NCBI RefSeq assembly: GCF_027533845.1
Contig: NZ_JAPZVN010000001.1
Span: 744,001-808,000, forward strand
DNA length: 64,000 nucleotides
Direction: 5' to 3'
Origin: Streptomyces sp. RPT161
GTDB taxonomy: Bacteria > Actinomycetota > Actinomycetes > Streptomycetales > Streptomycetaceae
Shown here: positions 1 through 64,000 of the stretch, piece by piece
Layout of the letters: every line of letters starts with the position of its first letter
Numbering within the stretch: position 1 is the first letter of the stretch
The notes under the pieces: model-generated
The model's input: the letters and a program-made list of their open reading frames with translations, nothing else
Told to the model about the DNA's origin: nothing
The model's database searches: none
Program-made: the position numbers and the translations under genes

Positions 1-233
1 CCCTGCGTCCGGGTACGACGGCGTTCGCCGGGGCCGACTTCGTCTCCCAGCCGTACGGTTGCCAGAAGGCCACCAAGGCGCTGGTGACCCCGCCGAACCA
101 GACGACCTCCATAGCCACGCCGTTCCTGTCCGCGGACGGCGGCGGCAAGAAGCAGGACATCACCCTTTGCGGCGACAAGTTCAACATCACCGCCCTGGCG
201 CCCAGCGCCTCCTGGATCGGCATCTTCCACTGA
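1..233 (+). CDS. C-terminal fragment of an unrecognised protein (5' truncated by window edge)
   Basis: An open frame runs from the window start (first full codon at base 3) to a TGA at 231-233, giving about 76 residues. The tail is rich in Thr, Ser, Ala and Gly, holds two cysteines (in PYGCQK and TLCGDK) and ends in SASWIGIFH. The two Cys and the polar composition would fit an exported domain, but neither signal peptide nor family motif is visible because the N-terminus is missing. A hairpin terminator follows directly. No function can be assigned. Confidence 0.6.
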   Translation, partial: LRPGTTAFAGADFVSQPYGCQKATKALVTPPNQTTSIATPFLSADGGGKKQDITLCGDKFNITALAPSASWIGIFH

Positions 234-238
234 CCAAC

Positions 239-286
239 CGACGGCCCGGGACCAGCACGCGGCGGCGTTGCGACCCCGGGCCGTCG
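239..286 (+). terminator. Intrinsic terminator after the first truncated gene
   Basis: A perfect 12-bp stem (CGACGGCCCGGG at 239-250 pairing with CCCGGGCCGTCG at 275-286) with a 24-nt loop is followed by TGTTTGTC. It begins five bases after the TGA of the upstream gene. Confidence 0.7.
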
Positions 287-371
287 TGTTTGTCACGCGA
301 CGGGCACAACAGCGCTCCGTACCCGTACCGTCACTCCACACGCCCCCTTCCGGAGCGGCACCGTATGAGCC

Positions 372-770
372 GTGAACGACGTCGAACGGCGCTTCCCGCG
401 CCACTCCCGCAGCGTCGGCCGGGCCCGGAAGTGGCTGCGGCAGCAGGTGGGTTCGTGGGCCATTCCGGATGAGACGGCGCAGACCGCCCTACTGCTGCTG
501 AGCGAGTTGATGACGAACGCCTGCCGCCACGCCCGGGTCCCGCCCGGCCGTCAGATCGGTGTCCGCTGCGTACGCACGGCGGACACCCTGCGCATCGAGG
601 TCTCGGACGCCAACAACGACTGGCCGCGGCCACGTCAGGCCTCGGCCCGGGACTGCTCGGGCCGGGGTCTGACGCTGGTGGCGATCCTTGCGAGCGCCTG
701 GGCCGTACAGCCCCGCCCGTACGGGATCGGCAAGACGGTGTGGTTCGAGCTGCCGGTGAGATCCCGGTAG
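372..770 (+). CDS. ATP-binding protein, RsbW/anti-sigma-like histidine-kinase fold
   Basis: A 132-aa single-domain protein of the HATPase_c/RsbW type that is abundant in Streptomyces. The N-box is visible as SELMTNACRHA (about residues 43-53), a G1-type box as IEVSDANND (about 78-86), and a G2-type loop as SGRGLTLVAILA (about 96-107). There is no dimerisation/phosphoacceptor domain, so it is not a two-component kinase. Family members bind ATP and often phosphorylate anti-anti-sigma factors or sequester sigma factors; the partner here is unknown, since no sigma or STAS gene is adjacent. The GTG at 372 is chosen because the domain begins within a few residues of it. It converges on the response-regulator gene downstream. 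Confidence 0.85.
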   Translation: MNDVERRFPRHSRSVGRARKWLRQQVGSWAIPDETAQTALLLLSELMTNACRHARVPPGRQIGVRCVRTADTLRIEVSDANNDWPRPRQASARDCSGRGLTLVAILASAWAVQPRPYGIGKTVWFELPVRSR

Positions 771-814
771 GCGGCGGGACGCCCTCCCCGCCTGCGGCAC
801 CGAGCTGACCTCGA

Positions 815-1498
815 CTAGACCAGCCTGCGGGCAGTGGCCCAGCGGGTCAGCTCGTGGCGGTTGGAGAGCTGCAGCTTGCGCAGCACCGCCGAGACGTGGG
901 ACTCAACGGTCTTGACGGAGATGAACAGTTGCTTGGCGATCTCCTTGTACGCGTAGCCGCGGGCGATCAACCGCAGTACCTCGCGCTCGCGTTGGGTGAG
1001 CCGGTCCAGGTCCTCGTCGACCGGTGGGGCGTCGGAGGAGGCGAAGGCGTCCAGGACGAAACCGGCCAGCCTCGGGGAGAAGACCGCGTCGCCGTCGGCC
1101 ACCCGGAAGATGGAGTCGACCAGGTCGGGACCGGTGATCGTCTTCGTCACATAACCGCGTGCGCCGCCGCGGATGACACCGATGACGTCCTCGGCCGCGT
1201 CGGAGACGGAAAGCGCCAGGAAGCGCACCGGCTGCTCGGCGTCGGCCATCAACGGCGCGCAGCGGCGCAGCACCTCCACCCCGCCGCCGCCCGGCAGATG
1301 GACGTCCAGCAGCACGACGTCGGGACGGGTGGCGGTCACCACCGTCACCGCCTGGTCGACGTCGGCGGCCTCGCCGACCACGTCGACACCGGTGCGGCCG
1401 GTGTCGCCGATCTCGGCCTGCACACCGGTGCGGAACATCCTGTGGTCGTCGACGAGCACCACCCGTACCTGCCGCGTCGCAGACGTCTGTTCGCTCAT
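815..1498 (-). CDS. NarL/FixJ-family response regulator
   Basis: A 227-aa response regulator. The receiver domain spans roughly residues 10-135, with acidic pair D17/D18 and the likely phosphoacceptor D65 in VVLLDVHLPG. A C-terminal LuxR-type helix-turn-helix (LTQREREVLRLIARG ... KTVESHVS) binds DNA. Its ATG overlaps the stop codon of the upstream kinase gene (ATGA at 1495-1498), so the two are translationally coupled and form one two-component system. Because the cognate kinase carries a PspC domain and a second PspC gene lies divergently, the pair probably senses envelope stress, as LiaRS/VraSR-type systems do. Targets are not known from sequence, though the nearby TCAGGG repeats are candidates. 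Confidence 0.92.
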   Translation of the reverse strand: MSEQTSATRQVRVVLVDDHRMFRTGVQAEIGDTGRTGVDVVGEAADVDQAVTVVTATRPDVVLLDVHLPGGGGVEVLRRCAPLMADAEQPVRFLALSVSDAAEDVIGVIRGGARGYVTKTITGPDLVDSIFRVADGDAVFSPRLAGFVLDAFASSDAPPVDEDLDRLTQREREVLRLIARGYAYKEIAKQLFISVKTVESHVSAVLRKLQLSNRHELTRWATARRLV

Positions 1499-2781
1499 CC
1501 CGCCGACCTCTCCATTTCCAGTTCCACTTCGGTACCCCCGCCCGGTGCGGCATGCAGCCGGGCCTCGCCGCCGTTGCGCTTCATACGGCCGATGATCGAC
1601 TCCCGGACGCCCATCCGGTCGTCCGGCACCTGGTCGATGTCGAAGCCGGGACCACGGTCCCGTACCGAGACGAAGACCCGGGCGTCCTCGACCTCCGCGT
1701 ACACCTGAACCGCTTCGTCGCCACCGTACTTGGCCGCGTTGACCATCGCCTCACGCGCGGCCTGCATCAGGGCGCCGAGGTTGCCGTCCAACGGGCAGTC
1801 ACCGACGCACACCACCTCGACCGGAACCCCGTGGTGGTCCTCGACCTCGGCCGCGGTCCGGCGCACCGCGTCGGCCAGCGTGGTCGGCTCGTCCTCCTTG
1901 CCGGTGCCCTCCGGCCGGTACAACCAGGCACGCAGCTCGCGCTCCTGCGCCCGGGCCAGCCGGGCCACCTCGCGAGGATCGTCGGCGTGCCGCTGGATAA
2001 GGGTCAGGGTGTGCAGCACGGAGTCATGGACGTGCGCCGCGACCTCCGCGCGCTCCTGTGCGCGGATGCGCATCATCCGCTCCGTCGACAGGTCCTGGGT
2101 CATCCGCACCACGTACGGCCCGGCGAGCAACGCGATGCCGACCAGCACGGCGAGCGACGCCTGGAGCACCGCACCGAAGTCACGCGCGGAACTGCGCACC
2201 ACCAGGAAGCCGGTGACGCCGGCGGCCACCAGGATCACGCCCGCCGCGCCCCGGGCCACCGGCCAGAACCGCTTGCCCCGGCTCATCTCCACCCAGCGGG
2301 CCCGACGGGCGTTGTCCGCCTGCCGCCACACCAGCGCCACACCCGCGCCGATCAGGACGACGGGCCAGATGTAGTGGTTGGCGGCGCCCGGGTTGAGGTT
2401 CTTCACCAGCACCGCGAAGCCCGCGATCACCGCGGCCATCGCGAGGATCTGCCCCCGGTCGGGCTTGCGGCCGGACGCCAGCCAGGCGCGCGGGTTCAGC
2501 GGCTGCCTCGCCGCCTGGTCGACCCCGCCCACCCCGAGCGGGACGACGAACCAGAACGCCGCGTACAGCGGAATGCCGAGGCCGCCGATGGTCAGCAGCA
2601 CGGCGAAGGCGATCCGCACCCAGGACGTCGGCAACCCCAGGTGACCTGCCAGCCCACGCGCCACACCACCGATCATGCGGCCCTCCGAGCTGCGGTACAG
2701 CTTGGGCGGCGGATCGTCGTCGAAGTCGGCGCGGGCGGACCCGGCGGGCGCGGACACGGCAGGCATGTATCCGATCGTCAC
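1495..2781 (-). CDS. PspC-domain sensor histidine kinase (DesK/NarX type)
   Basis: A 428-aa membrane kinase. Residues about 27-85 form a PspC domain (LYRSSEGRMIGGVARGLAGH followed by a hydrophobic segment). Further transmembrane segments lie near 112-126, 139-152, 178-196 and 205-225. The dimerisation box has phosphoacceptor His252 in VHDSVLHTL, the N-box is AAREAMVNAAKYGG, and the ATP lid glycines are at RDRGPGFD. This places it in the HisKA_3 family that pairs with NarL-type regulators; the regulator follows with a 4-base overlap. The start is uncertain: GTG at 2781 or ATG at 2766, neither with a clear Shine-Dalgarno sequence. PspC fusion suggests sensing of membrane stress. Confidence 0.9.
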   Translation of the reverse strand: MTIGYMPAVSAPAGSARADFDDDPPPKLYRSSEGRMIGGVARGLAGHLGLPTSWVRIAFAVLLTIGGLGIPLYAAFWFVVPLGVGGVDQAARQPLNPRAWLASGRKPDRGQILAMAAVIAGFAVLVKNLNPGAANHYIWPVVLIGAGVALVWRQADNARRARWVEMSRGKRFWPVARGAAGVILVAAGVTGFLVVRSSARDFGAVLQASLAVLVGIALLAGPYVVRMTQDLSTERMMRIRAQERAEVAAHVHDSVLHTLTLIQRHADDPREVARLARAQERELRAWLYRPEGTGKEDEPTTLADAVRRTAAEVEDHHGVPVEVVCVGDCPLDGNLGALMQAAREAMVNAAKYGGDEAVQVYAEVEDARVFVSVRDRGPGFDIDQVPDDRMGVRESIIGRMKRNGGEARLHAAPGGGTEVELEMERSAG

Positions 2782-2802
2782 ATGCCGCGGCGGCGTCCGG
2801 CA

Positions 2803-2870
2803 TCAGGGTTGCCCCCGAGGTCTTCCCTGACCTGGGTGTCCCTGAGCAAGGAATCAGGGTCGGACCAGGG
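2803..2870. promoter_or_regulatory. Cluster of TCAGGG/CCCTGA repeats between divergent PspC genes
   Basis: The 136-bp divergent intergenic region carries TCAGGG at 2803-2808 and 2854-2859 and its complement CCCTGA at 2825-2830 and 2840-2845, plus a near copy CCAGGG at 2865-2870. The copies form two nested inverted pairs. This is the natural place for an operator shared by the sensor-kinase operon and the divergent PspC gene, and the LuxR-type regulator encoded next door is the obvious candidate ligand. No binding data can be inferred. Confidence 0.4.
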
Positions 2871-2917
2871 GAGTCACCGATTCCGGCGGACCGCGGGCAA
2901 CCCGCACCATAGGAGGC

Positions 2918-4243
2918 ATGACAGACGAGGACCCGCGGGGTGAGGAACGCGTCACGCTGGGCAAACAGCTGCGCAAGGGGCTGGCCCGCAGCCGCCGCCA
3001 GAAGGTAGTCGGCGGTGTGTGCGGCGGCCTCGGCCAGTACTTCCGCATGGACCCGGTGATCTTCCGGGTGGTGCTCACCGTGCTCGCCCTGACCGGTGGC
3101 GTCGGTCTGATCGCGTACGGCATCGGGTGGCTGCTGATCCCGATGCGCGGTGAGGACGAGACCGAGCTGCACCGGCTGCTCTCCGGCCGGATCGAGGGGA
3201 GCGCGCTGACCGCGCTGCTGTTCACGCTGGTCGGCTCGGGGCTGTTCCTGTCCACCATGGACAACGGGAGCAGCCAGGCGTTCTCCATCTGCCTGGTGGC
3301 CGCGGTGGTCGGAGCGATCTACTGGTCCACCCAGCGGCGGTCGGCGCTGGCCCGGGCCGGGGCGGACGGTGAGGGAACCGCCAGCGCCACGAACCAGGTG
3401 TCCGACGCGCCCCCGGCCGCGCAGCCGCCGCCCGCCGACGCCCCGTCGTGGTGGCGGGAGCACCGGGCCCACGCGTCCACCGGGTACCTGTGGGGTCCCG
3501 ACGACTCGGACGAAGGGGCGCCGTACGAGAAGTGGTCGGCGCCGTTCACGAAGTCCCGGGAGCCGCGGGAACCCCGGACCGCCGGTGAGTACCGGCAGCG
3601 GCGCGAGCGCTCGGGGTTCGGCCTGGGGACCTTCTGTCTCGCCGTGCTCGCGGCGGGCGCCGGTACGGCGCTGTCCTGGCGGCACCACCCGCTGGGCACG
3701 GTCATCGAGATCGGCTTGGTCAGCGCGCTCGGCGTGTTCGGCCTGTGCCTGGTGCTCGGCGCCTTCCGGGGGCACCGGGCACGCGGCACCATCCTGTGGG
3801 CGGCGCTGAGCACCGTGCTGCTGGTGGGCGCGGCCTCGCTGCCGAAGTCCGTGGGCACCGACTGGCACCGGGAGAACTGGCGACCTACGGCCGCCGCGCA
3901 GCTGCGGCCCACCTACCAACTCGGCACGGGCCAGGGCACCTTGGACCTCACCGGCCTCAACCTCAAGGGCGGTAACGCCAGCACGACCGTGGACATCGGT
4001 GCCGGGCGACTGGAGGTACGGGTGCCGGAAGACGCGACGGTCAACGTGCACGCCAAGGTCGGCCTCGGCGACCTGCGACTGCCCGAGGCGCCCGGCTCAC
4101 ACCGGGTGGACCTACAGCCCCCTGGAATGGACCGTTCGGCGACGCTGGAACCGCCCGCGGGCACCAGGTCCGGCGGGACGATCACACTCAACCTGAAGGT
4201 CGGCGTGGGAGAGGCGGTGGTGCTGCGTGGCACCGGATCGTGA
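2918..4243 (+). CDS. PspC-domain membrane protein
   Basis: A 441-aa protein. An N-terminal PspC domain (about residues 22-78; KVVGGVCGGLGQYF then two hydrophobic helices) is followed by more membrane segments (about 90-125), a Pro/Ala-rich charged linker (about 140-220), three helices around 230-320, and a C-terminal predicted beta-rich domain (about 330-441; regular LEVRVPEDATVNVHAKVGLG strands) that resembles the LiaF-like cell-wall-stress domain. An AGGAGG Shine-Dalgarno sits at 2911-2916, just before the ATG. It is divergent from a PspC-kinase/regulator pair, so it is probably a regulated accessory or target of that system. It overlaps the next small gene by 17 bases. Confidence 0.88.
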   Translation: MTDEDPRGEERVTLGKQLRKGLARSRRQKVVGGVCGGLGQYFRMDPVIFRVVLTVLALTGGVGLIAYGIGWLLIPMRGEDETELHRLLSGRIEGSALTALLFTLVGSGLFLSTMDNGSSQAFSICLVAAVVGAIYWSTQRRSALARAGADGEGTASATNQVSDAPPAAQPPPADAPSWWREHRAHASTGYLWGPDDSDEGAPYEKWSAPFTKSREPREPRTAGEYRQRRERSGFGLGTFCLAVLAAGAGTALSWRHHPLGTVIEIGLVSALGVFGLCLVLGAFRGHRARGTILWAALSTVLLVGAASLPKSVGTDWHRENWRPTAAAQLRPTYQLGTGQGTLDLTGLNLKGGNASTTVDIGAGRLEVRVPEDATVNVHAKVGLGDLRLPEAPGSHRVDLQPPGMDRSATLEPPAGTRSGGTITLNLKVGVGEAVVLRGTGS

Positions 4244-4451
4244 GCGGCGCTTCGAGCCGGCGACGCTGGTGGCGGGCCTGGTCTTCCTGGCCATCGCGGG
4301 CGGGTTCGGGCTGGCAGCGGCCGGATCCTGGCACCCCCGCCCCACAATGGCCCTGCCGGTGATGGGCCTCGGCCTGGTGCTGACCGGGCTGGTAAGGGCG
4401 GTGACGCGGTCGGTCAGGAGCCGCTCGCGGACTTCCGGCGGCGCGCGATGA
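4227..4451 (+). CDS. Small two-helix membrane protein, unknown function
   Basis: A 74-aa protein starting with GTG inside the end of the PspC gene (17-base overlap), so it is probably translationally coupled to it. Two hydrophobic helices (about residues 13-32 and 40-57) are separated by a short turn containing WHPRP and followed by a basic tail (RAVTRSVRSRSR), which predicts both ends facing the cytoplasm. No family motif is recognisable. Its close linkage suggests it is part of the PspC envelope-stress module. The 3' end overlaps the convergent DoxX gene by 38 bases. Confidence 0.7.
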   Translation: MAPDRERRFEPATLVAGLVFLAIAGGFGLAAAGSWHPRPTMALPVMGLGLVLTGLVRAVTRSVRSRSRTSGGAR

Positions 4452-4923
4452 GCGCGTCCAGCGACAGGTACGGCGCCCCGGCCAGCACCAGCGGCAACCA
4501 CGCCATCAGGTACGGCAGATCGTTGCCGTAGTAGTACGGCGTGCTCGCCCAGCTCACCGTCAGCCACAGACTCAGCGAGATCAACGCACCGCCGAGCGCG
4601 GCCGGCCGGGCCAGCAGTCCGCACAACGTGCCCAGCCCGGCGGCGAGTTCACCGAAGGCGATGGCATGGCCGAACGCGTCCGGGTTCTTCAACGCCAGAT
4701 CCACCATCGCCGGTATCGCCGCGCTGTCACGCACCGCGTGCAACGTGGCGACCAGCGAGCCCGGGGCGCCGGCGGAGAAGAAGGCGGGATGGGAGAGCTT
4801 GTCCAGCCCCGCGTAGACGAACGTCACGCCCAGGAAGACGCGCAGCGGCAGCAGCGCATGGCGGGCCGCGGCGGCCCGCCATCTCCCGTGGGACTCAAGC
4901 GCCGTCGCATGCGCACCACACAT
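4414..4923 (-). CDS. DoxX family membrane protein
   Basis: A 169-aa integral membrane protein with four hydrophobic helices and the DoxX signature arrangement: LRVFLGVTFVYAGLDKLSHP near residues 26-45, then AIAFGELAAGLGTLCGLLARPAA near 88-110. DoxX/DoxD-type proteins are linked to thiosulfate:quinone oxidoreduction or, in actinobacteria, to membrane redox complexes, but most members have no tested role. It is probably monocistronic: it converges on the small PspC-linked gene and the upstream gene is 148 bp away. Confidence 0.85.
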   Translation of the reverse strand: MCGAHATALESHGRWRAAAARHALLPLRVFLGVTFVYAGLDKLSHPAFFSAGAPGSLVATLHAVRDSAAIPAMVDLALKNPDAFGHAIAFGELAAGLGTLCGLLARPAALGGALISLSLWLTVSWASTPYYYGNDLPYLMAWLPLVLAGAPYLSLDALIARRRKSASGS

Positions 4924-5071
4924 CGCGTCTCCGCCTCTCCGTCGGTTCCCACATCAGGTACGGGCGCCGGGCGGCTCCCGCTCAATACTGCGCGGGATTC
5001 CCGTGCCGACTTGTTGTGCGGACTCGTTGGGCGTGGCCGCCGTACGGGCCCGACGCGCCTGGCGCGCGGCG

Positions 5072-5866
5072 TCAGCCGAGCAGGTCGGGTTCGCTGCGGG
5101 TGATCTGGTTGTACAGCGGCTGGTAGTTGATCCACGCCACGAGGTCGTTCCCGAGCTGTTCGCGGGTGCGCACCGCGTTCTCGTAGGAGATCGGCACCGG
5201 TTTGCCCGCCGCCTTCGCGGTGAGCTGCACCTGGCAGGAGCGTTCCATGGTGATGAACCACCACGCGGCGGCGTCCACCGAGTCGCCCACGGTCAACAGC
5301 CCGTGGTTGCGCAGGATCACCGCCTTGTGCGGGCCGAGCGTCGCCGCGATCCGGCGGCCCTCCTCCTCGTCCACGACCACGCCCGTGTAGTCGTCGAACA
5401 GGGTGTGGTCCTCGAAGAACGCGCAGACGTCCTGGGTGATCGGCTCCAGCAACTCACCGAGCGCGGACAGCGCCCGCCCGTAGGTGGAGTGGCTGTGCGC
5501 GGCGGCGATGACGTCCGGGCGCGCCTTGTGGACCTGTGAATGGATCGCGAACGCGGCCTGGTTGACGTGGTGGCGGCCCTCCACCACCTGACCGGAGTGG
5601 TTGACCAGGATCAGGTCGCTGACCGTGATGTGCTTGAAGGACATCCCGAACGGGTTGACCCAGAAGTGATCGGTGAACTCCGGGTCCCGCGCGGTGATGT
5701 GGCCCGCGACGCCCTCTTCGAACCCGAACCGCCCGAACAGGCGCAGGGCCGCGGCGAGTCGCTCCTTGCGGTACGTGCGCTCGTCCTCGACGTTGTCGAA
5801 CGTCGGCGGAAGCGCGAACTGGAGTTGGTCCGTGGGTATGGGCTGCGGCGGCGTCTTCTCACTCAT
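5072..5866 (-). CDS. Class II aldolase/adducin family protein
   Basis: A 264-aa protein with the class II aldolase fold. Metal-binding histidines are expected from AAAHSHSTYGRAL (about residues 120-132) and LRNHGLLTVG (about 205-214), and the N-terminal GHITARDPE matches the family substrate loop. Characterised members (fuculose-phosphate and ribulose-phosphate aldolases/epimerases) cleave or epimerise phosphosugars with zinc. The usual catalytic Glu and Tyr pattern is not complete enough here to name a substrate, and this adducin-like subgroup is largely uncharacterised. No sugar-pathway genes are adjacent. Confidence 0.88.
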   Translation of the reverse strand: MSEKTPPQPIPTDQLQFALPPTFDNVEDERTYRKERLAAALRLFGRFGFEEGVAGHITARDPEFTDHFWVNPFGMSFKHITVSDLILVNHSGQVVEGRHHVNQAAFAIHSQVHKARPDVIAAAHSHSTYGRALSALGELLEPITQDVCAFFEDHTLFDDYTGVVVDEEEGRRIAATLGPHKAVILRNHGLLTVGDSVDAAAWWFITMERSCQVQLTAKAAGKPVPISYENAVRTREQLGNDLVAWINYQPLYNQITRSEPDLLG

Positions 5867-5907
5867 GAGGCGGAAGTTACCGCGAGGTACAGCACATGGC
5901 CAGGGTC

Positions 5908-6504
5908 TTACAGGTGGTCGATCTCGGTGAGGTCGATGTCGATGGTGAAGGGGACGCCGACCTTGAGGTGGTCGTGGTGGATGCCGGTGACGACGTAGGT
6001 CCTGGTGACCGGGTCCAGTTCGTAGACGTAGACCACCGGGAGGTCCTTCTCGCCGGTCATCTCCACCCGCCAGAAGTGCGGGATGCCCGCCTGCGCGTAC
6101 TTGTGCGGCTTGGTGTCCCGGTCCCGCTCCTCCGAGTCCGGTGAGACGACCTCGACCGCGAGCACGACGTCCTTCGCCTCGTATCGGGTCTGCCGCCGCC
6201 CAGTGACCGCTTCGGCCTTCAGCACCAGCACATCGGGTTCGGGAGCGGTGCGGTTGCTCAGCACGATGGTCATATCCCGCCGCACCCGCAGGTGCTCAGG
6301 GGCCGTCCGGCGCAGGCCCATGAGCAAGACCTCAACCGTCAACGCATGAAAATCCCGCTGCGGGCTCACGAAGACCAGGCTCCCGTCGATCAACTCGGTG
6401 TGCGGCGGGAGGTCGGGCAGAGTGAACAGGTCATCCACGGTGTAGCCGTCACGCGGCGGTTCAGGCCACGACGAGGCGGTGGCGGGCAGCGGTTCGGCGG
6501 TCAT
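5908..6504 (-). CDS. Uma2 family putative endonuclease
   Basis: A 198-aa Uma2/DUF820 protein with a PD-(D/E)XK-type core. The PEPDVLVL strand, the VVLAVEVVSPDSEERDRDTK acidic/Ser segment, and the KYAQAGIPHFWRVE motif are typical. The frame is open further upstream, but the ATG at 6504 is preferred because GGGAGG lies five bases ahead of it. Uma2 proteins are widespread in cyanobacteria and actinobacteria, usually in many copies, and their biological role is unsettled. It stands alone between the aldolase and guaA genes. Confidence 0.88.
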   Translation of the reverse strand: MTAEPLPATASSWPEPPRDGYTVDDLFTLPDLPPHTELIDGSLVFVSPQRDFHALTVEVLLMGLRRTAPEHLRVRRDMTIVLSNRTAPEPDVLVLKAEAVTGRRQTRYEAKDVVLAVEVVSPDSEERDRDTKPHKYAQAGIPHFWRVEMTGEKDLPVVYVYELDPVTRTYVVTGIHHDHLKVGVPFTIDIDLTEIDHL

Positions 6505-6565
6505 GGTTCCTCCCATGGACGGGATCCTGCACCGTACGGACAGCGTACCGAGCGTGAACGACAGC

Positions 6566-6593
6566 GCCGCCACTCATACGTATGAGCGGCGGC
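6566..6593 (-). terminator. Hairpin downstream of guaA
   Basis: Between the guaA stop and the Uma2 gene lies a compact hairpin: 6-bp GC arms (6566-6571 with 6588-6593) enclosing the self-complementary CTCATACGTATGAG (6573-6586). The single mismatch between the two parts (6572/6587) is A-C in + strand RNA but G-U in the - strand transcript, so the stem is continuous only for guaA mRNA. This supports a - strand terminator, although no strong U-run follows. Confidence 0.55.
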
Positions 6594-6626
6594 ACGAGTC
6601 GTTGACGCGTTCGAATGGGGGTCAGG

Positions 6627-8216
6627 TCACTCCCACTCGATGGTGCCCGGCGGCTTGCTGGTCACGTCCAGCACCACGCGGTTGATCTCGCGCACCTCGT
6701 TGGTGATCCGGGTGGAGATCTTCCCCAGCACGTCGTACGGCAGCCGCGACCAGTCAGCGGTCATCGCGTCCTCGGAGGACACCGGGCGCAGCACCACCGG
6801 GTGGCCGTAGGTGCGGCCGTCGCCCTGGACGCCGACCGAGCGCACATCGGCCAGCAGGACGACCGGGCACTGCCAGATCTCGCGGTCGAGACCGGCGGCG
6901 GTCAGCTCTTCACGGGCGATCGCGTCGGCCTCGCGCAGCAGGTCGAGGCGGTCGCGAGTGACCTCGCCGATGATCCGGATGCCCAGGCCGGGGCCGGGGA
7001 ACGGCTGGCGCCAGACGATCTCGGACGGCAGGCCGAGTTCCTCGCCGACCTTGCGCACCTCGTCCTTGAACAGCTTGCGCAGCGGCTCGACCAGCCGGAA
7101 CTGGAGGTCCTCCGGCAGGCCGCCGACGTTGTGGTGCGACTTGATGTTGGCGGTGCCGGTGCCACCGCCGGACTCCACGACGTCCGGGTAGAGCGTGCCC
7201 TGGACCAGGAACTCCACGGCCTCGCCGTGCGCGCCCGCCTCGGCGACGATCTCGGAGGCGGCCTGTTCGAAGACCCGGATGAACTCCCGGCCGATGATCT
7301 TCCGCTTCTCCTCCGGGTCGGTCTTCCCGGCGAGCGCGTCGAGGAAGCGCTCCTGTGCGTCGACCACCTTGAGCTCAACGCCGGTGGCGGCCACGAAGTC
7401 CTTCTCGACCTGCTCGGCCTCGCCCTTGCGCAGCAGGCCGTGGTCGACGAAGACACAGGTCAGCTGGGAGCCGACGGCCTTCTGCACCAGGGCCGCGGCG
7501 ACCGCGGAGTCCACGCCGCCGGACAGACCGCAGATCACCCGCTTGTCGCCGACCTGCTCGCGGACCGCGGCGATCTGCTCCTCCACGACGTTGTGCGTGG
7601 TCCAGGTGGGCTCCAGGCCCGCGCCGCGGTAGAGGAAGTGCTCCAGCACCTGCTGGCCGTGCGTGGAGTGCATCACCTCGGGGTGGTACTGGACCCCGTA
7701 CAGCCTGCGCTCGTCGTTTTCGAAGGCGGCGACCGGAACGCCGTCGGTGGAGGCGGTGACGGTGAAGCCCTCCGGCGCGGCGGAGCAGGCGTCACCGTGC
7801 GACATCCACACCGACTGCTCGGCGGGCGTGCCCTCGAACAGGGTGGAGTTGGCGCCGTGCCGGTTGACGTACAGCGGGGTGCGGCCGTACTCGCGGCGGC
7901 CGTTGTTGTCGACCGTGCCGCCGAGCGTGGTGGCCATCAACTGGAAGCCGTAGCACATGCCGAAGACCGGGACACCCGCCTCGAACAGGGCGCGGTCGAT
8001 GGAGGGCGCGCCCTCCTCGTACACCGACGACGGTCCGCCGGAGAGGATGATCGCCTTCGGGTTCTTGGCGAGCATCTCGCTGACCGGCATGGTGCTCGGC
8101 ACGATCTCGCTGTAGACCCGGGCCTCACGGACGCGTCGGGCGATGAGCTGGGCGTACTGCGCGCCGAAGTCGACGACCAGGACGGTGTCGGCGGGAGCTG
8201 GGGTAGCTGATGCCAC
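6627..8216 (-). CDS. guaA: GMP synthase (glutamine-hydrolysing)
   Basis: A 529-aa GMP synthetase that aminates XMP to GMP using glutamine and ATP, the last step of guanine nucleotide synthesis. A class I glutamine amidotransferase domain occupies the first ~200 residues, with nucleophile Cys88 in FGMCYGFQ. The ATP pyrophosphatase domain has the PP-loop [12 protein letters not shown], and the C-terminal dimerisation domain ends in PPGTIEWE. The frame extends upstream to 8354, but GTG 8216 is chosen: GGAAGG precedes it at proper spacing and the family start ([12 protein letters not shown]) follows shortly. guaB and guaB3 are in the same window. It is divergent from the chorismate mutase gene. 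Confidence 0.97.
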
Positions 8217-8327
8217 GGGCGGCCTTCCGGCGGTTGCTACAAGGGATCGATTCCCGATTCTACCGTTGCTACGAGAAACGCCTCCCGCCGCGGGTTCGCC
8301 AGCCGGGCGCGGTGGGCGGCGGTCGTG

Positions 8328-8333
8328 CATAAT
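8328..8333 (+). promoter_or_regulatory. Candidate -10 element of the chorismate mutase leader transcript
   Basis: CATAAT at 8328-8333 is the only AT-rich hexamer in a GC-rich divergent region. Transcription starting about seven bases later would begin at or next to the ATG at 8341, which would give a leaderless mRNA for the leader peptide, a common arrangement in Streptomyces. No good -35 hexamer is seen. Confidence 0.45.
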
Positions 8334-8340
8334 GGCCGCC

Positions 8341-8412
8341 ATGTTCAGCAGCACGCACTTCGTCTTTACCTATGGCACCGGCTGGTCCGGCTGCCATGGT
8401 CATGCTGTCTGA
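8341..8412 (+). CDS. Aromatic-amino-acid leader peptide (23 aa) of the chorismate mutase gene
   Basis: ATG at 8341 to TGA at 8410-8412 encodes 23 residues with Phe at 2, 7 and 9, Tyr at 11 and Trp at 15, so all three aromatic amino acids fall within a nine-residue stretch. Phe9 (TTT) and Tyr11 (TAT) use codons that are rare in this genome. An in-frame ATG at 8332 could add three residues. It is followed after 17 bases by a perfect terminator hairpin and then the chorismate mutase gene. The layout is that of a classical translational attenuator, in which charged Phe/Tyr-tRNA level decides read-through. The role is inferred; no published counterpart is recalled. Confidence 0.7.
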
Positions 8413-8429
8413 ACGAACACAGACATCAA

Positions 8430-8475
8430 CAGGCGCCCCGGACCGGTATCGGTCCGGGGCGCCTGTCGTTTCCGT
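8430..8475 (+). terminator. Attenuator terminator, with competing antiterminator, ahead of chorismate mutase
   Basis: A perfect 16-bp stem (8430-8445 with 8450-8465; right arm CGGTCCGGGGCGCCTG) closes a GTAT loop and is followed by TCGTTTCCGT. An alternative pairing is available: CTGGTCCGG at 8382-8390, inside the leader peptide and spanning its Trp codon, can pair with CCGGACCGG at 8438-8446 (one G-U), which would break the terminator. A ribosome held at the Phe codons would leave 8382-8390 free. The hairpin lies 57 bases before the chorismate mutase start. Confidence 0.75.
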
Positions 8476-8521
8476 ACCGTTCCGAAACCGTCGGGGCAGC
8501 GACCCGGGAGGTAGTACGGAC

Positions 8522-8806
8522 ATGAGCACGAGCGCAGTGGACACCGGTGCGGGCAGCGCCGACGCGGCGTCGCTGATCAGCGACGCGCGGCAGCGGATCG
8601 ACGACCTGGACCAGCGCATCATCGGCCTGCTGGCCGAGCGCGTCACGGTCTCGGAGCAGATCCAACGCGAGCGGATCGCCTCCGGCGGGCGGCGGGTGCA
8701 CCTGTCTCGCGAGATGGAGGTCATCAACCGCTACAACGGGGAGCTGGGCAGGCAAGGCACCGCTTTGGCCATGACGGTCCTCGCCCTGTGCAGGGGGCAA
8801 CTCTGA
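8522..8806 (+). CDS. Chorismate mutase (AroQ type)
   Basis: A 94-aa all-helical chorismate mutase that converts chorismate to prephenate, the branch point to phenylalanine and tyrosine. The family pattern is visible: RQRIDDLDQRIIGLLAERV (helix 1 with the active-site Arg and Asp), then the segment SEQIQRERIASGG and the SREMEVINRY helix. The length matches monofunctional AroQ enzymes of Streptomyces. ATG 8522 is preceded by GGGAGG at 8506-8511. Expression is probably controlled by the leader peptide and hairpin immediately upstream, which fits the enzyme's role. Divergent from guaA. Confidence 0.93.
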   Translation: MSTSAVDTGAGSADAASLISDARQRIDDLDQRIIGLLAERVTVSEQIQRERIASGGRRVHLSREMEVINRYNGELGRQGTALAMTVLALCRGQL

Positions 8807-9225
8807 GGCCGCGTCGGGGTTTGGCCGCCCGCCTTCTTCTCTGAAGCTCCCCCGACCCGGGACGAGCCGTGCGCGACGCCGGGCGAAGGCCCTGGGCGAA
8901 CGCGTGTGACGGTGGGAGGAAGGCGGGCGCGGCGGCGCGCGGACGGCGCACACGGGCGCACCCGGGAGGCACGCCGCGGAAGGCCGCGCCAGCAGCCTTC
9001 CGGACATCACCCGTACGGCGCGTGACCAGGCAGGTGGCGGTTCGTTGGACCCGGTGTCCGTTCCAGCCAGGTGCGGTCGGGAGTAGTGATTACCACGCGT
9101 GGAGACCGCCCAGACGCAGCTGGGTGGATTCACCGGGGCGATGAGGCGTGCCTGGTCGCACGTCGTGGGACCTCGCCCTGGTTAACAGGTGACCGGTCAG
9201 CAGGGGACAGCAGCCCGGTCGCCCG

Positions 9226-9310
9226 ACTGAAAAACAGGCGGTCGGTCCTGGGGACGCTTGGGGCCGACCGCTCTGCGAAGCGGCGAAGAAACGCTCCGCG
9301 AGGCGGTACG
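9226..9310 (-). ncRNA. Candidate small RNA with intrinsic terminator
   Basis: On the - strand, TAGGGT (9322-9317) could serve as a -10 element. The transcript from about 9310 would contain a small hairpin (CCGCT/AGCGG, 9268-9283) and then an 8-bp stem (GCGGTCGG with CCGACCGC, 9271-9238) whose 18-nt loop holds two C-runs, followed by CTGTTTTTCAG. A U-rich intrinsic terminator in a gene-free region implies a transcript ending there, and no - strand gene lies upstream. Existence and start are inferred. Confidence 0.4.
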
Positions 9311-9337
9311 CGATGCACCCTACCGCAAGCGACCCGC

Positions 9338-9353
9338 TGTGACGTTGATCACC
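9338..9353. promoter_or_regulatory. Crp/FNR-like palindrome
   Basis: TGTGACGTTGATCACC matches the TGTGA-N6-TCAC core recognised by Crp proteins of actinobacteria and enterobacteria. It lies 202 bases upstream of the LAHTG surface protein start and just upstream of the candidate - strand small RNA promoter. Binding is inferred only from the motif. Confidence 0.45.
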
Positions 9354-9554
9354 GAAAAACCAGCGCGGGCGTGGGCAACTGCCCGAATTCAATGGTTTGA
9401 GCCGTGCGCCGCACAGAAGCGTCTCTGTGGCGGCTGTGAAGACACCGGCCACACAGCCTCCACACGGCTTTACGATCAGCGCCTGCCGCACCGCGAGCCG
9501 CCCCCCCACCACCGCGACGGCCTCTCATCTTTTTCTGACCTAGAAGAGGTCTCA

Positions 9555-10550
9555 ATGAAGCTTCGCCGCGCCTTGGCCGCGGTCGCCACGACCGCAGCCA
9601 TCGCCCCCGCCGCGCTGCTGAGCGCACCGAGCGCGTTCGCCGCGGACGCCGCCGCGCCCGTCCCCAGCGCCGCCACTGGCGCCCCCTCGGCCGCCCCCGC
9701 GCCGTCTGCCTCCGCCACCGCGTCGGCCGCCGCGCCCAGTCCGAACACCCCGGCCGCCCACACCGGCACCACGCCGAGCCTGCCGCCGACCGCCACGCCC
9801 AGCGCGCCCGGCGTCTGCGTCGTGCAGAACCCCGGGTACAAGGCCGCCGTCCGCACCGCGATCAGCGGCCTGCCCGGCAGGATCGCCCGGGGCAGCGGCT
9901 GGCACGGCTTCACGCTGTCGGTGGACAACCCGACGTCGGCCAGCGTCACGCGGATCAACCTGTTCGCGGGCGTCGGCCCGGCCGCCAAGCAGGCCCAGGC
10001 GTTCGCCACCAGCCAGGTGGAGTTGCAGGCGTACCACCCGAAGACCAAGCAGTGGCTGGACGTCACAGACGGCTCCGGTCGCTCCGTCGGCTACTTCGGC
10101 TGGGGCATGCTGCCCGCCCGCACCCACTTCGACGTGCCGATGCGCATCGAGGTCAAGAAGAACGCCCCGATCGGCAACGGGCTGACCCTCGGCGCCGGGT
10201 TCTACCTCGACAAGCAGTACGACTGCGTGGCGGCCAGCGCCGCCGCCTACCGGATCCAGATCGTGGCGCCGGGCACCCGGACCACCGGTTCCGTGCCTCA
10301 GCCGCAGACCGGCGGCGAGGCCCCGGTCCCGGCCCCCAAGACCGCACCGGACAGCGCCCAGAAGGCCAGCGCCAACGAGGTCGTGCCCGCCTCGGCGACG
10401 TCCACCGACAGCGCGACCGGCGGCACGCTGGCGCACACCGGTGCGTCGTCCGCGCTGCCCGCCATCGCCGGAGCCGGTGCCGCCGCGGTGGTGCTCGGCG
10501 GCGGCGCGGTGTTCCTCGTACGGCGCCGCAAGGGCGGTTCCGCCGCCTGA
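9555..10550 (+). CDS. Secreted LAHTG-anchored cell-surface protein, unknown function
   Basis: A 331-aa exported protein. A signal peptide (MKLRRALAAVATTAAIAPAA, cleavage near AFA-AD) is followed by a low-complexity Ala/Pro/Ser region (about residues 30-90), a folded domain with two cysteines (about 95-240), and a C-terminal sorting signal: LAHTG, a hydrophobic helix and RRRKGG. LAxTG is the motif recognised by class E sortases in Streptomyces, so the protein should be linked to peptidoglycan. No sortase gene is nearby. The folded domain (with PTSASVTRINLF and WGMLPARTHFDVPMR) resembles no family I can name. ATG 9555 follows GAAGAGG. Confidence 0.85.
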   Translation: MKLRRALAAVATTAAIAPAALLSAPSAFAADAAAPVPSAATGAPSAAPAPSASATASAAAPSPNTPAAHTGTTPSLPPTATPSAPGVCVVQNPGYKAAVRTAISGLPGRIARGSGWHGFTLSVDNPTSASVTRINLFAGVGPAAKQAQAFATSQVELQAYHPKTKQWLDVTDGSGRSVGYFGWGMLPARTHFDVPMRIEVKKNAPIGNGLTLGAGFYLDKQYDCVAASAAAYRIQIVAPGTRTTGSVPQPQTGGEAPVPAPKTAPDSAQKASANEVVPASATSTDSATGGTLAHTGASSALPAIAGAGAAAVVLGGGAVFLVRRRKGGSAA

Positions 10551-10616
10551 CGGCCGCGCAAGGCCGCACCAGAAGGACCCCGGGACCCGCGCCACGGCGC
10601 GGGTCCCGGTCGCGTC

Positions 10617-12383
10617 TCAGGCCCTCGGCGGCACCTTCGGCACCGGCAGCACCAGCGCCGCGAACGCGTCCTTGGGCACCGCCGGTCGCCGCGGCTCCAC
10701 CGGTGAGACCCGCGCATACCCCTCGCCCTGCGCCGGACGCGGGTCGGTCTCGCCCTTGTTGGGCCACAGCGACATCGCGCGCTCGGCCTGTGCGGTGATG
10801 GTCAGCGAGGGGTTGACGCCCAGGTTCGCGGAGACCGCCGAGCCGTCCACCACATGGATGCCCGGATAGCCGTGCAGCCGGTGGTACGGGTCGATCACGC
10901 CGTGTTCCGGATCCTCGCCGATCGGACAGCCGCCGAGGAAGTGCGCGGTCATCGGCACATCCATGATCTCGCCGACGCTGCTGCCCGCGAAGCCGTTGAT
11001 CTGCTCGGCCAGCACCCGGGCCGCCTGCGCGCCCTCGGGTATGTACGTGGGGTTGGGCGTGCCATGTCCCTGGCGGGCCGTCAACAAGCCCTTGCCCAGC
11101 CCCTTGCGCTTCCGGTACGTGGTCAGGGAGTTGTCGTGGGTCTGCATCACCAGGCCGATGATGGTCCGCTCCGACCAGCGGCGGTTGGACAGCGAACGCG
11201 CCGTCAGCGTCGGGTGTTTGACGCTGTTGGCCAGATAGGACAGCCAGCGCGGCAGGCGTCCGCCGTACGGCACCTGGAGCACGGACAGCGCGCCCATCGC
11301 GTTGGAACCCCTGCCGTAGCGGACGGGTTCGATGTGCGTGGTGTCGTTGGGGTGGATCGAGGAGGTGATGGCCACCCCCCGGGTGAAGTCCGCGCGCTCG
11401 CCACCGTGTGTGGCGCGGTATCGGCGGTCGGTGGTCTGCGCGCCGACCAGCGCCTCGGAGTTGGTCCGGGTCAGCTCGCCCAACCTCGCTGACATCCGGG
11501 GCAGTTCACCGCGGTCGCGCATGGCGTGCAGCAGGGTCTGGGTGCCGTAGGTGCCCGCGGCCAGCACGACGTGCGGGGCGCGCAGCACCTTCGGGGCGGT
11601 CCTGCGCCGGCCGGTCGGTACGGTGGCGACCCGGTAGCCGCCGTGCTCGGGGTCCTCGGCCAGGCCGACCACGGTGGTCATGGGGTGGATGACGGCACCG
11701 GCCCTCTCGGCCAGGTAGAGGTAGTTCTCGGTGAGCATGTTCTTGGCGCCGTGCCGGCAGCCGGTCATGCACTCGCCGCACTCCACGCACGCCCGGCGGG
11801 ACGGTCCGGCGCCGCCGAAGTACGGGTCGGGGACCTCGGTGCCCGGTGGCACCTTCGCCGATCCCCCGGCGTCCTCGCCGTCCCCGAAGAACACGCCGAC
11901 CGGCGCCATGTGGAAGGTGTCCGCCACGCCCATCTCCTCGGCGGTGGCCTTCAGATGGACGTCGGAGGGGGTGAGCGTGGGGTTCAGCCGTACCCCCAGC
12001 ATCTTCCTGGCCTGCTCGTAGTACGGCGCCAGCTCCTCCCGCCAGTCGGTGATGTGGCCCCACTGGCGGTCGGTGAAGAACGGCTCCGGCGGTACGTAGA
12101 GGGTGTTGGCGTAGTTGAGCGAGCCGCCGCCGACCCCGGCGCCCGCCAGCACCAGGACGCTGCCCAGCAGATGGATGCGCTGGATGCCGTAGAGGCCGAG
12201 GGCGGGCGCCCACAGGTAGTCGCGCACCGCCCACGAGGTCTTGGGCAACGTCTCCCGGGTAAACCTCCGCCCCGCCTCCAACACCCCCACCCGGTACCCC
12301 TTCTCCGTCAGCCGCAGGGCGGCCACGGATCCGCCGAACCCGGATCCGACCACGATCACGTCGTAGGGGTACTCCTGATCCAC
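10617..12383 (-). CDS. GMC-family FAD oxidoreductase (cholesterol-oxidase-like)
   Basis: A 588-aa flavoprotein. The N-terminal Rossmann motif VVGSGFGGSVAALRL (about residues 11-25) binds FAD, and GAGVGGGSLNYANTL (about 81-95) and the C-terminal catalytic-site region MTAHFLGGCPIG ... NPSLTITA fit GMC enzymes that oxidise alcohols, including sterols. A cysteine cluster, C-x2-C-x2-C-x3-C (CVECGECMTGC), is of the spacing seen in iron-sulfur proteins and recurs in this GMC subgroup. GTG 12383 is preceded by AAAGGA. It lies 78 bases after the succinic-semialdehyde dehydrogenase gene on the same strand, so co-transcription is possible. The substrate is unknown. Confidence 0.88.
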   Translation of the reverse strand: MDQEYPYDVIVVGSGFGGSVAALRLTEKGYRVGVLEAGRRFTRETLPKTSWAVRDYLWAPALGLYGIQRIHLLGSVLVLAGAGVGGGSLNYANTLYVPPEPFFTDRQWGHITDWREELAPYYEQARKMLGVRLNPTLTPSDVHLKATAEEMGVADTFHMAPVGVFFGDGEDAGGSAKVPPGTEVPDPYFGGAGPSRRACVECGECMTGCRHGAKNMLTENYLYLAERAGAVIHPMTTVVGLAEDPEHGGYRVATVPTGRRRTAPKVLRAPHVVLAAGTYGTQTLLHAMRDRGELPRMSARLGELTRTNSEALVGAQTTDRRYRATHGGERADFTRGVAITSSIHPNDTTHIEPVRYGRGSNAMGALSVLQVPYGGRLPRWLSYLANSVKHPTLTARSLSNRRWSERTIIGLVMQTHDNSLTTYRKRKGLGKGLLTARQGHGTPNPTYIPEGAQAARVLAEQINGFAGSSVGEIMDVPMTAHFLGGCPIGEDPEHGVIDPYHRLHGYPGIHVVDGSAVSANLGVNPSLTITAQAERAMSLWPNKGETDPRPAQGEGYARVSPVEPRRPAVPKDAFAALVLPVPKVPPRA

Positions 12384-12432
12384 GCGAAGTCCTTTCGTCG
12401 AACGGCGGGTTGGGGGCCGCGAGCGGTGGTCC

Positions 12433-12460
12433 GGGGGGGGGCCGAAGACCCCCGGGGGGG
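12433..12460 (-). repeat. Two G-homopolymer runs with UUCG-capped hairpin between two genes
   Basis: Runs of nine G (12433-12441) and seven G (12454-12460) flank GAAGACC. On the - strand transcript they form an imperfect GC stem with a cUUCGg tetraloop, directly after the succinic-semialdehyde dehydrogenase stop codon. It may act as a processing or weak termination signal; long homopolymers are also prone to length change and sequencing error. Confidence 0.5.
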
Positions 12461-12461
12461 A

Positions 12462-14093
12462 TCAGCGGAAGTGCAGGCGCTTGAGCGCCTTCAGGCTGCG
12501 GGTCATGAAGGCCGCGTACGCCTCGTCGTTCATGCCGAACGAGGGGGCCATGGGCAGGATGCGCTGGGTGGCCACCGTCTGCGGCTCGGTGTACTTGAGG
12601 ATGCCCTCGGAGCCGTGCCTGCGGCCCAGGCCGGAGTCCTTCATGCCGCCCATCGGGGACTGCACACTGCCGTACGCCGCCGCGTAGCCCTCGTTGACGT
12701 TGACCGTCCCGGCGCGCAGGCGCGCGGCGACCGCGCGGCCACGGCGGGCGTCCCTGGTCCAGACGCTGGCGTTGAGGCCGTACGGCGTGGCGTTGGCGCG
12801 GGCGATCGCGTCGTCCTCGTCGTCGAAGCGGTAGACGGACACGACCGGGCCGAACGTCTCCTCGGTGCACACCGCCATCGGCGGCTGGACACCGTCCAGG
12901 ATGGTCGGCTCGTAGAACAACGGGCCGATGTCGGGGCGGGCGCGACCGCCCGCGAGCACCGCGGCGCCCTTGCTGACCGCCTCCTCGACGTGCCGGGTGA
13001 CCGTCTCCAACTGCCGCTGTCCGACCAGCGATCCCATGTCCGCGCCGTAGGCCAGCCCCTTGCCGAGGCGCAACGCGCGGGTGCGCGCGGCGAACCGCTC
13101 AAGGAACGGCTCGGCGACCGAGGAGTGCACGTACAACCGCTCGATGGATATGCACAGTTGTCCCGCCGACGCGAAGCACGCGCGGACCGCGCCCTCGGCG
13201 GCCTTGTCGAGGTCGGCGTCGCGCAGCACCAACATGGCGTTCTTGCCGCCGAGTTCGAGCGAGCAGCCGATCAGCCGGGCCGCCGCGCGCTGGGCGACGT
13301 CGCGGCCGGTGCGGGTGGAGCCGGTGAAGGAGACGTAGTCGGCGTGCTCCACCACGGCCGGGCCGACCACCGGCCCCTCGCCGATCACCACCTGCCAGAC
13401 GGCGGGCGGCAGTCCGGCCTCGATGAGCTGCTCGCGCGCCCACAGCGCGGTCAGCGCGGTTTCCGTGTCGGGCTTCATCACGACCGCGTTACCGGCCACG
13501 AAGGCGGGCAGCGCGTCGCCGACGGACAGCTCGAACGGGTAGTTCCAGGGCGCGATCTGGCCCACCACACCGCGTGGTTGGCGCAGCTCGCTGACCTTGG
13601 TGAGGGCGGGCACGACGCCGGTGTGCCGCCTGGGGCGCAGATAGGCGGGCGCCTTGCGGCCGTAGTGCCGGGCGGCGACGGCGACGGCCTGCACCTCCTC
13701 GTGGGCGTGCAGCCGGGACTTGCCGGTCTCCACCTGGATGAGGTCGAGCACCTCGGACTGCCGCCGCAGCACGAGGTCGTGGAAGCGCAGCAGCACGGCC
13801 GCGCGCTGCCGCACCGGTACGGCGGCCCAGGCGCGCTGCGCCTCGCGGGCCGCCTCGAAGGCGCCGGTGATGTCCTCGGGGCCCGACTCCGGCAGTTCGG
13901 CGAGCCGCTCGCCGGTGAAGGGGGTGTGGTTGGCCGTGCGGCCGCTGCCCGCGACACCCCGGGTGAGCCGGGTGACCAGTTCGGCGGTGACCACATCGCC
14001 CGGCCCGCGGGTGCCCTCGGGGGCGACCGGGTTGCCGGATGTCTGCTGAGGCGTCTGTTGAGGCTTCGCGGAAATCTCCTGCGCGTCCGTCAT
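12462..14093 (-). CDS. gabD2: NAD(P)-dependent succinic-semialdehyde dehydrogenase
   Basis: A 543-aa aldehyde dehydrogenase that oxidises succinic semialdehyde to succinate, the last step of GABA use. The catalytic signature is visible: LELGGKNAML (active-site Glu) and SAGQLCISIERLYVH (nucleophile Cys), with NAD-binding FTGSTRTG upstream and VCTEETFGPVVSVYRF and NEGYAAAYGSVQSPMGG at the C-terminal end. The frame is open to 14258, but ATG 14093 fits the family length. No GABA transaminase lies beside it; the following gene is a GMC oxidoreductase. The precise aldehyde is an inference from family resemblance. Confidence 0.9.
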   Translation of the reverse strand: MTDAQEISAKPQQTPQQTSGNPVAPEGTRGPGDVVTAELVTRLTRGVAGSGRTANHTPFTGERLAELPESGPEDITGAFEAAREAQRAWAAVPVRQRAAVLLRFHDLVLRRQSEVLDLIQVETGKSRLHAHEEVQAVAVAARHYGRKAPAYLRPRRHTGVVPALTKVSELRQPRGVVGQIAPWNYPFELSVGDALPAFVAGNAVVMKPDTETALTALWAREQLIEAGLPPAVWQVVIGEGPVVGPAVVEHADYVSFTGSTRTGRDVAQRAAARLIGCSLELGGKNAMLVLRDADLDKAAEGAVRACFASAGQLCISIERLYVHSSVAEPFLERFAARTRALRLGKGLAYGADMGSLVGQRQLETVTRHVEEAVSKGAAVLAGGRARPDIGPLFYEPTILDGVQPPMAVCTEETFGPVVSVYRFDDEDDAIARANATPYGLNASVWTRDARRGRAVAARLRAGTVNVNEGYAAAYGSVQSPMGGMKDSGLGRRHGSEGILKYTEPQTVATQRILPMAPSFGMNDEAYAAFMTRSLKALKRLHFR

Positions 14094-14260
14094 GCCACGC
14101 GAGGTTACGGCTCCCGCCGGGTTTTGTGTACCCGGCAGTAACCCGATTTTGCCTGCCGGGTGCACGGGGCCTGCCTCCGGCAGACGATCCCGCCGCGACG
14201 GGGAGCACGCCCCACGGCGCGGCCACGGCGGTGTCCGGACGAACCGCGACCCGCCCACAG

Positions 14261-15661
14261 CTACTTGATCTGGCGCAACGCGTCCCCGATCGCCCGGTGG
14301 AACGTCGGATACGCCCAGATCTGCTCCCGCAGAACCGCAAGTGGGACGCGACCGTGCACGGCGACCGACAGGGCGCCCAGCACCTCACCGCCGTACGGAC
14401 CGGCGGTCGTGCCGCCGACCAGCACACCGCTGAGCATGTCCGCGACCAGCTTGACGAAGCCGTCGTTGCCGATCTGGTGGGTGGTGCCGCGGGCGCTGGT
14501 CGACAGGTCCACCAGCCCGGTGCGCACCGCCAGGCCCCGCTCACGGGCCTCCCACTCGGTCAGCCCGACCGCACCGATCTCCGGGTCGGTGAACGTCACC
14601 CGCGGTACCGCGTGGTAGGCGGCGGGTGGACCGCCCTCGCCCAGGATTCCGCGCACCACCACGTCCGCCTGGTACATCGACACATGGGTGTAGGCGCCCT
14701 TGCCGGTGACATCGCCCAGCGCCCAGATGCCGGGCCGTCCGCTGACGGGCGGCGCCACCCGCAGCCGCTCGTCGACCGGGAGCGCGGGCGCCTCGGCGTC
14801 CACGTCGACGGCGAGCGCGCCCACCTTCGCCAGATCGCTGCGCCGTCCCGTCGCCACCAGCAGCCGCTCGGCGACCAGCCGTTCACCGCGGTCGCAGTAC
14901 AACGTGAAACCGGCGCCCTCCTCGTGGTCGACCGCGCCGACCCGGGCGCTGGTGTGCACCTCGATGCCGTTGTCGGTGAGTACCTTCAGCAGCAGCTCGT
15001 GCGCCTCCGGCTCCTCGCGCGGCAGCAGCCGCTGCATGCCCTCGACCACGGTGACCGCGGTGCCGAAACGGCAGAAGACCTGGCCGAGTTCGAGCCCGAT
15101 CGACCCGCCGCCGATCACCAGCAGCGAACCCGGTACCTCCTCCGCCCGTATCGCCTCCCGGTTGGTCCAGTACGGCGTCCTGGCCAGCCCCGGGATCGGC
15201 GGTACGGCGGGCTCGCTGCCGACCGCCAGCACCACCGCCTGCCGGGCCCGCACCGCGGTCTCGTTGCCGTCCACGTCCGCGACCGTCACCTCGTCCCTGG
15301 CGGTCAGCCGCCCGGTGCCGCGCAGGAACCGCACACCGCGACCGATCAGCCGTTCCACGGCGATCTTGTCGTCCCAGTCGGCGGTGGCCTTGCGTACCGC
15401 CCGGGTCACCGGCCGCCATTCCGGGTGCACCATCGCGGTGCCGGCGTGCCCGGTGATCCGCCGCCCCTCGGCCAGCAGCCCGGCCGAGCGCACCATGATC
15501 TTGGACGGAATACAGCCGTAGTACGGGCACTCGCCCCCCACAAGGCCCTCTTCCACCCCCACCACGTCGAGCCCCGCCTCGGCCAGCCGTCCGGCCGCCT
15601 CCTCCCCGCCGGGGCCGAGCCCCACGACGACGACATCGGCGGTGTCCGCGCGGACAGCCAT
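14261..15661 (-). CDS. FAD/NAD-dependent pyridine nucleotide-disulfide oxidoreductase
   Basis: A 466-aa flavoprotein of the dihydrolipoamide dehydrogenase/mercuric reductase family. FAD-binding VVVGLGPGGEEAAG is at the N-terminus, the redox-active pair in GECPYYGCIPSK (about residues 42-53) keeps the C-x4-C spacing, the NAD-binding GGGSIGLELGQVF is central, and the second FAD motif is WALGDVTG. The C-terminal dimerisation domain has a His-containing TFHRAIGDALRQI end but lacks the extra Cys pair of MerA, so mercury reduction is unlikely. ATG 15661 has GGAGG ahead; the longer frame lacks this. The electron acceptor is unknown. It follows the hydrolase gene on the same strand. Confidence 0.9.
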   Translation of the reverse strand: MAVRADTADVVVVGLGPGGEEAAGRLAEAGLDVVGVEEGLVGGECPYYGCIPSKIMVRSAGLLAEGRRITGHAGTAMVHPEWRPVTRAVRKATADWDDKIAVERLIGRGVRFLRGTGRLTARDEVTVADVDGNETAVRARQAVVLAVGSEPAVPPIPGLARTPYWTNREAIRAEEVPGSLLVIGGGSIGLELGQVFCRFGTAVTVVEGMQRLLPREEPEAHELLLKVLTDNGIEVHTSARVGAVDHEEGAGFTLYCDRGERLVAERLLVATGRRSDLAKVGALAVDVDAEAPALPVDERLRVAPPVSGRPGIWALGDVTGKGAYTHVSMYQADVVVRGILGEGGPPAAYHAVPRVTFTDPEIGAVGLTEWEARERGLAVRTGLVDLSTSARGTTHQIGNDGFVKLVADMLSGVLVGGTTAGPYGGEVLGALSVAVHGRVPLAVLREQIWAYPTFHRAIGDALRQIK

Positions 15662-15738
15662 GGGGTCCTCCTCGCGTACGGGATGCGAACGGTTGGAGTC
15701 TCCTTCCACGGTACGCGCGCCAGGGACCGTATGCCCGG

Positions 15739-16701
15739 TTACGAACCGGTCCGCTCGGGTCCGGCGCCCGGGTACTCGACGGGGTGGCAGTACGGCAGGT
15801 CATCGATGGGGCGGTCGGTGCAGAAGCGCAACAGGAGGTCGGTGAACTCCTCGATGCGTTCCATGTGCACCAGATGGTCGGCGTCCCTGACCGTCAGGAA
15901 GGCGGCACCGGGGAGTTGCGCGGCCGTCTCCCGCCCCATCCGCGGAGTGGTGAGCGAGTCGTACTCGCCGGTGAAGACCAGCGCGGACAGCGGTGGCACC
16001 GGTTCCGGGCGGTACCACTCGTGATTCAGCAGGCGGACGTTGTGGTCCACCACCGCCATGCCGATCTGCCGCGGCGTCTGCGCCATGAACTGCTGGTGGA
16101 GCAGTCGGGCGATGGCCGCGTGCCGCCGGATCCGCCCGGCGCCGGACGGTGACATGAACCGCGCCACCAGCTGGCCGGCCATCTCCTCACGGCGGTCCTC
16201 GTCCAGCATCCGCAGCCAGCGCGGAACCGCCTCCGCGTACTCCCGGGGCACCCTGGTGGTCATGCCGGCCAGCATCAGCCGCCGCAGGGCGTCCGGGTAG
16301 TGCTGGGCGAAGCGCAGCGCGATGGCGCCGCCGAAGCAGGCCCCCATCAGGTTGACCTTGGCCATGCCCAGTTCGTACAGGGTGTGCCGCACCGCGGCGG
16401 CCAGGAAGTCGATGCCGTACCTGGTGGGCAGCGGCTCGGCGGCACCGTACCCGGGCAGGTCGAGGGTGACCACGGTGCACGCCTCGGCCAGCCGCTCCTC
16501 GTGCCGCGCCCAGGAGAACCGGTCCTGGGACGATCCGCCGAGCAGTACCAGCGGCTCGGTGACCGCGGCGTCCTGCCACACCACCCGGCACAGGTAGCCG
16601 AACCCGTCGAAGGAGAGCCGGTGTTCCGTCACGTCACACGGCGCCCGTTCCGCCGGGCGGGCGGGCGGCAGGCGTAGCGGTGCCGTCGTTTCGGTGGACA
16701 T
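15739..16701 (-). CDS. Alpha/beta hydrolase with a Cys nucleophile
   Basis: A 320-aa alpha/beta hydrolase. The nucleophile elbow reads GACFG (Cys122) where most members have GxSxG; a Cys here is otherwise known from dienelactone hydrolases. The other triad positions are plausible: Asp in FTGEYDSLTTP and His in RDADHLVHMER. The oxyanion region LVLLGGSSQDRFSW and DLPGYGAAEPLPTRYG are typical of the ester/C-C hydrolase group. ATG 16701 is chosen over the open upstream extension because GGGGAG lies ahead of it. The next gene downstream is a flavoprotein reductase, 77 bases away. The substrate is unknown. Confidence 0.87.
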   Translation of the reverse strand: MSTETTAPLRLPPARPAERAPCDVTEHRLSFDGFGYLCRVVWQDAAVTEPLVLLGGSSQDRFSWARHEERLAEACTVVTLDLPGYGAAEPLPTRYGIDFLAAAVRHTLYELGMAKVNLMGACFGGAIALRFAQHYPDALRRLMLAGMTTRVPREYAEAVPRWLRMLDEDRREEMAGQLVARFMSPSGAGRIRRHAAIARLLHQQFMAQTPRQIGMAVVDHNVRLLNHEWYRPEPVPPLSALVFTGEYDSLTTPRMGRETAAQLPGAAFLTVRDADHLVHMERIEEFTDLLLRFCTDRPIDDLPYCHPVEYPGAGPERTGS

Positions 16702-16866
16702 GCGGGACTCCCCAACTCGCCGGGTGGACAGCGGACTTGGAACCGTTCGGCCGGACTGCCGGTGCCAACCGGGGCGCCGACGGCAACCCGGGATGTGTAC
16801 CACCGCCAGCCGTCCCGCCCGGCGACGTTCACCCGTTGGAGGGCGCGCCGTTCGGACCCGCGCCGG

Positions 16867-18801
16867 TCAGCCGTTCGCGCGGAAGGTGAGCGTCGCCTTG
16901 TCGAAGTACTCGGAGATCACCGAGCGTTGGTCGTCGGGTCCGGTGAGCAGGACGATGTCGTACCGGCCACCGCGCGCGACCGCCATGTCGCGGCCGTAGA
17001 CCTGGTTGCCGGAGTCGGGGTCGCGCCAGGTGAACTCGCCCTCCGCGGCGGCCGCTCCGCCCGCGTCCAGGCGCTTGAGCCCGGCGGCCGAGGACCATGT
17101 GCTGGACCGGAACGGCGCCAACTCCGGCTCCCTGTCCAGGTAGGCGAGCGGGTCGGCGCCGTAGGCGGCCGTGCTGTCCCGGCCCACCACGACGACCAGC
17201 TGCATCACGTCGCCGCCGCTGGAGAAGACGGTCTCGCCGTTGGGGCCGGCGGCCCTGGTCCAGCCGTTGTGCACCGCGATCGAGAACCCCGCCGGGTCGC
17301 CGCGTACGGTGAAGTCCGATCCCAGCGACGGGGCTTGCTGGGTTGAGCGGTCGGTGGGCGTCGGAGCGTCCTGCGACGCGGGCTCCGTCCGCCCCGCCGT
17401 CACGCCTCCCGAGACCTGCGCGGGCAGCGAGCGGCTGGAGACGCCGCCCGCGCCCTTGGGCATGAACAGCACCGCGTACAGCACCAGCGCGGCCAGCAGC
17501 AGGAGGACCAGGCCGACCAGCAGCAGCCCCATCCGGTGCGGCGTCCTTGCGGCGGTCTGGCTCAACTGCCCCGTGCGGCGCCGCACTTCGACCGTCTCAC
17601 CGGCCGCGCCCGCCGGGGCGGGCCGCTGGCCGCGGCTGCGCGCGTGCCGGCCGTGTTGCGGGGCCGCGGCCATCGCGTCGCCGCCCGTGCGGCGACGTCT
17701 GCGCAGCCGGACCAGCTCGCCCCTGCGGCGCACCACGGGCAGCTTGTGCGGGTCGCCCGGACCGGCCGGCACCTGGACCATGCGGGCGCCGATGTCCGGC
17801 TCGGGCGCGGAGCGGACCAACGAGCGCAGCCAGCCGCTCAGTTCCTCGAACTCCGGCCGCTCGGTGGGGTCCTGGCGCAGCAGCGACTCCACGACCGGAC
17901 GCAGCGGGCCGCAGTCCTCGGCGTGCGCGGGTGGCTCGGCGCAGACCAGGTCGACCAGTTCGGCGGCGCTCTCCTCGGGGAACGGCGGATGCCCCTGAAC
18001 ACAGCGGAACAGCAGCGCGCCGAGCGCCCACAGGTCGGCCGCCGGGCCGACGGGCGGCGCCAACTGCCAGTTCTGGTGCACCGGACCGGCCTGCTCCGGT
18101 GCCCAGCGCTCGGTGACCGGGCCGATCACGGTGATCCTGGCCTGCCGGGCGCGCTCCAGGGCCAGCGCGGAGTCCGGGCCGCCCCAACCACCGCGCTCCG
18201 CGCGGTCCTCGCCGCCCGCGCCGGCCAGCACCTCGCGCGGCACCGGGTCATAGCCGCACAGCGCCTCCTGGGCGGCGCCGAAGGCCAGTCCGTCCAGCAT
18301 CGCCCGGCCGTCCTCGCAGACCAGCACGGTGCGGGCGGTGATGTTGCGGTGCGCCCAGCCGCGTGCGTGCAGTGCGCGCAGCGCGCCCAGCAGGTCGGCG
18401 GCGACCTCGGCGGCACGGTACGGGGACAGCCGCCGGTCGGCCAGCAGCGAGGCGATCGGGCGGGCCGGGACCAGTTCGGAGACCACCCACAGGCTGCCGT
18501 CCTCCACCAGGACATCGAAGACCTGGACCAGCGCGGGATGGTCCGGCACCGCGGCGGCGGCCCTGGCGGCTTCGAGAGCGCGGCCCGCGCTGTCCCCCGC
18601 ACCGTTGTGCGCGGCGTCCGGCGCCGTCTCGTCGCCGACCACCTCGGCGTGCACGACCTCGGGCAGCAGCAACTGCCGTACCAGCACTTCCTGTCCGCTG
18701 TACGTGTCGAAGGCGCGGGTCTCCACCAGCTCGAACTCGTCGGCCGGCGGCCGGGGCAGCCGGTAGCGGCCCGCCAGCACCCGCCCGGCGTACTCGTCCA
18801 C
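16867..18801 (-). CDS. Membrane pseudokinase of the Ser/Thr kinase fold
   Basis: A 644-aa protein with a kinase-like N-terminal domain (about residues 8-320), a basic linker, one transmembrane helix (about 440-462) and an extracellular domain (about 500-644). Catalytic residues are degraded: no Gly-rich loop, the ATP-anchoring Lys is Arg42 (VLVRQL), HRD is HRN (151-153), and DFG reads DGL; a WAPEQ remnant of the APE motif survives. It therefore probably acts as a scaffold or allosteric partner. The outer domain shares the DPAGFxxAVxNGWTR signature with the kinase encoded at 20459-22264. The GTG at 18801 has GGGGAGGAG ahead. Confidence 0.88.
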   Translation of the reverse strand: MDEYAGRVLAGRYRLPRPPADEFELVETRAFDTYSGQEVLVRQLLLPEVVHAEVVGDETAPDAAHNGAGDSAGRALEAARAAAAVPDHPALVQVFDVLVEDGSLWVVSELVPARPIASLLADRRLSPYRAAEVAADLLGALRALHARGWAHRNITARTVLVCEDGRAMLDGLAFGAAQEALCGYDPVPREVLAGAGGEDRAERGGWGGPDSALALERARQARITVIGPVTERWAPEQAGPVHQNWQLAPPVGPAADLWALGALLFRCVQGHPPFPEESAAELVDLVCAEPPAHAEDCGPLRPVVESLLRQDPTERPEFEELSGWLRSLVRSAPEPDIGARMVQVPAGPGDPHKLPVVRRRGELVRLRRRRRTGGDAMAAAPQHGRHARSRGQRPAPAGAAGETVEVRRRTGQLSQTAARTPHRMGLLLVGLVLLLLAALVLYAVLFMPKGAGGVSSRSLPAQVSGGVTAGRTEPASQDAPTPTDRSTQQAPSLGSDFTVRGDPAGFSIAVHNGWTRAAGPNGETVFSSGGDVMQLVVVVGRDSTAAYGADPLAYLDREPELAPFRSSTWSSAAGLKRLDAGGAAAAEGEFTWRDPDSGNQVYGRDMAVARGGRYDIVLLTGPDDQRSVISEYFDKATLTFRANG

Positions 18802-18966
18802 GGCTCCTCCCCATGAGCGTCGCATGAACGCGGTAGCACGGCTTTCGGTCAGGCGGCCGCACGGCACGGTGACGTCCGGCTACCGGGTGTTCGGTTTCTG
18901 GGCAGACGGCTTTCGGCCAAGCCGTCTTCGGTCAACCTCGGTCGGCGACGGACAGTCTGAGCCTTT

Positions 18967-20253
18967 TTACGATACGTGCTCATGGCCGGTCGGTTGACCG
19001 GTTTGAACGTGTTGAAGAAGGTCCGCCACGCGGTCGTCGGGCATACCGGACGCGTGTGAGGCGCCGGGCCGCTGACCGGACACGGCGCGATCGGCGGCGA
19101 AGGCCGTGCCGATGATGGCGCCCAGCACGGCGAGCACCACCACCGTCACCACTATCACCAGGGTGCGGCGCGGCACGACATCGCTGAGCGGTGCGCGGGC
19201 CGGGGGGAAGCCGGAGGTGCGGGTGGGAGAGAACGGCGAGGTGACCGCGACCGGCTTCAACTTCGGCTCGGGGTCGGACTTCGCGGTGGCGGCGTTGGTC
19301 AACGCCCGCAGCGCGCCCAGCATCTTCTCCTGCTGGAACGACAGCGGCCGGGCGTCGGTCGGGGTGGGCTGCGGATCGGCCGGGATCGCCATCATGCGGG
19401 TCTCCTCGGCGTCCGGCGCCTCCGGGGCGTTGACCGCCTCCTTCAGCAACTCCCTTACGCCCGGCTCGTCGAGACGCTTCACCGGGTCCTTGATCAGCAG
19501 ACCGTGGATGGCGTCCGCCAGCGGTCCGGTGACCTTCGGCGGATCGACGGGCTCGGTCATCACGGCGGTGAGCGTGGCGATCGCCGAGCCCTTGTCGTAC
19601 GGCGGGCGGCCCTCGACCACCGCGTACAGCAGCGCGCCCAGCGACCACAGGTCGGACGGCGGTCCCGGCTTCTGGCCACGGGCCCGTTCGGGAGATATGT
19701 AGGACGGCGCGCCCACCAGCATGCCGGTCGAGGTCACCGACGGGTCGCCCTCGACCTGTGCGATGCCGAAGTCGGTGAGAACCACCCGCCCGTCGTCCGC
19801 GATCAGCACGTTGGACGGCTTCACGTCACGGTGCAGGATGCCCTCGCGGTGCGCCGCGCGCAGCACGTCGAGGACGGCGAGACCGACCTCGGCCGCGCGT
19901 CTGGGTGGCAGCGGCCCGTCGGCGCGGATCGCGTCGGACAGCGAGCGGCCCTCGACCAGCTCCATCACGATCCACGGCCGCCTGTCCTCCTCGACCACGT
20001 CGAAGACGGTCACCGCGCCGTTCGCCCGGATCCGGGCGGTCGCCTTGGCCTCGCGCAGGGTGCGGGTGATCAGGCGGCGCTTCTCGTCGTCGTCGACGTT
20101 GCCGGGGAACCGCAGCTCCTTCACGGCGACGGTACGGCCCAGGGTCTCGTCGACCGCCCGCCACACCGTGCCCATACCGCCTTTGCCAAGGACCTCGCCG
20201 AGGCGGTAGCGGTCGGCGAGGAGACGGCCGGTGGTGCCTTGCGCCTGGGTCAT
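18967..20253 (-). CDS. Transmembrane Ser/Thr protein kinase
   Basis: A 428-aa Hanks-type kinase with all catalytic elements: Gly-rich loop GKGGMGTV (about 23-30), Lys45 in VAVKEL, HRDVKPSNVL (141-150), DFG at 161-163 and SPERARG in place of the APE motif. A Pro/Thr-rich linker leads to one transmembrane helix (about 364-386) and a short outer tail of about 40 residues, so it has no folded sensor domain. ATG 20253 has AGAGGA ahead. It sits between the pseudokinase and another kinase, all on one strand; they may form one signalling unit. Confidence 0.94.
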   Translation of the reverse strand: MTQAQGTTGRLLADRYRLGEVLGKGGMGTVWRAVDETLGRTVAVKELRFPGNVDDDEKRRLITRTLREAKATARIRANGAVTVFDVVEEDRRPWIVMELVEGRSLSDAIRADGPLPPRRAAEVGLAVLDVLRAAHREGILHRDVKPSNVLIADDGRVVLTDFGIAQVEGDPSVTSTGMLVGAPSYISPERARGQKPGPPSDLWSLGALLYAVVEGRPPYDKGSAIATLTAVMTEPVDPPKVTGPLADAIHGLLIKDPVKRLDEPGVRELLKEAVNAPEAPDAEETRMMAIPADPQPTPTDARPLSFQQEKMLGALRALTNAATAKSDPEPKLKPVAVTSPFSPTRTSGFPPARAPLSDVVPRRTLVIVVTVVVLAVLGAIIGTAFAADRAVSGQRPGASHASGMPDDRVADLLQHVQTGQPTGHEHVS

Positions 20254-20458
20254 CAACGTCCTCTGCAGATCGATATGACGGTGCATCGGGCGGCGCACGG
20301 GTCGACACGGGGTCGATGCGACTGCCCCATCACATCATCCCCTGTGGGTAGGACATCGGTACGCCTGCCCCCGGTTCCGGAACCGAGTGCTCATACTTCG
20401 ACCGGTATACGCCGGTACTTCGACCGGTAGATGTCATCGCAGATGAGCGAGACCGGTC

Positions 20459-22264
20459 TCAGCCGCGCGGCTGGAAGGTCTTCACCGCGTTGTCGAAGGC
20501 CGGAAGCCGCTGCTGCCACTCGGCGTCCGGTGCCGAGAGGTAGATCGCGTACTCGGTGCCGCCCTCCTTGCCGAAGCCCAGGTCAATGGCGTGGTAGGTG
20601 CGGACCTTGCCGTTCCATTTCCACTCCCAGATCGCGGCCGGCACCTGCTGGCCGTTGATCTGCGCCTGGGTGGAGTTCATCCGAAGGGGGCTGTAGCCGT
20701 TGTTGTCGCCCTTCAACGTGACCTCCAGATCTCGGAAGTGCTGCAACGGACTCGGCCCGGCGTAGTCCTCGATGCTCACCAGCAGGTCGCACTTGCTCTG
20801 GGTGTCCACATAGTGGATGTTGCGGCCGTCCGAGTTCACCTGACGGGTCCAGCCGTTGGGCACCGCCATGGTGAAGCCCGCCGGGTCGTCGACCACATGG
20901 TAGCCGGGCGGCGCGGTCGGCGCGGGTCCCGTCGAGGGCCCCCCGGACGCTCCGCCACCGGCCGTCTGCTTGACGTCCGACCCCCCGCCGTTCCGGGTCA
21001 GCAGCAGTCCGCCGGCAGCGACCGCGGCCACCACGACGACGGTGGCGGCACACCAGGCGGCCACCCGCTTGCCGCGTCCGGTGCGGGGGGCGTCGTGCCG
21101 TGCGGGGTCGGCGGGGCGGTGCGCGGGTTCGGCGGACGCCGGGGCGGCGGCGGTCGGGGTGTGGACCTGTGCGGTTGGGTCCTCGGCGGACCGCTCGCCG
21201 TACAGGTCACCGGTGTCCTGGGGGCGCTGGGTACCCTGCGGGACCTGGGTGACTTGTGAGTCGTGGAAGCCCTGCGGGTCCTGGGGGTCCGGTTCGGTGC
21301 GCTGCTCCGGGACGGCGGCGGGGGCGGCGGCGCGCTGGCCGACCACGGCGGTCGGCTGGTCGTCGGTGGCCTCGCGCAGCGCCCACGACGGGGTCGGCCG
21401 GGGGGCGCGGGTGGCGACCGTCTCCACGGAGGCGACCAGCAGTCGCTCGGCCTCCTCGGCGGTCATCCGCTTGTCGGGGTCCTTCTCCAGCAGCGACTCG
21501 ATGACCGAGGTGAGCGGGCCCGCCCGGCGCGGGGTGGGCACCGGCTCGGAGGCGATGGCGTACGCGGTCTCGATCGGGGTGTCCCGGCGGAACGGCGCCA
21601 CGCCCTCCACCGATTGGTACAGCGTCGCTCCCAGCGCCCACAGGTCGCAGGCCGGGCCGCCGGTGCCGCCGGTTATTCGCTCCGGCGCCAGGTAGTCGAA
21701 GGAGCCGATCAGCTCTCCGGTGCGGGTGAGGGTGGAGGTGCCGGTCGCGGAGGCGATACCGAAGTCGGTGAGCACCACGCGTCCACCAGGCCAACTCCCG
21801 CCGCCCTCCGGGCCCTCGGCGCTCAACAGCACGTTGGCGGGCTTGACATCACGGTGCAGCACTCCGGCGCGGTGTGCCGCGCGCAGCGCGGCGACCATGC
21901 CGCGGCCGATCCGCGCGGCCTCACGCGGCGTCACCGGACCGTCCTTCTTCAGTACGTCACCGAGGGTCCTGGACGGCACGTACTCCATCACGATGCACGG
22001 CAGGCCCTCGTCCTCGACCACGTCGTGCACCACGACCACGTTGGGGTGGGTGATCCGGGCGGCGCTGCGGGCCTCCCTGCGGGTGCGCTCGTAGAGCGTC
22101 TCCCGCTCGTCATCGTGCAACTGCGGTGGTACGCGCAGCTTCTTGACGGCGACCTGACGGCCGAGCAGTTCGTCCTCGGACCTCCAGACGGTGCCCATGC
22201 CGCCCCGGCCTATCAGCTCGACCAGCCGGTACCGCCCGGCCACCAGCCGCCCCTGATCGGACAC
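20459..22264 (-). CDS. Transmembrane Ser/Thr protein kinase with extracellular domain
   Basis: A 601-aa Hanks-type kinase. The catalytic core is intact: GRGGMGTV (about 19-26), Lys41, HRDVKPANVL (137-146), DFG at 167-169 and LAPERITGG. A Gly-rich insertion (about residues 150-161) lengthens the catalytic loop. A Pro/Gln/Asp-rich juxtamembrane linker precedes the single transmembrane helix (about 401-422) and an outer domain (about 445-601) that carries DPAGFTMAVPNGWTR, as in the neighbouring pseudokinase. PASTA repeats are absent. The start is GTG 22264 with GAGGGG ahead. Ligand and substrates are unknown. Confidence 0.94.
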   Translation of the reverse strand: MSDQGRLVAGRYRLVELIGRGGMGTVWRSEDELLGRQVAVKKLRVPPQLHDDERETLYERTRREARSAARITHPNVVVVHDVVEDEGLPCIVMEYVPSRTLGDVLKKDGPVTPREAARIGRGMVAALRAAHRAGVLHRDVKPANVLLSAEGPEGGGSWPGGRVVLTDFGIASATGTSTLTRTGELIGSFDYLAPERITGGTGGPACDLWALGATLYQSVEGVAPFRRDTPIETAYAIASEPVPTPRRAGPLTSVIESLLEKDPDKRMTAEEAERLLVASVETVATRAPRPTPSWALREATDDQPTAVVGQRAAAPAAVPEQRTEPDPQDPQGFHDSQVTQVPQGTQRPQDTGDLYGERSAEDPTAQVHTPTAAAPASAEPAHRPADPARHDAPRTGRGKRVAAWCAATVVVVAAVAAGGLLLTRNGGGSDVKQTAGGGASGGPSTGPAPTAPPGYHVVDDPAGFTMAVPNGWTRQVNSDGRNIHYVDTQSKCDLLVSIEDYAGPSPLQHFRDLEVTLKGDNNGYSPLRMNSTQAQINGQQVPAAIWEWKWNGKVRTYHAIDLGFGKEGGTEYAIYLSAPDAEWQQRLPAFDNAVKTFQPRG

Positions 22265-22320
22265 TCTCCACCCCTCTCACTCCCCGTCACGCCTGAGATC
22301 CCGGTGGCCGCACGGTTTTT

Positions 22321-24027
22321 CTAGAGGGGCACGATATCTGGCGCACCCAAGCGAGCAGCGTCCGCGGTCAGATCGTCGGGTTGGCGTTGCGATTCACGTT
22401 CTGCCTCGACCCGCTTCTCGTAGTGCGTCACCTCCTTCTCCAGGTGTTCCTGGTCCCAACCCAGCACCGGTGCCACGAGTTCGGCCACCTCACGGGCACT
22501 CAGGGTCCCGCGGTCGAAGGTCTCGATGGAGATCCTCGTACGGCGGGTGAGCACGTCGTCGAGATGCCGCGCGCCCTCGTGCGAGGCGGCGTACACCACC
22601 TCGGCCCGCAGGTAGTCGTCGGCCGCGGCAAGTGGCTCACCCAGCGTTGGGTCCGCGGCGATCAGATCCAACAGCTCGGTAATCAACGATCCATAACGAT
22701 TCAATAGATGCTCGATCCTGGCCACATGCAGCCCCGCCTCGGCGGCGATCCGCGCCCGCGCGTTCCACAACGCGTGGTAGCCGTCCGCCCCGGCCAGCGG
22801 CACCTCGTCGGTGCAGCACTGCGCGACCCTGCGGTCCAGTCCGTGCACCGCCGCGTCCACCGCGTCCTTGGCCATCACCCGGTACGTCGTGTACTTGCCG
22901 CCCGCCACAACGACCAGGCCCGGTACGGGATGAGCCACGATGTGCTCGCGCGACAGCTGGCTGGTCGCCTCCGACTCCCCGGCCAGCAGCGGGCGCAGTC
23001 CGGCGTACACCCCCTGCACGTCGTCACGGCTGAGCGGCACCGCGAGCACCGAGTTGACGTGCTCCAGCAGGTAGTCGATGTCGGCGCTGGACGCGGCCGG
23101 ATGCGCCTTGTCCAGGTCCCAGTCGGTGTCGGTGGTGCCGACGATCCAGTGCCGCCCCCACGGGATCACGAACAGCACGCTCTTCTCGGTACGCAGGATC
23201 AACCCTGTCGTCGAATGGATCCGGTCCCTGGGTACGACCAGGTGGATGCCCTTGGACGCCCTGACATGGAACTGCCCCCTCTCCCCCACGAGTGCCTGCG
23301 TCTCGTCCGTCCACACCCCGGTCGCGTTGACGACCTGACGGGCCAGCACCTCGTACTCCCCGCCCTGCTCGACATCCTGCACCCTGGCACCGACAACGCG
23401 TTCCCCCTCGCGGAGGAACCCCACCACCCGGGCCCGGTTGGCGGCCAACGCGCCGTAGGAGGCGGCGGTGCGCACCAGGGTGGCCACGTAACGGGCGTCG
23501 TCCATCTGGGCGTCGTAGTACTGCAGCGCGCCGACCAGCGCGTCCTTGCGCAGGCACGGCGCGACCCGCAGCGCCTTGCGCCGCGTCAGATGCCGGTGGC
23601 CGGGCAGGCCGCGACTGTGCCCGGAGGACAGGCCCATGATGTCGTACAGCGCGACCCCGCTTCCGGCGTAGAGCCGCTCCCAGCCAGGGTGCGTCAACGG
23701 GTAGAGGAACGGCACCGGTTTGACCAGGTGCGGCGCCAGCCGCTGGGTGAGCAGCCCGCGTTCCTTGAGCGCCTCGCGGACCAGTGCGAAGTCCAGCATC
23801 TCCAGGTAGCGCAGCCCGCCGTGGATCAGCTTGCTGGACCGGCTGGACGTGCCCGACGCCCAGTCACGCGCCTCCACCACCCCGGTGAGCAGGCCGCGGG
23901 TCGCCGCGTCCAGCGCGGTCCCGGCGCCCACCACGCCGCCGCCGACGACCAGCACGTCGAGTTCCTGCTCGGCCATCCGGGCCAACGCCTCGCCACGCTG
24001 CTGCGGCCCCAGTAGTGCGGTCTTCAC
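22321..24027 (-). CDS. glpD: Aerobic glycerol-3-phosphate dehydrogenase
   Basis: A 568-aa FAD enzyme that oxidises sn-glycerol-3-phosphate to dihydroxyacetone phosphate and passes electrons to the quinone pool at the membrane. The FAD motif is VVGGGVVGAGTALDAATRG, with the family signatures GTSSRSSKLIHGGLRYLE and GGKYTTYRVMAKDAVDAA. Length and the C-terminal extension fit GlpD. GTG 24027 is preceded by GGGAGGC. No glycerol kinase, facilitator or GylR-type regulator adjoins it, so it looks like a stand-alone copy. The divergent region contains the only AT-rich stretch nearby (about 24165-24210), likely promoter DNA. Confidence 0.95.
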   Translation of the reverse strand: MKTALLGPQQRGEALARMAEQELDVLVVGGGVVGAGTALDAATRGLLTGVVEARDWASGTSSRSSKLIHGGLRYLEMLDFALVREALKERGLLTQRLAPHLVKPVPFLYPLTHPGWERLYAGSGVALYDIMGLSSGHSRGLPGHRHLTRRKALRVAPCLRKDALVGALQYYDAQMDDARYVATLVRTAASYGALAANRARVVGFLREGERVVGARVQDVEQGGEYEVLARQVVNATGVWTDETQALVGERGQFHVRASKGIHLVVPRDRIHSTTGLILRTEKSVLFVIPWGRHWIVGTTDTDWDLDKAHPAASSADIDYLLEHVNSVLAVPLSRDDVQGVYAGLRPLLAGESEATSQLSREHIVAHPVPGLVVVAGGKYTTYRVMAKDAVDAAVHGLDRRVAQCCTDEVPLAGADGYHALWNARARIAAEAGLHVARIEHLLNRYGSLITELLDLIAADPTLGEPLAAADDYLRAEVVYAASHEGARHLDDVLTRRTRISIETFDRGTLSAREVAELVAPVLGWDQEHLEKEVTHYEKRVEAERESQRQPDDLTADAARLGAPDIVPL

Positions 24028-24250
24028 TGTGCCTCCCGTTGCGGACGCCCACGCTCCCCGTGGTTTCGATGGTGACCGGCATCAGAGGCGTCGGCCAGTC
24101 CGAAAGCGCCTCGCGATGGTCGATACGGGCCATGGATCGCGCCACACTCCGCCACGCACAGCGTTCAATACTAAATTTCAGTCATATGTCCGCTTAACCT
24201 TAAATGCGCCATTCGGCACAACCAGACCTCCGGGAGAGGACTGAACCACC

Positions 24251-25510
24251 GTGCCCGCAGACCTCGCCGTCCTCGGCCTCCATCACTTCGGCCTTCCGCT
24301 CGCCCAGGCCGCGGCGGCCAGCGGCCTCGGCGTCATCGGCTATGACACCGACCGCGCCGTCGTCGACGGACTGAACGCCGGGCGCTCCCCGGTCGACGGG
24401 CTGAACGCCGCGGCGGTGCGCCGGATGCTCGCCGCCGGATTCCGCGCCACGGACGACCCCGCGGCGCTCGGCCGGGCCCGTACCGCGGTCATCTGCGCGC
24501 CGACACCGCTGGGCGAGGACCGCGCGCTCGACCTGTCGGCGGTCACCGAGGCCGCCCGCACCCTCGCCGCCCAGTTGCGACCCCACACCACCGTGATCCT
24601 GGAATCGACCGTCTACCCGGGCACCACCGAGGAGTTCCTGCGCGGCGTCCTCGAAGACGGCTCCGGGCTGCGCGCCGGACGCGACTTCCATCTGGCCTAC
24701 TCCCCCAACCGGCTGGACCCGGGCAACCGTGTGCACGGCATCGCCAACACGCCCAAGGTCATCGGCGGGCTGACGTCCGCCTGTACGGAGGCCGCCGCCG
24801 CCTTCTACGGACGGCTCACCGAACGCGTGGTGCGCACCCGCGGACTGCGCGAGGCCGAGGCGGTCAAGCTGCTGGAGACCAACTACCGGCAGGTCAACAT
24901 CGCGCTCGTCAACGAGATGGCGGTCTTCTGCCATGACGCGGGGATCGACCTGTGGGACGTGATCCGCTGCGCGGAGACCAAGCCGTTCGGCTTCCAGGCG
25001 TTCCGGCCGGGCCCCGGCGTCGGCGGCCACGGCGTGGCGCTCGACCCCAACTACCTCGCGTACAAGGGCCGGACGCTGGGATACCCGCTGCGCATGGTGG
25101 AACTCGCGCAGGAGGTCAACGGGCGCATGCCGCGCTATGTCGTACAGCGCTGCGCCACCCTGCTCAACGAGCACGGCAAGTCGGTGCGCGGCGCCAGGGT
25201 GCTTCTGCTCGGCGTCACCTACAAGGCCGACCTGGCCGACCAGGAGGGCGCCCCCGCGCGGGAGGTCGGCTCCCGGTTGATCGAGCTGGGGGCGGCACTG
25301 AGCTACCACGATCCCTATGTGCCGGAGTGGCGCGTGATGGACCGTCCGGTGCCACGCGCCGACTCGCTGTGGGAGGCCGCCGCGGAGGCCGACCTCACCG
25401 TGCTGCTCCAGCACCACCGCACCTACGACCTGCAAGGGCTGGCGGTCAAGGCGCAGTTGCTGCTCGACACCCGGGGCGCGACTCCGGCGTGCGCCGCAGC
25501 CCGACTGTGA
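24251..25510 (+). CDS. UDP-sugar dehydrogenase family protein lacking the catalytic Cys
   Basis: A 419-aa protein with the three-domain build of UDP-glucose/UDP-N-acetylmannosamine dehydrogenases: N-terminal NAD-binding LGLHHFGLPLAQ, ESTVYPGTTEE (about 118-128), the conserved Lys206 in EAVKLLETNYRQVNIA, and a C-terminal UDP-binding domain with LLGVTYKADLADQE. The active-site motif, normally GGHCxPxDP, reads GGHGVALDP: position 261 is Gly (codon GGC at 25031-25033). The nucleophile needed for the second oxidation step is thus missing, so ordinary uronic-acid formation is unlikely. Start GTG 24251 follows GGGAGAGG. No polysaccharide genes flank it. Confidence 0.88.
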   Translation: MPADLAVLGLHHFGLPLAQAAAASGLGVIGYDTDRAVVDGLNAGRSPVDGLNAAAVRRMLAAGFRATDDPAALGRARTAVICAPTPLGEDRALDLSAVTEAARTLAAQLRPHTTVILESTVYPGTTEEFLRGVLEDGSGLRAGRDFHLAYSPNRLDPGNRVHGIANTPKVIGGLTSACTEAAAAFYGRLTERVVRTRGLREAEAVKLLETNYRQVNIALVNEMAVFCHDAGIDLWDVIRCAETKPFGFQAFRPGPGVGGHGVALDPNYLAYKGRTLGYPLRMVELAQEVNGRMPRYVVQRCATLLNEHGKSVRGARVLLLGVTYKADLADQEGAPAREVGSRLIELGAALSYHDPYVPEWRVMDRPVPRADSLWEAAAEADLTVLLQHHRTYDLQGLAVKAQLLLDTRGATPACAAARL

Positions 25511-25590
25511 ACGTTTTCGGTCAGTTCCGGCGCCGGGCGAACCCGATCGGTCGGCTCCAGAGCCAGCGGGCGAACGTGTTTGGTCAGTCC
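25510..25590. repeat. Three degenerate direct repeats in a convergent intergenic gap
   Basis: Between the converging dehydrogenase and envelope-protein genes, the pattern GCGAAC-N4/5-T(C/T)GGTC recurs three times starting near 25510, 25540 and 25573, at about 30-33 base spacing. It may be a termination or replication-slippage trace; no function is evident. Confidence 0.4.
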
Positions 25591-27698
25591 CGGCCCCTGC
25601 GGCGCGCCTGGCGCATCTTGTAGGCGCCCGCGAGCAGTGCCAGCAGCACCCCGCCCGCGATGATCGCCACCGCGCCCACCGAGAACTTGCGGACGGTCAC
25701 CCGGAAGGTGAGCGGATCGCCCCACGGCCTCCCGTTGGCCTTGGTGTAGAGCCGGGCGGTGACCTGAACAGGTCCGTTGGTGTGGGCCTCGACCTTGATC
25801 TGCTCGGTGTGGTTGGCGGCGGCGGGCGCGGTGATGGGGATCAACGGGGTGGTGACCGTCAACCGGCTCGGCATCGAGGAGGTGACCCGCAACTCCAGCC
25901 CGGCCAGACCCTGTTGGAGCCCGTTGACAAGGGTGACGGGTACCGATGCGGAGCCGCCCGCCACGGTGAGCGCGCCGACCTTGGGCAACAGGCGCACCGA
26001 GGTGATGGAATTGTCGACGTACGCCTCCACGCCCTCGGAGTACGACTCCGCGCCCTGGGTGTTGGTCCGCCAGCCGGTGGAGACCGCGCGCAGCATCGCC
26101 CGGTGCACCGCGTTCGTCGTACGGTCCGGATCGGACAGCACCCGGGACAGCGTGTCCAGGTCCGGCTGGATGCTGTCCACCGCCTTGATGTCCTGGGTGG
26201 ACAGCTCGGTGTCCCGCAGCTCCTGTGGGTAGCCGCCCACCGTCGCGACCGTCGCGGGCGGCGGCTTGTCGGCCACCTGTTCAGGCGCGACGAGGTGGAT
26301 CCAGCCCCCGTCGCTCGCCGACCGCAACGCGTCGGCCAGCACCTGCGCCGCCTGCCCGGTCAGCTGCCGGGGCGGCACCACCACCAGCCCACTCTGGGTG
26401 TCGGGCGAGTGGCGCTGTGCGTCCAGCAGGTCGCCCAGCAGCTCCTGACGGGCCGCCACGGGGTCGCCCTCGCCGGTCAGGTCGCGCTCCAGCACCGCGT
26501 CCGACGCCGGGTCACCCACCAAGGCGGTGGCCGCGCCGCCCAGCGACACCCGGGGCTGCGAGGTGCCGGTGGACAGCCCGACACCGGAGGAGACCACGGT
26601 GTTCAGGGCGAGCTTTCCGGTGAGCGAGACGATCGACCGGTCCACCGCGCCGCCATAGGGCCACGCCATCTCGGTGTGCGGCGGGCCGCCCAGCGTGCCC
26701 GCCACGATCTGGCCGCCGAGCCCCACCGCGGGCCCGAGTTGGGCGGCCAGGGCGTCACGGCTGGAGCCGTTGTGGGCGATGGATGCCAGGTCGGGATCGG
26801 CGTACGGCAGGGCGGCCACCATGCGTCCCCTGACCGCGCTCTTGACCGCGGTCAGCCAGGCGGTCGCCATCTTGTCGCCGGTGCCCCTGCGGCTGTCCTG
26901 CGGGTTGCCGCTGTCCGGGGTCTTGGCGACCTGGTAGCCGCTCGCCATGGAGTGAGCCTCGTCCAGCAGTCCCGGGTCGGCCACCCAGGTGACCGGCAGC
27001 CCGGCGCCCGCGGCGGCCACCTGGCGCAGTCTGCCGCCCGGCGCGAACTCGTCCGCCAGCGCGTCGTCCCGGAAGACCGGTTTGGCGTTCTCCCCGGTGC
27101 CGAGCGAAACCGCCTCCATGTGCGGCGTGTCGGTGAGCGGCCAGAGCGCCGCGACGTTGAGTGGCGGCCCCCCGGTGTTGGGCGGGTACCACGGCAGATG
27201 GGTGCGCAGCAGTCCCAGTACCGTGCCGTCCTCGCCCACGAACGCGAGGCCGATCCGGTAGTCCCGGGGGGCGGACAGGCCGAGCGCGGACACCGGCACG
27301 TCGAAGGTGAACGGCAGGCTCTGACCGGGCACCAGCGGCGCGACGTCCACGGTGTGCCCGGCGACCTCACCCTCCTGGTCGACCCGCACCCCCAGGTGGG
27401 CGCCGGTGATCTGCCGGGTCGTGTTGTTGACCAGCCGTCCGGTGACGGCGACCGTCGAGTCGGGCTTGGGCACGGCGGGCGTCAGCGTGTCCATGATGAC
27501 GTCGACGGGATACGTGGCGCCGGTGTCGTCCTGGCCGCTGCGGGGTGCGCGGGGAGTGAGGACCGGGGCGTCCGCGCCGTCCGCCGGGCCGGGGGCGCCC
27601 AGCGCGAGCATCGCCAGCGGCCCCACCGCCAGCCCGCTGAGCAGGGCGGCGAGGCCCACGAGCAGTACGGCGCGCAGCGCACGGCCGCGCGCCCCCAC
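25584..27698 (-). CDS. DUF6049-like secreted, membrane-anchored protein
   Basis: A protein of about 704 aa. A basic N-terminus and signal helix (ALRAVLLVGLAALLSGLAVG) lead to a large extracellular region with an early beta-sandwich segment (VTGRLVNNTTRQITGAHLGVRV) and a late one (PVTLVNGLQQGLAGLELRV). It ends in a transmembrane helix (AVAIIAGGVLLALLAGAYKM) and a basic tail (RQARRRGRD). This order matches the actinobacterial DUF6049 family, often found near envelope genes; its function is unknown. GTG 27698 is preferred because AGGGGAG precedes it; the frame itself is open to 27830. It lies downstream of the MreB-like gene on the same strand, 149 bases apart. Confidence 0.75.
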   Translation of the reverse strand: MGARGRALRAVLLVGLAALLSGLAVGPLAMLALGAPGPADGADAPVLTPRAPRSGQDDTGATYPVDVIMDTLTPAVPKPDSTVAVTGRLVNNTTRQITGAHLGVRVDQEGEVAGHTVDVAPLVPGQSLPFTFDVPVSALGLSAPRDYRIGLAFVGEDGTVLGLLRTHLPWYPPNTGGPPLNVAALWPLTDTPHMEAVSLGTGENAKPVFRDDALADEFAPGGRLRQVAAAGAGLPVTWVADPGLLDEAHSMASGYQVAKTPDSGNPQDSRRGTGDKMATAWLTAVKSAVRGRMVAALPYADPDLASIAHNGSSRDALAAQLGPAVGLGGQIVAGTLGGPPHTEMAWPYGGAVDRSIVSLTGKLALNTVVSSGVGLSTGTSQPRVSLGGAATALVGDPASDAVLERDLTGEGDPVAARQELLGDLLDAQRHSPDTQSGLVVVPPRQLTGQAAQVLADALRSASDGGWIHLVAPEQVADKPPPATVATVGGYPQELRDTELSTQDIKAVDSIQPDLDTLSRVLSDPDRTTNAVHRAMLRAVSTGWRTNTQGAESYSEGVEAYVDNSITSVRLLPKVGALTVAGGSASVPVTLVNGLQQGLAGLELRVTSSMPSRLTVTTPLIPITAPAAANHTEQIKVEAHTNGPVQVTARLYTKANGRPWGDPLTFRVTVRKFSVGAVAIIAGGVLLALLAGAYKMRQARRRGRD

Positions 27699-27847
27699 CG
27701 CACTCCCCTGATTGCTGGCAGGGGGAACCCCAGCGCCGTACGCCACCTGGCCACGTACCCCCGTCCGTGTTCGCCGTCGTCTGCTCCACTCAACGCGCGA
27801 CGGACCACTCGCGTCACTTGCCGCGGGCACCCGCCCCGACGACGCCG

Positions 27848-29086
27848 TCAGACCCTCGCCACGGCGTGCGTGTACGAGGGCGGCGAGGCGTCCAGCACCC
27901 GCTTCAACGACGCGAAGTCCTCAACGCACTTGCCGGTGCCGATCGCCACGCAGTCCAGCGGTTTTTCGGCGGTGATCACCGGCATCTGCAGTTCGGTGCG
28001 CAGCCGCTCGTCCAGACCGCGCAGCAGCGCGCCACCGCCGGTGAGCACGATGCCGCGATCCATGATGTCGCCCGCCAGCTCCGGCGGGCACAGGTCGAGG
28101 GTGTGGCGCACCGCGTCCATGATCGAGTCCACCGGTTCGCTGATCGCGTGCCGCACCTGGTCGGCGTCGAGGTCCAGGTTCTTCGGCAGCCCGCTGACCT
28201 GGTCCCGGCCGCGCACCCGGCAGCGCTCCGCGCTGGGCAGCGTCTGGGTGACCTCCACATCGCCCGCCGGCACGTCGTCGCCCTCGTTCCCCTCGGCGCC
28301 CAGCGGGGGGCGTCCGTCGAAGCGCTGGGTCAGTTCCCGGCCCAGCTCCCGGTCCAGTTCCCGGTCGAGTTCCGGGTCCAGCTCCTCGGCAAGGCGGTGC
28401 GCCCGCTCCGACCAGGAGCCCGCGGGGGCGGCCGAGCCGATGGCCATCTTGACCTCTTCGGCGGTGCGCTCACCGATGATCAGCGAGTGCTCGCGCCGTA
28501 CGTACGACATGATCGCGGCGTCGATCGCGTCGCCCGCGATGCGCACCGAGCGGGCCGCCACGATGCCGCCCAGCGAGACCACCGCGACCTCGGTGGTGCC
28601 GCCGCCGATGTCCACCACCATGGAGCCTATGGGGTCGCTCACCGGCAGGCCCGCGCCTATGGCCGCCGCCATCGGCTCATCGACCAGATGCACCTGGCGG
28701 GCGCCCGCGTTGGTCGCGGCCTCGATGACCGCGCGCCGCTCGACACCGGTGATCCCCGACGGCACGCAGATCACCACCCTGGGGCGTGCGTAACGCCGAT
28801 TGCCCGTCACCTTGCGGATGAAGTGGGCGAGCATCCGCTCGGCCATCTCGAAGTCGGCTATCACGCCGTCGCGCAGCGGACGGACCGCCACAATGTGCGT
28901 CGGTGTTCGGCCGATGGTGGACTTCGCCTCGGTGCCCACGCTGACCACCTCGCCACTGACGGCGTTGACGGCCACCACTGACGGCTCGTTGAGCACGACT
29001 CCCTGCCCTCGGACGTACACCAACGTGTTGGCGGTGCCGAGGTCGATACCCATGTCACGACTGGAGAACGTCTTCTTTTGCGCCAT
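27848..29086 (-). CDS. MreB-family actin homologue with a 65-residue insertion
   Basis: A 412-aa bacterial actin. The phosphate-1 loop GIDLGTANTLVYV, the phosphate-2 loop VVDIGGGTTEVAVVS and the adenosine region LTGGGALLRGLDERL are intact, so ATP binding is expected. Canonical MreB is about 340-345 aa; here about 65 extra residues (about 221-286) separate EEVKMAIGSA from CRVRGRDQVSGLPK. The insertion includes a charged ELDxELDx tandem and an acidic Gly/Glu-rich stretch. No mreC, mreD or pbp genes follow, so this is a paralogue outside the usual cluster. The upstream region is AT-rich without a Shine-Dalgarno, hinting at a leaderless mRNA. A GTG at 29092 is an alternative start. Confidence 0.9.
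   Translation of the reverse strand: MAQKKTFSSRDMGIDLGTANTLVYVRGQGVVLNEPSVVAVNAVSGEVVSVGTEAKSTIGRTPTHIVAVRPLRDGVIADFEMAERMLAHFIRKVTGNRRYARPRVVICVPSGITGVERRAVIEAATNAGARQVHLVDEPMAAAIGAGLPVSDPIGSMVVDIGGGTTEVAVVSLGGIVAARSVRIAGDAIDAAIMSYVRREHSLIIGERTAEEVKMAIGSAAPAGSWSERAHRLAEELDPELDRELDRELGRELTQRFDGRPPLGAEGNEGDDVPAGDVEVTQTLPSAERCRVRGRDQVSGLPKNLDLDADQVRHAISEPVDSIMDAVRHTLDLCPPELAGDIMDRGIVLTGGGALLRGLDERLRTELQMPVITAEKPLDCVAIGTGKCVEDFASLKRVLDASPPSYTHAVARV
28328..28384 (-). repeat. Tandem 12-nt repeats inside the mreB-like gene
   Basis: Four to five degenerate 12-base units encode the tetrapeptide E-L-D-x (residues about 235-253: ELDPELDRELDRELGREL). The period is a multiple of three, so copy changes keep the reading frame. 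The product should be a highly charged helix. Confidence 0.75.
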
Positions 29087-29238
29087 AAACACTAATTATT
29101 GCCATAGTCGTATTTATCTGCCCCTTGAGCGGCAGTCGGCCCGGCTCCTTACCTCGCCCTTACAGCCAAGCTGTTGAGCCCCTGTCAGAGGCCACTGCTA
29201 GCCTCTGGCCGAAGATCTCATTCACGGGGGACAACACC

Positions 29239-29880
29239 ATGAGCCAGCCCTGGCCGCAGCCATCCGGCAACAACCCGTACGCCCAACCGGGTTACGGACA
29301 GCAGCCGCAGCCCCAGCCCGGCTACGGATTTCCGCCGGGGCAGCCGCATGCCGCGGCCCCCGGTGGCTATCCGCCGCCCCAGGCACCAGCCCCCGGTGGC
29401 TACCCGCCGCCCGCCGGTAATCCCTACGCGGCGCGGCCGGTGCCGCCGGTGGCCGCCATACCGCGGCGCCCGGACACCGTCGGCGCCGGCGTGCTGGCGG
29501 GTCTCGGCACGGCGGTGGTCGCCGCGCTGCTGTACGCCGCCATCATCCGGTTCACCAACCACGAGATCGGCTACGTGGCGCTCGTCGTCGGGCTGCTGAT
29601 CGGCGCCGCGATGGGCAAGGCGGGCGGGCGCAACGCCGCGCTGCCGGTACTCGGCATCGTCTTCTCACTGCTCGCGGTCTGGCTCGGCCAACTCATCGGC
29701 ATCGCCTGGCTCGCAACCCACCTGGACCCGGGCCTGTCGTTCGTCCACCTGTTCTTCGGCCAGTTCGGTGCGCTGCTCAAGGCGTGGCAGAACGGCCTGG
29801 ACGCCAAGGACTTCCTGTTCTTCGGCATAGCGGGCCTTGAGGGTTGGGCCGTCACCCGGCGGGTGGGCCGCAACCGCTGA
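29239..29880 (+). CDS. Membrane protein with Pro/Gly/Gln-rich N-terminus, unknown function
   Basis: A 213-aa protein. Residues 1-75 form a disordered, repetitive Pro-Gly-Tyr-Gln segment (PGYGQQPQPQPGYGFPPG, then two GGYPPP units). Residues about 85-180 hold three to four hydrophobic helices with short loops, including RFTNHEIGYVALVVGLLIGAAMG and FSLLAVWLGQLIGIAWLA. Such Pro-rich cytoplasmic tails on small membrane proteins are common in Streptomyces and may bind partner proteins. No family is recognised. ATG 29239 follows GGGGGAC. A strong hairpin terminator ends the gene. Confidence 0.8.
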   Translation: MSQPWPQPSGNNPYAQPGYGQQPQPQPGYGFPPGQPHAAAPGGYPPPQAPAPGGYPPPAGNPYAARPVPPVAAIPRRPDTVGAGVLAGLGTAVVAALLYAAIIRFTNHEIGYVALVVGLLIGAAMGKAGGRNAALPVLGIVFSLLAVWLGQLIGIAWLATHLDPGLSFVHLFFGQFGALLKAWQNGLDAKDFLFFGIAGLEGWAVTRRVGRNR

Positions 29881-29900
29881 GCCCGGGGGCGCAGACGCAA

Positions 29901-29940
29901 AAGGGGCGGCCCCGGACTCGCAAGTCCGGGGCCGCCCCTT
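29901..29940. terminator. Bidirectional terminator
   Basis: A perfect 18-bp stem (29901-29918 with 29923-29940) with a CGCA loop begins with AA and ends with TT, so it works on both strands. It separates the + strand membrane gene from the converging guaB3 gene. Confidence 0.9.
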
Positions 29941-29950
29941 CTACGCGGTG

Positions 29951-31075
29951 TCAGCGGTGCGCGACGGCGGGCGCCACGGTGACCTCGACCCGCTGGAACT
30001 CCTTGAGCTCCGAGTAGCCGGTGGTCGCCATCGCGCGGCGCAGCGCGCCGAAGAAGTTCATCGAACCGTCCGGGGCGTGCGAGGGGCCGAGCAGGATCTC
30101 CTCGGTGGTCCCGGCCGCACCGAGGTTCATCCGCTTGCCGCGCGGCAGTTCCTCGTGCACCGCCTCCATGCCCCAGTGGAAGCCACGGCCCGGAGCGTCG
30201 GTGGCGCGCGCCAGCGGCGAGCCCATCATGACCGCGTCCGCACCGCAGGCGAACGCCTTCGGCAGGTCACCGCTGGCCCCGAAGCCGCCGTCCGCGATGA
30301 CGTGCACGTACCGGCCGCCGGACTCGTCCATGTAGTCCCGGCGGGCCGCCGCCACATCGGCGACCGCGGTCGCCATCGGCACCTGGATGCCCAGCACGTT
30401 GCGCGTGGTGTGCGCCGCACCGCCGCCGAAACCGACCAGCACACCCGCGGCACCGGTACGCATCAGGTGCAGCGCGGCGGTGTACGTGGCGCAGCCGCCG
30501 ACGATCACCGGCACATCCAACTCGTAGATGAACTGCTTGAGGTTCAGCGGCTCGTGCGAGCTCGAAACGTGCTCGGCCGACACCGTGGTGCCGCGGATCA
30601 CGAACAGGTCAACGCCCGCGTCCACCACGGCCTTGGAGAACTGCGCGGTGCGCTGCGGCGAGAGCGCGGCGGCGGTGACCACGCCCGCGTCGCGCACCTC
30701 CTTGATGCGCTGGCCGATCAGGTCCTCGCGGATCGGGGCAGCGTAGATCTCCTGCAACCGCCGGGTCGCCGAGGTGTCGTCCAACTCGGCGATCTCGGCC
30801 AGCAGCGGCTCCGGGTCCTCGTACCGCGTCCACAGGCCCTCGAGGTTGAGCACGCCGAGGCCACCGAGGTTGCCGATGCGGATCGCGGTCTCCGGGGAGA
30901 CCACCGAGTCCATCGGCGCGGCGAGGAACGGCAGCTCAAAGCGGTAGGCGTCGATCTGCCAGGCGATCGAGACCTCCTTGGGGTCCCGGGTGCGCCGACT
31001 CGGGACGACGGCGATGTCGTCGAATGCGTAGGCCCTGCGGCCGCGCTTGCCCCGCCCGATCTCGATCTCAGTCAC
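29951..31075 (-). CDS. guaB3: GuaB3 family IMP dehydrogenase-related protein
   Basis: A 374-aa TIM-barrel protein of the actinobacterial GuaB3 family, paralogous to GuaB but without CBS domains. Family marks: the N-terminus EIEIGRGKRGRRAYAFDDI, LPFLAAPMDSVVSP, the phosphate-binding VIADGGFGASGDLPKAFACG and the MMGSPLARATDAPGRGFHWG segment. The GSICTTR loop with the catalytic Cys of true IMP dehydrogenases is not present in that form, so it may act more like a GMP reductase; recent work on the family points that way, but this is not settled by sequence. GTG 31075 has AAAGG ahead. It lies downstream of guaB, 102 bases apart. Confidence 0.92.
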   Translation of the reverse strand: MTEIEIGRGKRGRRAYAFDDIAVVPSRRTRDPKEVSIAWQIDAYRFELPFLAAPMDSVVSPETAIRIGNLGGLGVLNLEGLWTRYEDPEPLLAEIAELDDTSATRRLQEIYAAPIREDLIGQRIKEVRDAGVVTAAALSPQRTAQFSKAVVDAGVDLFVIRGTTVSAEHVSSSHEPLNLKQFIYELDVPVIVGGCATYTAALHLMRTGAAGVLVGFGGGAAHTTRNVLGIQVPMATAVADVAAARRDYMDESGGRYVHVIADGGFGASGDLPKAFACGADAVMMGSPLARATDAPGRGFHWGMEAVHEELPRGKRMNLGAAGTTEEILLGPSHAPDGSMNFFGALRRAMATTGYSELKEFQRVEVTVAPAVAHR

Positions 31076-31177
31076 TGTTCGCCTTTCTTCGTGGCCTGCT
31101 CGTCCAGTATCCCCGAGACGGCAGGCGTGAGCCCGCGGCCCTTGCGGGACGCGGGCTCGCCGCCGGTCGGACGGGTG

Positions 31178-33479
<2,302 letters not shown>

Positions 33480-34223
33480 CCGGGACCCCCTCTGCTCGTC
33501 GGCCGCCTTGTCGCGCATCGGTCCATGGTGCCCTGCCGCCGCCGCGTTCGGGGCACCGCGTCCTGGGTCGTGCGCCGGAGCGTCCTCCACCGGGGCGCCC
33601 GAATCGGCCGGTGGGACGGTCGAGTTGTGCGCCGCGGCGCCGCCCTCGCCGGGCGGCGGAACGTGAGGCGGAACACCCTGGGCGCGCGGGGCGTCATCGC
33701 CGCCCGGCGGCGTCTGGTGCGCGGGCGCGTCGACGTCCTGGGGTGATGCGCCCGCTGCCGTGATGTCGCGCACCCCGTTTCCCTCCCGCGCGCCCTTGCC
33801 CTGTAGTGCCGACGACTCAAGTGCCGTGCCCGCCGTGTGGAGCGCCGAATCCTGGCCGCTCCGCTCACCTCTGGCCTCCGGCAAGGGTGCCACCATCACC
33901 GCGACCCCTGGCGGAACCGACGCACACTGCCCCGCCCATCCGTCGCCCACCACCACTGCCGGAGGCGCTCCGCGCAGCCCCGCTCGCCGGTCCCCGAGGA
34001 AGTCCATACCCCAAGGATGCGTCCTCGCGCGGGCATCCGGAACTTCATGCCGCGGTCCATACCGTGACCGGTCGCCGATGCCGCGCCCGGACCGGGCCCT
34101 CCGCGGGGTGGTCCGGATGGGCGCGGCCCGGTGCGGGACGGTCGGCCGGGGTGCGCGGCGGCTCGGCGGAGGGTCGGGTTCCGGCGGGGTGGTCGCCCCC
34201 GTTGGCGGCGCACGGCGCGGGCC
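33480..34223 (-). other. 744-bp stretch upstream of the sigma factor, possibly an N-terminal extension
   Basis: If the sigma factor starts at 33479 this region is non-coding. The same frame, however, is open through it and encodes a Pro/Ala/Gly/His-rich, low-complexity segment with weaker codon bias than the sigma core. GTG 33773 has a good GGGAGGG ribosome-binding sequence, so 33480-33773 may be translated. The rest (33774-34223) shows no convincing gene. Confidence 0.5.
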
Positions 34224-34835
34224 TCAGCGCACCAGGCCCCAGCGGAATCCGAGTGCCACCGCGTGCGCCCGGTCGGACGCTCCCAGCTTCTTGAACAGGC
34301 GCCGCGCGTGCGTCTTGACCGTGTCCTCGGACAGGAACAGCTCGCGGCCGATCTCCGCGTTGGAGCGGCCGTGGCTCATGCCCTCCAGCACCTGGATCTC
34401 CCGCGCGGTCAGCGTGGGCGCGGCGCCCATCTCAGCCGAGCGCAGTCTGCGCGGCGCCAGCCGCCATGTCGGGTCGGCCAGCGCCTGCGTGACGGTGGCC
34501 CGCAACTCGGCACGCGAGGCGTCCTTGTGCAGATAACCGCGGGCACCCGCGGCGACCGCGAGCGCCACTCCGTCGAGGTCCTCCGCGACGGTCAGCATGA
34601 TGATGCGCGCGCCGGGGTCCGCGGACAGCAGCCGACGCACGGTTTCGACACCACCGAGGCCGGGCATCCGGACATCCATAAGGATGAGGTCGGAACGGTC
34701 GGCGCCCCAGCGGCGGAGGACTTCCTCGCCGTTGGCCGCCGTCGTCACGCGCTCGACGCCGGGCACGGTCGCGACCGCACGGCGAAGCGCTTCTCGGGCG
34801 AGCGGGGAGTCGTCGCAGACGAGGACGGATGTCAT
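34224..34835 (-). CDS. bldM: BldM, atypical response regulator of aerial development
   Basis: A 203-aa NarL-type response regulator; this length is exactly that of BldM. The receiver has D8/D9, and D54 in LILMDVRMPG, the position known in BldM (whose activity does not require phosphorylation). The LuxR-type helix-turn-helix is LTAREIQVLEGMSHG ... SEDTVKTHARRLFKKLG. BldM is needed for aerial hyphae and, as a heterodimer with WhiI, for spore maturation. ATG 34835 follows GGAGGGC; the longer frame is not needed. A sigma-BldN consensus promoter lies 123 bases upstream. Divergent from whiD, next to the sigma factor gene. Confidence 0.96.
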   Translation of the reverse strand: MTSVLVCDDSPLAREALRRAVATVPGVERVTTAANGEEVLRRWGADRSDLILMDVRMPGLGGVETVRRLLSADPGARIIMLTVAEDLDGVALAVAAGARGYLHKDASRAELRATVTQALADPTWRLAPRRLRSAEMGAAPTLTAREIQVLEGMSHGRSNAEIGRELFLSEDTVKTHARRLFKKLGASDRAHAVALGFRWGLVR

Positions 34836-34957
34836 GACCGCCCTCCGTAGCTGATCCGCGTCACGTTGAGCCTCCAGGCTGGTACGAATCGTCACCGGTG
34901 GGCTGACGGCGTCGGGCACTTGCCCGATTGCCTCGCCGTCCAACCACCTCCGCACTC

Positions 34958-34985
34958 TCAACGACGCTCACTCGAAAGAGTTACG
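34958..34985 (-). promoter_or_regulatory. Sigma-BldN-type promoter of bldM
   Basis: Reading the - strand, CGTAAC (34985-34980) is followed after exactly 16 bases by CGTTGA (34963-34958). This equals the -35/-10 pair described for the BldN-dependent bldM promoter in S. coelicolor. It would start transcription near 34951, leaving a 5' leader of about 115 bases before the bldM ATG. Confidence 0.88.
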
Positions 34986-35272
34986 GAGTCTGGCAGCCGT
35001 CCTCGATACTCTACGTGATCGCCGCAACACGGATCGGCGACAGCGCTCACCAACCGTTGCATCACGCCCACCGGCGGAGCGCTACAGGCGCGTGCGGCGG
35101 ACGCACCCGCGCCGGTTCCGCCGACCGCGCCCGCCCGCCGGACACTCCCGGGCGCCGCGGATGCCGCGCACCCCGGACGGGGGAACGGCCCGAAGGCCGA
35201 CGTCCAGCCCGACACCTGGGGCAAGTGCCGGATTTTGAACTATTTGGCGGCTTTTTTTACCAGATGGGGATG

Positions 35273-35301
35273 TTGAGACTAGATTGGCAATCAGTCATAT
35301 T
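35273..35301 (+). promoter_or_regulatory. Candidate whiD promoter
   Basis: TTGAGA (35273-35278) and CATATT (35296-35301) are separated by 17 bases in an AT-rich block 86 bases before the whiD start, fitting a vegetative-type promoter. Other developmental promoters may overlap. Confidence 0.45.
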
Positions 35302-35387
35302 TACATCCAGTTACACGGTGAATGTGTCCGGATGAGCACGGCCGCGGGCCGCACGTCCCGTAGGCAGACCTTCCGAGGGGATGAGCG

Positions 35388-35693
35388 ATGGCAGATTTCT
35401 CCCGACTCCCTGGCCCCAATGCCGATCTATGGGACTGGCAACTGGTGGCCGCCTGCCGCGGCGTCGACAGCTCGCTGTTCTTCCACCCTGAGGGCGAGCG
35501 GGGCGCTGCCCGCAGCTCCCGCGAGGCCGCCGCCAAGGAGGTGTGCATGCGCTGCCCGGTCCGCGCGGCGTGTGCGGCCCATGCGCTGGCGGTGCGTGAG
35601 CCGTACGGCGTCTGGGGCGGGCTCACCGAGGACGAGCGCGAGGAGATGATGGGCCGTTCGCGGAACCGGCTGATCAGCAGTCCCAGCAACTGA
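35388..35693 (+). CDS. whiD: WhiD, Wbl-family iron-sulfur regulator of sporulation
   Basis: A 101-aa WhiB-like protein. Four cluster ligands are at Cys23, Cys53, Cys56 and Cys62, the exact spacing reported for WhiD, and the G-V-W-G-G turn is at 74-78. Wbl proteins carry a nitric-oxide- and oxygen-sensitive 4Fe-4S cluster and act through the principal sigma factor; WhiD is needed for late sporulation, septum placement and spore wall thickening. ATG 35388 has GAGGGG seven bases ahead. Divergent from bldM, as in other Streptomyces. Confidence 0.97.
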   Translation: MADFSRLPGPNADLWDWQLVAACRGVDSSLFFHPEGERGAARSSREAAAKEVCMRCPVRAACAAHALAVREPYGVWGGLTEDEREEMMGRSRNRLISSPSN

Positions 35694-35972
35694 AGGAACG
35701 CTTCTGCGTCCCGCTGCCGGACCTCCCTCCACGGGACGGCTACCCGCGGGACCAGCCGAACAAGGCGCGCCGCACCGCGCGTTGGGTTTCCGTATGCGCC
35801 GGAAGGCACGGCCCGCGCGACGGCCGTTTGCACCGTTCGAGCGATCCCGACGGGTGCGTGCGCCGAATGGCCTAACAGTCCGACGCAACAGAACCACCCG
35901 TGCGGCGGCTCCCCATCACCCGTTCGGATCAACCGGCCGGGGCTCATCGCGGGACGGCGGCGCTCCCGCCGG

Positions 35973-36905
35973 TCACAGAGCGGCCAGGGCGCGGGCGGCC
36001 GCGGTCTCCAGATGCGTGAGCATCGCGTTCACCGCGGGCACGTGCTCCAGGTCGGGCAGCGTCAGGGCGACGACCTCACGGCGCACCGCCGGGGCCGTCT
36101 CGACCACCGCGATCCCCTTGGGGCGTACCGACTGCAGTGCGAGCTCCGGCAGCATCGCGACGCCGAGGCCGGCACCGACCAGACCCGCGACGGCCGGGTA
36201 GTCGTCGGTGGCGAAGTCGATCCGGGGGGTGAAACCCGCGTCCTCGCACACCTCCACCAAGTGGCGGCGGCAGCGCGGGCAGCCCGCGATCCACTGCTCG
36301 TCGGCGAGCTGGGCGATCTCCACCGGGCCGCGCTCGGCGGCCGCCCGCGCCAGCCGGTGCCCGGTGGGCACCAGGCCTACCAGACGGTCGGTGAGCAGCG
36401 GCCGCACCACCAGGTCGCCCCACTCCGTCTCGGCGGGCTCGGCGGGCACGTCGAGGTAGCGGAAGGCGAGGGCCACCTCGCAGTCGCCGCCACGCACCAT
36501 CTCGACGGACTGCGGCGGCTCGGCCTCCTCGAGCGAGACCTGCGTCCCGGGGTGCGCGGTGCGCATCTCCGCCACGGCGGCGGGCACGATCGTCGAGCTG
36601 CCCGAGGGGAACGAGACCATCCGCACCCGCCCGGCGCGCAGCCCGGCGATGGCGGCGACCTCCTCCTCGGCCGCGGTGAGCCCGGCGAGGATCCCGGCGG
36701 CGTGCCGGGTGAGCGCCTCGCCCGCCTCCGTCAGCCGCATCTCCCGGCCGGCGCGGATGAGCAGCGGCGTGCCCGCGGACTGCTCCAGCGCCTTCATCTG
36801 CTGGCTCACCGCGGGCTGGGTGCAGCCGAGTTCACGCGCGGCGGCGGAGAAGGAACCGCTTCGGGAAACCGCGCGCAGTACCCGGAGATGGCGTGCTTCG
36901 ATCAC
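35973..36905 (-). CDS. LysR-family transcriptional regulator
   Basis: A 310-aa regulator. The N-terminal winged helix-turn-helix (residues 1-60; SGSFSAAARELGCTQPAVSQQMKALEQ) is classical, and residues about 90-300 form the periplasmic-binding-like effector domain (MVSFPSGSSTIVPAAVAEMR). GTG 36905 is the family start. It is divergent from the class V aminotransferase-fold gene with 95 bases between, the usual LysR arrangement, so that gene and perhaps the following ones are likely targets. Three cysteines near 213-222 (CPRCRRHLVEVC) might sense redox or metal, which is speculative. Confidence 0.93.
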   Translation of the reverse strand: MIEARHLRVLRAVSRSGSFSAAARELGCTQPAVSQQMKALEQSAGTPLLIRAGREMRLTEAGEALTRHAAGILAGLTAAEEEVAAIAGLRAGRVRMVSFPSGSSTIVPAAVAEMRTAHPGTQVSLEEAEPPQSVEMVRGGDCEVALAFRYLDVPAEPAETEWGDLVVRPLLTDRLVGLVPTGHRLARAAAERGPVEIAQLADEQWIAGCPRCRRHLVEVCEDAGFTPRIDFATDDYPAVAGLVGAGLGVAMLPELALQSVRPKGIAVVETAPAVRREVVALTLPDLEHVPAVNAMLTHLETAAARALAAL

Positions 36906-37000
36906 GCTCCAACCATAAGACGCCCTTAGGGGTGAATGTCAATTTTCGGCATGGACTTTGAGGTCGGCGGCGGGCACTCTGGTGTTCGAGGGAGGGCATC

Positions 37001-38095
37001 ATGAGTCACACGGACAACGACAGCAGGGGCACGGCGAACGGCCTGACCAGCCTGGCGGAGGCCGAGTTCGCGCCGCGCACCACGTATCTCAACACCGCGT
37101 CCAGCGGCCTCGGCCCGGCGAGGGCGGCGGAGGCGGTCCAGCGCGCCGCGCGGGCCTGGCCCACCGGGGACTTCTCCGACTACGACCCGGCGGTGGCCGC
37201 GTCCCGAGCGGCGTTCGCGCGCATCGCGGGGGTTCCCCCGGAGCGGGTCGCCGAGGGCGCCTCGGTCTCGGTGTACGCGGGGCTGATCGCGGCCGGTCTG
37301 CCGTCGGGCGCCGAAGTCCTGGTCGCCGAGGGCGACTTCAGCTCCCTGGTCAATCCGTTCGCGGTCCGCGCCGACCTCAAGCTGCACACCGCGCCGCTGG
37401 AGCGGATGGCCGAGGAGATCGGCCCGGGCACGGCGCTGGTGGCCGTCAGCTCGGTCCAGTCGGCCGACGGCCGGCTCGCCGACCTCGACGCGATACGGAC
37501 CGCGGCCGCCGCGCACGGCGCCCGCACCCTGGTCGACGCCACGCAGTCGGCGGGCTGGCTGCCGCTGCGCGCCGGCGACTTCGACTATGTGGTGTGCGCG
37601 GGCTTCAAGTGGCTGCTCGCTCCGCGGGGCGTGTGCTTCCTGGCGATAGGCGAGTCCGCGGCCGCCGAGTTGCCGCCCGCCTTCGCGGGGTGGCTGGCGG
37701 GCGAGGAGCCGTGGGAGTCCTGCTACGGGCCGATCGCCCAACTCGCCACCTCTGCACGGCGGTTCGACCACTCCCCGGCGTACCTGTGCTACATCGGCGC
37801 CGCCGCGTCACTGGCGTTGATCGAGGAGACCGGCGTCGAGACGATCCACGCGCACAACCTGGCGCTGGCCGACCGGTTCACCGTGGGCCTCGCCGAGTTG
37901 GGGTACCAGGCGGTGGGCACCGGTGGCTCCGCCATCGTCTCCGTGCCCGGCCTGGGAGCGGCGGCGGAGCGACTGGAGCGCGCCGGTATCCAGGTATCGG
38001 CGCGGGCGGGGAACCTGCGCGCGTCCTTCCATCTGTACAACTCGGCCCAGGACGTGGACCGGATACTCGACGCCCTGCCGGCGCCCGGCCACTAG
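37001..38095 (+). CDS. PLP-dependent aminotransferase class V-fold enzyme
   Basis: A 364-aa fold-type I PLP enzyme. TYLNTASSGLGP near the N-terminus, the cofactor Asp in LVDATQSAGWLPL and the Schiff-base Lys in CAGFKWLLAPRG are in the right order for the NifS/isopenicillin-epimerase-like class V group. It lacks the active-site Cys loop of cysteine desulfurases, so it more likely epimerises, lyases or transaminates an amino acid. Start ATG 37001 has GGGAGGG ahead. Divergent from the LysR gene and followed by a MOSC-domain gene, a partnership with sulfur-carrier themes, but the substrate is not determinable. Confidence 0.9.
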   Translation: MSHTDNDSRGTANGLTSLAEAEFAPRTTYLNTASSGLGPARAAEAVQRAARAWPTGDFSDYDPAVAASRAAFARIAGVPPERVAEGASVSVYAGLIAAGLPSGAEVLVAEGDFSSLVNPFAVRADLKLHTAPLERMAEEIGPGTALVAVSSVQSADGRLADLDAIRTAAAAHGARTLVDATQSAGWLPLRAGDFDYVVCAGFKWLLAPRGVCFLAIGESAAAELPPAFAGWLAGEEPWESCYGPIAQLATSARRFDHSPAYLCYIGAAASLALIEETGVETIHAHNLALADRFTVGLAELGYQAVGTGGSAIVSVPGLGAAAERLERAGIQVSARAGNLRASFHLYNSAQDVDRILDALPAPGH

Positions 38096-38154
38096 TCCCG
38101 CGGGGGACGCGTAATGCTGTCGCCTCCAGTGGTCTTCGCCCGTAGCGTCGGAGC

Positions 38155-38805
38155 ATGAGGCTGCTGTCGGTGAACATCGGGGTGGAGCGCTCCAACCCGT
38201 GGAAGAAGAACGCGACGGGCACCGGGATCGACAAGCGACCGGTCGAGGGTGCGGTCGAGGTCCGGGCGCCCGGACCGAAGGGCACCGGTGCGGTCGGGCT
38301 GGCGGGCGACCGGGTGCACGACGTGAAGAACCACGGCGGGGACGACCAGGCCGTGTACGCCTATGCGAGGGAGGATCTGGATGACTGGGAGACGATAGTC
38401 GGCCGGGAACTGCCCAACGGTGCCTTCGGGGAGAACCTGACCACCACCGGCCTGGACGTCAACGACGCGCTGATCGGGGAGCGTTGGCGCATCGGCCCCG
38501 ACGTACTGCTCGAAGTCTCCTGCCCGCGCATCCCGTGTTCCACGTTCCAGGGCTGGCTGGACCGTCCTGGCTGGATCAGGCAGTTCACCGTCGCCGCGCT
38601 GCCCGGACCGTATCTGCGGGTGGTCCAGCCTGGCGAGATCCGGGCCGGGGACCCCATCGTGATCGAGTCCCGGCCATCCCACCGGGTGACCGTCTCGCTC
38701 ACCTTTCGGGCGATGACGGGGCAACCGCAGCTGTTGCCAAGGCTGTTGGAGGCAGAGGCGCTTCCCGACGAGATCAAGGAGGTCGCCCGAAGGAGGACGA
38801 GCTGA
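38155..38805 (+). CDS. MOSC domain-containing protein (YiiM-like)
   Basis: A 216-aa MOSC protein. The core GDRVHDVKNHGGDDQAVYAYAREDLDDWE, the FGENLTTTGLDVNDALIGERW strand pair and the conserved cysteines in EVSCPRIPCSTFQGW match YiiM-type members, which bind molybdenum cofactor and reduce N-hydroxylated compounds or otherwise handle sulfur/molybdenum. The C-terminal 3-alpha part (HRVTVSLTFRAMTG) is also present. It lies 59 bases after the aminotransferase-fold gene and just before an SDR gene on the same strand, so an operon is likely. Confidence 0.9.
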   Translation: MRLLSVNIGVERSNPWKKNATGTGIDKRPVEGAVEVRAPGPKGTGAVGLAGDRVHDVKNHGGDDQAVYAYAREDLDDWETIVGRELPNGAFGENLTTTGLDVNDALIGERWRIGPDVLLEVSCPRIPCSTFQGWLDRPGWIRQFTVAALPGPYLRVVQPGEIRAGDPIVIESRPSHRVTVSLTFRAMTGQPQLLPRLLEAEALPDEIKEVARRRTS

Positions 38806-38834
38806 AGCGGTGGCGGAGGCCCTAGCCTCGCTTC

Positions 38835-39608
38835 ATGACCACTTCACTGATCACGGGAGCGACGGCGGGCCTCGGTGCCGCCTTCGCACGGCGGCTGGCG
38901 GACGACGGGCATGACCTGGTCCTGGTGGCGCGCGACGGCAAACGGCTGGAGGACAGCGCGCAGGAACTGCGCAAGCGCCATGGCGTGCGGGTTCAGGTGC
39001 TGGTCGCCGACCTGTCCACCGAGGAGGGTGTCACGGCGGTGGAGTCACGGCTCGCCGACCGGTCCGAGCCGGTTGACGTGCTGGTGAACAACGCGGGCTT
39101 CGGCAACCGCGAGGCGTTCCTGAACGCACCGGTGGCCGAGGAGTTGACGATGCTCAAGGTGCACTGCGAGGCGGTGCTGCGGCTCACCTACGCGGCGGCG
39201 GAGGCGATGCGGGAGCGCGGCCGGGGCTTCGTCATCAACGTGGCATCGGTGGCGGCGTTCCTGCCACGCGGTACGTACGCGGCGAGCAAGGCGTGGGTGG
39301 TTCGGTTCACCCAGGGTGTGGCCCGTGAACTCGCGGGCAGCGGTGTGCGGTTGATGGCGCTGTGCCCGGGGTTCGTGCGCACGGAGTTCCACCAGCGGGC
39401 CGGTATGGACGCCAGCGGCATCCCCGACTGGGCCTGGCTGGACGCGGACAAGGTGGTGGCCGCGGCCATCCGCGACCTGGCGGTGGGCAAGGTGGTGAGC
39501 GTGCCCGACGTGCGGTACAAGGCGGTCGTCGGGCTGGCGAAGGTCGTACCGAGCGGGGTGTTCGCCCGGGTCTCCACGAAGGCGGGGCGGCGCTTCGGCC
39601 CCCGCTGA
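38835..39608 (+). CDS. SDR family oxidoreductase
   Basis: A 257-aa classical short-chain dehydrogenase. Cofactor-binding TGATAGLGAAFARRLA (with VARDGKR downstream suggesting NADPH), the NNAGFG motif, catalytic Ser in NVASVAAFLP and the YAASK active site are all in place. The C-terminal MALCPGFVRTEFHQRAGMD is typical of the YqjQ/DltE-like subgroup. It starts 29 bases after the MOSC gene and probably ends that operon; a bidirectional terminator follows. The substrate is unknown. Confidence 0.92.
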   Translation: MTTSLITGATAGLGAAFARRLADDGHDLVLVARDGKRLEDSAQELRKRHGVRVQVLVADLSTEEGVTAVESRLADRSEPVDVLVNNAGFGNREAFLNAPVAEELTMLKVHCEAVLRLTYAAAEAMRERGRGFVINVASVAAFLPRGTYAASKAWVVRFTQGVARELAGSGVRLMALCPGFVRTEFHQRAGMDASGIPDWAWLDADKVVAAAIRDLAVGKVVSVPDVRYKAVVGLAKVVPSGVFARVSTKAGRRFGPR

Positions 39609-39630
39609 GCGTCAGCCCGGCCGGCAACGC

Positions 39631-39678
39631 ACGAGGCCCCGGGCCCACCGCTCGGCGGTGGGGACCCGGGACCTTCGT
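39631..39678. terminator. Bidirectional terminator between SDR gene and groEL
   Basis: A long hairpin with an 8-bp core (CCCACCGC/GCGGTGGG, 39644-39651 with 39655-39662), a 2-base bulge and a further 12 pairs reaching ACGA/TCGT at the base. It lies between two converging genes. Confidence 0.8.
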
Positions 39679-39698
39679 GGAACTACGCGCTACCCAGC

Positions 39699-41336
<1,638 letters not shown>

Positions 41337-41463
41337 CTACCTCGTCTATTCCTCGTCAGAGACCGCGCCCCGGGCCCCGGTCCAACGGACGCGGAAAACC
41401 CGGGGCGGGATCACGGCTGCGTGTAGTGGAGCCGGTCGGCACGCCCCCTCGGGCGCGCCTTGA

Positions 41464-41769
41464 TTACTTCTCGACGATCGCGAGGACGTCGCGGGCCGAG
41501 AGGACGAGGTACTCCTCGTTGTTGTACTTGACCTCGGTGCCGCCGTACTTGCTGTACAGCACGACGTCGCCGACCTTGACGTCGAGCTCGACGCGCTTGC
41601 CGTCCTCGAAGCGACCCGGGCCGATGGCGAGGACGACGCCCTCCTGGGGCTTCTCCTTCGCAGTGTCCGGGATGACCAGGCCCGAGGCCGTGGTCTGCTC
41701 GGCGTCGAGCGGCTGGACCACGATGCGGTCCTCGAGCGGCTTGATGGCAACCTTGCTGGCGGTCGTCAC
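41464..41769 (-). CDS. groES: Co-chaperonin GroES
   Basis: A 101-aa lid subunit for GroEL. The family signature [19 protein letters not shown] starts near residue 9, and the mobile loop [16 protein letters not shown] and the [10 protein letters not shown] strand are intact. The start codon is GTG 41769. First gene of the groES-groEL operon; its promoter overlaps CIRCE operators about 130-170 bases upstream, so heat-shock control by HrcA is expected. Confidence 0.98.
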
Positions 41770-41868
41770 GATCCGACCTCCCCCTTCGGAGAGTTCACAG
41801 GAGTGTGTGTCTTGGGGTGGCGACCTGGTAGATCCGTCGTCGCGGGTGCCGGACCTGCCTCGTCGCTG

Positions 41869-41895
41869 TTGGCACTCTGCGGTGCGGAGTGCCAG
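41869..41895. promoter_or_regulatory. CIRCE operator, proximal copy (HrcA site)
   Basis: TTGGCACTC, nine bases, GAGTGCCAG: a CIRCE inverted repeat with one deviation from TTAGCACTC-N9-GAGTGCTAA in each arm. It lies just downstream of the groES -10 element, where repressor would block initiation. Confidence 0.93.
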
Positions 41896-41900
41896 AGCCG

Positions 41901-41929
41901 AGCCTAGAACTCCGTTAGCACTCGGTCAA
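41901..41929 (-). promoter_or_regulatory. groES-groEL promoter
   Basis: On the - strand TTGACC (41929-41924) and TAGGCT (41906-41901) are separated by 17 bases, a good vegetative sigma promoter. The -35 lies within the spacer of the distal CIRCE copy and the start point falls in the proximal copy. Confidence 0.88.
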
Positions 41930-41941
41930 GCGGAGTGCCAG
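41915..41941. promoter_or_regulatory. CIRCE operator, distal copy (HrcA site)
   Basis: TTAGCACTC, nine bases, GAGTGCCAG. The left arm is a perfect consensus. The spacer contains the groES -35 hexamer, so HrcA binding would occlude polymerase directly. Confidence 0.95.
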
Positions 41942-42036
41942 CGCGCCGGGGTGCGCCGCCGCGGGCTTCCCTCCTCACGGGGGCGGGTACCCACTCCCCG
42001 TTCGGACCGCCAACCCCGGAGCACGAGAATGGTGCT

Positions 42037-43200
42037 GTGGATGTTGACGGCTTCTCCTCTCTTCTCGCGCCCGACGGCCAGGCCTTGCTCGACCAGTTGC
42101 GCGGGTTCGACCCCGCGGACGAGATCGCGATCGTGACGCGGTTGCGGCGGGCGTACCCGGCGGAGATCGTGGGGGCGGCGCTGACGCAGGCGCGCTTGCG
42201 GGGGCGGGCGGAGGCCAAGTTCGGGGCGGACGCGCACCGGATGTACTTCACCCCGGACGGCGTCGAGCAGGCGACGCGGACCGTGGTGGCGGAGCACCGG
42301 GCGGCACGGTTCGCCGGGCTGGGGACACGGCGGGTGGCCGACCTGTGCTGCGGGATCGGCGGCGACGCGATCGCCCTCGCCCGCAAGGGGATCGAGGTGC
42401 TCGCCGTGGACCGCTCACCGCTGACCTGCGCGGTCGCCCAGGCCAACGCGCGCGCCCTGGGCCTGGACGGACTGATCGAGGTGCGCCGGGCGGATGTCGC
42501 CGAGGTGGCGACGGACGGGTACGACGCGGTCTTCGTCGACCCGGCCCGCCGCGGCGGCCGTGGCCGGGTGTTCGACCCCGAGGCGTACTCGCCCCCGCTG
42601 TCCTGGGCGGTGGCCGCCGCCCGCAAGGCCCCGCACGCAGCGCTCAAGGTCGCCCCCGGCATCCCGCACGACGCGGTACCGGAGGACGCCGAGGCCGAGT
42701 GGGTCTCGGACCGGGGAGACGTCAAGGAGGCCGTGCTGTGGTTCGGCACCGGACCCGGCGCCCGGCGCGCCACCCTGCTGCCCGACGGCGCCGCGCTGAC
42801 CGGCGGCGGCCTGCCGGCACCGCGGGTGGGGCCGGTCGGACGGTACCTCTACGAGCCGGACGGCGCGGTGATCCGCGCCCACCTCGTGGCGGAGGTCGCG
42901 GCGGAACTCGGCGGCCGACTCATCGACGAGACGATCGCCTACATCACCGCGGACGAGCTGCGCCCCACCCCGTACGCCACCGCCTACGAGATCACCGACA
43001 CGCTGCCGTTCAACCTCAAGAGGCTCAAGGCGCTGCTGCGGGAGCGCGAGGTCGGCACGCTCACCGTCAAGAAGCGCGGCTCGGCCGTCGAACCGGAGGA
43101 GCTGCGCAGGCGGCTCAAGCCGCAGGGGCCGAACTCGGCGACGGTACTGCTCACCAGGGTGGCCGGAGCGCCGGCCATGCTCATCGGCGCACCCGCCTGA
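42037..43200 (+). CDS. Class I SAM-dependent methyltransferase with THUMP-like domain
   Basis: A protein of about 387 aa. Motif I for S-adenosylmethionine is VADLCCGIGGDAIALA (about residues 102-117), followed by VLAVDRSPLTCAVAQANA and the YDAVFVDPARRGGRGR catalytic-loop region. The C-terminal part (about 310-385; PFNLKRLKALLREREVGTLTVKKRG) matches the THUMP-like domain of actinobacterial proteins. The role is presumably RNA or nucleic-acid base methylation; the target is not known. The start is uncertain: GTG 42037 precedes the conserved region, but the frame is open to 41935 and no strong Shine-Dalgarno is seen. It is divergent from groES. Confidence 0.85.
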   Translation: MDVDGFSSLLAPDGQALLDQLRGFDPADEIAIVTRLRRAYPAEIVGAALTQARLRGRAEAKFGADAHRMYFTPDGVEQATRTVVAEHRAARFAGLGTRRVADLCCGIGGDAIALARKGIEVLAVDRSPLTCAVAQANARALGLDGLIEVRRADVAEVATDGYDAVFVDPARRGGRGRVFDPEAYSPPLSWAVAAARKAPHAALKVAPGIPHDAVPEDAEAEWVSDRGDVKEAVLWFGTGPGARRATLLPDGAALTGGGLPAPRVGPVGRYLYEPDGAVIRAHLVAEVAAELGGRLIDETIAYITADELRPTPYATAYEITDTLPFNLKRLKALLREREVGTLTVKKRGSAVEPEELRRRLKPQGPNSATVLLTRVAGAPAMLIGAPA

Positions 43201-43206
43201 CGGCCG

Positions 43207-43866
43207 TCAACCGTCCTTGGAGTCACCGGAGTCGGTGAGGCGGTCCAGTTCCGTACGCATCCGGGTGGCGGCCTGCTCCGCCGCGTCGGCGAGCGAGGCG
43301 AGGACATCACCGTTGACGGCGTAGGAGATGGTCTCAAGGCCGGACTCGGAAGGGCGTCCGGTGGGGCCGAGGTGCGCGGAGCGCAGATGGTACGCGGTCT
43401 GACCGGCGGCGGTGATCATGGCGGTGAGGAACTCCCGGGTGGCGACCAGCAGTTCGTGCTGCGGACGCCCGTCGCCCTCCGTGCCGAACAGTGCCCGGAC
43501 GTACTCCGCGGCCAGCCCCAGGTGGGTGATCAGGTGCTCGTGGACCGGGAGATGGCGGTGCTCGGGATAGTCGTGCACGTTCTGCACACCGCGCGCCAGG
43601 ACCGCCGGGCCCCCGTAGACCAGCTGCGGATCGGCGGCCGTCTCACGGAACGGGGCCACGGCGGCGGCCAGCAACGTGGCGTGCTGGAAGGCGAGGTCGG
43701 CCGCCGGATCGTCGGCGCGCTCGGGACTGCGGCCGAGGACGACCAAGGCCGCGGCCACGGAGTCCGCGCGCTGGCGCAGTCTCCTTCGGCCGCTCTCCGG
43801 CTCCTCCAAAGGGCACCCCCTCGCATCGGCGACGCCCGTCAGACTACGAACCGGCACCCCACCCAA
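43207..43866 (-). CDS. Conserved hypothetical protein, mostly helical
   Basis: Up to 219 aa from a TTG at 43866; GTG 43857 is an equally possible start. The sequence is Ala/Arg/Glu-rich and predicted helical, without signal peptide or membrane segment. Notable stretches are QNVHDYPEHRHLPVHEHLITHLGLAAEYVRALFG (five histidines, about residues 95-115) and the C-terminal SLADAAEQAATRMRTELDRL helix. The histidines could bind metal, but I recognise no family. It converges on the methyltransferase gene, with six bases between stops. Confidence 0.65.
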   Translation of the reverse strand: MGGVPVRSLTGVADARGCPLEEPESGRRRLRQRADSVAAALVVLGRSPERADDPAADLAFQHATLLAAAVAPFRETAADPQLVYGGPAVLARGVQNVHDYPEHRHLPVHEHLITHLGLAAEYVRALFGTEGDGRPQHELLVATREFLTAMITAAGQTAYHLRSAHLGPTGRPSESGLETISYAVNGDVLASLADAAEQAATRMRTELDRLTDSGDSKDG

Positions 43867-43923
43867 GGGATATGGTCGCGGCCAATCCCACCTATACGAG
43901 GGAACCTGTCGAAGGCCGCCCGC

Positions 43924-44187
43924 TCAGCCGCCGACCGACTCGAACCGCCAGCGGTGCACCGCGCGGCGCACCAAATCCGCTGGTGGATCCGGGAGTTCCG
44001 GAACCTCGGCGCGGTATCCGCCCTCCCACCAGGTGATCACGAGCACCCGGTCCTCGGGCGCGGTGAGGACCTCGCGGCGCAGCGGTTGACGCTCACCGTC
44101 GGGCTTCAGCTCCCGTACCCACGCCAGGAGGTCGGCGCCGCGCCCCGATACGGCGCGCGCCTCCCACATCAACGCGACGGTCGGCAT
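43924..44187 (-). CDS. Small conserved protein downstream of tsaD, unknown function
   Basis: An 87-aa protein. Its ATG overlaps the tsaD stop by one base (TGATG), so it is probably translationally coupled. The sequence alternates short strands and helices (VALMWEARAVSGRGADLLAWV, then EDRVLVITWWEGG, then LVRRAVHRWRFESV), which would suit a small alpha/beta or ferredoxin-like fold. Trp and Arg are frequent. No family is recognised; operon position suggests a link with t6A synthesis or simply shared expression. Confidence 0.75.
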   Translation of the reverse strand: MPTVALMWEARAVSGRGADLLAWVRELKPDGERQPLRREVLTAPEDRVLVITWWEGGYRAEVPELPDPPADLVRRAVHRWRFESVGG

Positions 44188-45245
44188 CACGCGGCGTGGT
44201 GCTGGCCGGGGACATGCGGTTCGGTCACCGGGAGCGAGGAGTCGGCGGGCAGCTCCCAGTCCGAGGCGGCCCGGCCGCGCGCCACCATCTCGGCGCCCAG
44301 CGCGGCCACCATCGCGCCGTTGTCGGTGCACAACTTCGGTCGCGGCACCCGCAGTTCGATCCCGGCCGCCGCACACCGCTCCTCGGCCATCGCCCGCAGC
44401 CGCGAGTTGGCCGCGACACCGCCGCCCAGCATCAGGTGCTCCACCCCGTGGTCCTTGCAGGCGCGGACCGCCTTGCGGGTCAGCACGTCGGTCACCGCCT
44501 CCTGGAACGACGCCGCGACGTCCGCCACCGGCACCGTCTCGCCCGCGGCCCGCCTGGCCTCGATCCACCGGGCCACCGCGGTCTTCAGCCCCGAGAAGGA
44601 GAAGTCGTACAGCGGGTCGCGCGGCCCGGTCAGCCCCCGCGGGAAGCGGATCGCGTCGGGGTCGCCCTCGCGCGCGTAGCGGTCGATCACCGGACCGCCG
44701 GGGAAGCCCAGCCCCAGCACACGGGCGACCTTGTCGAACGCCTCGCCCGCCGCGTCGTCGATGGTCGAGCCGAGCGGGCGCACGTCCGCGGTGATGTCGG
44801 GGGCCAGCAGCAGCGAGGAGTGGCCGCCGGAGACCAGCAGCGCCATCGTCGGCTCGGGCAGCGCGCCGTGCTCCAACTGGTCCACGCAGATGTGCGAGGC
44901 CAGGTGGTTGACGCCGTACAGCGGCTTGCCCAGCGCGTAGGCGTACGCCTTCGCCGCCGAGACGCCGACCAGCAGCGCTCCGGCCAGCCCCGGGCCCGCG
45001 GTCACCGCGATGCCGTCCAGGTCGCGGGCGGTGACACCGGCGTCCTTGAGCGCCCGCTGGATGGTCGGGACCATCGCCTCCAGGTGCGCCCGGCTCGCGA
45101 CCTCCGGCACCACGCCGCCGAACCTGGCGTGTTCGTCCACGCTGGACGCGACCGCGTCGGCCAGCAGCGTGTGGCCGCGGACCACGCCCACGCCGGTCTC
45201 GTCGCAGGAGGTCTCGATGCCCAGGACGAGGGGTTCGTCAGCCAT
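44187..45245 (-). CDS. tsaD: tRNA t6A37 threonylcarbamoyltransferase TsaD
   Basis: A 352-aa ASKHA-fold enzyme that transfers threonylcarbamoyl to A37 of ANN-decoding tRNAs together with TsaB and TsaE. The N-terminal phosphate loop [15 protein letters not shown], metal histidines in [10 protein letters not shown], and the [10 protein letters not shown] and [14 protein letters not shown] segments are diagnostic. It overlaps the rimI gene by eight bases and is followed by a coupled 87-aa gene; tsaB is first in the same run. tsaE lies nearby in a separate run on the same strand. Confidence 0.97.
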
Positions 45246-45732
45246 GGATCAGTCCTTGCAGGGGTACGGATGAGGGGTCGGTCAGTCGCATGACGAGGGC
45301 GTCCACGTTGCCCGGCTGGTAGTAGCCGCGCCGGAACCCGATCGGCTCGAAGCCGAAGCGCTCGTAGAGGCGTTGGGCGCGGGCGTTGTCGACCCGCACC
45401 TCCAGGAGTACCTCTCGGCACTCCATGGCGGTGGCCCGGCGCAGCAGGTCGCCGAGCAGCCGGGCGCCGAGTCCGCTGCCCCAGTGGTCGGTGGCGACCG
45501 CGATGGTCTGTACGTCACCGGTCCCGGCCACCGCGGCGAGACCGGCGTAGCCGACGATCCGGCCGCCGTCCTCGGCCACCACGTAGTAGCGGGTCGCCTC
45601 CCGGTGCCGGACTCCGGCCAGTTCGGACCAGAACATGCCGCGCGACCAGGCGTCCTCCGGGAACAGCGCTTCCTCAAGCGCCATCACCGGCTCGATGTCC
45701 CACCAGCGCATCTCGCGCAGCGCGGCGGTCAT
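45238..45732 (-). CDS. rimI: Ribosomal protein S18 alanine N-acetyltransferase
   Basis: A 164-aa GNAT acetyltransferase. The acetyl-CoA loop is [16 protein letters not shown] (about residues 86-101, the Q/RxxGxG/A type) and the C-terminal half has [22 protein letters not shown], typical of RimI. It acetylates the N-terminus of S18 in enterobacteria; actinobacterial copies sit, as here, between tsaB and tsaD and may modify other proteins too. It overlaps both neighbours by a few bases, so the three genes form a tight operon. Confidence 0.93.
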
Positions 45733-46397
45733 TTCGGCATGACCGCCTTGTACCCGGCGGGCACCTGGGCGTCCGGCCGCCGCAGGTACAGCGGCAGCGG
45801 AGGCAGGAAGTCCGCGCCGCTCGCCAGCCGTTCGGCGGCCAGCGCGGCCAGCGCCGCGGCCGACTGGTTCTGCGGGGCGTGCGCACGGGCACCGGTGAAG
45901 ACCTGCGGGTAGAGCACGGCGCCCGCGCCGACCGCCGGGAGCCCCGCCACCTCGTCGGCGATGTCCGCCGGGCGGTCCACCGCCGGGTCGCTGGTACGGG
46001 TACGGGGGTCGGTGTACCGCGCCCAGTACACCTCCTTGCGGCGGGCGTCGGTCGCCACGACGAACGGCCCGTCCAGGTCGCCCATCCGCCCGGCGGCGTA
46101 CGCGATGCCGTCGAGCGTGCAGACGCCGTACACGGGGATGCCCAGCGCGTCGCCGAAGGCGGCGGCGGTCACCAGGCCGACCCGCAGTCCGGTGTACGGG
46201 CCGGGGCCCACGCCGACCACGATGCCGGTCACCGCGTCCAGCTTGATGCCCGCCTCGCTCAGCACCGTGTCCACCGCGGGGAGCAGCAACTCGCCGTGGC
46301 GGCGGGCGTCGACCTGGGTCGACTCGGCGCGCACGGCGGTGCCGTCGTGGACGGCGGCGGTGATGGCGGGGGTGGCGGTGTCGAAGGCGAGTAGCAC
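45729..46397 (-). CDS. tsaB: tRNA t6A37 synthesis scaffold TsaB
   Basis: A 222-aa ASKHA-fold protein that dimerises with TsaD in the t6A complex. The N-terminus LLAFDTATPAITAAVHDG, GVGPGPYTGLRVGLVTA (about 67-83) and the VATDARRKEVYWARY segment are typical. Unlike TsaD it lacks metal histidines. GTG 46397 is chosen because the family start follows directly; the frame is open to 46568 but lies in promoter DNA. First gene of the tsaB-rimI-tsaD run; divergent from a secreted protein gene. Confidence 0.95.
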   Translation of the reverse strand: MLLAFDTATPAITAAVHDGTAVRAESTQVDARRHGELLLPAVDTVLSEAGIKLDAVTGIVVGVGPGPYTGLRVGLVTAAAFGDALGIPVYGVCTLDGIAYAAGRMGDLDGPFVVATDARRKEVYWARYTDPRTRTSDPAVDRPADIADEVAGLPAVGAGAVLYPQVFTGARAHAPQNQSAAALAALAAERLASGADFLPPLPLYLRRPDAQVPAGYKAVMPK

Positions 46398-46561
46398 GGT
46401 AGACAGCCTACGGCGCGTTTCGGGGGTCTTAATTTGGGTTCCGGCGCACTGTGGCCGGCGGTGGGGGAATTCCCACCCGCACGCGCGCAGCCGCGAACAG
46501 GTGCCCGGGTGGGAAAAACCCGAACGCCAACGGGTCAGTGACCCGGTGCTAACGTCTCCCC

Positions 46562-47122
46562 ATGGCAAGGATTGCCTCCGGCACGATCGTCACCGGCCTC
46601 ACCGCCGCCGCGCTAGCGGCCATCGGCGTACTCGCCTGGCAGGCGTCCGCCGCGCCCGACCACACCGGCCGGTCGCACACCGCGCCCAGCGCCTCCGCCC
46701 GTCCGAGCACGGCTCCTTCGACGGCGCCCTCCCCCGAGCCGATCGCGCTGCCCCCCGCCTCCGGGCACGGCAAGCGCATCGTGTACTCCCTGGCGCAGCG
46801 CCGGGTGTGGCTGGTGTCCGCCGACGACCAGGTGGAGCGCGGCTTCACGGTCACTCCCGGCTCGGTCTCCCCGAACCCGGGCACGTACACGGTGACCTCC
46901 CGCTCCGAGCGGGTCACCGGCACGGACGGGGTGCCGATCGAGCATGTGGTGCGGTTCGCCGTGGTGCGGGGTACGACGATCGGCTTCTCCGCCGCGGTGG
47001 ACGGCTCCGCGCCGTCCCCGCAGACCGCCAAGAAGACCGGCGGGGTGCGGGAGAAGGCCGCGGACGGCACCGCGATGTGGCAGTTCGCGCTGATCGGCGC
47101 GAAGGTGATCGTCGTCCCCTGA
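46562..47122 (+). CDS. Secreted L,D-transpeptidase-like protein without catalytic motif
   Basis: A 186-aa exported protein. An N-terminal signal or anchor helix (GTIVTGLTAAALAAIGVLAW) is followed by a Ser/Pro/Thr-rich linker (about 32-62) and a beta-rich domain starting KRIVYSLAQRRVWLVSADD and continuing GFTVTPGSVSPNPGTYTVTSRS. This opening is that of the YkuD L,D-transpeptidase fold. The HGxx and SxGCxR catalytic motifs are absent; the domain ends in GTAMWQFALIGAKVIVVP. It is probably a non-catalytic relative with an unknown envelope role. Divergent from tsaB. Confidence 0.72.
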   Translation: MARIASGTIVTGLTAAALAAIGVLAWQASAAPDHTGRSHTAPSASARPSTAPSTAPSPEPIALPPASGHGKRIVYSLAQRRVWLVSADDQVERGFTVTPGSVSPNPGTYTVTSRSERVTGTDGVPIEHVVRFAVVRGTTIGFSAAVDGSAPSPQTAKKTGGVREKAADGTAMWQFALIGAKVIVVP

Positions 47123-47144
47123 GTCCCCCGGGCGCTGCGCCGGA

Positions 47145-47324
47145 CTAGGCGGCGTCCTGGTCCCGCTCGGCGTCCTCGGGGTCGTCCTCCGGCGCCCGGG
47201 GCGGGGTGCAGACCGCCTGCGCGGCGGCGCTCGCGGCCAGCAGCGCACTCATCGGCGGCATCGGTGTCTCGTCCCGGTAATCACGCGATTCCGGGGAAAC
47301 CTCTGCACGACCGTCGGCCGACAT
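47145..47324 (-). CDS. 59-aa small protein downstream of a candidate iron box
   Basis: A short gene from ATG 47324 to TAG 47145-47147, with GGGAGG nine bases before the ATG. The product has an acidic, hydrophilic N-terminus, a helical Met/Ala core (PMPPMSALLAASAAAQAV), one Cys and an acidic tail (PEDDPEDAERDQDAA). It is predicted soluble. I believe similar short proteins occur in Streptomyces, but no function is known. Just upstream (47346-47361) is a TTAGGC/GCCTAA palindrome resembling a DmdR/IdeR iron box. It lies between tsaE and the converging secreted protein gene. Confidence 0.7.
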   Translation of the reverse strand: MSADGRAEVSPESRDYRDETPMPPMSALLAASAAAQAVCTPPRAPEDDPEDAERDQDAA

Positions 47325-47345
47325 GTCGCCTCCCGGGCCAGAACT

Positions 47346-47361
47346 TAGGCAGGCCTAACCA
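47346..47361. promoter_or_regulatory. Iron-box-like palindrome (DmdR/IdeR type)
   Basis: TTAGGCAGGCCTAACC contains a perfect TTAGGC-AG-GCCTAA inverted repeat. Aligned to the 19-bp actinobacterial iron-box consensus it keeps TTAGG and CTAACC, matching at about 13 positions. It is 22 bases upstream of the 59-aa gene's start codon on the - strand. Confidence 0.45.
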
Positions 47362-47476
47362 ACCTCTGACCTCAAGCACACCATGCCCGGCGGCCCCCGC
47401 GCAACATCTTCCCGACGTCCTGTCGGAATACTGTCGCGAAAGACCGCGGGTACGGACAGCGGTGGGAAGGCGCCGG

Positions 47477-47980
47477 TTAGCCGAGCTCCGTCAGCGGAGC
47501 GTCCGTCCAGCGCTCCCCCACCCCGGTGATCACGACCTCCCGCACATCGTGCGCCTCGTCGCCGGTACCGCGGTGGATGGCGACGTGCAGCCGGTCCTCG
47601 GACAGGTCCTCGACCTTGCCCTCGCCCCACTCCACGACGACCACCGACTCCGTCAGCGACACATCGAGGTCGAGGTCCTCCATCTCGTCCAGCCCGCCGC
47701 CCAGCCGGTACGCGTCCACATGGACCAGCGCCGGGCCTCCGGTCAGCGAGGGGTGGACCCGTGCGATCACGAACGTCGGTGAGGTGACCGCGCCCCGCAC
47801 GCCGAGTCCCTCACCCAGGCCGCGGGTCAGCGTGGTCTTCCCTGCGCCCAGCTCGCCGCTGAGCAGCACCAGATCACCCGGCCGAAGCAGCGCGGCCAGC
47901 CGACGGCCCAGCTCCCGCATGCGGTCGGCGGTCTCCACGGTGATCCGCGCCCGTACGTCCAAGTCCTGCGTCGTACCCAT
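47477..47980 (-). CDS. tsaE: tRNA t6A37 synthesis ATPase TsaE
   Basis: A 167-aa P-loop ATPase that drives the t6A-synthesis cycle of the TsaBD complex. Walker A is SGELGAGKTTLTRGLG (about residues 41-56), the switch segment is VTSPTFVIARVH, and the family motif VHVDAYRLGG and EWGEGKVED follow. It lies 40 bases downstream of the hydrolase gene and belongs to the alr-hydrolase-tsaE run, separate from tsaB-rimI-tsaD but in the same neighbourhood and orientation. Confidence 0.95.
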   Translation of the reverse strand: MGTTQDLDVRARITVETADRMRELGRRLAALLRPGDLVLLSGELGAGKTTLTRGLGEGLGVRGAVTSPTFVIARVHPSLTGGPALVHVDAYRLGGGLDEMEDLDLDVSLTESVVVVEWGEGKVEDLSEDRLHVAIHRGTGDEAHDVREVVITGVGERWTDAPLTELG

Positions 47981-48020
47981 GGGTGTCGATGCTACGCAAG
48001 ACCGGAGGCCCGCGGCGCCG

Positions 48021-49232
48021 CTACGCCCGAGCGGCCTGCGTCACCTCATGGCCGGAGGCCAGCTCGCGCACCGCGTCCGGCAGCGGCGCCCGTACCGCGT
48101 CCGCGGCGCGCGCCAGCAGCGCGGCGAGATGGGCGTTGACCACCTCCGGGTGCTCCAGCATCACCAGGTGACCCGCGGCGGGAACGATGACGAGTTCGGC
48201 GCTCGGCAGCCGCTCGGCGATCGCCGCACTGTGGTCGCTGGGCGTCAGCAGGTCCTTGTCGCCCGCCATCACCAGCGCCGGACGGCCGTCCAGGACGACC
48301 AGCGACTCCGCCTTCTCGTGCTCGGTGAACGCCGGATAGAACTCGGCGACCACGTCGATGGGCGTTGACTCGATCATGCGCTCGGCGAGCCGGGCGACCG
48401 CCGGGTCGACTTCCGAGCCGAACGAGTAGCGCTTGACGATCCCGGCGAACAGGTCGGCGGTGGCCCGCCTGCCGCGCTCGACCAGCGTCGCCTGGCTGCC
48501 CAGCGCCCTCAGCACGCTCGGCGCCAGCACACGGAACGCCCGGGCGCCCATCGCGGGCAGTCCCAGCGACACCGCCGACAGCTTGCCCGCCGACGTGCCC
48601 ACGAAGAACACGCCCGCGACGCGCTCCCGCACCAGTTCCGGGAACTGCGCGGCGAACGCCATCACCGTCATGCCGCCCATCGAGTGCCCGGCCAGCACCA
48701 GCGGCCCCTCGGGCGCGGCGGCGTCGATCACCGCCTTGAGATCACGGCCGAGCTGGTCGATGGTGGCGGGCTCGCCGTCCCGCTGGGCGTGGCCGCGCGC
48801 GGAGCGGCCGTGGCTGCGCTGGTCCCAGTAGACCGCCCGGACCTTGCCGCGCAGCGCCAGCCGCTGGAAGTGCCAGGCGTCCTGGCTCAGGCAGTAGCCG
48901 TGGCTGAAGACGACGGTCAGCGGCGCGGTCCCGTTGCGGCGGAACAGGCCCGGCCGCCCGCGCCCGTCCGGCTCGGGCTCCTCGACCTCGTAGCGCAGCG
49001 CGGTGCCGTCCTCGGCGTACGCCACGCCCGGAGTGCCGCGCAGCGTGCCGAACGGGCCGGTGGCGTCCAGCGCCAGGCGCGCCTTGCTGCGTATGGCACG
49101 GCCCACGGTCATCCGCTCTATGGCGACGCCCGCGGCGGCGCCCGCCGCGAGCACCCCGATCGCCGCGCCGACCAGCCCGGCGGACCTGCCCGCGGACTTC
49201 AGCCCACCACCACTGCCACTGCTGTCAGTCAT
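48021..49232 (-). CDS. Membrane-anchored alpha/beta hydrolase
   Basis: A 403-aa protein. A hydrophobic N-terminal segment (AGLVGAAIGVLAAGAAAGVAI, about residues 18-38) probably anchors it. The hydrolase fold has oxyanion motif VVFSHGYCLSQDAWHF, nucleophile elbow AGHSMGGM (Ser), Asp in VMAGDKDLLTPSDH and His in PAAGHLVMLEHPE. Substrates of this common Streptomyces group are unknown. It begins six bases after the alr stop and is followed by tsaE, so it is co-transcribed with alanine racemase. Confidence 0.9.
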   Translation of the reverse strand: MTDSSGSGGGLKSAGRSAGLVGAAIGVLAAGAAAGVAIERMTVGRAIRSKARLALDATGPFGTLRGTPGVAYAEDGTALRYEVEEPEPDGRGRPGLFRRNGTAPLTVVFSHGYCLSQDAWHFQRLALRGKVRAVYWDQRSHGRSARGHAQRDGEPATIDQLGRDLKAVIDAAAPEGPLVLAGHSMGGMTVMAFAAQFPELVRERVAGVFFVGTSAGKLSAVSLGLPAMGARAFRVLAPSVLRALGSQATLVERGRRATADLFAGIVKRYSFGSEVDPAVARLAERMIESTPIDVVAEFYPAFTEHEKAESLVVLDGRPALVMAGDKDLLTPSDHSAAIAERLPSAELVIVPAAGHLVMLEHPEVVNAHLAALLARAADAVRAPLPDAVRELASGHEVTQAARA

Positions 49233-49238
49233 CGTGGA

Positions 49239-50450
49239 TCAGATACCCCCCGTGACGGCCTGGCTCCCACTTCCGTCGTCATCCGTGTGCAGATGGACCC
49301 GCGGCACCCGCGCGCCGATCCGGGTGACGATCTCGTACGCGATGGTGCCGCACGCCCGCGCCCAGTCCTCGACCGTCGGCTCGCCCTGGTCGCCCGGCCC
49401 GAACAGCACCGCCGGATCGCCCACCTGGGCGCTGTCGCCGCCGAGGTCCACCACGAACTGGTCCATGGCGACCCGCCCGGCCACCGTGCGCCACTTGCCC
49501 GCGACCAGCACCGGACCGGTGTTGGAGGCGTGCCGCGGAATGCCGTCCGCGTAACCGGCCGGAACCAGCGCCAAGGTGGTCTCCCCCGGCGTGGTGTACA
49601 GGTGGCCGTAGCTGACGCCGTGGTCGCCCGGCACCCGCTTGACCTGGGCCAGCCGGGCCCGCAGCGTCATCACCGGACGCAGCCCGAAGTCCGCCGGCGC
49701 GCCGACCTGCGGCACCGGCGAGACGCCGTACATCGCGATACCGGTGCGCACCAGGTCGAAGTGCGTCTCCGGAAGGGTCAGCGTGGCGGGCGAGTTGGCG
49801 ATGTGCCGCACCTCGGGCTCCAGGCCCGCCGCCCGCGCGGCCTCCAACGCCTCATGGAAGACGGAGAGTTGGGCGGCGATCGACGGGTGGCCCGGCTCGT
49901 CCGCGCAGGCGAAGTGCGACCAGATGCCGGTGACCTTGGCCAGCCCGGCGGCTTCCGCGGCGCGGGCGGCGGCCACCAACTCCGGCCAGTCCGCGGGCTG
50001 GCAGCCGTTGCGGCCCAGGCCGGTGTCCGACTTCAGCTGGATACGTGCCGGGCGCCCGGCGGCGCGGGCGGCGGCGGTCGCCTCGCGCAGCGCCCACATG
50101 CCGCTGACCGACACGTCGACATCCGCCTCGATCGCCTCCCGCCACGGCCCGCCCGGGGTCCACAGCCAGCACAGCATCCGGCCGTCCACCCCGGCGGCGC
50201 GCAGGTCCAGCGCCTCCTGCGGGGTGGCGGTGCCGATCCAGGACGCACCGGCCGCGCGGGCCGCCCGGGCACAGGCCAACGCGCCGTGCCCGTATCCGTC
50301 GGCCTTCACCACGGCCATCAGGGCGGCCCCGCCGATACGGGCGCGCAGCGCCGCCACATTGGCCCGCAGCGCGGCGAGGTCGACCTCGGCCCACACCCGC
50401 AGGGCCGTGCCGGGGGCCGAGTGCTCGTCCTCATCAAGTGCAGCGTTCAT
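49239..50450 (-). CDS. alr: Alanine racemase
   Basis: A 403-aa PLP enzyme that interconverts L- and D-alanine for peptidoglycan. The Schiff-base Lys is in MAVVKADGYGHGA (about residues 45-57), the TIM-barrel HIANSPATL and the catalytic Tyr region follow, with substrate-site GDHGVSYGHLYTTPGE and the C-terminal VAMDQFVVDLGG strand. ATG 50450 fits the family start; the open frame further upstream is not needed. First gene of the alr-hydrolase-tsaE run and close to the L,D-transpeptidase gene. Confidence 0.96.
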   Translation of the reverse strand: MNAALDEDEHSAPGTALRVWAEVDLAALRANVAALRARIGGAALMAVVKADGYGHGALACARAARAAGASWIGTATPQEALDLRAAGVDGRMLCWLWTPGGPWREAIEADVDVSVSGMWALREATAAARAAGRPARIQLKSDTGLGRNGCQPADWPELVAAARAAEAAGLAKVTGIWSHFACADEPGHPSIAAQLSVFHEALEAARAAGLEPEVRHIANSPATLTLPETHFDLVRTGIAMYGVSPVPQVGAPADFGLRPVMTLRARLAQVKRVPGDHGVSYGHLYTTPGETTLALVPAGYADGIPRHASNTGPVLVAGKWRTVAGRVAMDQFVVDLGGDSAQVGDPAVLFGPGDQGEPTVEDWARACGTIAYEIVTRIGARVPRVHLHTDDDGSGSQAVTGGI

Positions 50451-50541
50451 CCCCGTCAGTGTCTCAGGCGGGGCGCCGCTCGTGCCTATGGCATTCGCCT
50501 CACGCCCGGGCGGGAACCGTTCGGGGGCGGCGCGACGGTGG

Positions 50542-51492
50542 CTAGTCGTCGTCATTGTTCATTTGCCTGACCCCCCAGACATAGACCCGGTCGCCCTGCT
50601 GGAGGATGTCCCACGCCTCCTGCGCGTCCCGCATCCGCAGGTTCACACAGCCGTACGAGCCGTCCGGGCCGTAGACGTCGCCGATGATCCCGTGCAGCGC
50701 CTGGCCGCCGGAGAAGAACTGGGCGAAGGGCATCGGGGTGTGGTAGATCGTCGACACGTGGTCGCGGTGCCGCCAGTAGATGCTGTGCATGCCGTTGCGG
50801 GTGCGGTAGCCGGGCAGGCCGGTGCGCACCGGGACCGGGCCGAAGACGATCTCGTCGCCGTTCTGGATCCACAGCTCCTGGTTGTCCTGGTCCACACAGG
50901 CGATCCGGAACGGGCCGGTCGGGCAGGCCCAGCGCGCGCTCGACTTGATCAGCGCCTTCCGGTCCATCGCCCGGGTGCGCACCGAGTCGCGCATCATGCC
51001 CCAGGTGACCGGACCGGCGAAGCCGATCGCCGGACGGATGCCGTGCGCCCGCTGGTAGCCGCGGATCGCCCGGCAGGTGGCCCGGCTCTGCCGGTTGCGC
51101 ACCAGCAGGCGCAGGAAGCGGGTGATCTGCCGCTGGTACGGCCCGGCGTGCGGCGAGCAGTACCGCCGCGCCCCCTTGGCCCGCACCACGGCCGCGTCCT
51201 CGCGCGGCACGTACTCGGTGAGCCGGGCCGCCCGGATCTGCGCGGCGGTCAGCGCCGGCCGACGGTGCCGGGCGGGGGTGCGGCCGTACACGATCCGCTG
51301 CGTGTACGTCTCGTCCGGCGTCACCGCCACCCCGCGCGGCAGCGGTACGCCCGGCACCAGCCGGTACAGCGGCACCCGCGGGTCTCCTGATCTGCCGCCC
51401 GCCGCGGCGGTGCCGCCGCCGAGCAGCAGGGGCAGCACCGTGACCGCCGTCAGCAGCCCCGCCCAGACTCGCAACCTCACCACACCAGCCAT
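50542..51492 (-). CDS. Secreted L,D-transpeptidase (YkuD domain)
   Basis: A 316-aa exported enzyme. A signal peptide (VWAGLLTAVTVLPLLLGG, ending near AAAGG) precedes an Arg-rich region, a degenerate peptidoglycan-binding segment (about residues 150-180; AIRGYQRAHGIRPAIGF) and a C-terminal YkuD domain with the catalytic HGIIGDVYGP and SYGCVNLR motifs, the Cys being the nucleophile. Such enzymes form 3-3 crosslinks between meso- or LL-diaminopimelate side chains. ATG 51492 is followed immediately by the signal. Divergent from glmS. Confidence 0.92.
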   Translation of the reverse strand: MAGVVRLRVWAGLLTAVTVLPLLLGGGTAAAGGRSGDPRVPLYRLVPGVPLPRGVAVTPDETYTQRIVYGRTPARHRRPALTAAQIRAARLTEYVPREDAAVVRAKGARRYCSPHAGPYQRQITRFLRLLVRNRQSRATCRAIRGYQRAHGIRPAIGFAGPVTWGMMRDSVRTRAMDRKALIKSSARWACPTGPFRIACVDQDNQELWIQNGDEIVFGPVPVRTGLPGYRTRNGMHSIYWRHRDHVSTIYHTPMPFAQFFSGGQALHGIIGDVYGPDGSYGCVNLRMRDAQEAWDILQQGDRVYVWGVRQMNNDDD

Positions 51493-51655
51493 CGCACCGG
51501 CCTTTCGTCAGCCGCGGCGGACCCGCCGCGCACCGGAGTAGGACGGCATCAGTCGTACGACAATCGCACTTCACTCCCCGGTACCCTCGCCGTACGCCCC
51601 GGCGTGGTCCACTCGGGTGGCCGACGCCGTCGTCCACCCGCTCACCGGGCCCCCC

Positions 51656-51661
51656 TAAGCT
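51656..51661 (+). promoter_or_regulatory. -10 element of a leaderless glmS transcript
   Basis: TAAGCT ends eight bases before the ATG at 51669, so transcription should start at or one base before the start codon. No Shine-Dalgarno is present (the preceding bases are GACCCCC), and the start is fixed by the obligatory Met-Cys N-terminus of GlmS. Confidence 0.6.
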
Positions 51662-51668
51662 GACCCCC

Positions 51669-53516
<1,848 letters not shown>

Positions 53517-53523
53517 GCGGCCG

Positions 53524-53892
53524 ATGATCATCGGGGTCGGCATCGACGTCGCCGAAATCGCCCGGTTCCAGGCCGCGTTGGAGCGGACGCCGAGCATGGT
53601 GGAGCGGCTGTTCAACGACGAGGAGCTGTACCTGCCGGACGGCGAGCGACGCGGCATCGCGTCGCTCGCCGCCCGGTTCGCCGCGAAGGAGGCGGTGGCG
53701 AAGGCACTCGGCGCGCCGGGCGGCCTGCACTGGCGTGACGCCACCGTGGTGACCGAGGACTCGGGCCGCCCCCGACTCACCGTCACCGGCACGGTGGCGG
53801 CCCGCGCCACGGAACTGGGCGTACGGAGCTGGCACGTCTCGCTGAGCCACGACGCGGGCGTCGCGTCCGCGGTGGTAATCGCAGAAGGCTGA
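53524..53892 (+). CDS. acpS: Holo-[acyl-carrier-protein] synthase
   Basis: A 122-aa phosphopantetheinyl transferase that activates acyl carrier protein with Co[13 protein letters not shown] (about residues 4-15) gives the metal-binding Asp, and [15 protein letters not shown] (about 46-60) the Glu/Lys motif of AcpS. Seven bases separate it from glmS, so they are co-transcribed. It links to fatty acid and type II polyketide synthesis. A large inverted repeat lies in the next intergenic gap. Confidence 0.96.
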
Positions 53893-54301
53893 GCACACCG
53901 GGACGTGCCACAGGGGCCGCCGCCCGGACATCCCACCACCCCCCTCCCGCGAGCCGCCGCACTGCCGCCGCCAAGCGGAATGCAAACCCCCAACGCACCC
54001 AAACGGGAAAAGGCCAAAAGGAATCGCACCCCCCGGCCGCCGAATGCCCCCCGACCCGCGAGCGCAGAAAACACCGCGAGGGGCCGGGGGCGGAGGGGTG
54101 GGGGTCCTGGACGCTGACGTGTATTTGCGGGCCGAACTTCCGGCGCACACAACGCTGGGGGCAACCGGCCCGTAAATATACGGTCCAGGACCCCCACCCC
54201 TCCGCCCCCGGCCCCGCCCCACGAACAGACAGCGCGCGAGGTTGCCCATACGATCCCGGTAACGGGTGGGGAGGGTGGGCATCCCCCACGGAAGGAACCG
54301 C
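53893..54301. other. 409-bp gap between acpS and nnr with an unusual structured element
   Basis: The left half (53930-54070) is unusually rich in C- and A-runs and has no coding frame of note. The centre (54080-54215) is the perfect inverted repeat listed separately. The last 60 bases hold the nnr ribosome-binding sequence (GGAAGGAACC) and nothing else recognisable. Confidence 0.7.
54080..54215 (+). repeat. Perfect 33-bp inverted repeat with internal extended stem
   Basis: The outer arms (54080-54112 and 54183-54215) are perfect complements. Inside, 54118-54134 and 54166-54182 form a further 17-position stem, broken on one side by a 5-base bulge (54113-54117). Its two non-Watson-Crick positions (54121/54179 and 54127/54173) are G-U in + strand RNA but A-C in - strand RNA. 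The loop is 31 bases. The left arm has four runs of four or more G (54080-54105), a potential G-quadruplex. This is much longer than ordinary terminators here; function is unknown. Confidence 0.9.
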
Positions 54302-55741
54302 ATGCGGCACGCGCACACCGTAGAGACCGTCCGAGCAGCCGAACGCACCCTCATGTCCCGGCTCCCCCCGGGCACCCTGATGCAGCGCGCCGCCGCCGGC
54401 CTCGCCGCCGCCTGCGGCGCCCTGATGCACGGCGCCTACAGCAGGCGCGTCGTCGTACTGGCCGGATCCGGCGACAACGGCGGCGACGCCCTCTACGCCG
54501 CCGCCCGCCTCGCCCGTCGCGGCGCCGGCGTCACCGCCGTACTGCTCAACCCGGACAAGGCCCACCCCGGCGGCCTGGCCGCACTGCGCCGCGCCGGCGG
54601 CCGAACCCTGGCCCCTGAAGACGCCGCCCCGGCCATCGCCGACGCCCACCTCGTCATGGACGGAATCGTCGGCATCGGCGGCAGGGGCGGGCTGCGCCCG
54701 CAGGCCGCCCAGCTCGCACGCGCCGCACGGGAGTCCCACGCCACCGTCGTCGCCGTCGACCTGCCCAGCGGCATCGACCCGGACACCGGCGAGACCCCGG
54801 GCGAAGCCGTACACGCCGACGCCACCGTCACCTTCGGCACGTACAAGCCCGGCCTGCTCATCGACCCGGCCGCGGAACACGCCGGCGCACTGCGGCTGAT
54901 CGACATCGGCCTCGGCCCGTACCTCCCGGAACCCGCGCTGGAAGCGCTCCAGCACGCCGATGTTGCCGCGCTGCTCCCCTCCCCCAGCGGCGAGAGCGAC
55001 AAGTACCGGCGCGGCGTGGTCGGCGTGGTCGCCGGTTCCGAGCGCTACCCGGGCGCGGCGGTACTCGCGGTGAGCGGCGCGCTGCGCGGCGGCGCGGGCG
55101 CGGTGCGGTACGTGGGGCCCGGCGCGGCGGCGGTCATCGCACGCTACCCGGAGACGCTGGTGTCCTCCGGTCCGCCGTCGAAGGCGGGCCGGGTGCAGGC
55201 CTGGGTGGTCGGACCGGGCCTCGGCGACGACCGGGCGGCCCGGCAGGCGGTGACCGAGGTGCTCGGCTCCGACGTGCCCGTGCTGGTGGACGCGGACGGG
55301 CTGCGGCTGGCCGACCGCGACCAGATCCGCCGCCGTACCGCCGCCACCGTGCTCACCCCGCACGCCGGTGAGGCGGCGGCCCTGCTCTCCGTCGACCGCG
55401 CCGACGTGGAGGCGGCCCGCCTGGCACACGTGAAGCGGCTCGCCGAGTCGTACGACGCGACAGTGCTGCTCAAGGGCTCGACCACCCTCGTCGCCGGCCA
55501 GGGCCGCCCGGTGCGGGTGAACCCCACCGGAACCGCCTGGCTGTCCACCGCGGGCAGCGGCGACGTGCTGTCCGGGCTGACCGGCTCGCTGCTGGCCGCG
55601 GGCCTGGCCGCGGGCGACGCGGCGTCCGTCGGCGCCTATCTCCACGGCCTGGCCGGCCGAGAGGCCCCCGTGCCGTTCGGCGCCCACGAACTCGCCGACC
55701 GCATCCCGCAGGTGTGGCGGTCCGTGCACCCCCGAACATGA
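54302..55741 (+). CDS. nnr: Bifunctional NAD(P)H-hydrate epimerase/dehydratase
   Basis: A 479-aa fusion that repairs damaged (hydrated) NADH and NADPH. The N-terminal epimerase domain (about 1-210) has [17 protein letters not shown] and [16 protein letters not shown]. The C-terminal ADP/ATP-dependent dehydratase domain (about 225-475) has [23 protein letters not shown] and the [17 protein letters not shown] motif. ATG 54302 has GGAAGGAACC ahead. The next gene, coaA, begins 23 bases later, so the two are probably read together. Confidence 0.95.
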
Positions 55742-55764
55742 ACGCCGCATTACGCGGTCGCACA

Positions 55765-56754
55765 ATGGTTCCCGTGTCATCACCGACAACGGCCGCCCGC
55801 CGCGAGGCGACCCCCTACGTGGACCTGTCCCGCGCCGAGTGGAGCGCGCTGCGCGAGCGGACGCCGCTGCCGCTGACCGCCGAGGAGGTCGAGCGGCTGC
55901 GCGGGCTCGGCGACCTGATGGACCTGGACGAGGTACGGGACGTCTACCTGCCGCTGTCGCGGCTGCTCAACCTGTACGTCGGCGCCACGACGGAGCTGCG
56001 CGGGGCGCTGAACACGTTCCTCGGCGACGCGCGCACCGGGCACGGCGCGCAGTCCGGCACGCCGTTCGTCATAGGCGTGGCGGGCAGCGTCGCGGTCGGC
56101 AAGTCGACCACCGCCCGCGTCCTGAAGGCGCTGCTGGCCCGCTGGCCGGAGCATCCGCGGGTGGAACTGGTCACCACCGACGGCTTCCTGCTGCCCAACG
56201 CCGAACTGCACCGTCGCGGCCTGATGTCCCGCAAGGGGTTCCCCGAGTCGTACGACCGGCGGGCGCTCACCCGGTTCGTGGCGGACGTGAAGGCGGGCAA
56301 GGACGAGGTCAGCGCGCCGGTCTACTCGCACCTGATCTACGACATCGTGCCGGGCGAACGGCTCACCGTGCGGCGGCCCGACATCCTGATCGTGGAGGGG
56401 CTGAACGTGCTGCAGCCCGCGCTACCGGGCAAGGACGGACTGACCCGGGTCGGTCTCGCCGACTACTTCGACTTCAGCGTGTACGTCGACGCGCGCACCG
56501 AGGACATCGAGCGGTGGTACCTGGACCGGTTCCGGATGCTGCGGCAGACCGCGTTCCAGAACCGGTTCTCGTACTTCCGCAAGTACACCGAGGTGCCGGA
56601 GGAGGAGGCGGTGGACTACGCGCGGATGCTGTGGCGCACCATCAACCGCCCCAACCTGGAACAGAACGTGGCCCCCACACGGGGCCGGGCGACGCTGATA
56701 CTCCGCAAGGGCCCGGACCACAAGGTGCGGCGGTTGTCACTCCGGAAGCTCTGA
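55765..56754 (+). CDS. coaA: Pantothenate kinase, type I
   Basis: A protein of about 329 aa that phosphorylates pantothenate, the first step of CoA synthesis. The P-loop is [17 protein letters not shown] (about residues 108-124); [29 protein letters not shown] and [10 protein letters not shown]-type segments match prokaryotic type I PanK, which is feedback-inhibited by CoA. The start is uncertain: ATG 55765 or GTG 55774, neither with a clear ribosome-binding sequence; CACAAT nearby could be a -10 of a leaderless transcript. Downstream is a hairpin and the converging glmM gene. acpS nearby uses the CoA made. Confidence 0.94.
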
Positions 56755-56757
56755 GAG

Positions 56758-56787
56758 GGAGTTGGGGAGGCGAGCTCCCCCAACTCC
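56758..56787. terminator. Bidirectional terminator between coaA and glmM
   Basis: A perfect 10-bp stem (GGAGTTGGGG, 56758-56767, with CCCCAACTCC, 56778-56787) with a 10-base loop lies four bases after the coaA stop and 12 bases before the glmM stop. Confidence 0.75.
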
Positions 56788-56798
56788 TTCGAACTCAC

Positions 56799-58157
56799 CT
56801 AGCCCAGCGTGGACTTGACCACGTCGGCCAGGCGCCCGGCGACCGCGTGCGCCTGGTCGATGTCGGCCGCCTCCACCATCACGCGGACCAGCGGCTCGGT
56901 ACCGGACGGGCGCAGCAACACCCGGCCGGTGCCGCCCAGCTCACGTTCCGCCTCGGTGACCGCGGTCGTCAGCGCGGGCGTAGTGGCCACCCGGGTCTTG
57001 TCCACGTCGGGCACGTTCACCAGCACCTGCGGCAGCCGCTTCATCACGCCCGCCAGCTCGGCCAGCGGGCGGCCGGTGGCGGCGACCCGGGCGGCCAGCA
57101 TCAGACCGGTCAGCGTGCCGTCTCCGGTGGTGGCGTGGTCGAGGATGATGACATGGCCGGACTGCTCGCCGCCGAGCGCGAAGCCGTTCTCCTTCATCGA
57201 CTCCAGCACGTAGCGGTCGCCGACCGCGGTCTGCACCAGGTCGATGCCCTCGCGCTCCATCGCCAGCTTGAAGCCGAGGTTGGACATCACGGTGCCGACG
57301 ACGGTGTTCTTGCGCAGCGCGCCGGACTCCCGCATCGCCAGCGCCAGTACCGCGAGGATCTGGTCGCCGTCGACCTCCTCGCCCTTGGCGTCCACCGCCA
57401 GGCAGCGGTCGGCGTCCCCGTCGTGCGCCACGCCCAGGTCCGCGCCGTGCTCCACGACGGCGGCGCGCAGCTTCTCGATGTGGGTGGAGCCGCACTGCGC
57501 GTTGATGTTGAGGCCGTCGGGGTCGGTCCCGATGGTGACCACCTCGGCGCCGGCCCGGGCGAACGCCTCCGGGGAGACCCGGGCGGCGGCGCCGTGCGCC
57601 CCGTCGATGACGATCTTCAGCCCGTCGAGGCGGTTGGGCAGCACGCCGATCAGGTGGGCGACGTAGTTGTCGAAGCCCTCGTCGTAGTCCCGCACCCGGC
57701 CCACTCCGGCGCCGGTCGGACGGTTCCACGGCTGACCGGCGGAGTGCCCGCGGTAGGTCTCCTCGATCCGGTCCTCCAACTCGTCGGCGAGCTTGTGGCC
57801 GCCGCGGGCGAAGAACTTGATGCCGTTGTCCGGCATCGGGTTGTGACTGGCGGACAGCATGACCCCGAGGTCGGCGCCCAGCGCACCGGTGAGATACGCC
57901 ACCGCCGGGGTGGGCAGCACACCGACCCGCAGCACGTCCACGCCCGCGCTGGCCAGGCCCGCCACGACGGCGGCCTCCAGGAACTCACCCGAGGCGCGCG
58001 GATCGCGCCCGACGACGGCCACCGGCCGATGATCGTCGAACGTGCCGGCCTCACCGAGCACATGCGCCGCGGCGACCGACAGACCGAGCGCCAGCTCGGC
58101 GGTCAGGTCGGCGTTGGCGACACCGCGGACTCCGTCCGTACCGAAGAGTCGTCCCAC
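56799..58157 (-). CDS. glmM: Phosphoglucosamine mutase
   Basis: A 452-aa alpha-D-phosphohexomutase that converts glucosamine-6-phosphate to glucosamine-1-phosphate. The N-terminus [18 protein letters not shown], the phosphoserine loop [19 protein letters not shown], the metal site DGDADRC and the C-terminal phosphate site [15 protein letters not shown] are all intact. GTG 58157 has GGAGGAAG ahead. It follows rplM-rpsI on the same strand, with a hairpin between rpsI and glmM; GlmS, the previous enzyme, is 5 kb away. Confidence 0.97.
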
Positions 58158-58236
58158 TGTGCTTCCTCCGAGAAATTGGGGGTCTGGGTGACTTGTCCCC
58201 CAGGAAATGCGGTCCCAAAAAGCACCGGTTAAGCGA

Positions 58237-58271
58237 ACGCCCCGGAGGCGCACAAAGTGCCTCCGGGGCGT
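58237..58271 (-). terminator. Terminator downstream of rpsI
   Basis: A 13-bp stem (ACGCCCCGGAGGC, 58237-58249, with GCCTCCGGGGCGT, 58259-58271) and a 9-base loop lie 15 bases after the rpsI stop. The - strand transcript continues with TTCGCTTAACC. It may be partial, since glmM follows. Confidence 0.8.
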
Positions 58272-58286
58272 ATCGACAAGGCGTGA

Positions 58287-58799
58287 TCAGCGCTTGCTGT
58301 ACTGCGGCGCCTTGCGGGCCTTCTTCAGACCGGCCTTCTTGCGCTCGATCTCGCGAGCGTCACGGGTCAGGAAGCCGGCCTTCTTGAGGGTCGGACGGTT
58401 GTTGTCGACGTCCGCCTCGTTCAGGGCGCGGGCGACGCCCAGGCGCAGCGCACCGGCCTGGCCGGAGATGCCGCCGCCGCTGATGCGGGCGATGACGTCG
58501 TAACGGTTGTCCAGCTCAAGAACCTTGAACGGCTCGTTGACTTCCTGCTGGTGCACCTTGTTGGGGAAGTACTCCTCCAGGGTGCGGCCGTTGATCTTCC
58601 ACTTGCCGGAGCCCGGCACGATGCGGACGCGGGCGACGGAGCGCTTACGGCGGCCGGTGCCGGCGGCCGGCTGCGGCTCGCCGAAGCGGGACGCCAGCGA
58701 CTCGGAGGTGTACTCCTCCAGGCCCGCGACGGTCTCGGTGGTGTACTCGCCTGCGAACTCGTCCTCGGCCAGCGGGGCCTCAGGGGTGGTCTCAGCCAC
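58287..58799 (-). CDS. rpsI: 30S ribosomal protein S9
   Basis: A 170-aa S9. The conserved body begins near residue 50 ([22 protein letters not shown]) and ends with the tRNA-contacting basic tail [14 protein letters not shown]. The N-terminal 45 residues are an acidic extension found in actinobacterial S9 proteins. It follows rplM by 42 bases, the universal L13-S9 pair. Confidence 0.98.
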
Positions 58800-58841
58800 G
58801 ATTCTCCTCAGATGCTTTCTCTAGTCGATGGTGGCTGGGAC

Positions 58842-59288
58842 TCAGCCCTGCGAAATCTGGGTGATCTCGAACGGCACCGGCTGCTGAGCGCCGTGCGGGT
58901 GCTGGTCGCCCGAGTACACCTTGAGCTTGGACAGCATCTGGCGGCCCAGGGTGTTCTTCGGCAGCATGCCCTTGACGGCCTTCTCGATGGCCTTCTCCGG
59001 GTTCTTGTCCAGCAGCTCGTCGTAGCGGACGGAGCGCAGACCACCCGGGTAGCCGGAGTGGCGGTAGGCCATCTTCTGGGTCCGCTTGTTGCCGGACAGG
59101 TGCACCTTGTCGGCGTTGACGATGATGACGAAGTCACCAGTGTCGACGTGAGGCGCGTACACCGGCTTGTGCTTGCCCCTCAGGAGGGACGCGGCCGTGG
59201 AGGCCAGACGGCCCAGGACAACGTCCTGCGCGTCAATGACGTGCCACTGGCGCTGGACATCGCCGGGCTTGGGGCTGTACGTACGCAC
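58842..59288 (-). CDS. rplM: 50S ribosomal protein L13
   Basis: A 148-aa L13, an early assembly protein of the large subunit. The N-terminus [20 protein letters not shown] and [19 protein letters not shown] are diagnostic. First gene of the rplM-rpsI operon. The upstream region contains an AT-rich block (59440-59475) and a palindrome, listed separately, where the operon promoter is expected. Confidence 0.98.
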
Positions 59289-59424
59289 GGTCGTAGCCTT
59301 CGCTTCTTCAGTGAGTGGGTCCTGACAAGACCACCCGGACGATCACGACAGCCCTGGCGGCACACGGTTGACGCATACCGTGTGCCTCCGCTGGTCATCG
59401 GCCCGGTGGACCGGCGTAACGGCC

Positions 59425-59436
59425 TCTCACGTGAGA
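59425..59436. promoter_or_regulatory. CACGTG-centred palindrome upstream of rplM
   Basis: TCTCACGTGAGA, a perfect 12-base palindrome, lies 137 bases before the rplM start next to an AT-rich stretch. It may be an operator; no regulator is implied. Confidence 0.35.
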
Positions 59437-59497
59437 ACGAGCAAGCCAATACGCATAAATTTCGAATCTGAAGCGTACCCGGGCATCGCCGCACAGG

Positions 59498-60733
59498 TCA
59501 AAACGCTGCCCGTGACCCCGCCGTCCGGGCCTCCGCGGCCCCGCCCTGCTCGGGCACCAGCACCCGCCGACCGCGCAGGCAGCGCCAGGCCAGCACGGCC
59601 GCCAGGCCGCACAGCATCGCCGCGTCCTTGAAGGCCCGCCGGGTCACCGGCACCAGCAGCGGCCACTGGATCACCGGCACCTGCGGCACCAGCGCCAGCC
59701 AGAACCACGGCGTGCGCACCACCGAGTCCGGCACCACCGCGGAGGCCAGCAGGGTGGGCAGTACGACCAGCGCGTAGTGCTCGAACGACGGGCGGGAGAC
59801 GAGGAAGGCGCTGAGCATCAGCATCGCACCGGTCTCCACCAGCCGTAGCCGCTCGGCCCGGCTGGTACCTCCGATCCCGGCACCGGACCAGCGCCGCCAG
59901 GCGCACCACACCCCGGCTCCGGACGCCGCCACGGCGACCAGCAGCGCCACGTCCTGCGGCACGCCCAGCCGGGGCAGCACGGCGACCAGCGACGCGTCGA
60001 AGGGGCGGGCGAACTGGTCCTGGCCGTGCAGCAGGAAGGGCAGGGTGCGGGAGAAGAAGAAGGTGGGGTTCGGCATGGCGGCCGCCGCCGCGGCCGAGGC
60101 CACCGCAGGGATGGCCGCGGCGAGGGCGAACGCCCTCGGGCGGCGGGCGAACAGGAACAGCAGGGCGAACGGGATGAGCATCGGCTTGAGCGCGATCGCC
60201 ACCCCGACCACCGCACCGGCCACGGTCCACCGCGAGCGGGTGATCAGCAGCAGTGCGCAGGGCAGGGCGGCGGCGCAGGCGGCCGTCCAGTTGCCGAGCA
60301 GCACCAGGCTGCGGAAGGGCGCGAAGAACGCGAGGCCCGCGCCGACCAGCACGCCGAGGCGGCTGCGGCCCGGCACGTCGAACACGCGCAGGGCGCACCA
60401 CCAGCCGGCGAGCACGAGTGCGGTGGTGACGGCCGGGACCAGGACGCGCAGCAGGACGGCGGGGAGCAGCGCCTCGGGGACGGCGGCGAGCACGCTGCTG
60501 GGCAGATAGAGGAAGCGGCGGTCGGAGTAGGGCGAGCCGCCGTCGAGGAAGCTGTGGGCGGCTCTGACGACGAAGGCGTTGTCCATGCCGTCGGTGCCGC
60601 TGCGTCGGTAGGCCTCGAAGATCACGACCAGGAGCAGGACGGCGGTGGCGGCCTGCATCGGCCGTGAGGCGCGTTGCACCAGCCAGGCCGTAACACCTGG
60701 TTCTTCCGATTTGCCCGAATTCACACGTCGCAT
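59498..60733 (-). CDS. GT87/DUF2029-type membrane glycosyltransferase-like protein
   Basis: A 411-aa polytopic membrane protein with about nine to ten hydrophobic helices. The N-terminal loop DNAFVVRAAHSFLDGGSPYSDRRFLYLPSSV (split by a helix start) carries the Asp and SPY motif typical of the polyprenyl-phosphate-mannose-dependent GT87 family, and IALKPMLIPFALLFLFARR matches its LKP motif. Such enzymes add mannose to lipids or glycans on the outer face. ATG 60733 fits; the longer frame is not needed. It is downstream of nothing obvious and upstream of rplM, with a different role. Confidence 0.82.
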   Translation of the reverse strand: MRRVNSGKSEEPGVTAWLVQRASRPMQAATAVLLLVVIFEAYRRSGTDGMDNAFVVRAAHSFLDGGSPYSDRRFLYLPSSVLAAVPEALLPAVLLRVLVPAVTTALVLAGWWCALRVFDVPGRSRLGVLVGAGLAFFAPFRSLVLLGNWTAACAAALPCALLLITRSRWTVAGAVVGVAIALKPMLIPFALLFLFARRPRAFALAAAIPAVASAAAAAAMPNPTFFFSRTLPFLLHGQDQFARPFDASLVAVLPRLGVPQDVALLVAVAASGAGVWCAWRRWSGAGIGGTSRAERLRLVETGAMLMLSAFLVSRPSFEHYALVVLPTLLASAVVPDSVVRTPWFWLALVPQVPVIQWPLLVPVTRRAFKDAAMLCGLAAVLAWRCLRGRRVLVPEQGGAAEARTAGSRAAF

Positions 60734-60853
60734 GCTAAGACGCCACCGGGCTTGCCGGTGCCGTCCAACACGCAGCAACCACCGCGGGCCCCGCGGCCCG
60801 GCCCCGGGGCCGCGGTCGGCTCGGCACCGCCGGTCCCCGCCGCGGCGGTTCCT

Positions 60854-62473
60854 CTACCGGTCCCGGGCCACCCGGCGCTCGTCCCATACGGGGTGCGGGG
60901 CCTCCCGGACCGTGCCGTCGGCCGCGAAGATCAGGAAGCGGTCGAAGGAGCGGGCGAACCAGCGGTCATGGGTGACCGCGAGCACCGTGCCGGCATAGCT
61001 CTCCAGGCCCGCCTGGAGAGCGTCCGCGCTCTCCAGGTCCAGGTTGTCCGTCGGCTCGTCCAACAGCAGCGCGGTCGTCCCCGCCAACTCCAGCAACAGG
61101 ATCTGGAACCGGGCCTGCTGCCCGCCCGAGAGGTCCTCGAAGCGCTGGTCCCCCTGCCGCTCCAACTCGTACCGGCGCAGCGCGCTCATCGCCTTGCCCC
61201 GGTCCCGGGCGTGCTCGGTCCACAGGATGTCCACCAGCGTGCGGCCGAACAGCTCGGGATGGGCGTGCGTCTGCGCGAAGTGCCCTGGCACCACCCGCGC
61301 CCCCAACCGCCACTCACCGGTGTGCTCGACCTCCTCACCCGCGAGCAGCCGCAGGAAGTGCGACTTGCCGGAACCGTTGGAGCCGAGCACCGCCACCCGT
61401 TCCCCGTAGAAGACCTCCAGGTCGAACGGCTTCATCAGGCCGGTGAGCCCGAGCCCCTTGGCGGTCAGCGCCCGTACCCCGGTACGGCCGCCCGCCAGCC
61501 GCATGGAGATCCGCTGCTCGCGCGGCGGCTCCTGCGGCGGCCCGGCGTCCTCGAACTTCTTCAGCCGGGTCTGCGCGGCGTGGTACCGCGACGCCATGTC
61601 CGCGCTGTTGGCCGCCTGTTGGCGCAGCCTGAGCACCAACGCCCTCAGCCTGCCGTGCTCCTCCTCCCAGCGCCTGCGCAACTCCTCGAAGCGGGCGAAC
61701 CGTTCCCTGCGCGCCTCGTGGTAGGTGGCGAAGCCGCCACCGTGCACCCACACGTCGCTGCCCGCCGGACCCGGCTCAACGCTGATGATCTTCTGTGCCG
61801 AGCGGGCCAGCAACTCCCGGTCGTGGCTGACGAACAGGACCGTCTTGCGGGTCTGCGCCAACTGCTCCTCAAGCCAGCGCTTGCCCGGCACGTCCAGGTA
61901 GTTGTCCGGCTCGTCGAGCAGCAGCACCTCGTCCCCGCCGCGCAGCAGCGCCTCCAGCACCAGGCGCTTCTGCTCACCGCCGGACAGCATGCGCACCTCA
62001 CGCCACTGCGCCCGCTCGTACGGCACACCGAGCGCCGCCGTGGTGCACATGTCCCACAGCGTCTCGGCCTCGTAGCCCCCGGCCTCCGCCCAGTCGCTGA
62101 GTGCCTGCGCGTACGCGAGCTGCGCGGGCTCGTCGTCCTGCGCCATGATCGCCAGCTCGGCGGAGTCCACCGCCGCCGCGGCCAGCCGGATGCGCGGCGC
62201 AGCGACGGAGACCAGTAGATCGCGCACCGTACGGTCGTCCCGTACCGAGCCGACGAACTGCGGCATCACACCGAGGCCGCCGCTGACCGTCACCGTGCCG
62301 CCGTGCGGCGCCAGTTCACCCGCGATCAGCCGCAACAGCGTGGTCTTCCCCGCACCGTTGGCCCCCACCAGCGCGACCGCGGCGCCCTCGCCGACCCGGA
62401 AGGAGACATCGCCGAGCAACACCCGGCCGTCCGGCAGGTAGTACTCGAGGTGTGCGGCGTCCACATGGCCCAT
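60854..62473 (-). CDS. ABC-F family ATP-binding protein
   Basis: A 539-aa protein with two ABC ATPase domains and no membrane part. The first has GANGAGKTTLLRLIAG, LSGGEQKRLVLEAL and LLLDEPDNYLD; the second GSNGSGKSHFLRLLAG, LSGGQQARFQILLL and LLLDEPTDNLD. The charged linker between them (about residues 240-310) is the ribosome-contacting P-site motif of ABC-F proteins, which act on stalled or antibiotic-bound ribosomes. Gly-Ser in place of the usual Cys/Asn forms is unremarkable. Whether it gives antibiotic resistance cannot be read from the sequence. Confidence 0.93.
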   Translation of the reverse strand: MGHVDAAHLEYYLPDGRVLLGDVSFRVGEGAAVALVGANGAGKTTLLRLIAGELAPHGGTVTVSGGLGVMPQFVGSVRDDRTVRDLLVSVAAPRIRLAAAAVDSAELAIMAQDDEPAQLAYAQALSDWAEAGGYEAETLWDMCTTAALGVPYERAQWREVRMLSGGEQKRLVLEALLRGGDEVLLLDEPDNYLDVPGKRWLEEQLAQTRKTVLFVSHDRELLARSAQKIISVEPGPAGSDVWVHGGGFATYHEARRERFARFEELRRRWEEEHGRLRALVLRLRQQAANSADMASRYHAAQTRLKKFEDAGPPQEPPREQRISMRLAGGRTGVRALTAKGLGLTGLMKPFDLEVFYGERVAVLGSNGSGKSHFLRLLAGEEVEHTGEWRLGARVVPGHFAQTHAHPELFGRTLVDILWTEHARDRGKAMSALRRYELERQGDQRFEDLSGGQQARFQILLLELAGTTALLLDEPTDNLDLESADALQAGLESYAGTVLAVTHDRWFARSFDRFLIFAADGTVREAPHPVWDERRVARDR

Positions 62474-62547
62474 GGCGCGATTCTCACCCGTCGACGCCGC
62501 CCGCCAAAGCGGTTTTCACCCGGGTCCCAAGGACTAATCGCAGCTAA

Positions 62548-62553
62548 TAGGAT
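62548..62553 (+). promoter_or_regulatory. -10 element of a probable leaderless transcript
   Basis: TAGGAT at 62548-62553 ends seven bases before the ATG at 62561, placing the start of transcription at or beside the start codon. No Shine-Dalgarno precedes that ATG. Confidence 0.5.
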
Positions 62554-62560
62554 GCGCGCC

Positions 62561-63490
62561 ATGACGGAAGGGCCTTCGCAGCCGCAGCACCCCCGTCCCG
62601 ACGAGGGGGGTACCCCCCATGCCTTCGGCCAGGGGTACGGATACCCCGGACCCGGCTCCCAGCAGTCCTTCGGCCCCGCCTACGGCTACCCACCCCAACA
62701 ACCGCAACCGCAACCGCAACCACAGCGATCGCAGGAACCGGACTGGTCGGCGCTCGCGGAGCGTACCGAGGCCGGCAACCGGCGCCGCAGGCTGCTGCTC
62801 ATAGGCGGCGGTGTGCTCGGTGCCGCGGCGATAGCGGGCATCGTCGCCACCGCCGTCATCGCCACCGGCCACCACGGCCAGCCGCGGCCGGGCCCCAGCG
62901 GACAGGCCACCGGCAGCGCCCAGCCGACGCCCACCACCAGCTTCCCGGCGATCACCCCGCCGCCTCCGCCGAACCCGCTGGCCGTCATCTCAGACGCCCG
63001 CAAGGACACCGCGCCGATCACCCCGGACAGCCTCTTCCCCGGCGCCAGGGTGACCGTGCAGGGCCGCACCTACGCCAAGGCCGCCACCGACTCCACCAAC
63101 AGCTGCGCCGGCGCCGCGGCGGGCGGCCTGGGCACCGCCCTGGCCGACAACGGCTGCCGCGAGCTGCTGCGCGCCACCTACACCAGGGGCGGGGTGGCGG
63201 TCACCGTCGGCGTCGCCGTCTTCGACACCAAGTCAGCCGCGGACGCCGCCAAGAACCAGGCGCAGGGCTATGTGCTACCGCTGTCCGGCGGCGGCGTGGG
63301 CACGTTCTGCCACGCCGCGGCCTGCCGGATGAGCACCAACTCCATCGGCCGCTACGCCTACTTCACCATCGCGGGCCTGGCCAACGGCGGTTCGCTGACC
63401 GCCGCCGACACCCAGGGCCTCCAGTCGGGCAACGACATCGCGACGTTCGTTTTCAACGAAATCGTCCAACGGGGCAACGCCCAACGCTAG
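62561..63490 (+). CDS. Single-pass membrane protein with extracellular domain, unknown function
   Basis: A 309-aa protein. A Pro/Gln/Gly/Tyr-rich cytoplasmic tail (residues 1-60, with PQQPQPQPQPQRSQ) precedes one transmembrane helix (about 75-98; LLLIGGGVLGAAAIAGIVATAV). A Pro/Thr linker follows, and an outer domain (about 135-309) with four cysteines (in NSCAGAA, NGCREL, TFCHAAACRM), probably two disulfides. The pattern recalls Streptomyces proteins that sense or bind outside the cell, but no family is recognised. It converges on truA. Confidence 0.8.
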   Translation: MTEGPSQPQHPRPDEGGTPHAFGQGYGYPGPGSQQSFGPAYGYPPQQPQPQPQPQRSQEPDWSALAERTEAGNRRRRLLLIGGGVLGAAAIAGIVATAVIATGHHGQPRPGPSGQATGSAQPTPTTSFPAITPPPPPNPLAVISDARKDTAPITPDSLFPGARVTVQGRTYAKAATDSTNSCAGAAAGGLGTALADNGCRELLRATYTRGGVAVTVGVAVFDTKSAADAAKNQAQGYVLPLSGGGVGTFCHAAACRMSTNSIGRYAYFTIAGLANGGSLTAADTQGLQSGNDIATFVFNEIVQRGNAQR

Positions 63491-63529
63491 CTCGGGATCC
63501 CCCGGACAACGGGGCCTTCCGCTGCCAGC

Positions 63530-64000
63530 TCAGCAACCGGGCAGCGTCCGCTTGTTGCGCGCCTCGGCGGCCCGCTCGGCCAGCAACTCGTCGGCCGGAT
63601 AACCGACTTCCTCCAGCGTCAGGCCGTGCGGCCGCACCACGTTGACCGCCGAGTGCCGCACCCGGCCGGCCAGCACCTCACCGGGGAAGCCCACCGGCCG
63701 GTGCCCGTCGCCGACCAGCAGCATCGCGCCGACCAGCGCCCGCACCATGTTGTGGCAGAAGGCGTCCGCCCGTACCGTCGCCACCGCCAGGCCGTCCGCG
63801 GTGCGCTCCCAGTGCAGTTCGAGCAGCCTGCGGATGGTGGTGGCGCCCTCGCGCTTCTTGCAGTACGCGGCGAAGTCGTGCTCACCCAGCAGCAGGGTGG
63901 CCGCCTCGTTCATCAGGTTGACGTCCACCGGACGGTCGTGCCACAGCACGTGCCCGCGCAGCAGCGGGTCCACCCCGCCGGGGTGGTCGCCCACCCGGTA
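63530..64000 (-). CDS. truA: tRNA pseudouridine synthase A (C-terminal part; cut by window edge)
   Basis: The frame runs from the window end to a stop at 63530, 156 residues of TruA. The C-terminal half is present: [39 protein letters not shown] (the family's conserved core) and [15 protein letters not shown]. The N-terminal half, with the catalytic Asp of GRTDAGVHA, lies beyond the window. TruA makes pseudouridine at positions 38-40 of tRNA anticodon arms. It lies near rplM-rpsI as in other actinobacteria. Confidence 0.95.

Follow-up and report, generated by a model that had tools for sequence, protein, structure and literature searches.

A putative leader-peptide attenuator with phenylalanine and tyrosine codons precedes chorismate mutase in Streptomycetaceae

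A short reading frame and a set of alternative RNA pairings upstream of the stand-alone chorismate mutase (CM) gene of Streptomyces sp. RPT161 (Table 1) probably constitute a ribosome-mediated transcription attenuator, a reading to which we assign a probability of about 85%. The leader is most likely to raise CM output when phenylalanine or tyrosine is short. This model is built on sequence, conservation, frame constraint, compensatory changes and complementarity, and from these we infer the start site of transcription, its termination, the waiting of the ribosome and the response to tRNA charging. The window is the whole stretch of DNA analysed, 64,000 nucleotides long; L-numbers denote loci, G-numbers genomes and f-numbers working labels of actinomycete families.

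Table 1. Features of the CM leader region and its neighbours, in window coordinates.
Feature	Position	Strand	Remarks
guaA (GMP synthase), divergent neighbour, outside the switch	6627..8216	-	Profile matches
-10-like box CATAAT, 7 nt 5′ of the leader ATG	8328..8333	+	Box kept in named loci
Leader ORF, 23 codons and stop	8341..8412	+	Start codon and frame kept as far as Tyr11
Proposed sensor stretch TTC GTC TTT ACC TAT (F7-V8-F9-T10-Y11)	8359..8373	+	F9 TTT and Y11 TAT fixed in Streptomycetaceae
Hairpin 1:2, ACC(U)AUGGCACCGG / CCGG(C)UGCCAUGGU	8368..8400	+	Spans the Tyr codon (codons 10 to 14); would hide the antiterminator strand
Predicted antiterminator strand CUGGUCCGG, holding the Trp15 codon (8383-8385)	8382..8390	+	Fold and cognate test
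Hairpin B, UGUCUG/CAGACA	8406..8425	+	Over the leader stop; nested within the antiterminator
Candidate terminator hairpin, 17 bp, loop GUAU, tail CGUUUCCGUA	8429..8466	+	Covariation; weak U-tract
CCGGACCGG, terminator 5′ arm and loop, predicted to pair with the antiterminator strand	8438..8446	+	Fold and cognate test
CM gene, 94 aa, stand-alone	8522..8806	+	Likely SD GGGAGG at 8506-8511

The product of the downstream gene matches Pfam CM_2 at 34 bits (cut-off 27) and NCBIfam NF005894 at 111 bits (cut-off 73), which confirms the original prediction that a chorismate mutase lies 3′ of the hairpin. Its nearest named relatives are the CMs of S. rubrisoli (78% identity) and S. ferralitis (79%), and the same 78% and 79% CM identities are seen for the two other genomes of the window's genus. 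These matches make Streptantibioticus the probable genus of the window. The predicted frame of 23 codons is likewise present in the sequence, running from an ATG at 8341 to a TGA stop at 8410-8412, with Phe at positions 2, 7 and 9, Tyr at 11 and Trp at 15. The -10-like box adjoining the leader ATG suggests that the transcript is leaderless; a strict promoter and terminator scan returned no sigma-70 match and no terminator at the leader site. Because guaA lies divergently on the minus strand, the hairpin at 8429-8466 does not serve to end transcription of a plus-strand gene further upstream.

The leader is a Streptomycetaceae-wide element and is not peculiar to the window. It is present at all 32 CM loci first fetched and at all 80 named CM loci (the best 80 CM relatives kept by the scan). 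A covariance model of the leader, R1, built on 30 of the 32 first-fetched loci, finds a match of E 1e-8 or better in 226 of 230 Streptomycetaceae genomes; among the four misses, G041, G065 and G227 are without a CM homologue, and in G091 the CM starts at base 105 of its contig. Altogether 120 Streptomycetaceae loci were read, some genomes twice: the leader is found at 112 of the 112 loci reached with CM as bait, and at the 8 reached with the leader model (L087-L094) a CM gene lies downstream on the same strand in every case. Apart from the site itself, R1 (E up to 1) hits the genome carrying the window only on that site's opposite strand and in three fragments consisting of the hairpin alone. 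The three genomes without a CM homologue are listed as 99-100% complete, yet their best CM hit reaches an E of only 0.04-0.2.

Against shuffled sequences the fold of the whole leader has a z of -7.3, with 0 of 200 shuffles as good. As in an attenuator, a blocking hairpin overlaps the control codons, hairpin 1:2 spanning the Tyr codon. Downstream of it, the hairpin first described as a 16-bp stem was recovered with its 4-base loop, the stem having 17 bp (arms 8429-8445 and 8450-8466). Compensatory changes of the kind anticipated for these hairpins are seen in two alignments: A6, which holds 25 hand-chosen sequences from four families (f1, f19, f39 and f50), and A2, which holds 30 of 32 loci from one family (L011 and L016 left out) and includes hairpin B. 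Covariation over hairpin 1:2 and the terminator is 0.186 in A6 against 0.105 when shuffled, and 0.108 against 0.080 in A2, levels reached by 0 of 500 shuffles in each case. Hairpin 1:2 is 80% paired in A6, where each of its two outermost pairs is missing in 10 of 25 rows, both being absent from most f19 rows. The Tyr codon is TAC in f39, f48 and f50, and in the f39 and f50 rows of A6 the pair formed by its third base is C-G in place of U-A. Hairpin B reads GUCUG/CAGAC in the window and GCUUG/CAAGC in most Streptomyces, so that two of five pairs are changed on both sides. In the downstream hairpin, over the 15 pairs counted in A6, 97.3% of cells are paired and 7 pairs are changed on both sides. 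We treat this 17-bp stem as a candidate intrinsic terminator, but one with a weak U-tract, averaging 3.6 T in 10 over 116 Streptomycetaceae leaders. Such a tract would be in keeping with an alternative in which the leader is translated while Rho-dependent termination or mRNA decay exerts control and the hairpin is not the main terminator. The retention of the hairpin, with its compensatory changes, in all four families of A6, and the tendency of its 5′ arm to match the leader strand, make this alternative unlikely.

The segment upstream of these structures behaves as a message. In 79 of the 80 named loci, 5-7 nt separate the end of a CA[TC]A[AC]T box from the first start codon; the remaining locus, L158, is near a contig end and stands outside the box count, with a CATACT box and an in-frame GTG visible there. 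The first ATG or GTG past the box shares its reading frame with the TTT-NNN-TAT core at all 79 named loci that could be tested, and the spacing from start to core varies between 7 and 11 codons. Past Tyr-Gly-Thr, 1-base frame shifts occur in L006, L018 and L020, with the bases still alike. Since the frame is kept from the start to Tyr11 at varying length and lost afterwards, the start-to-Tyr segment acts as message, and the position of the ribosome apparently matters up to Tyr11 and not beyond. At the level of sequence, a short ORF with end-product codons is thus kept as a reading frame. The high conservation of bases past the Tyr codon, even where the frame shifts, would also suit a conserved structured RNA before CM (a riboswitch or protein-binding site) in which the ORF is incidental. 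That reading is quite improbable, given that the leader's start codon, its frame and its aromatic codons are all kept ahead of the structure, that the aromatic content follows the downstream enzyme, and that Rfam gave 0 matches in the 64-kb window at gathering score. In addition, the distance from the Tyr codon to the aligned CM start ranges from 125 to 342 nt across Streptomycetaceae, a spread that counts against a fixed fold controlling the CM translation start.

Two codons of the message stand out. TTT at codon 9 and TAT at codon 11 occur in 32 of 32 first-fetched and 80 of 80 named loci, a set of 112 Streptomycetaceae loci in which some genomes are counted twice and for which the codon patterns permitted TTY or 2-4 mismatches. 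Both are rare in the genome, as had been proposed: in 37 high-GC3 ORFs of the window, TTT makes up 11 of 350 Phe codons (3%) and TAT 26 of 313 Tyr codons (8%). The UUU at 8365-8367 is fixed though UUC is some thirty times commoner in the window's ORFs, and this constancy is unexplained by pairing in hairpin 1:2. The F-x-F-x-Y pattern expected across Streptomycetaceae is borne out in the same 32 and 80 loci; within the leader codons originally singled out, UUU 9 and UAU 11 are invariant, and position 7 is variable, being mostly Phe but also Tyr, Ser, Val or Arg in the named loci. Phe2, which had been listed with Trp15 among the leader's aromatic codons, shows no conservation among Streptomycetaceae loci. 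Because F-x-F-T-Y-G is well conserved in this family, the nascent peptide itself could be imagined to cause arrest in the manner of tna-type leaders, a free amino acid possibly serving as its ligand. We give this hardly any credence: pairing in hairpin 1:2 already accounts for the Thr10-Tyr11-Gly12 codons, other families carry FWRFYG, FFYG or YFYYG, and in-frame peptide conservation past the stall site was not found, the shifts in L006, L018 and L020 falling there. Sensing of all three aromatics, Trp15 included, as the mixed form of the original prediction held from the TGG at codon 15 of the window leader, is to be discounted almost entirely, since Trp15 is present at 5 of the 80 named loci (L107, L108, L140, L160 and L185), is mostly Pro in the rest, and lies within the antiterminator strand, which a ribosome waiting there would cover.

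The predicted pairing of 8382-8390 with 8438-8446 is found in the minimum-energy fold of a transcript lacking the terminator 3′ arm. The terminator and hairpin 1:2 are compatible, and the antiterminator excludes both. In the partial transcript of the window, the antiterminator, which nests hairpin B, folds at -33.3 kcal/mol compared with -32.5 kcal/mol when hairpin 1:2 is enforced, a near balance that fits what a switch requires. Held to one fixed alignment register, the antiterminator is not above shuffles (59 of 500 shuffles in pairing and 202 of 500 in covariation). Since its position slides from lineage to lineage, the pairing was tested as free duplexes rather than in a fixed register. 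Across 40 leaders drawn from the 98 distinct ones (no more than 8 from any of the 11 groups, with Streptomycetaceae split by terminator motif, a division chosen after seeing the data), cognate duplexes have a mean of -24.0 kcal/mol compared with -20.8 kcal/mol between groups, with a group permutation p of 0.002 that uses all within-group pairs, same-genome pairs among them. The free-duplex set omits 5 of 159 loci (L027, L029, L142, L158 and L069). Several loci run contrary: own-partner pairing is worse than the average with others in L067 (f39), L202 (f19c) and L086 (f19a), and the own partner is no better than others in L205 (f37) and L200 (f30). As to the compensatory change anticipated for the antiterminator, its strand and the terminator arm pair more closely inside groups than across them, but not in the fixed-register count; subject to that count and to the contrary loci, the fold and the p of 0.002 point to an antiterminator exclusive with the terminator.

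Pairing of the antiterminator depends on how much of the leader is free. Over the 98 leaders it peaks at 11.6 bases with the RNA free from 6 nt past the start of the Tyr codon onwards, and falls to 8.2 at +13, 5.3 at +18 and 2.9 at +24. The front of a ribosome lies about 12-13 nt past the first base of the A-site codon. With this front assumed, the optimum at +6 corresponds to UUU in the A site; a ribosome at UAU would keep part of the pairing and one at Trp15 would mask most of it. Without a ribosome, the equilibrium antiterminator still forms in partial transcripts, at 9.0 compared with 11.6 paired bases. Equilibrium folding was accordingly rejected as proof of switching, as only the order of folding discriminates. 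It would follow that, for the switch to be off, hairpin 1:2 must be the first to fold as transcription proceeds.

In the proposed attenuator, transcription would begin at or beside the leader ATG, and a ribosome would trail RNA polymerase through the leader. When Phe- and Tyr-tRNA are charged, or when there is no translation, hairpin 1:2 (8368-8400) would form and hide 8382-8390, the terminator at 8429-8466 would then form, and transcription would stop. If charged Phe- or Tyr-tRNA ran low, the ribosome would wait at UUU (codon 9) or UAU (codon 11) and cover the 5′ side of hairpin 1:2. The 8382-8390 strand freed in this way would pair with 8438-8446, and CM would be transcribed.

The aroR leader of C. 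glutamicum is reported to be leaderless in work by Neshat (2014). It is a Phe-Tyr-Phe leader preceding aroF, which encodes DAHP synthase (PMC4046766 and PMC11802643), and is reported to answer to Phe and not to Tyr. Compared by description, it resembles the Streptomyces leader in being an actinobacterial leader with mixed Phe and Tyr codons that serves a gene of the aromatic pathway, and differs in its target, which is CM here and aroF there; the mixed form is therefore not as undescribed as had been supposed. The E. coli pheA gene, for CM-prephenate dehydratase, is controlled by attenuation at a Phe leader (pheL), and pheST likewise has a leader, according to PMC11802643. The likeness, again by description, is a Phe leader with attenuation before a chorismate-mutase enzyme; unlike pheA, the Streptomyces leader precedes a stand-alone CM, carries Phe and Tyr codons and starts beside a -10-like box. 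RNA-seq of S. lividans yielded 8 leaders (including trpL1, trpL2, leuL1, leuL2 and ilvL), which are leaderless short ORFs before biosynthesis or tRNA-ligase genes, most of them with hairpins; 0 of the 8 entries there are for CM, Phe or Tyr (PMC8079986, Table 4). Among the matches listed from the open-licence literature, titles and abstract openings mention no leader or attenuator for the chorismate mutase gene of any Streptomyces. A study of the S. coelicolor ilvB leader, as reported in PMC1262725, found that changed candidate codons were without effect, and look-alike leaders in the genus consequently need proof. Until termination and a response to tRNA charging are proven, we file the CM leader, by its sequence features, with the classical leader-peptide attenuators.

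Similar leaders extend beyond the family. Among the matches listed for R1 and R2, 60 regions comprise 47 leaders and 13 regions with the GC-rich hairpin only (L081, L082, L083, L085, L095-L098, L103-L106 and L206). The leaders among these matches precede CM in f33 (2 loci), f37 (1), f39 (2), f48 (2) and f50 (1), and DAHP synthase (PF00793, TIGR01361) in f19 (29 loci) and f30 (2); the downstream CM or DAHP synthase gene was confirmed by tblastn at all these loci. A CM search in the order's other families located the leader in f2 (1 of 1 locus) and f3 (11 of 12); in the f2/f3 set (L208-L220), the leader pattern gave none at L220, a distant CM-like frame of 36% identity. Outside Streptomycetaceae, CM leaders are thus found in seven actinomycete families and DAHP-synthase leaders in two, so that the arrangement is less unusual than the original prediction had it. 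The leader peptides contain FFYGYG (f3), YFYYG (f39), FFYG (f48 and f50) or FWRFYGY and FWFWYG (f19). The f19 and f30 DAHP-synthase leaders, with the gene downstream in 31 of 31 loci, share with the CM leaders a start beside a -10-like box, an aromatic cluster ending in Tyr, a hairpin over or beside the Tyr codon and a GC-rich hairpin; they differ in the gene served, and f19 usually adds Trp. A Trp codon up to the Tyr codon is present in 4 of 96 distinct CM leaders versus 25 of 28 DAHP-synthase leaders, a contrast owed chiefly to a single family (f19 25 of 26, f30 0 of 2). This codon content, Phe/Tyr or with Trp added, fits the branch served by each enzyme. Some f19 leaders among L068-L102 and L187-L204 carry all three aromatics before DAHP synthase, for example MQRNFWRFYGYRP and MRTAFWFWYGDGP, and from their sequence such leaders may possibly act as a sensor for the whole aromatic pathway. 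The fixed UUU outside Streptomycetaceae is not independent, because the codon pattern there mostly demanded TTT, and leader-model scores beyond Streptomycetaceae are in part due to the GC-rich hairpin, so that a common origin of the CM and DAHP-synthase leaders is not established. We nonetheless lean towards a single old class of aromatic attenuators in at least ten actinomycete families, absent from Rfam and the literature listed, which would guard CM or DAHP synthase with Phe/Tyr codons before CM and Phe/Trp/Tyr codons before most DAHP synthases, and would sense mainly via a fixed rare UUU ahead of a Tyr codon in the switching hairpin.

If true, the attenuator would explain how the Phe/Tyr branch is tuned in Streptomyces and relatives, which are major antibiotic producers, and it could be used in engineering the supply of aromatic precursors. 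A 2005 survey (PMC1262725) reported no conserved RNA structures before the Phe/Tyr operons of Actinobacteria, with which the CM leader contrasts. The CM and DAHP-synthase leaders would form a natural series that sets codon content against the branch controlled, and the fixed UUU in very GC-rich genomes would provide a clean test of whether wobble-read codons sense starvation better. In f33, the CM leader at L199 is unusual in layout: it seemingly has a YFYG cluster of aromatic residues followed by a second one, FFYE, and UUCUUUUAUGAGAAGA lies between its hairpin arms. In f3, several genomes (L224-L230) carry a second, distant CM-like frame, with 34-54% identity over the matched part.
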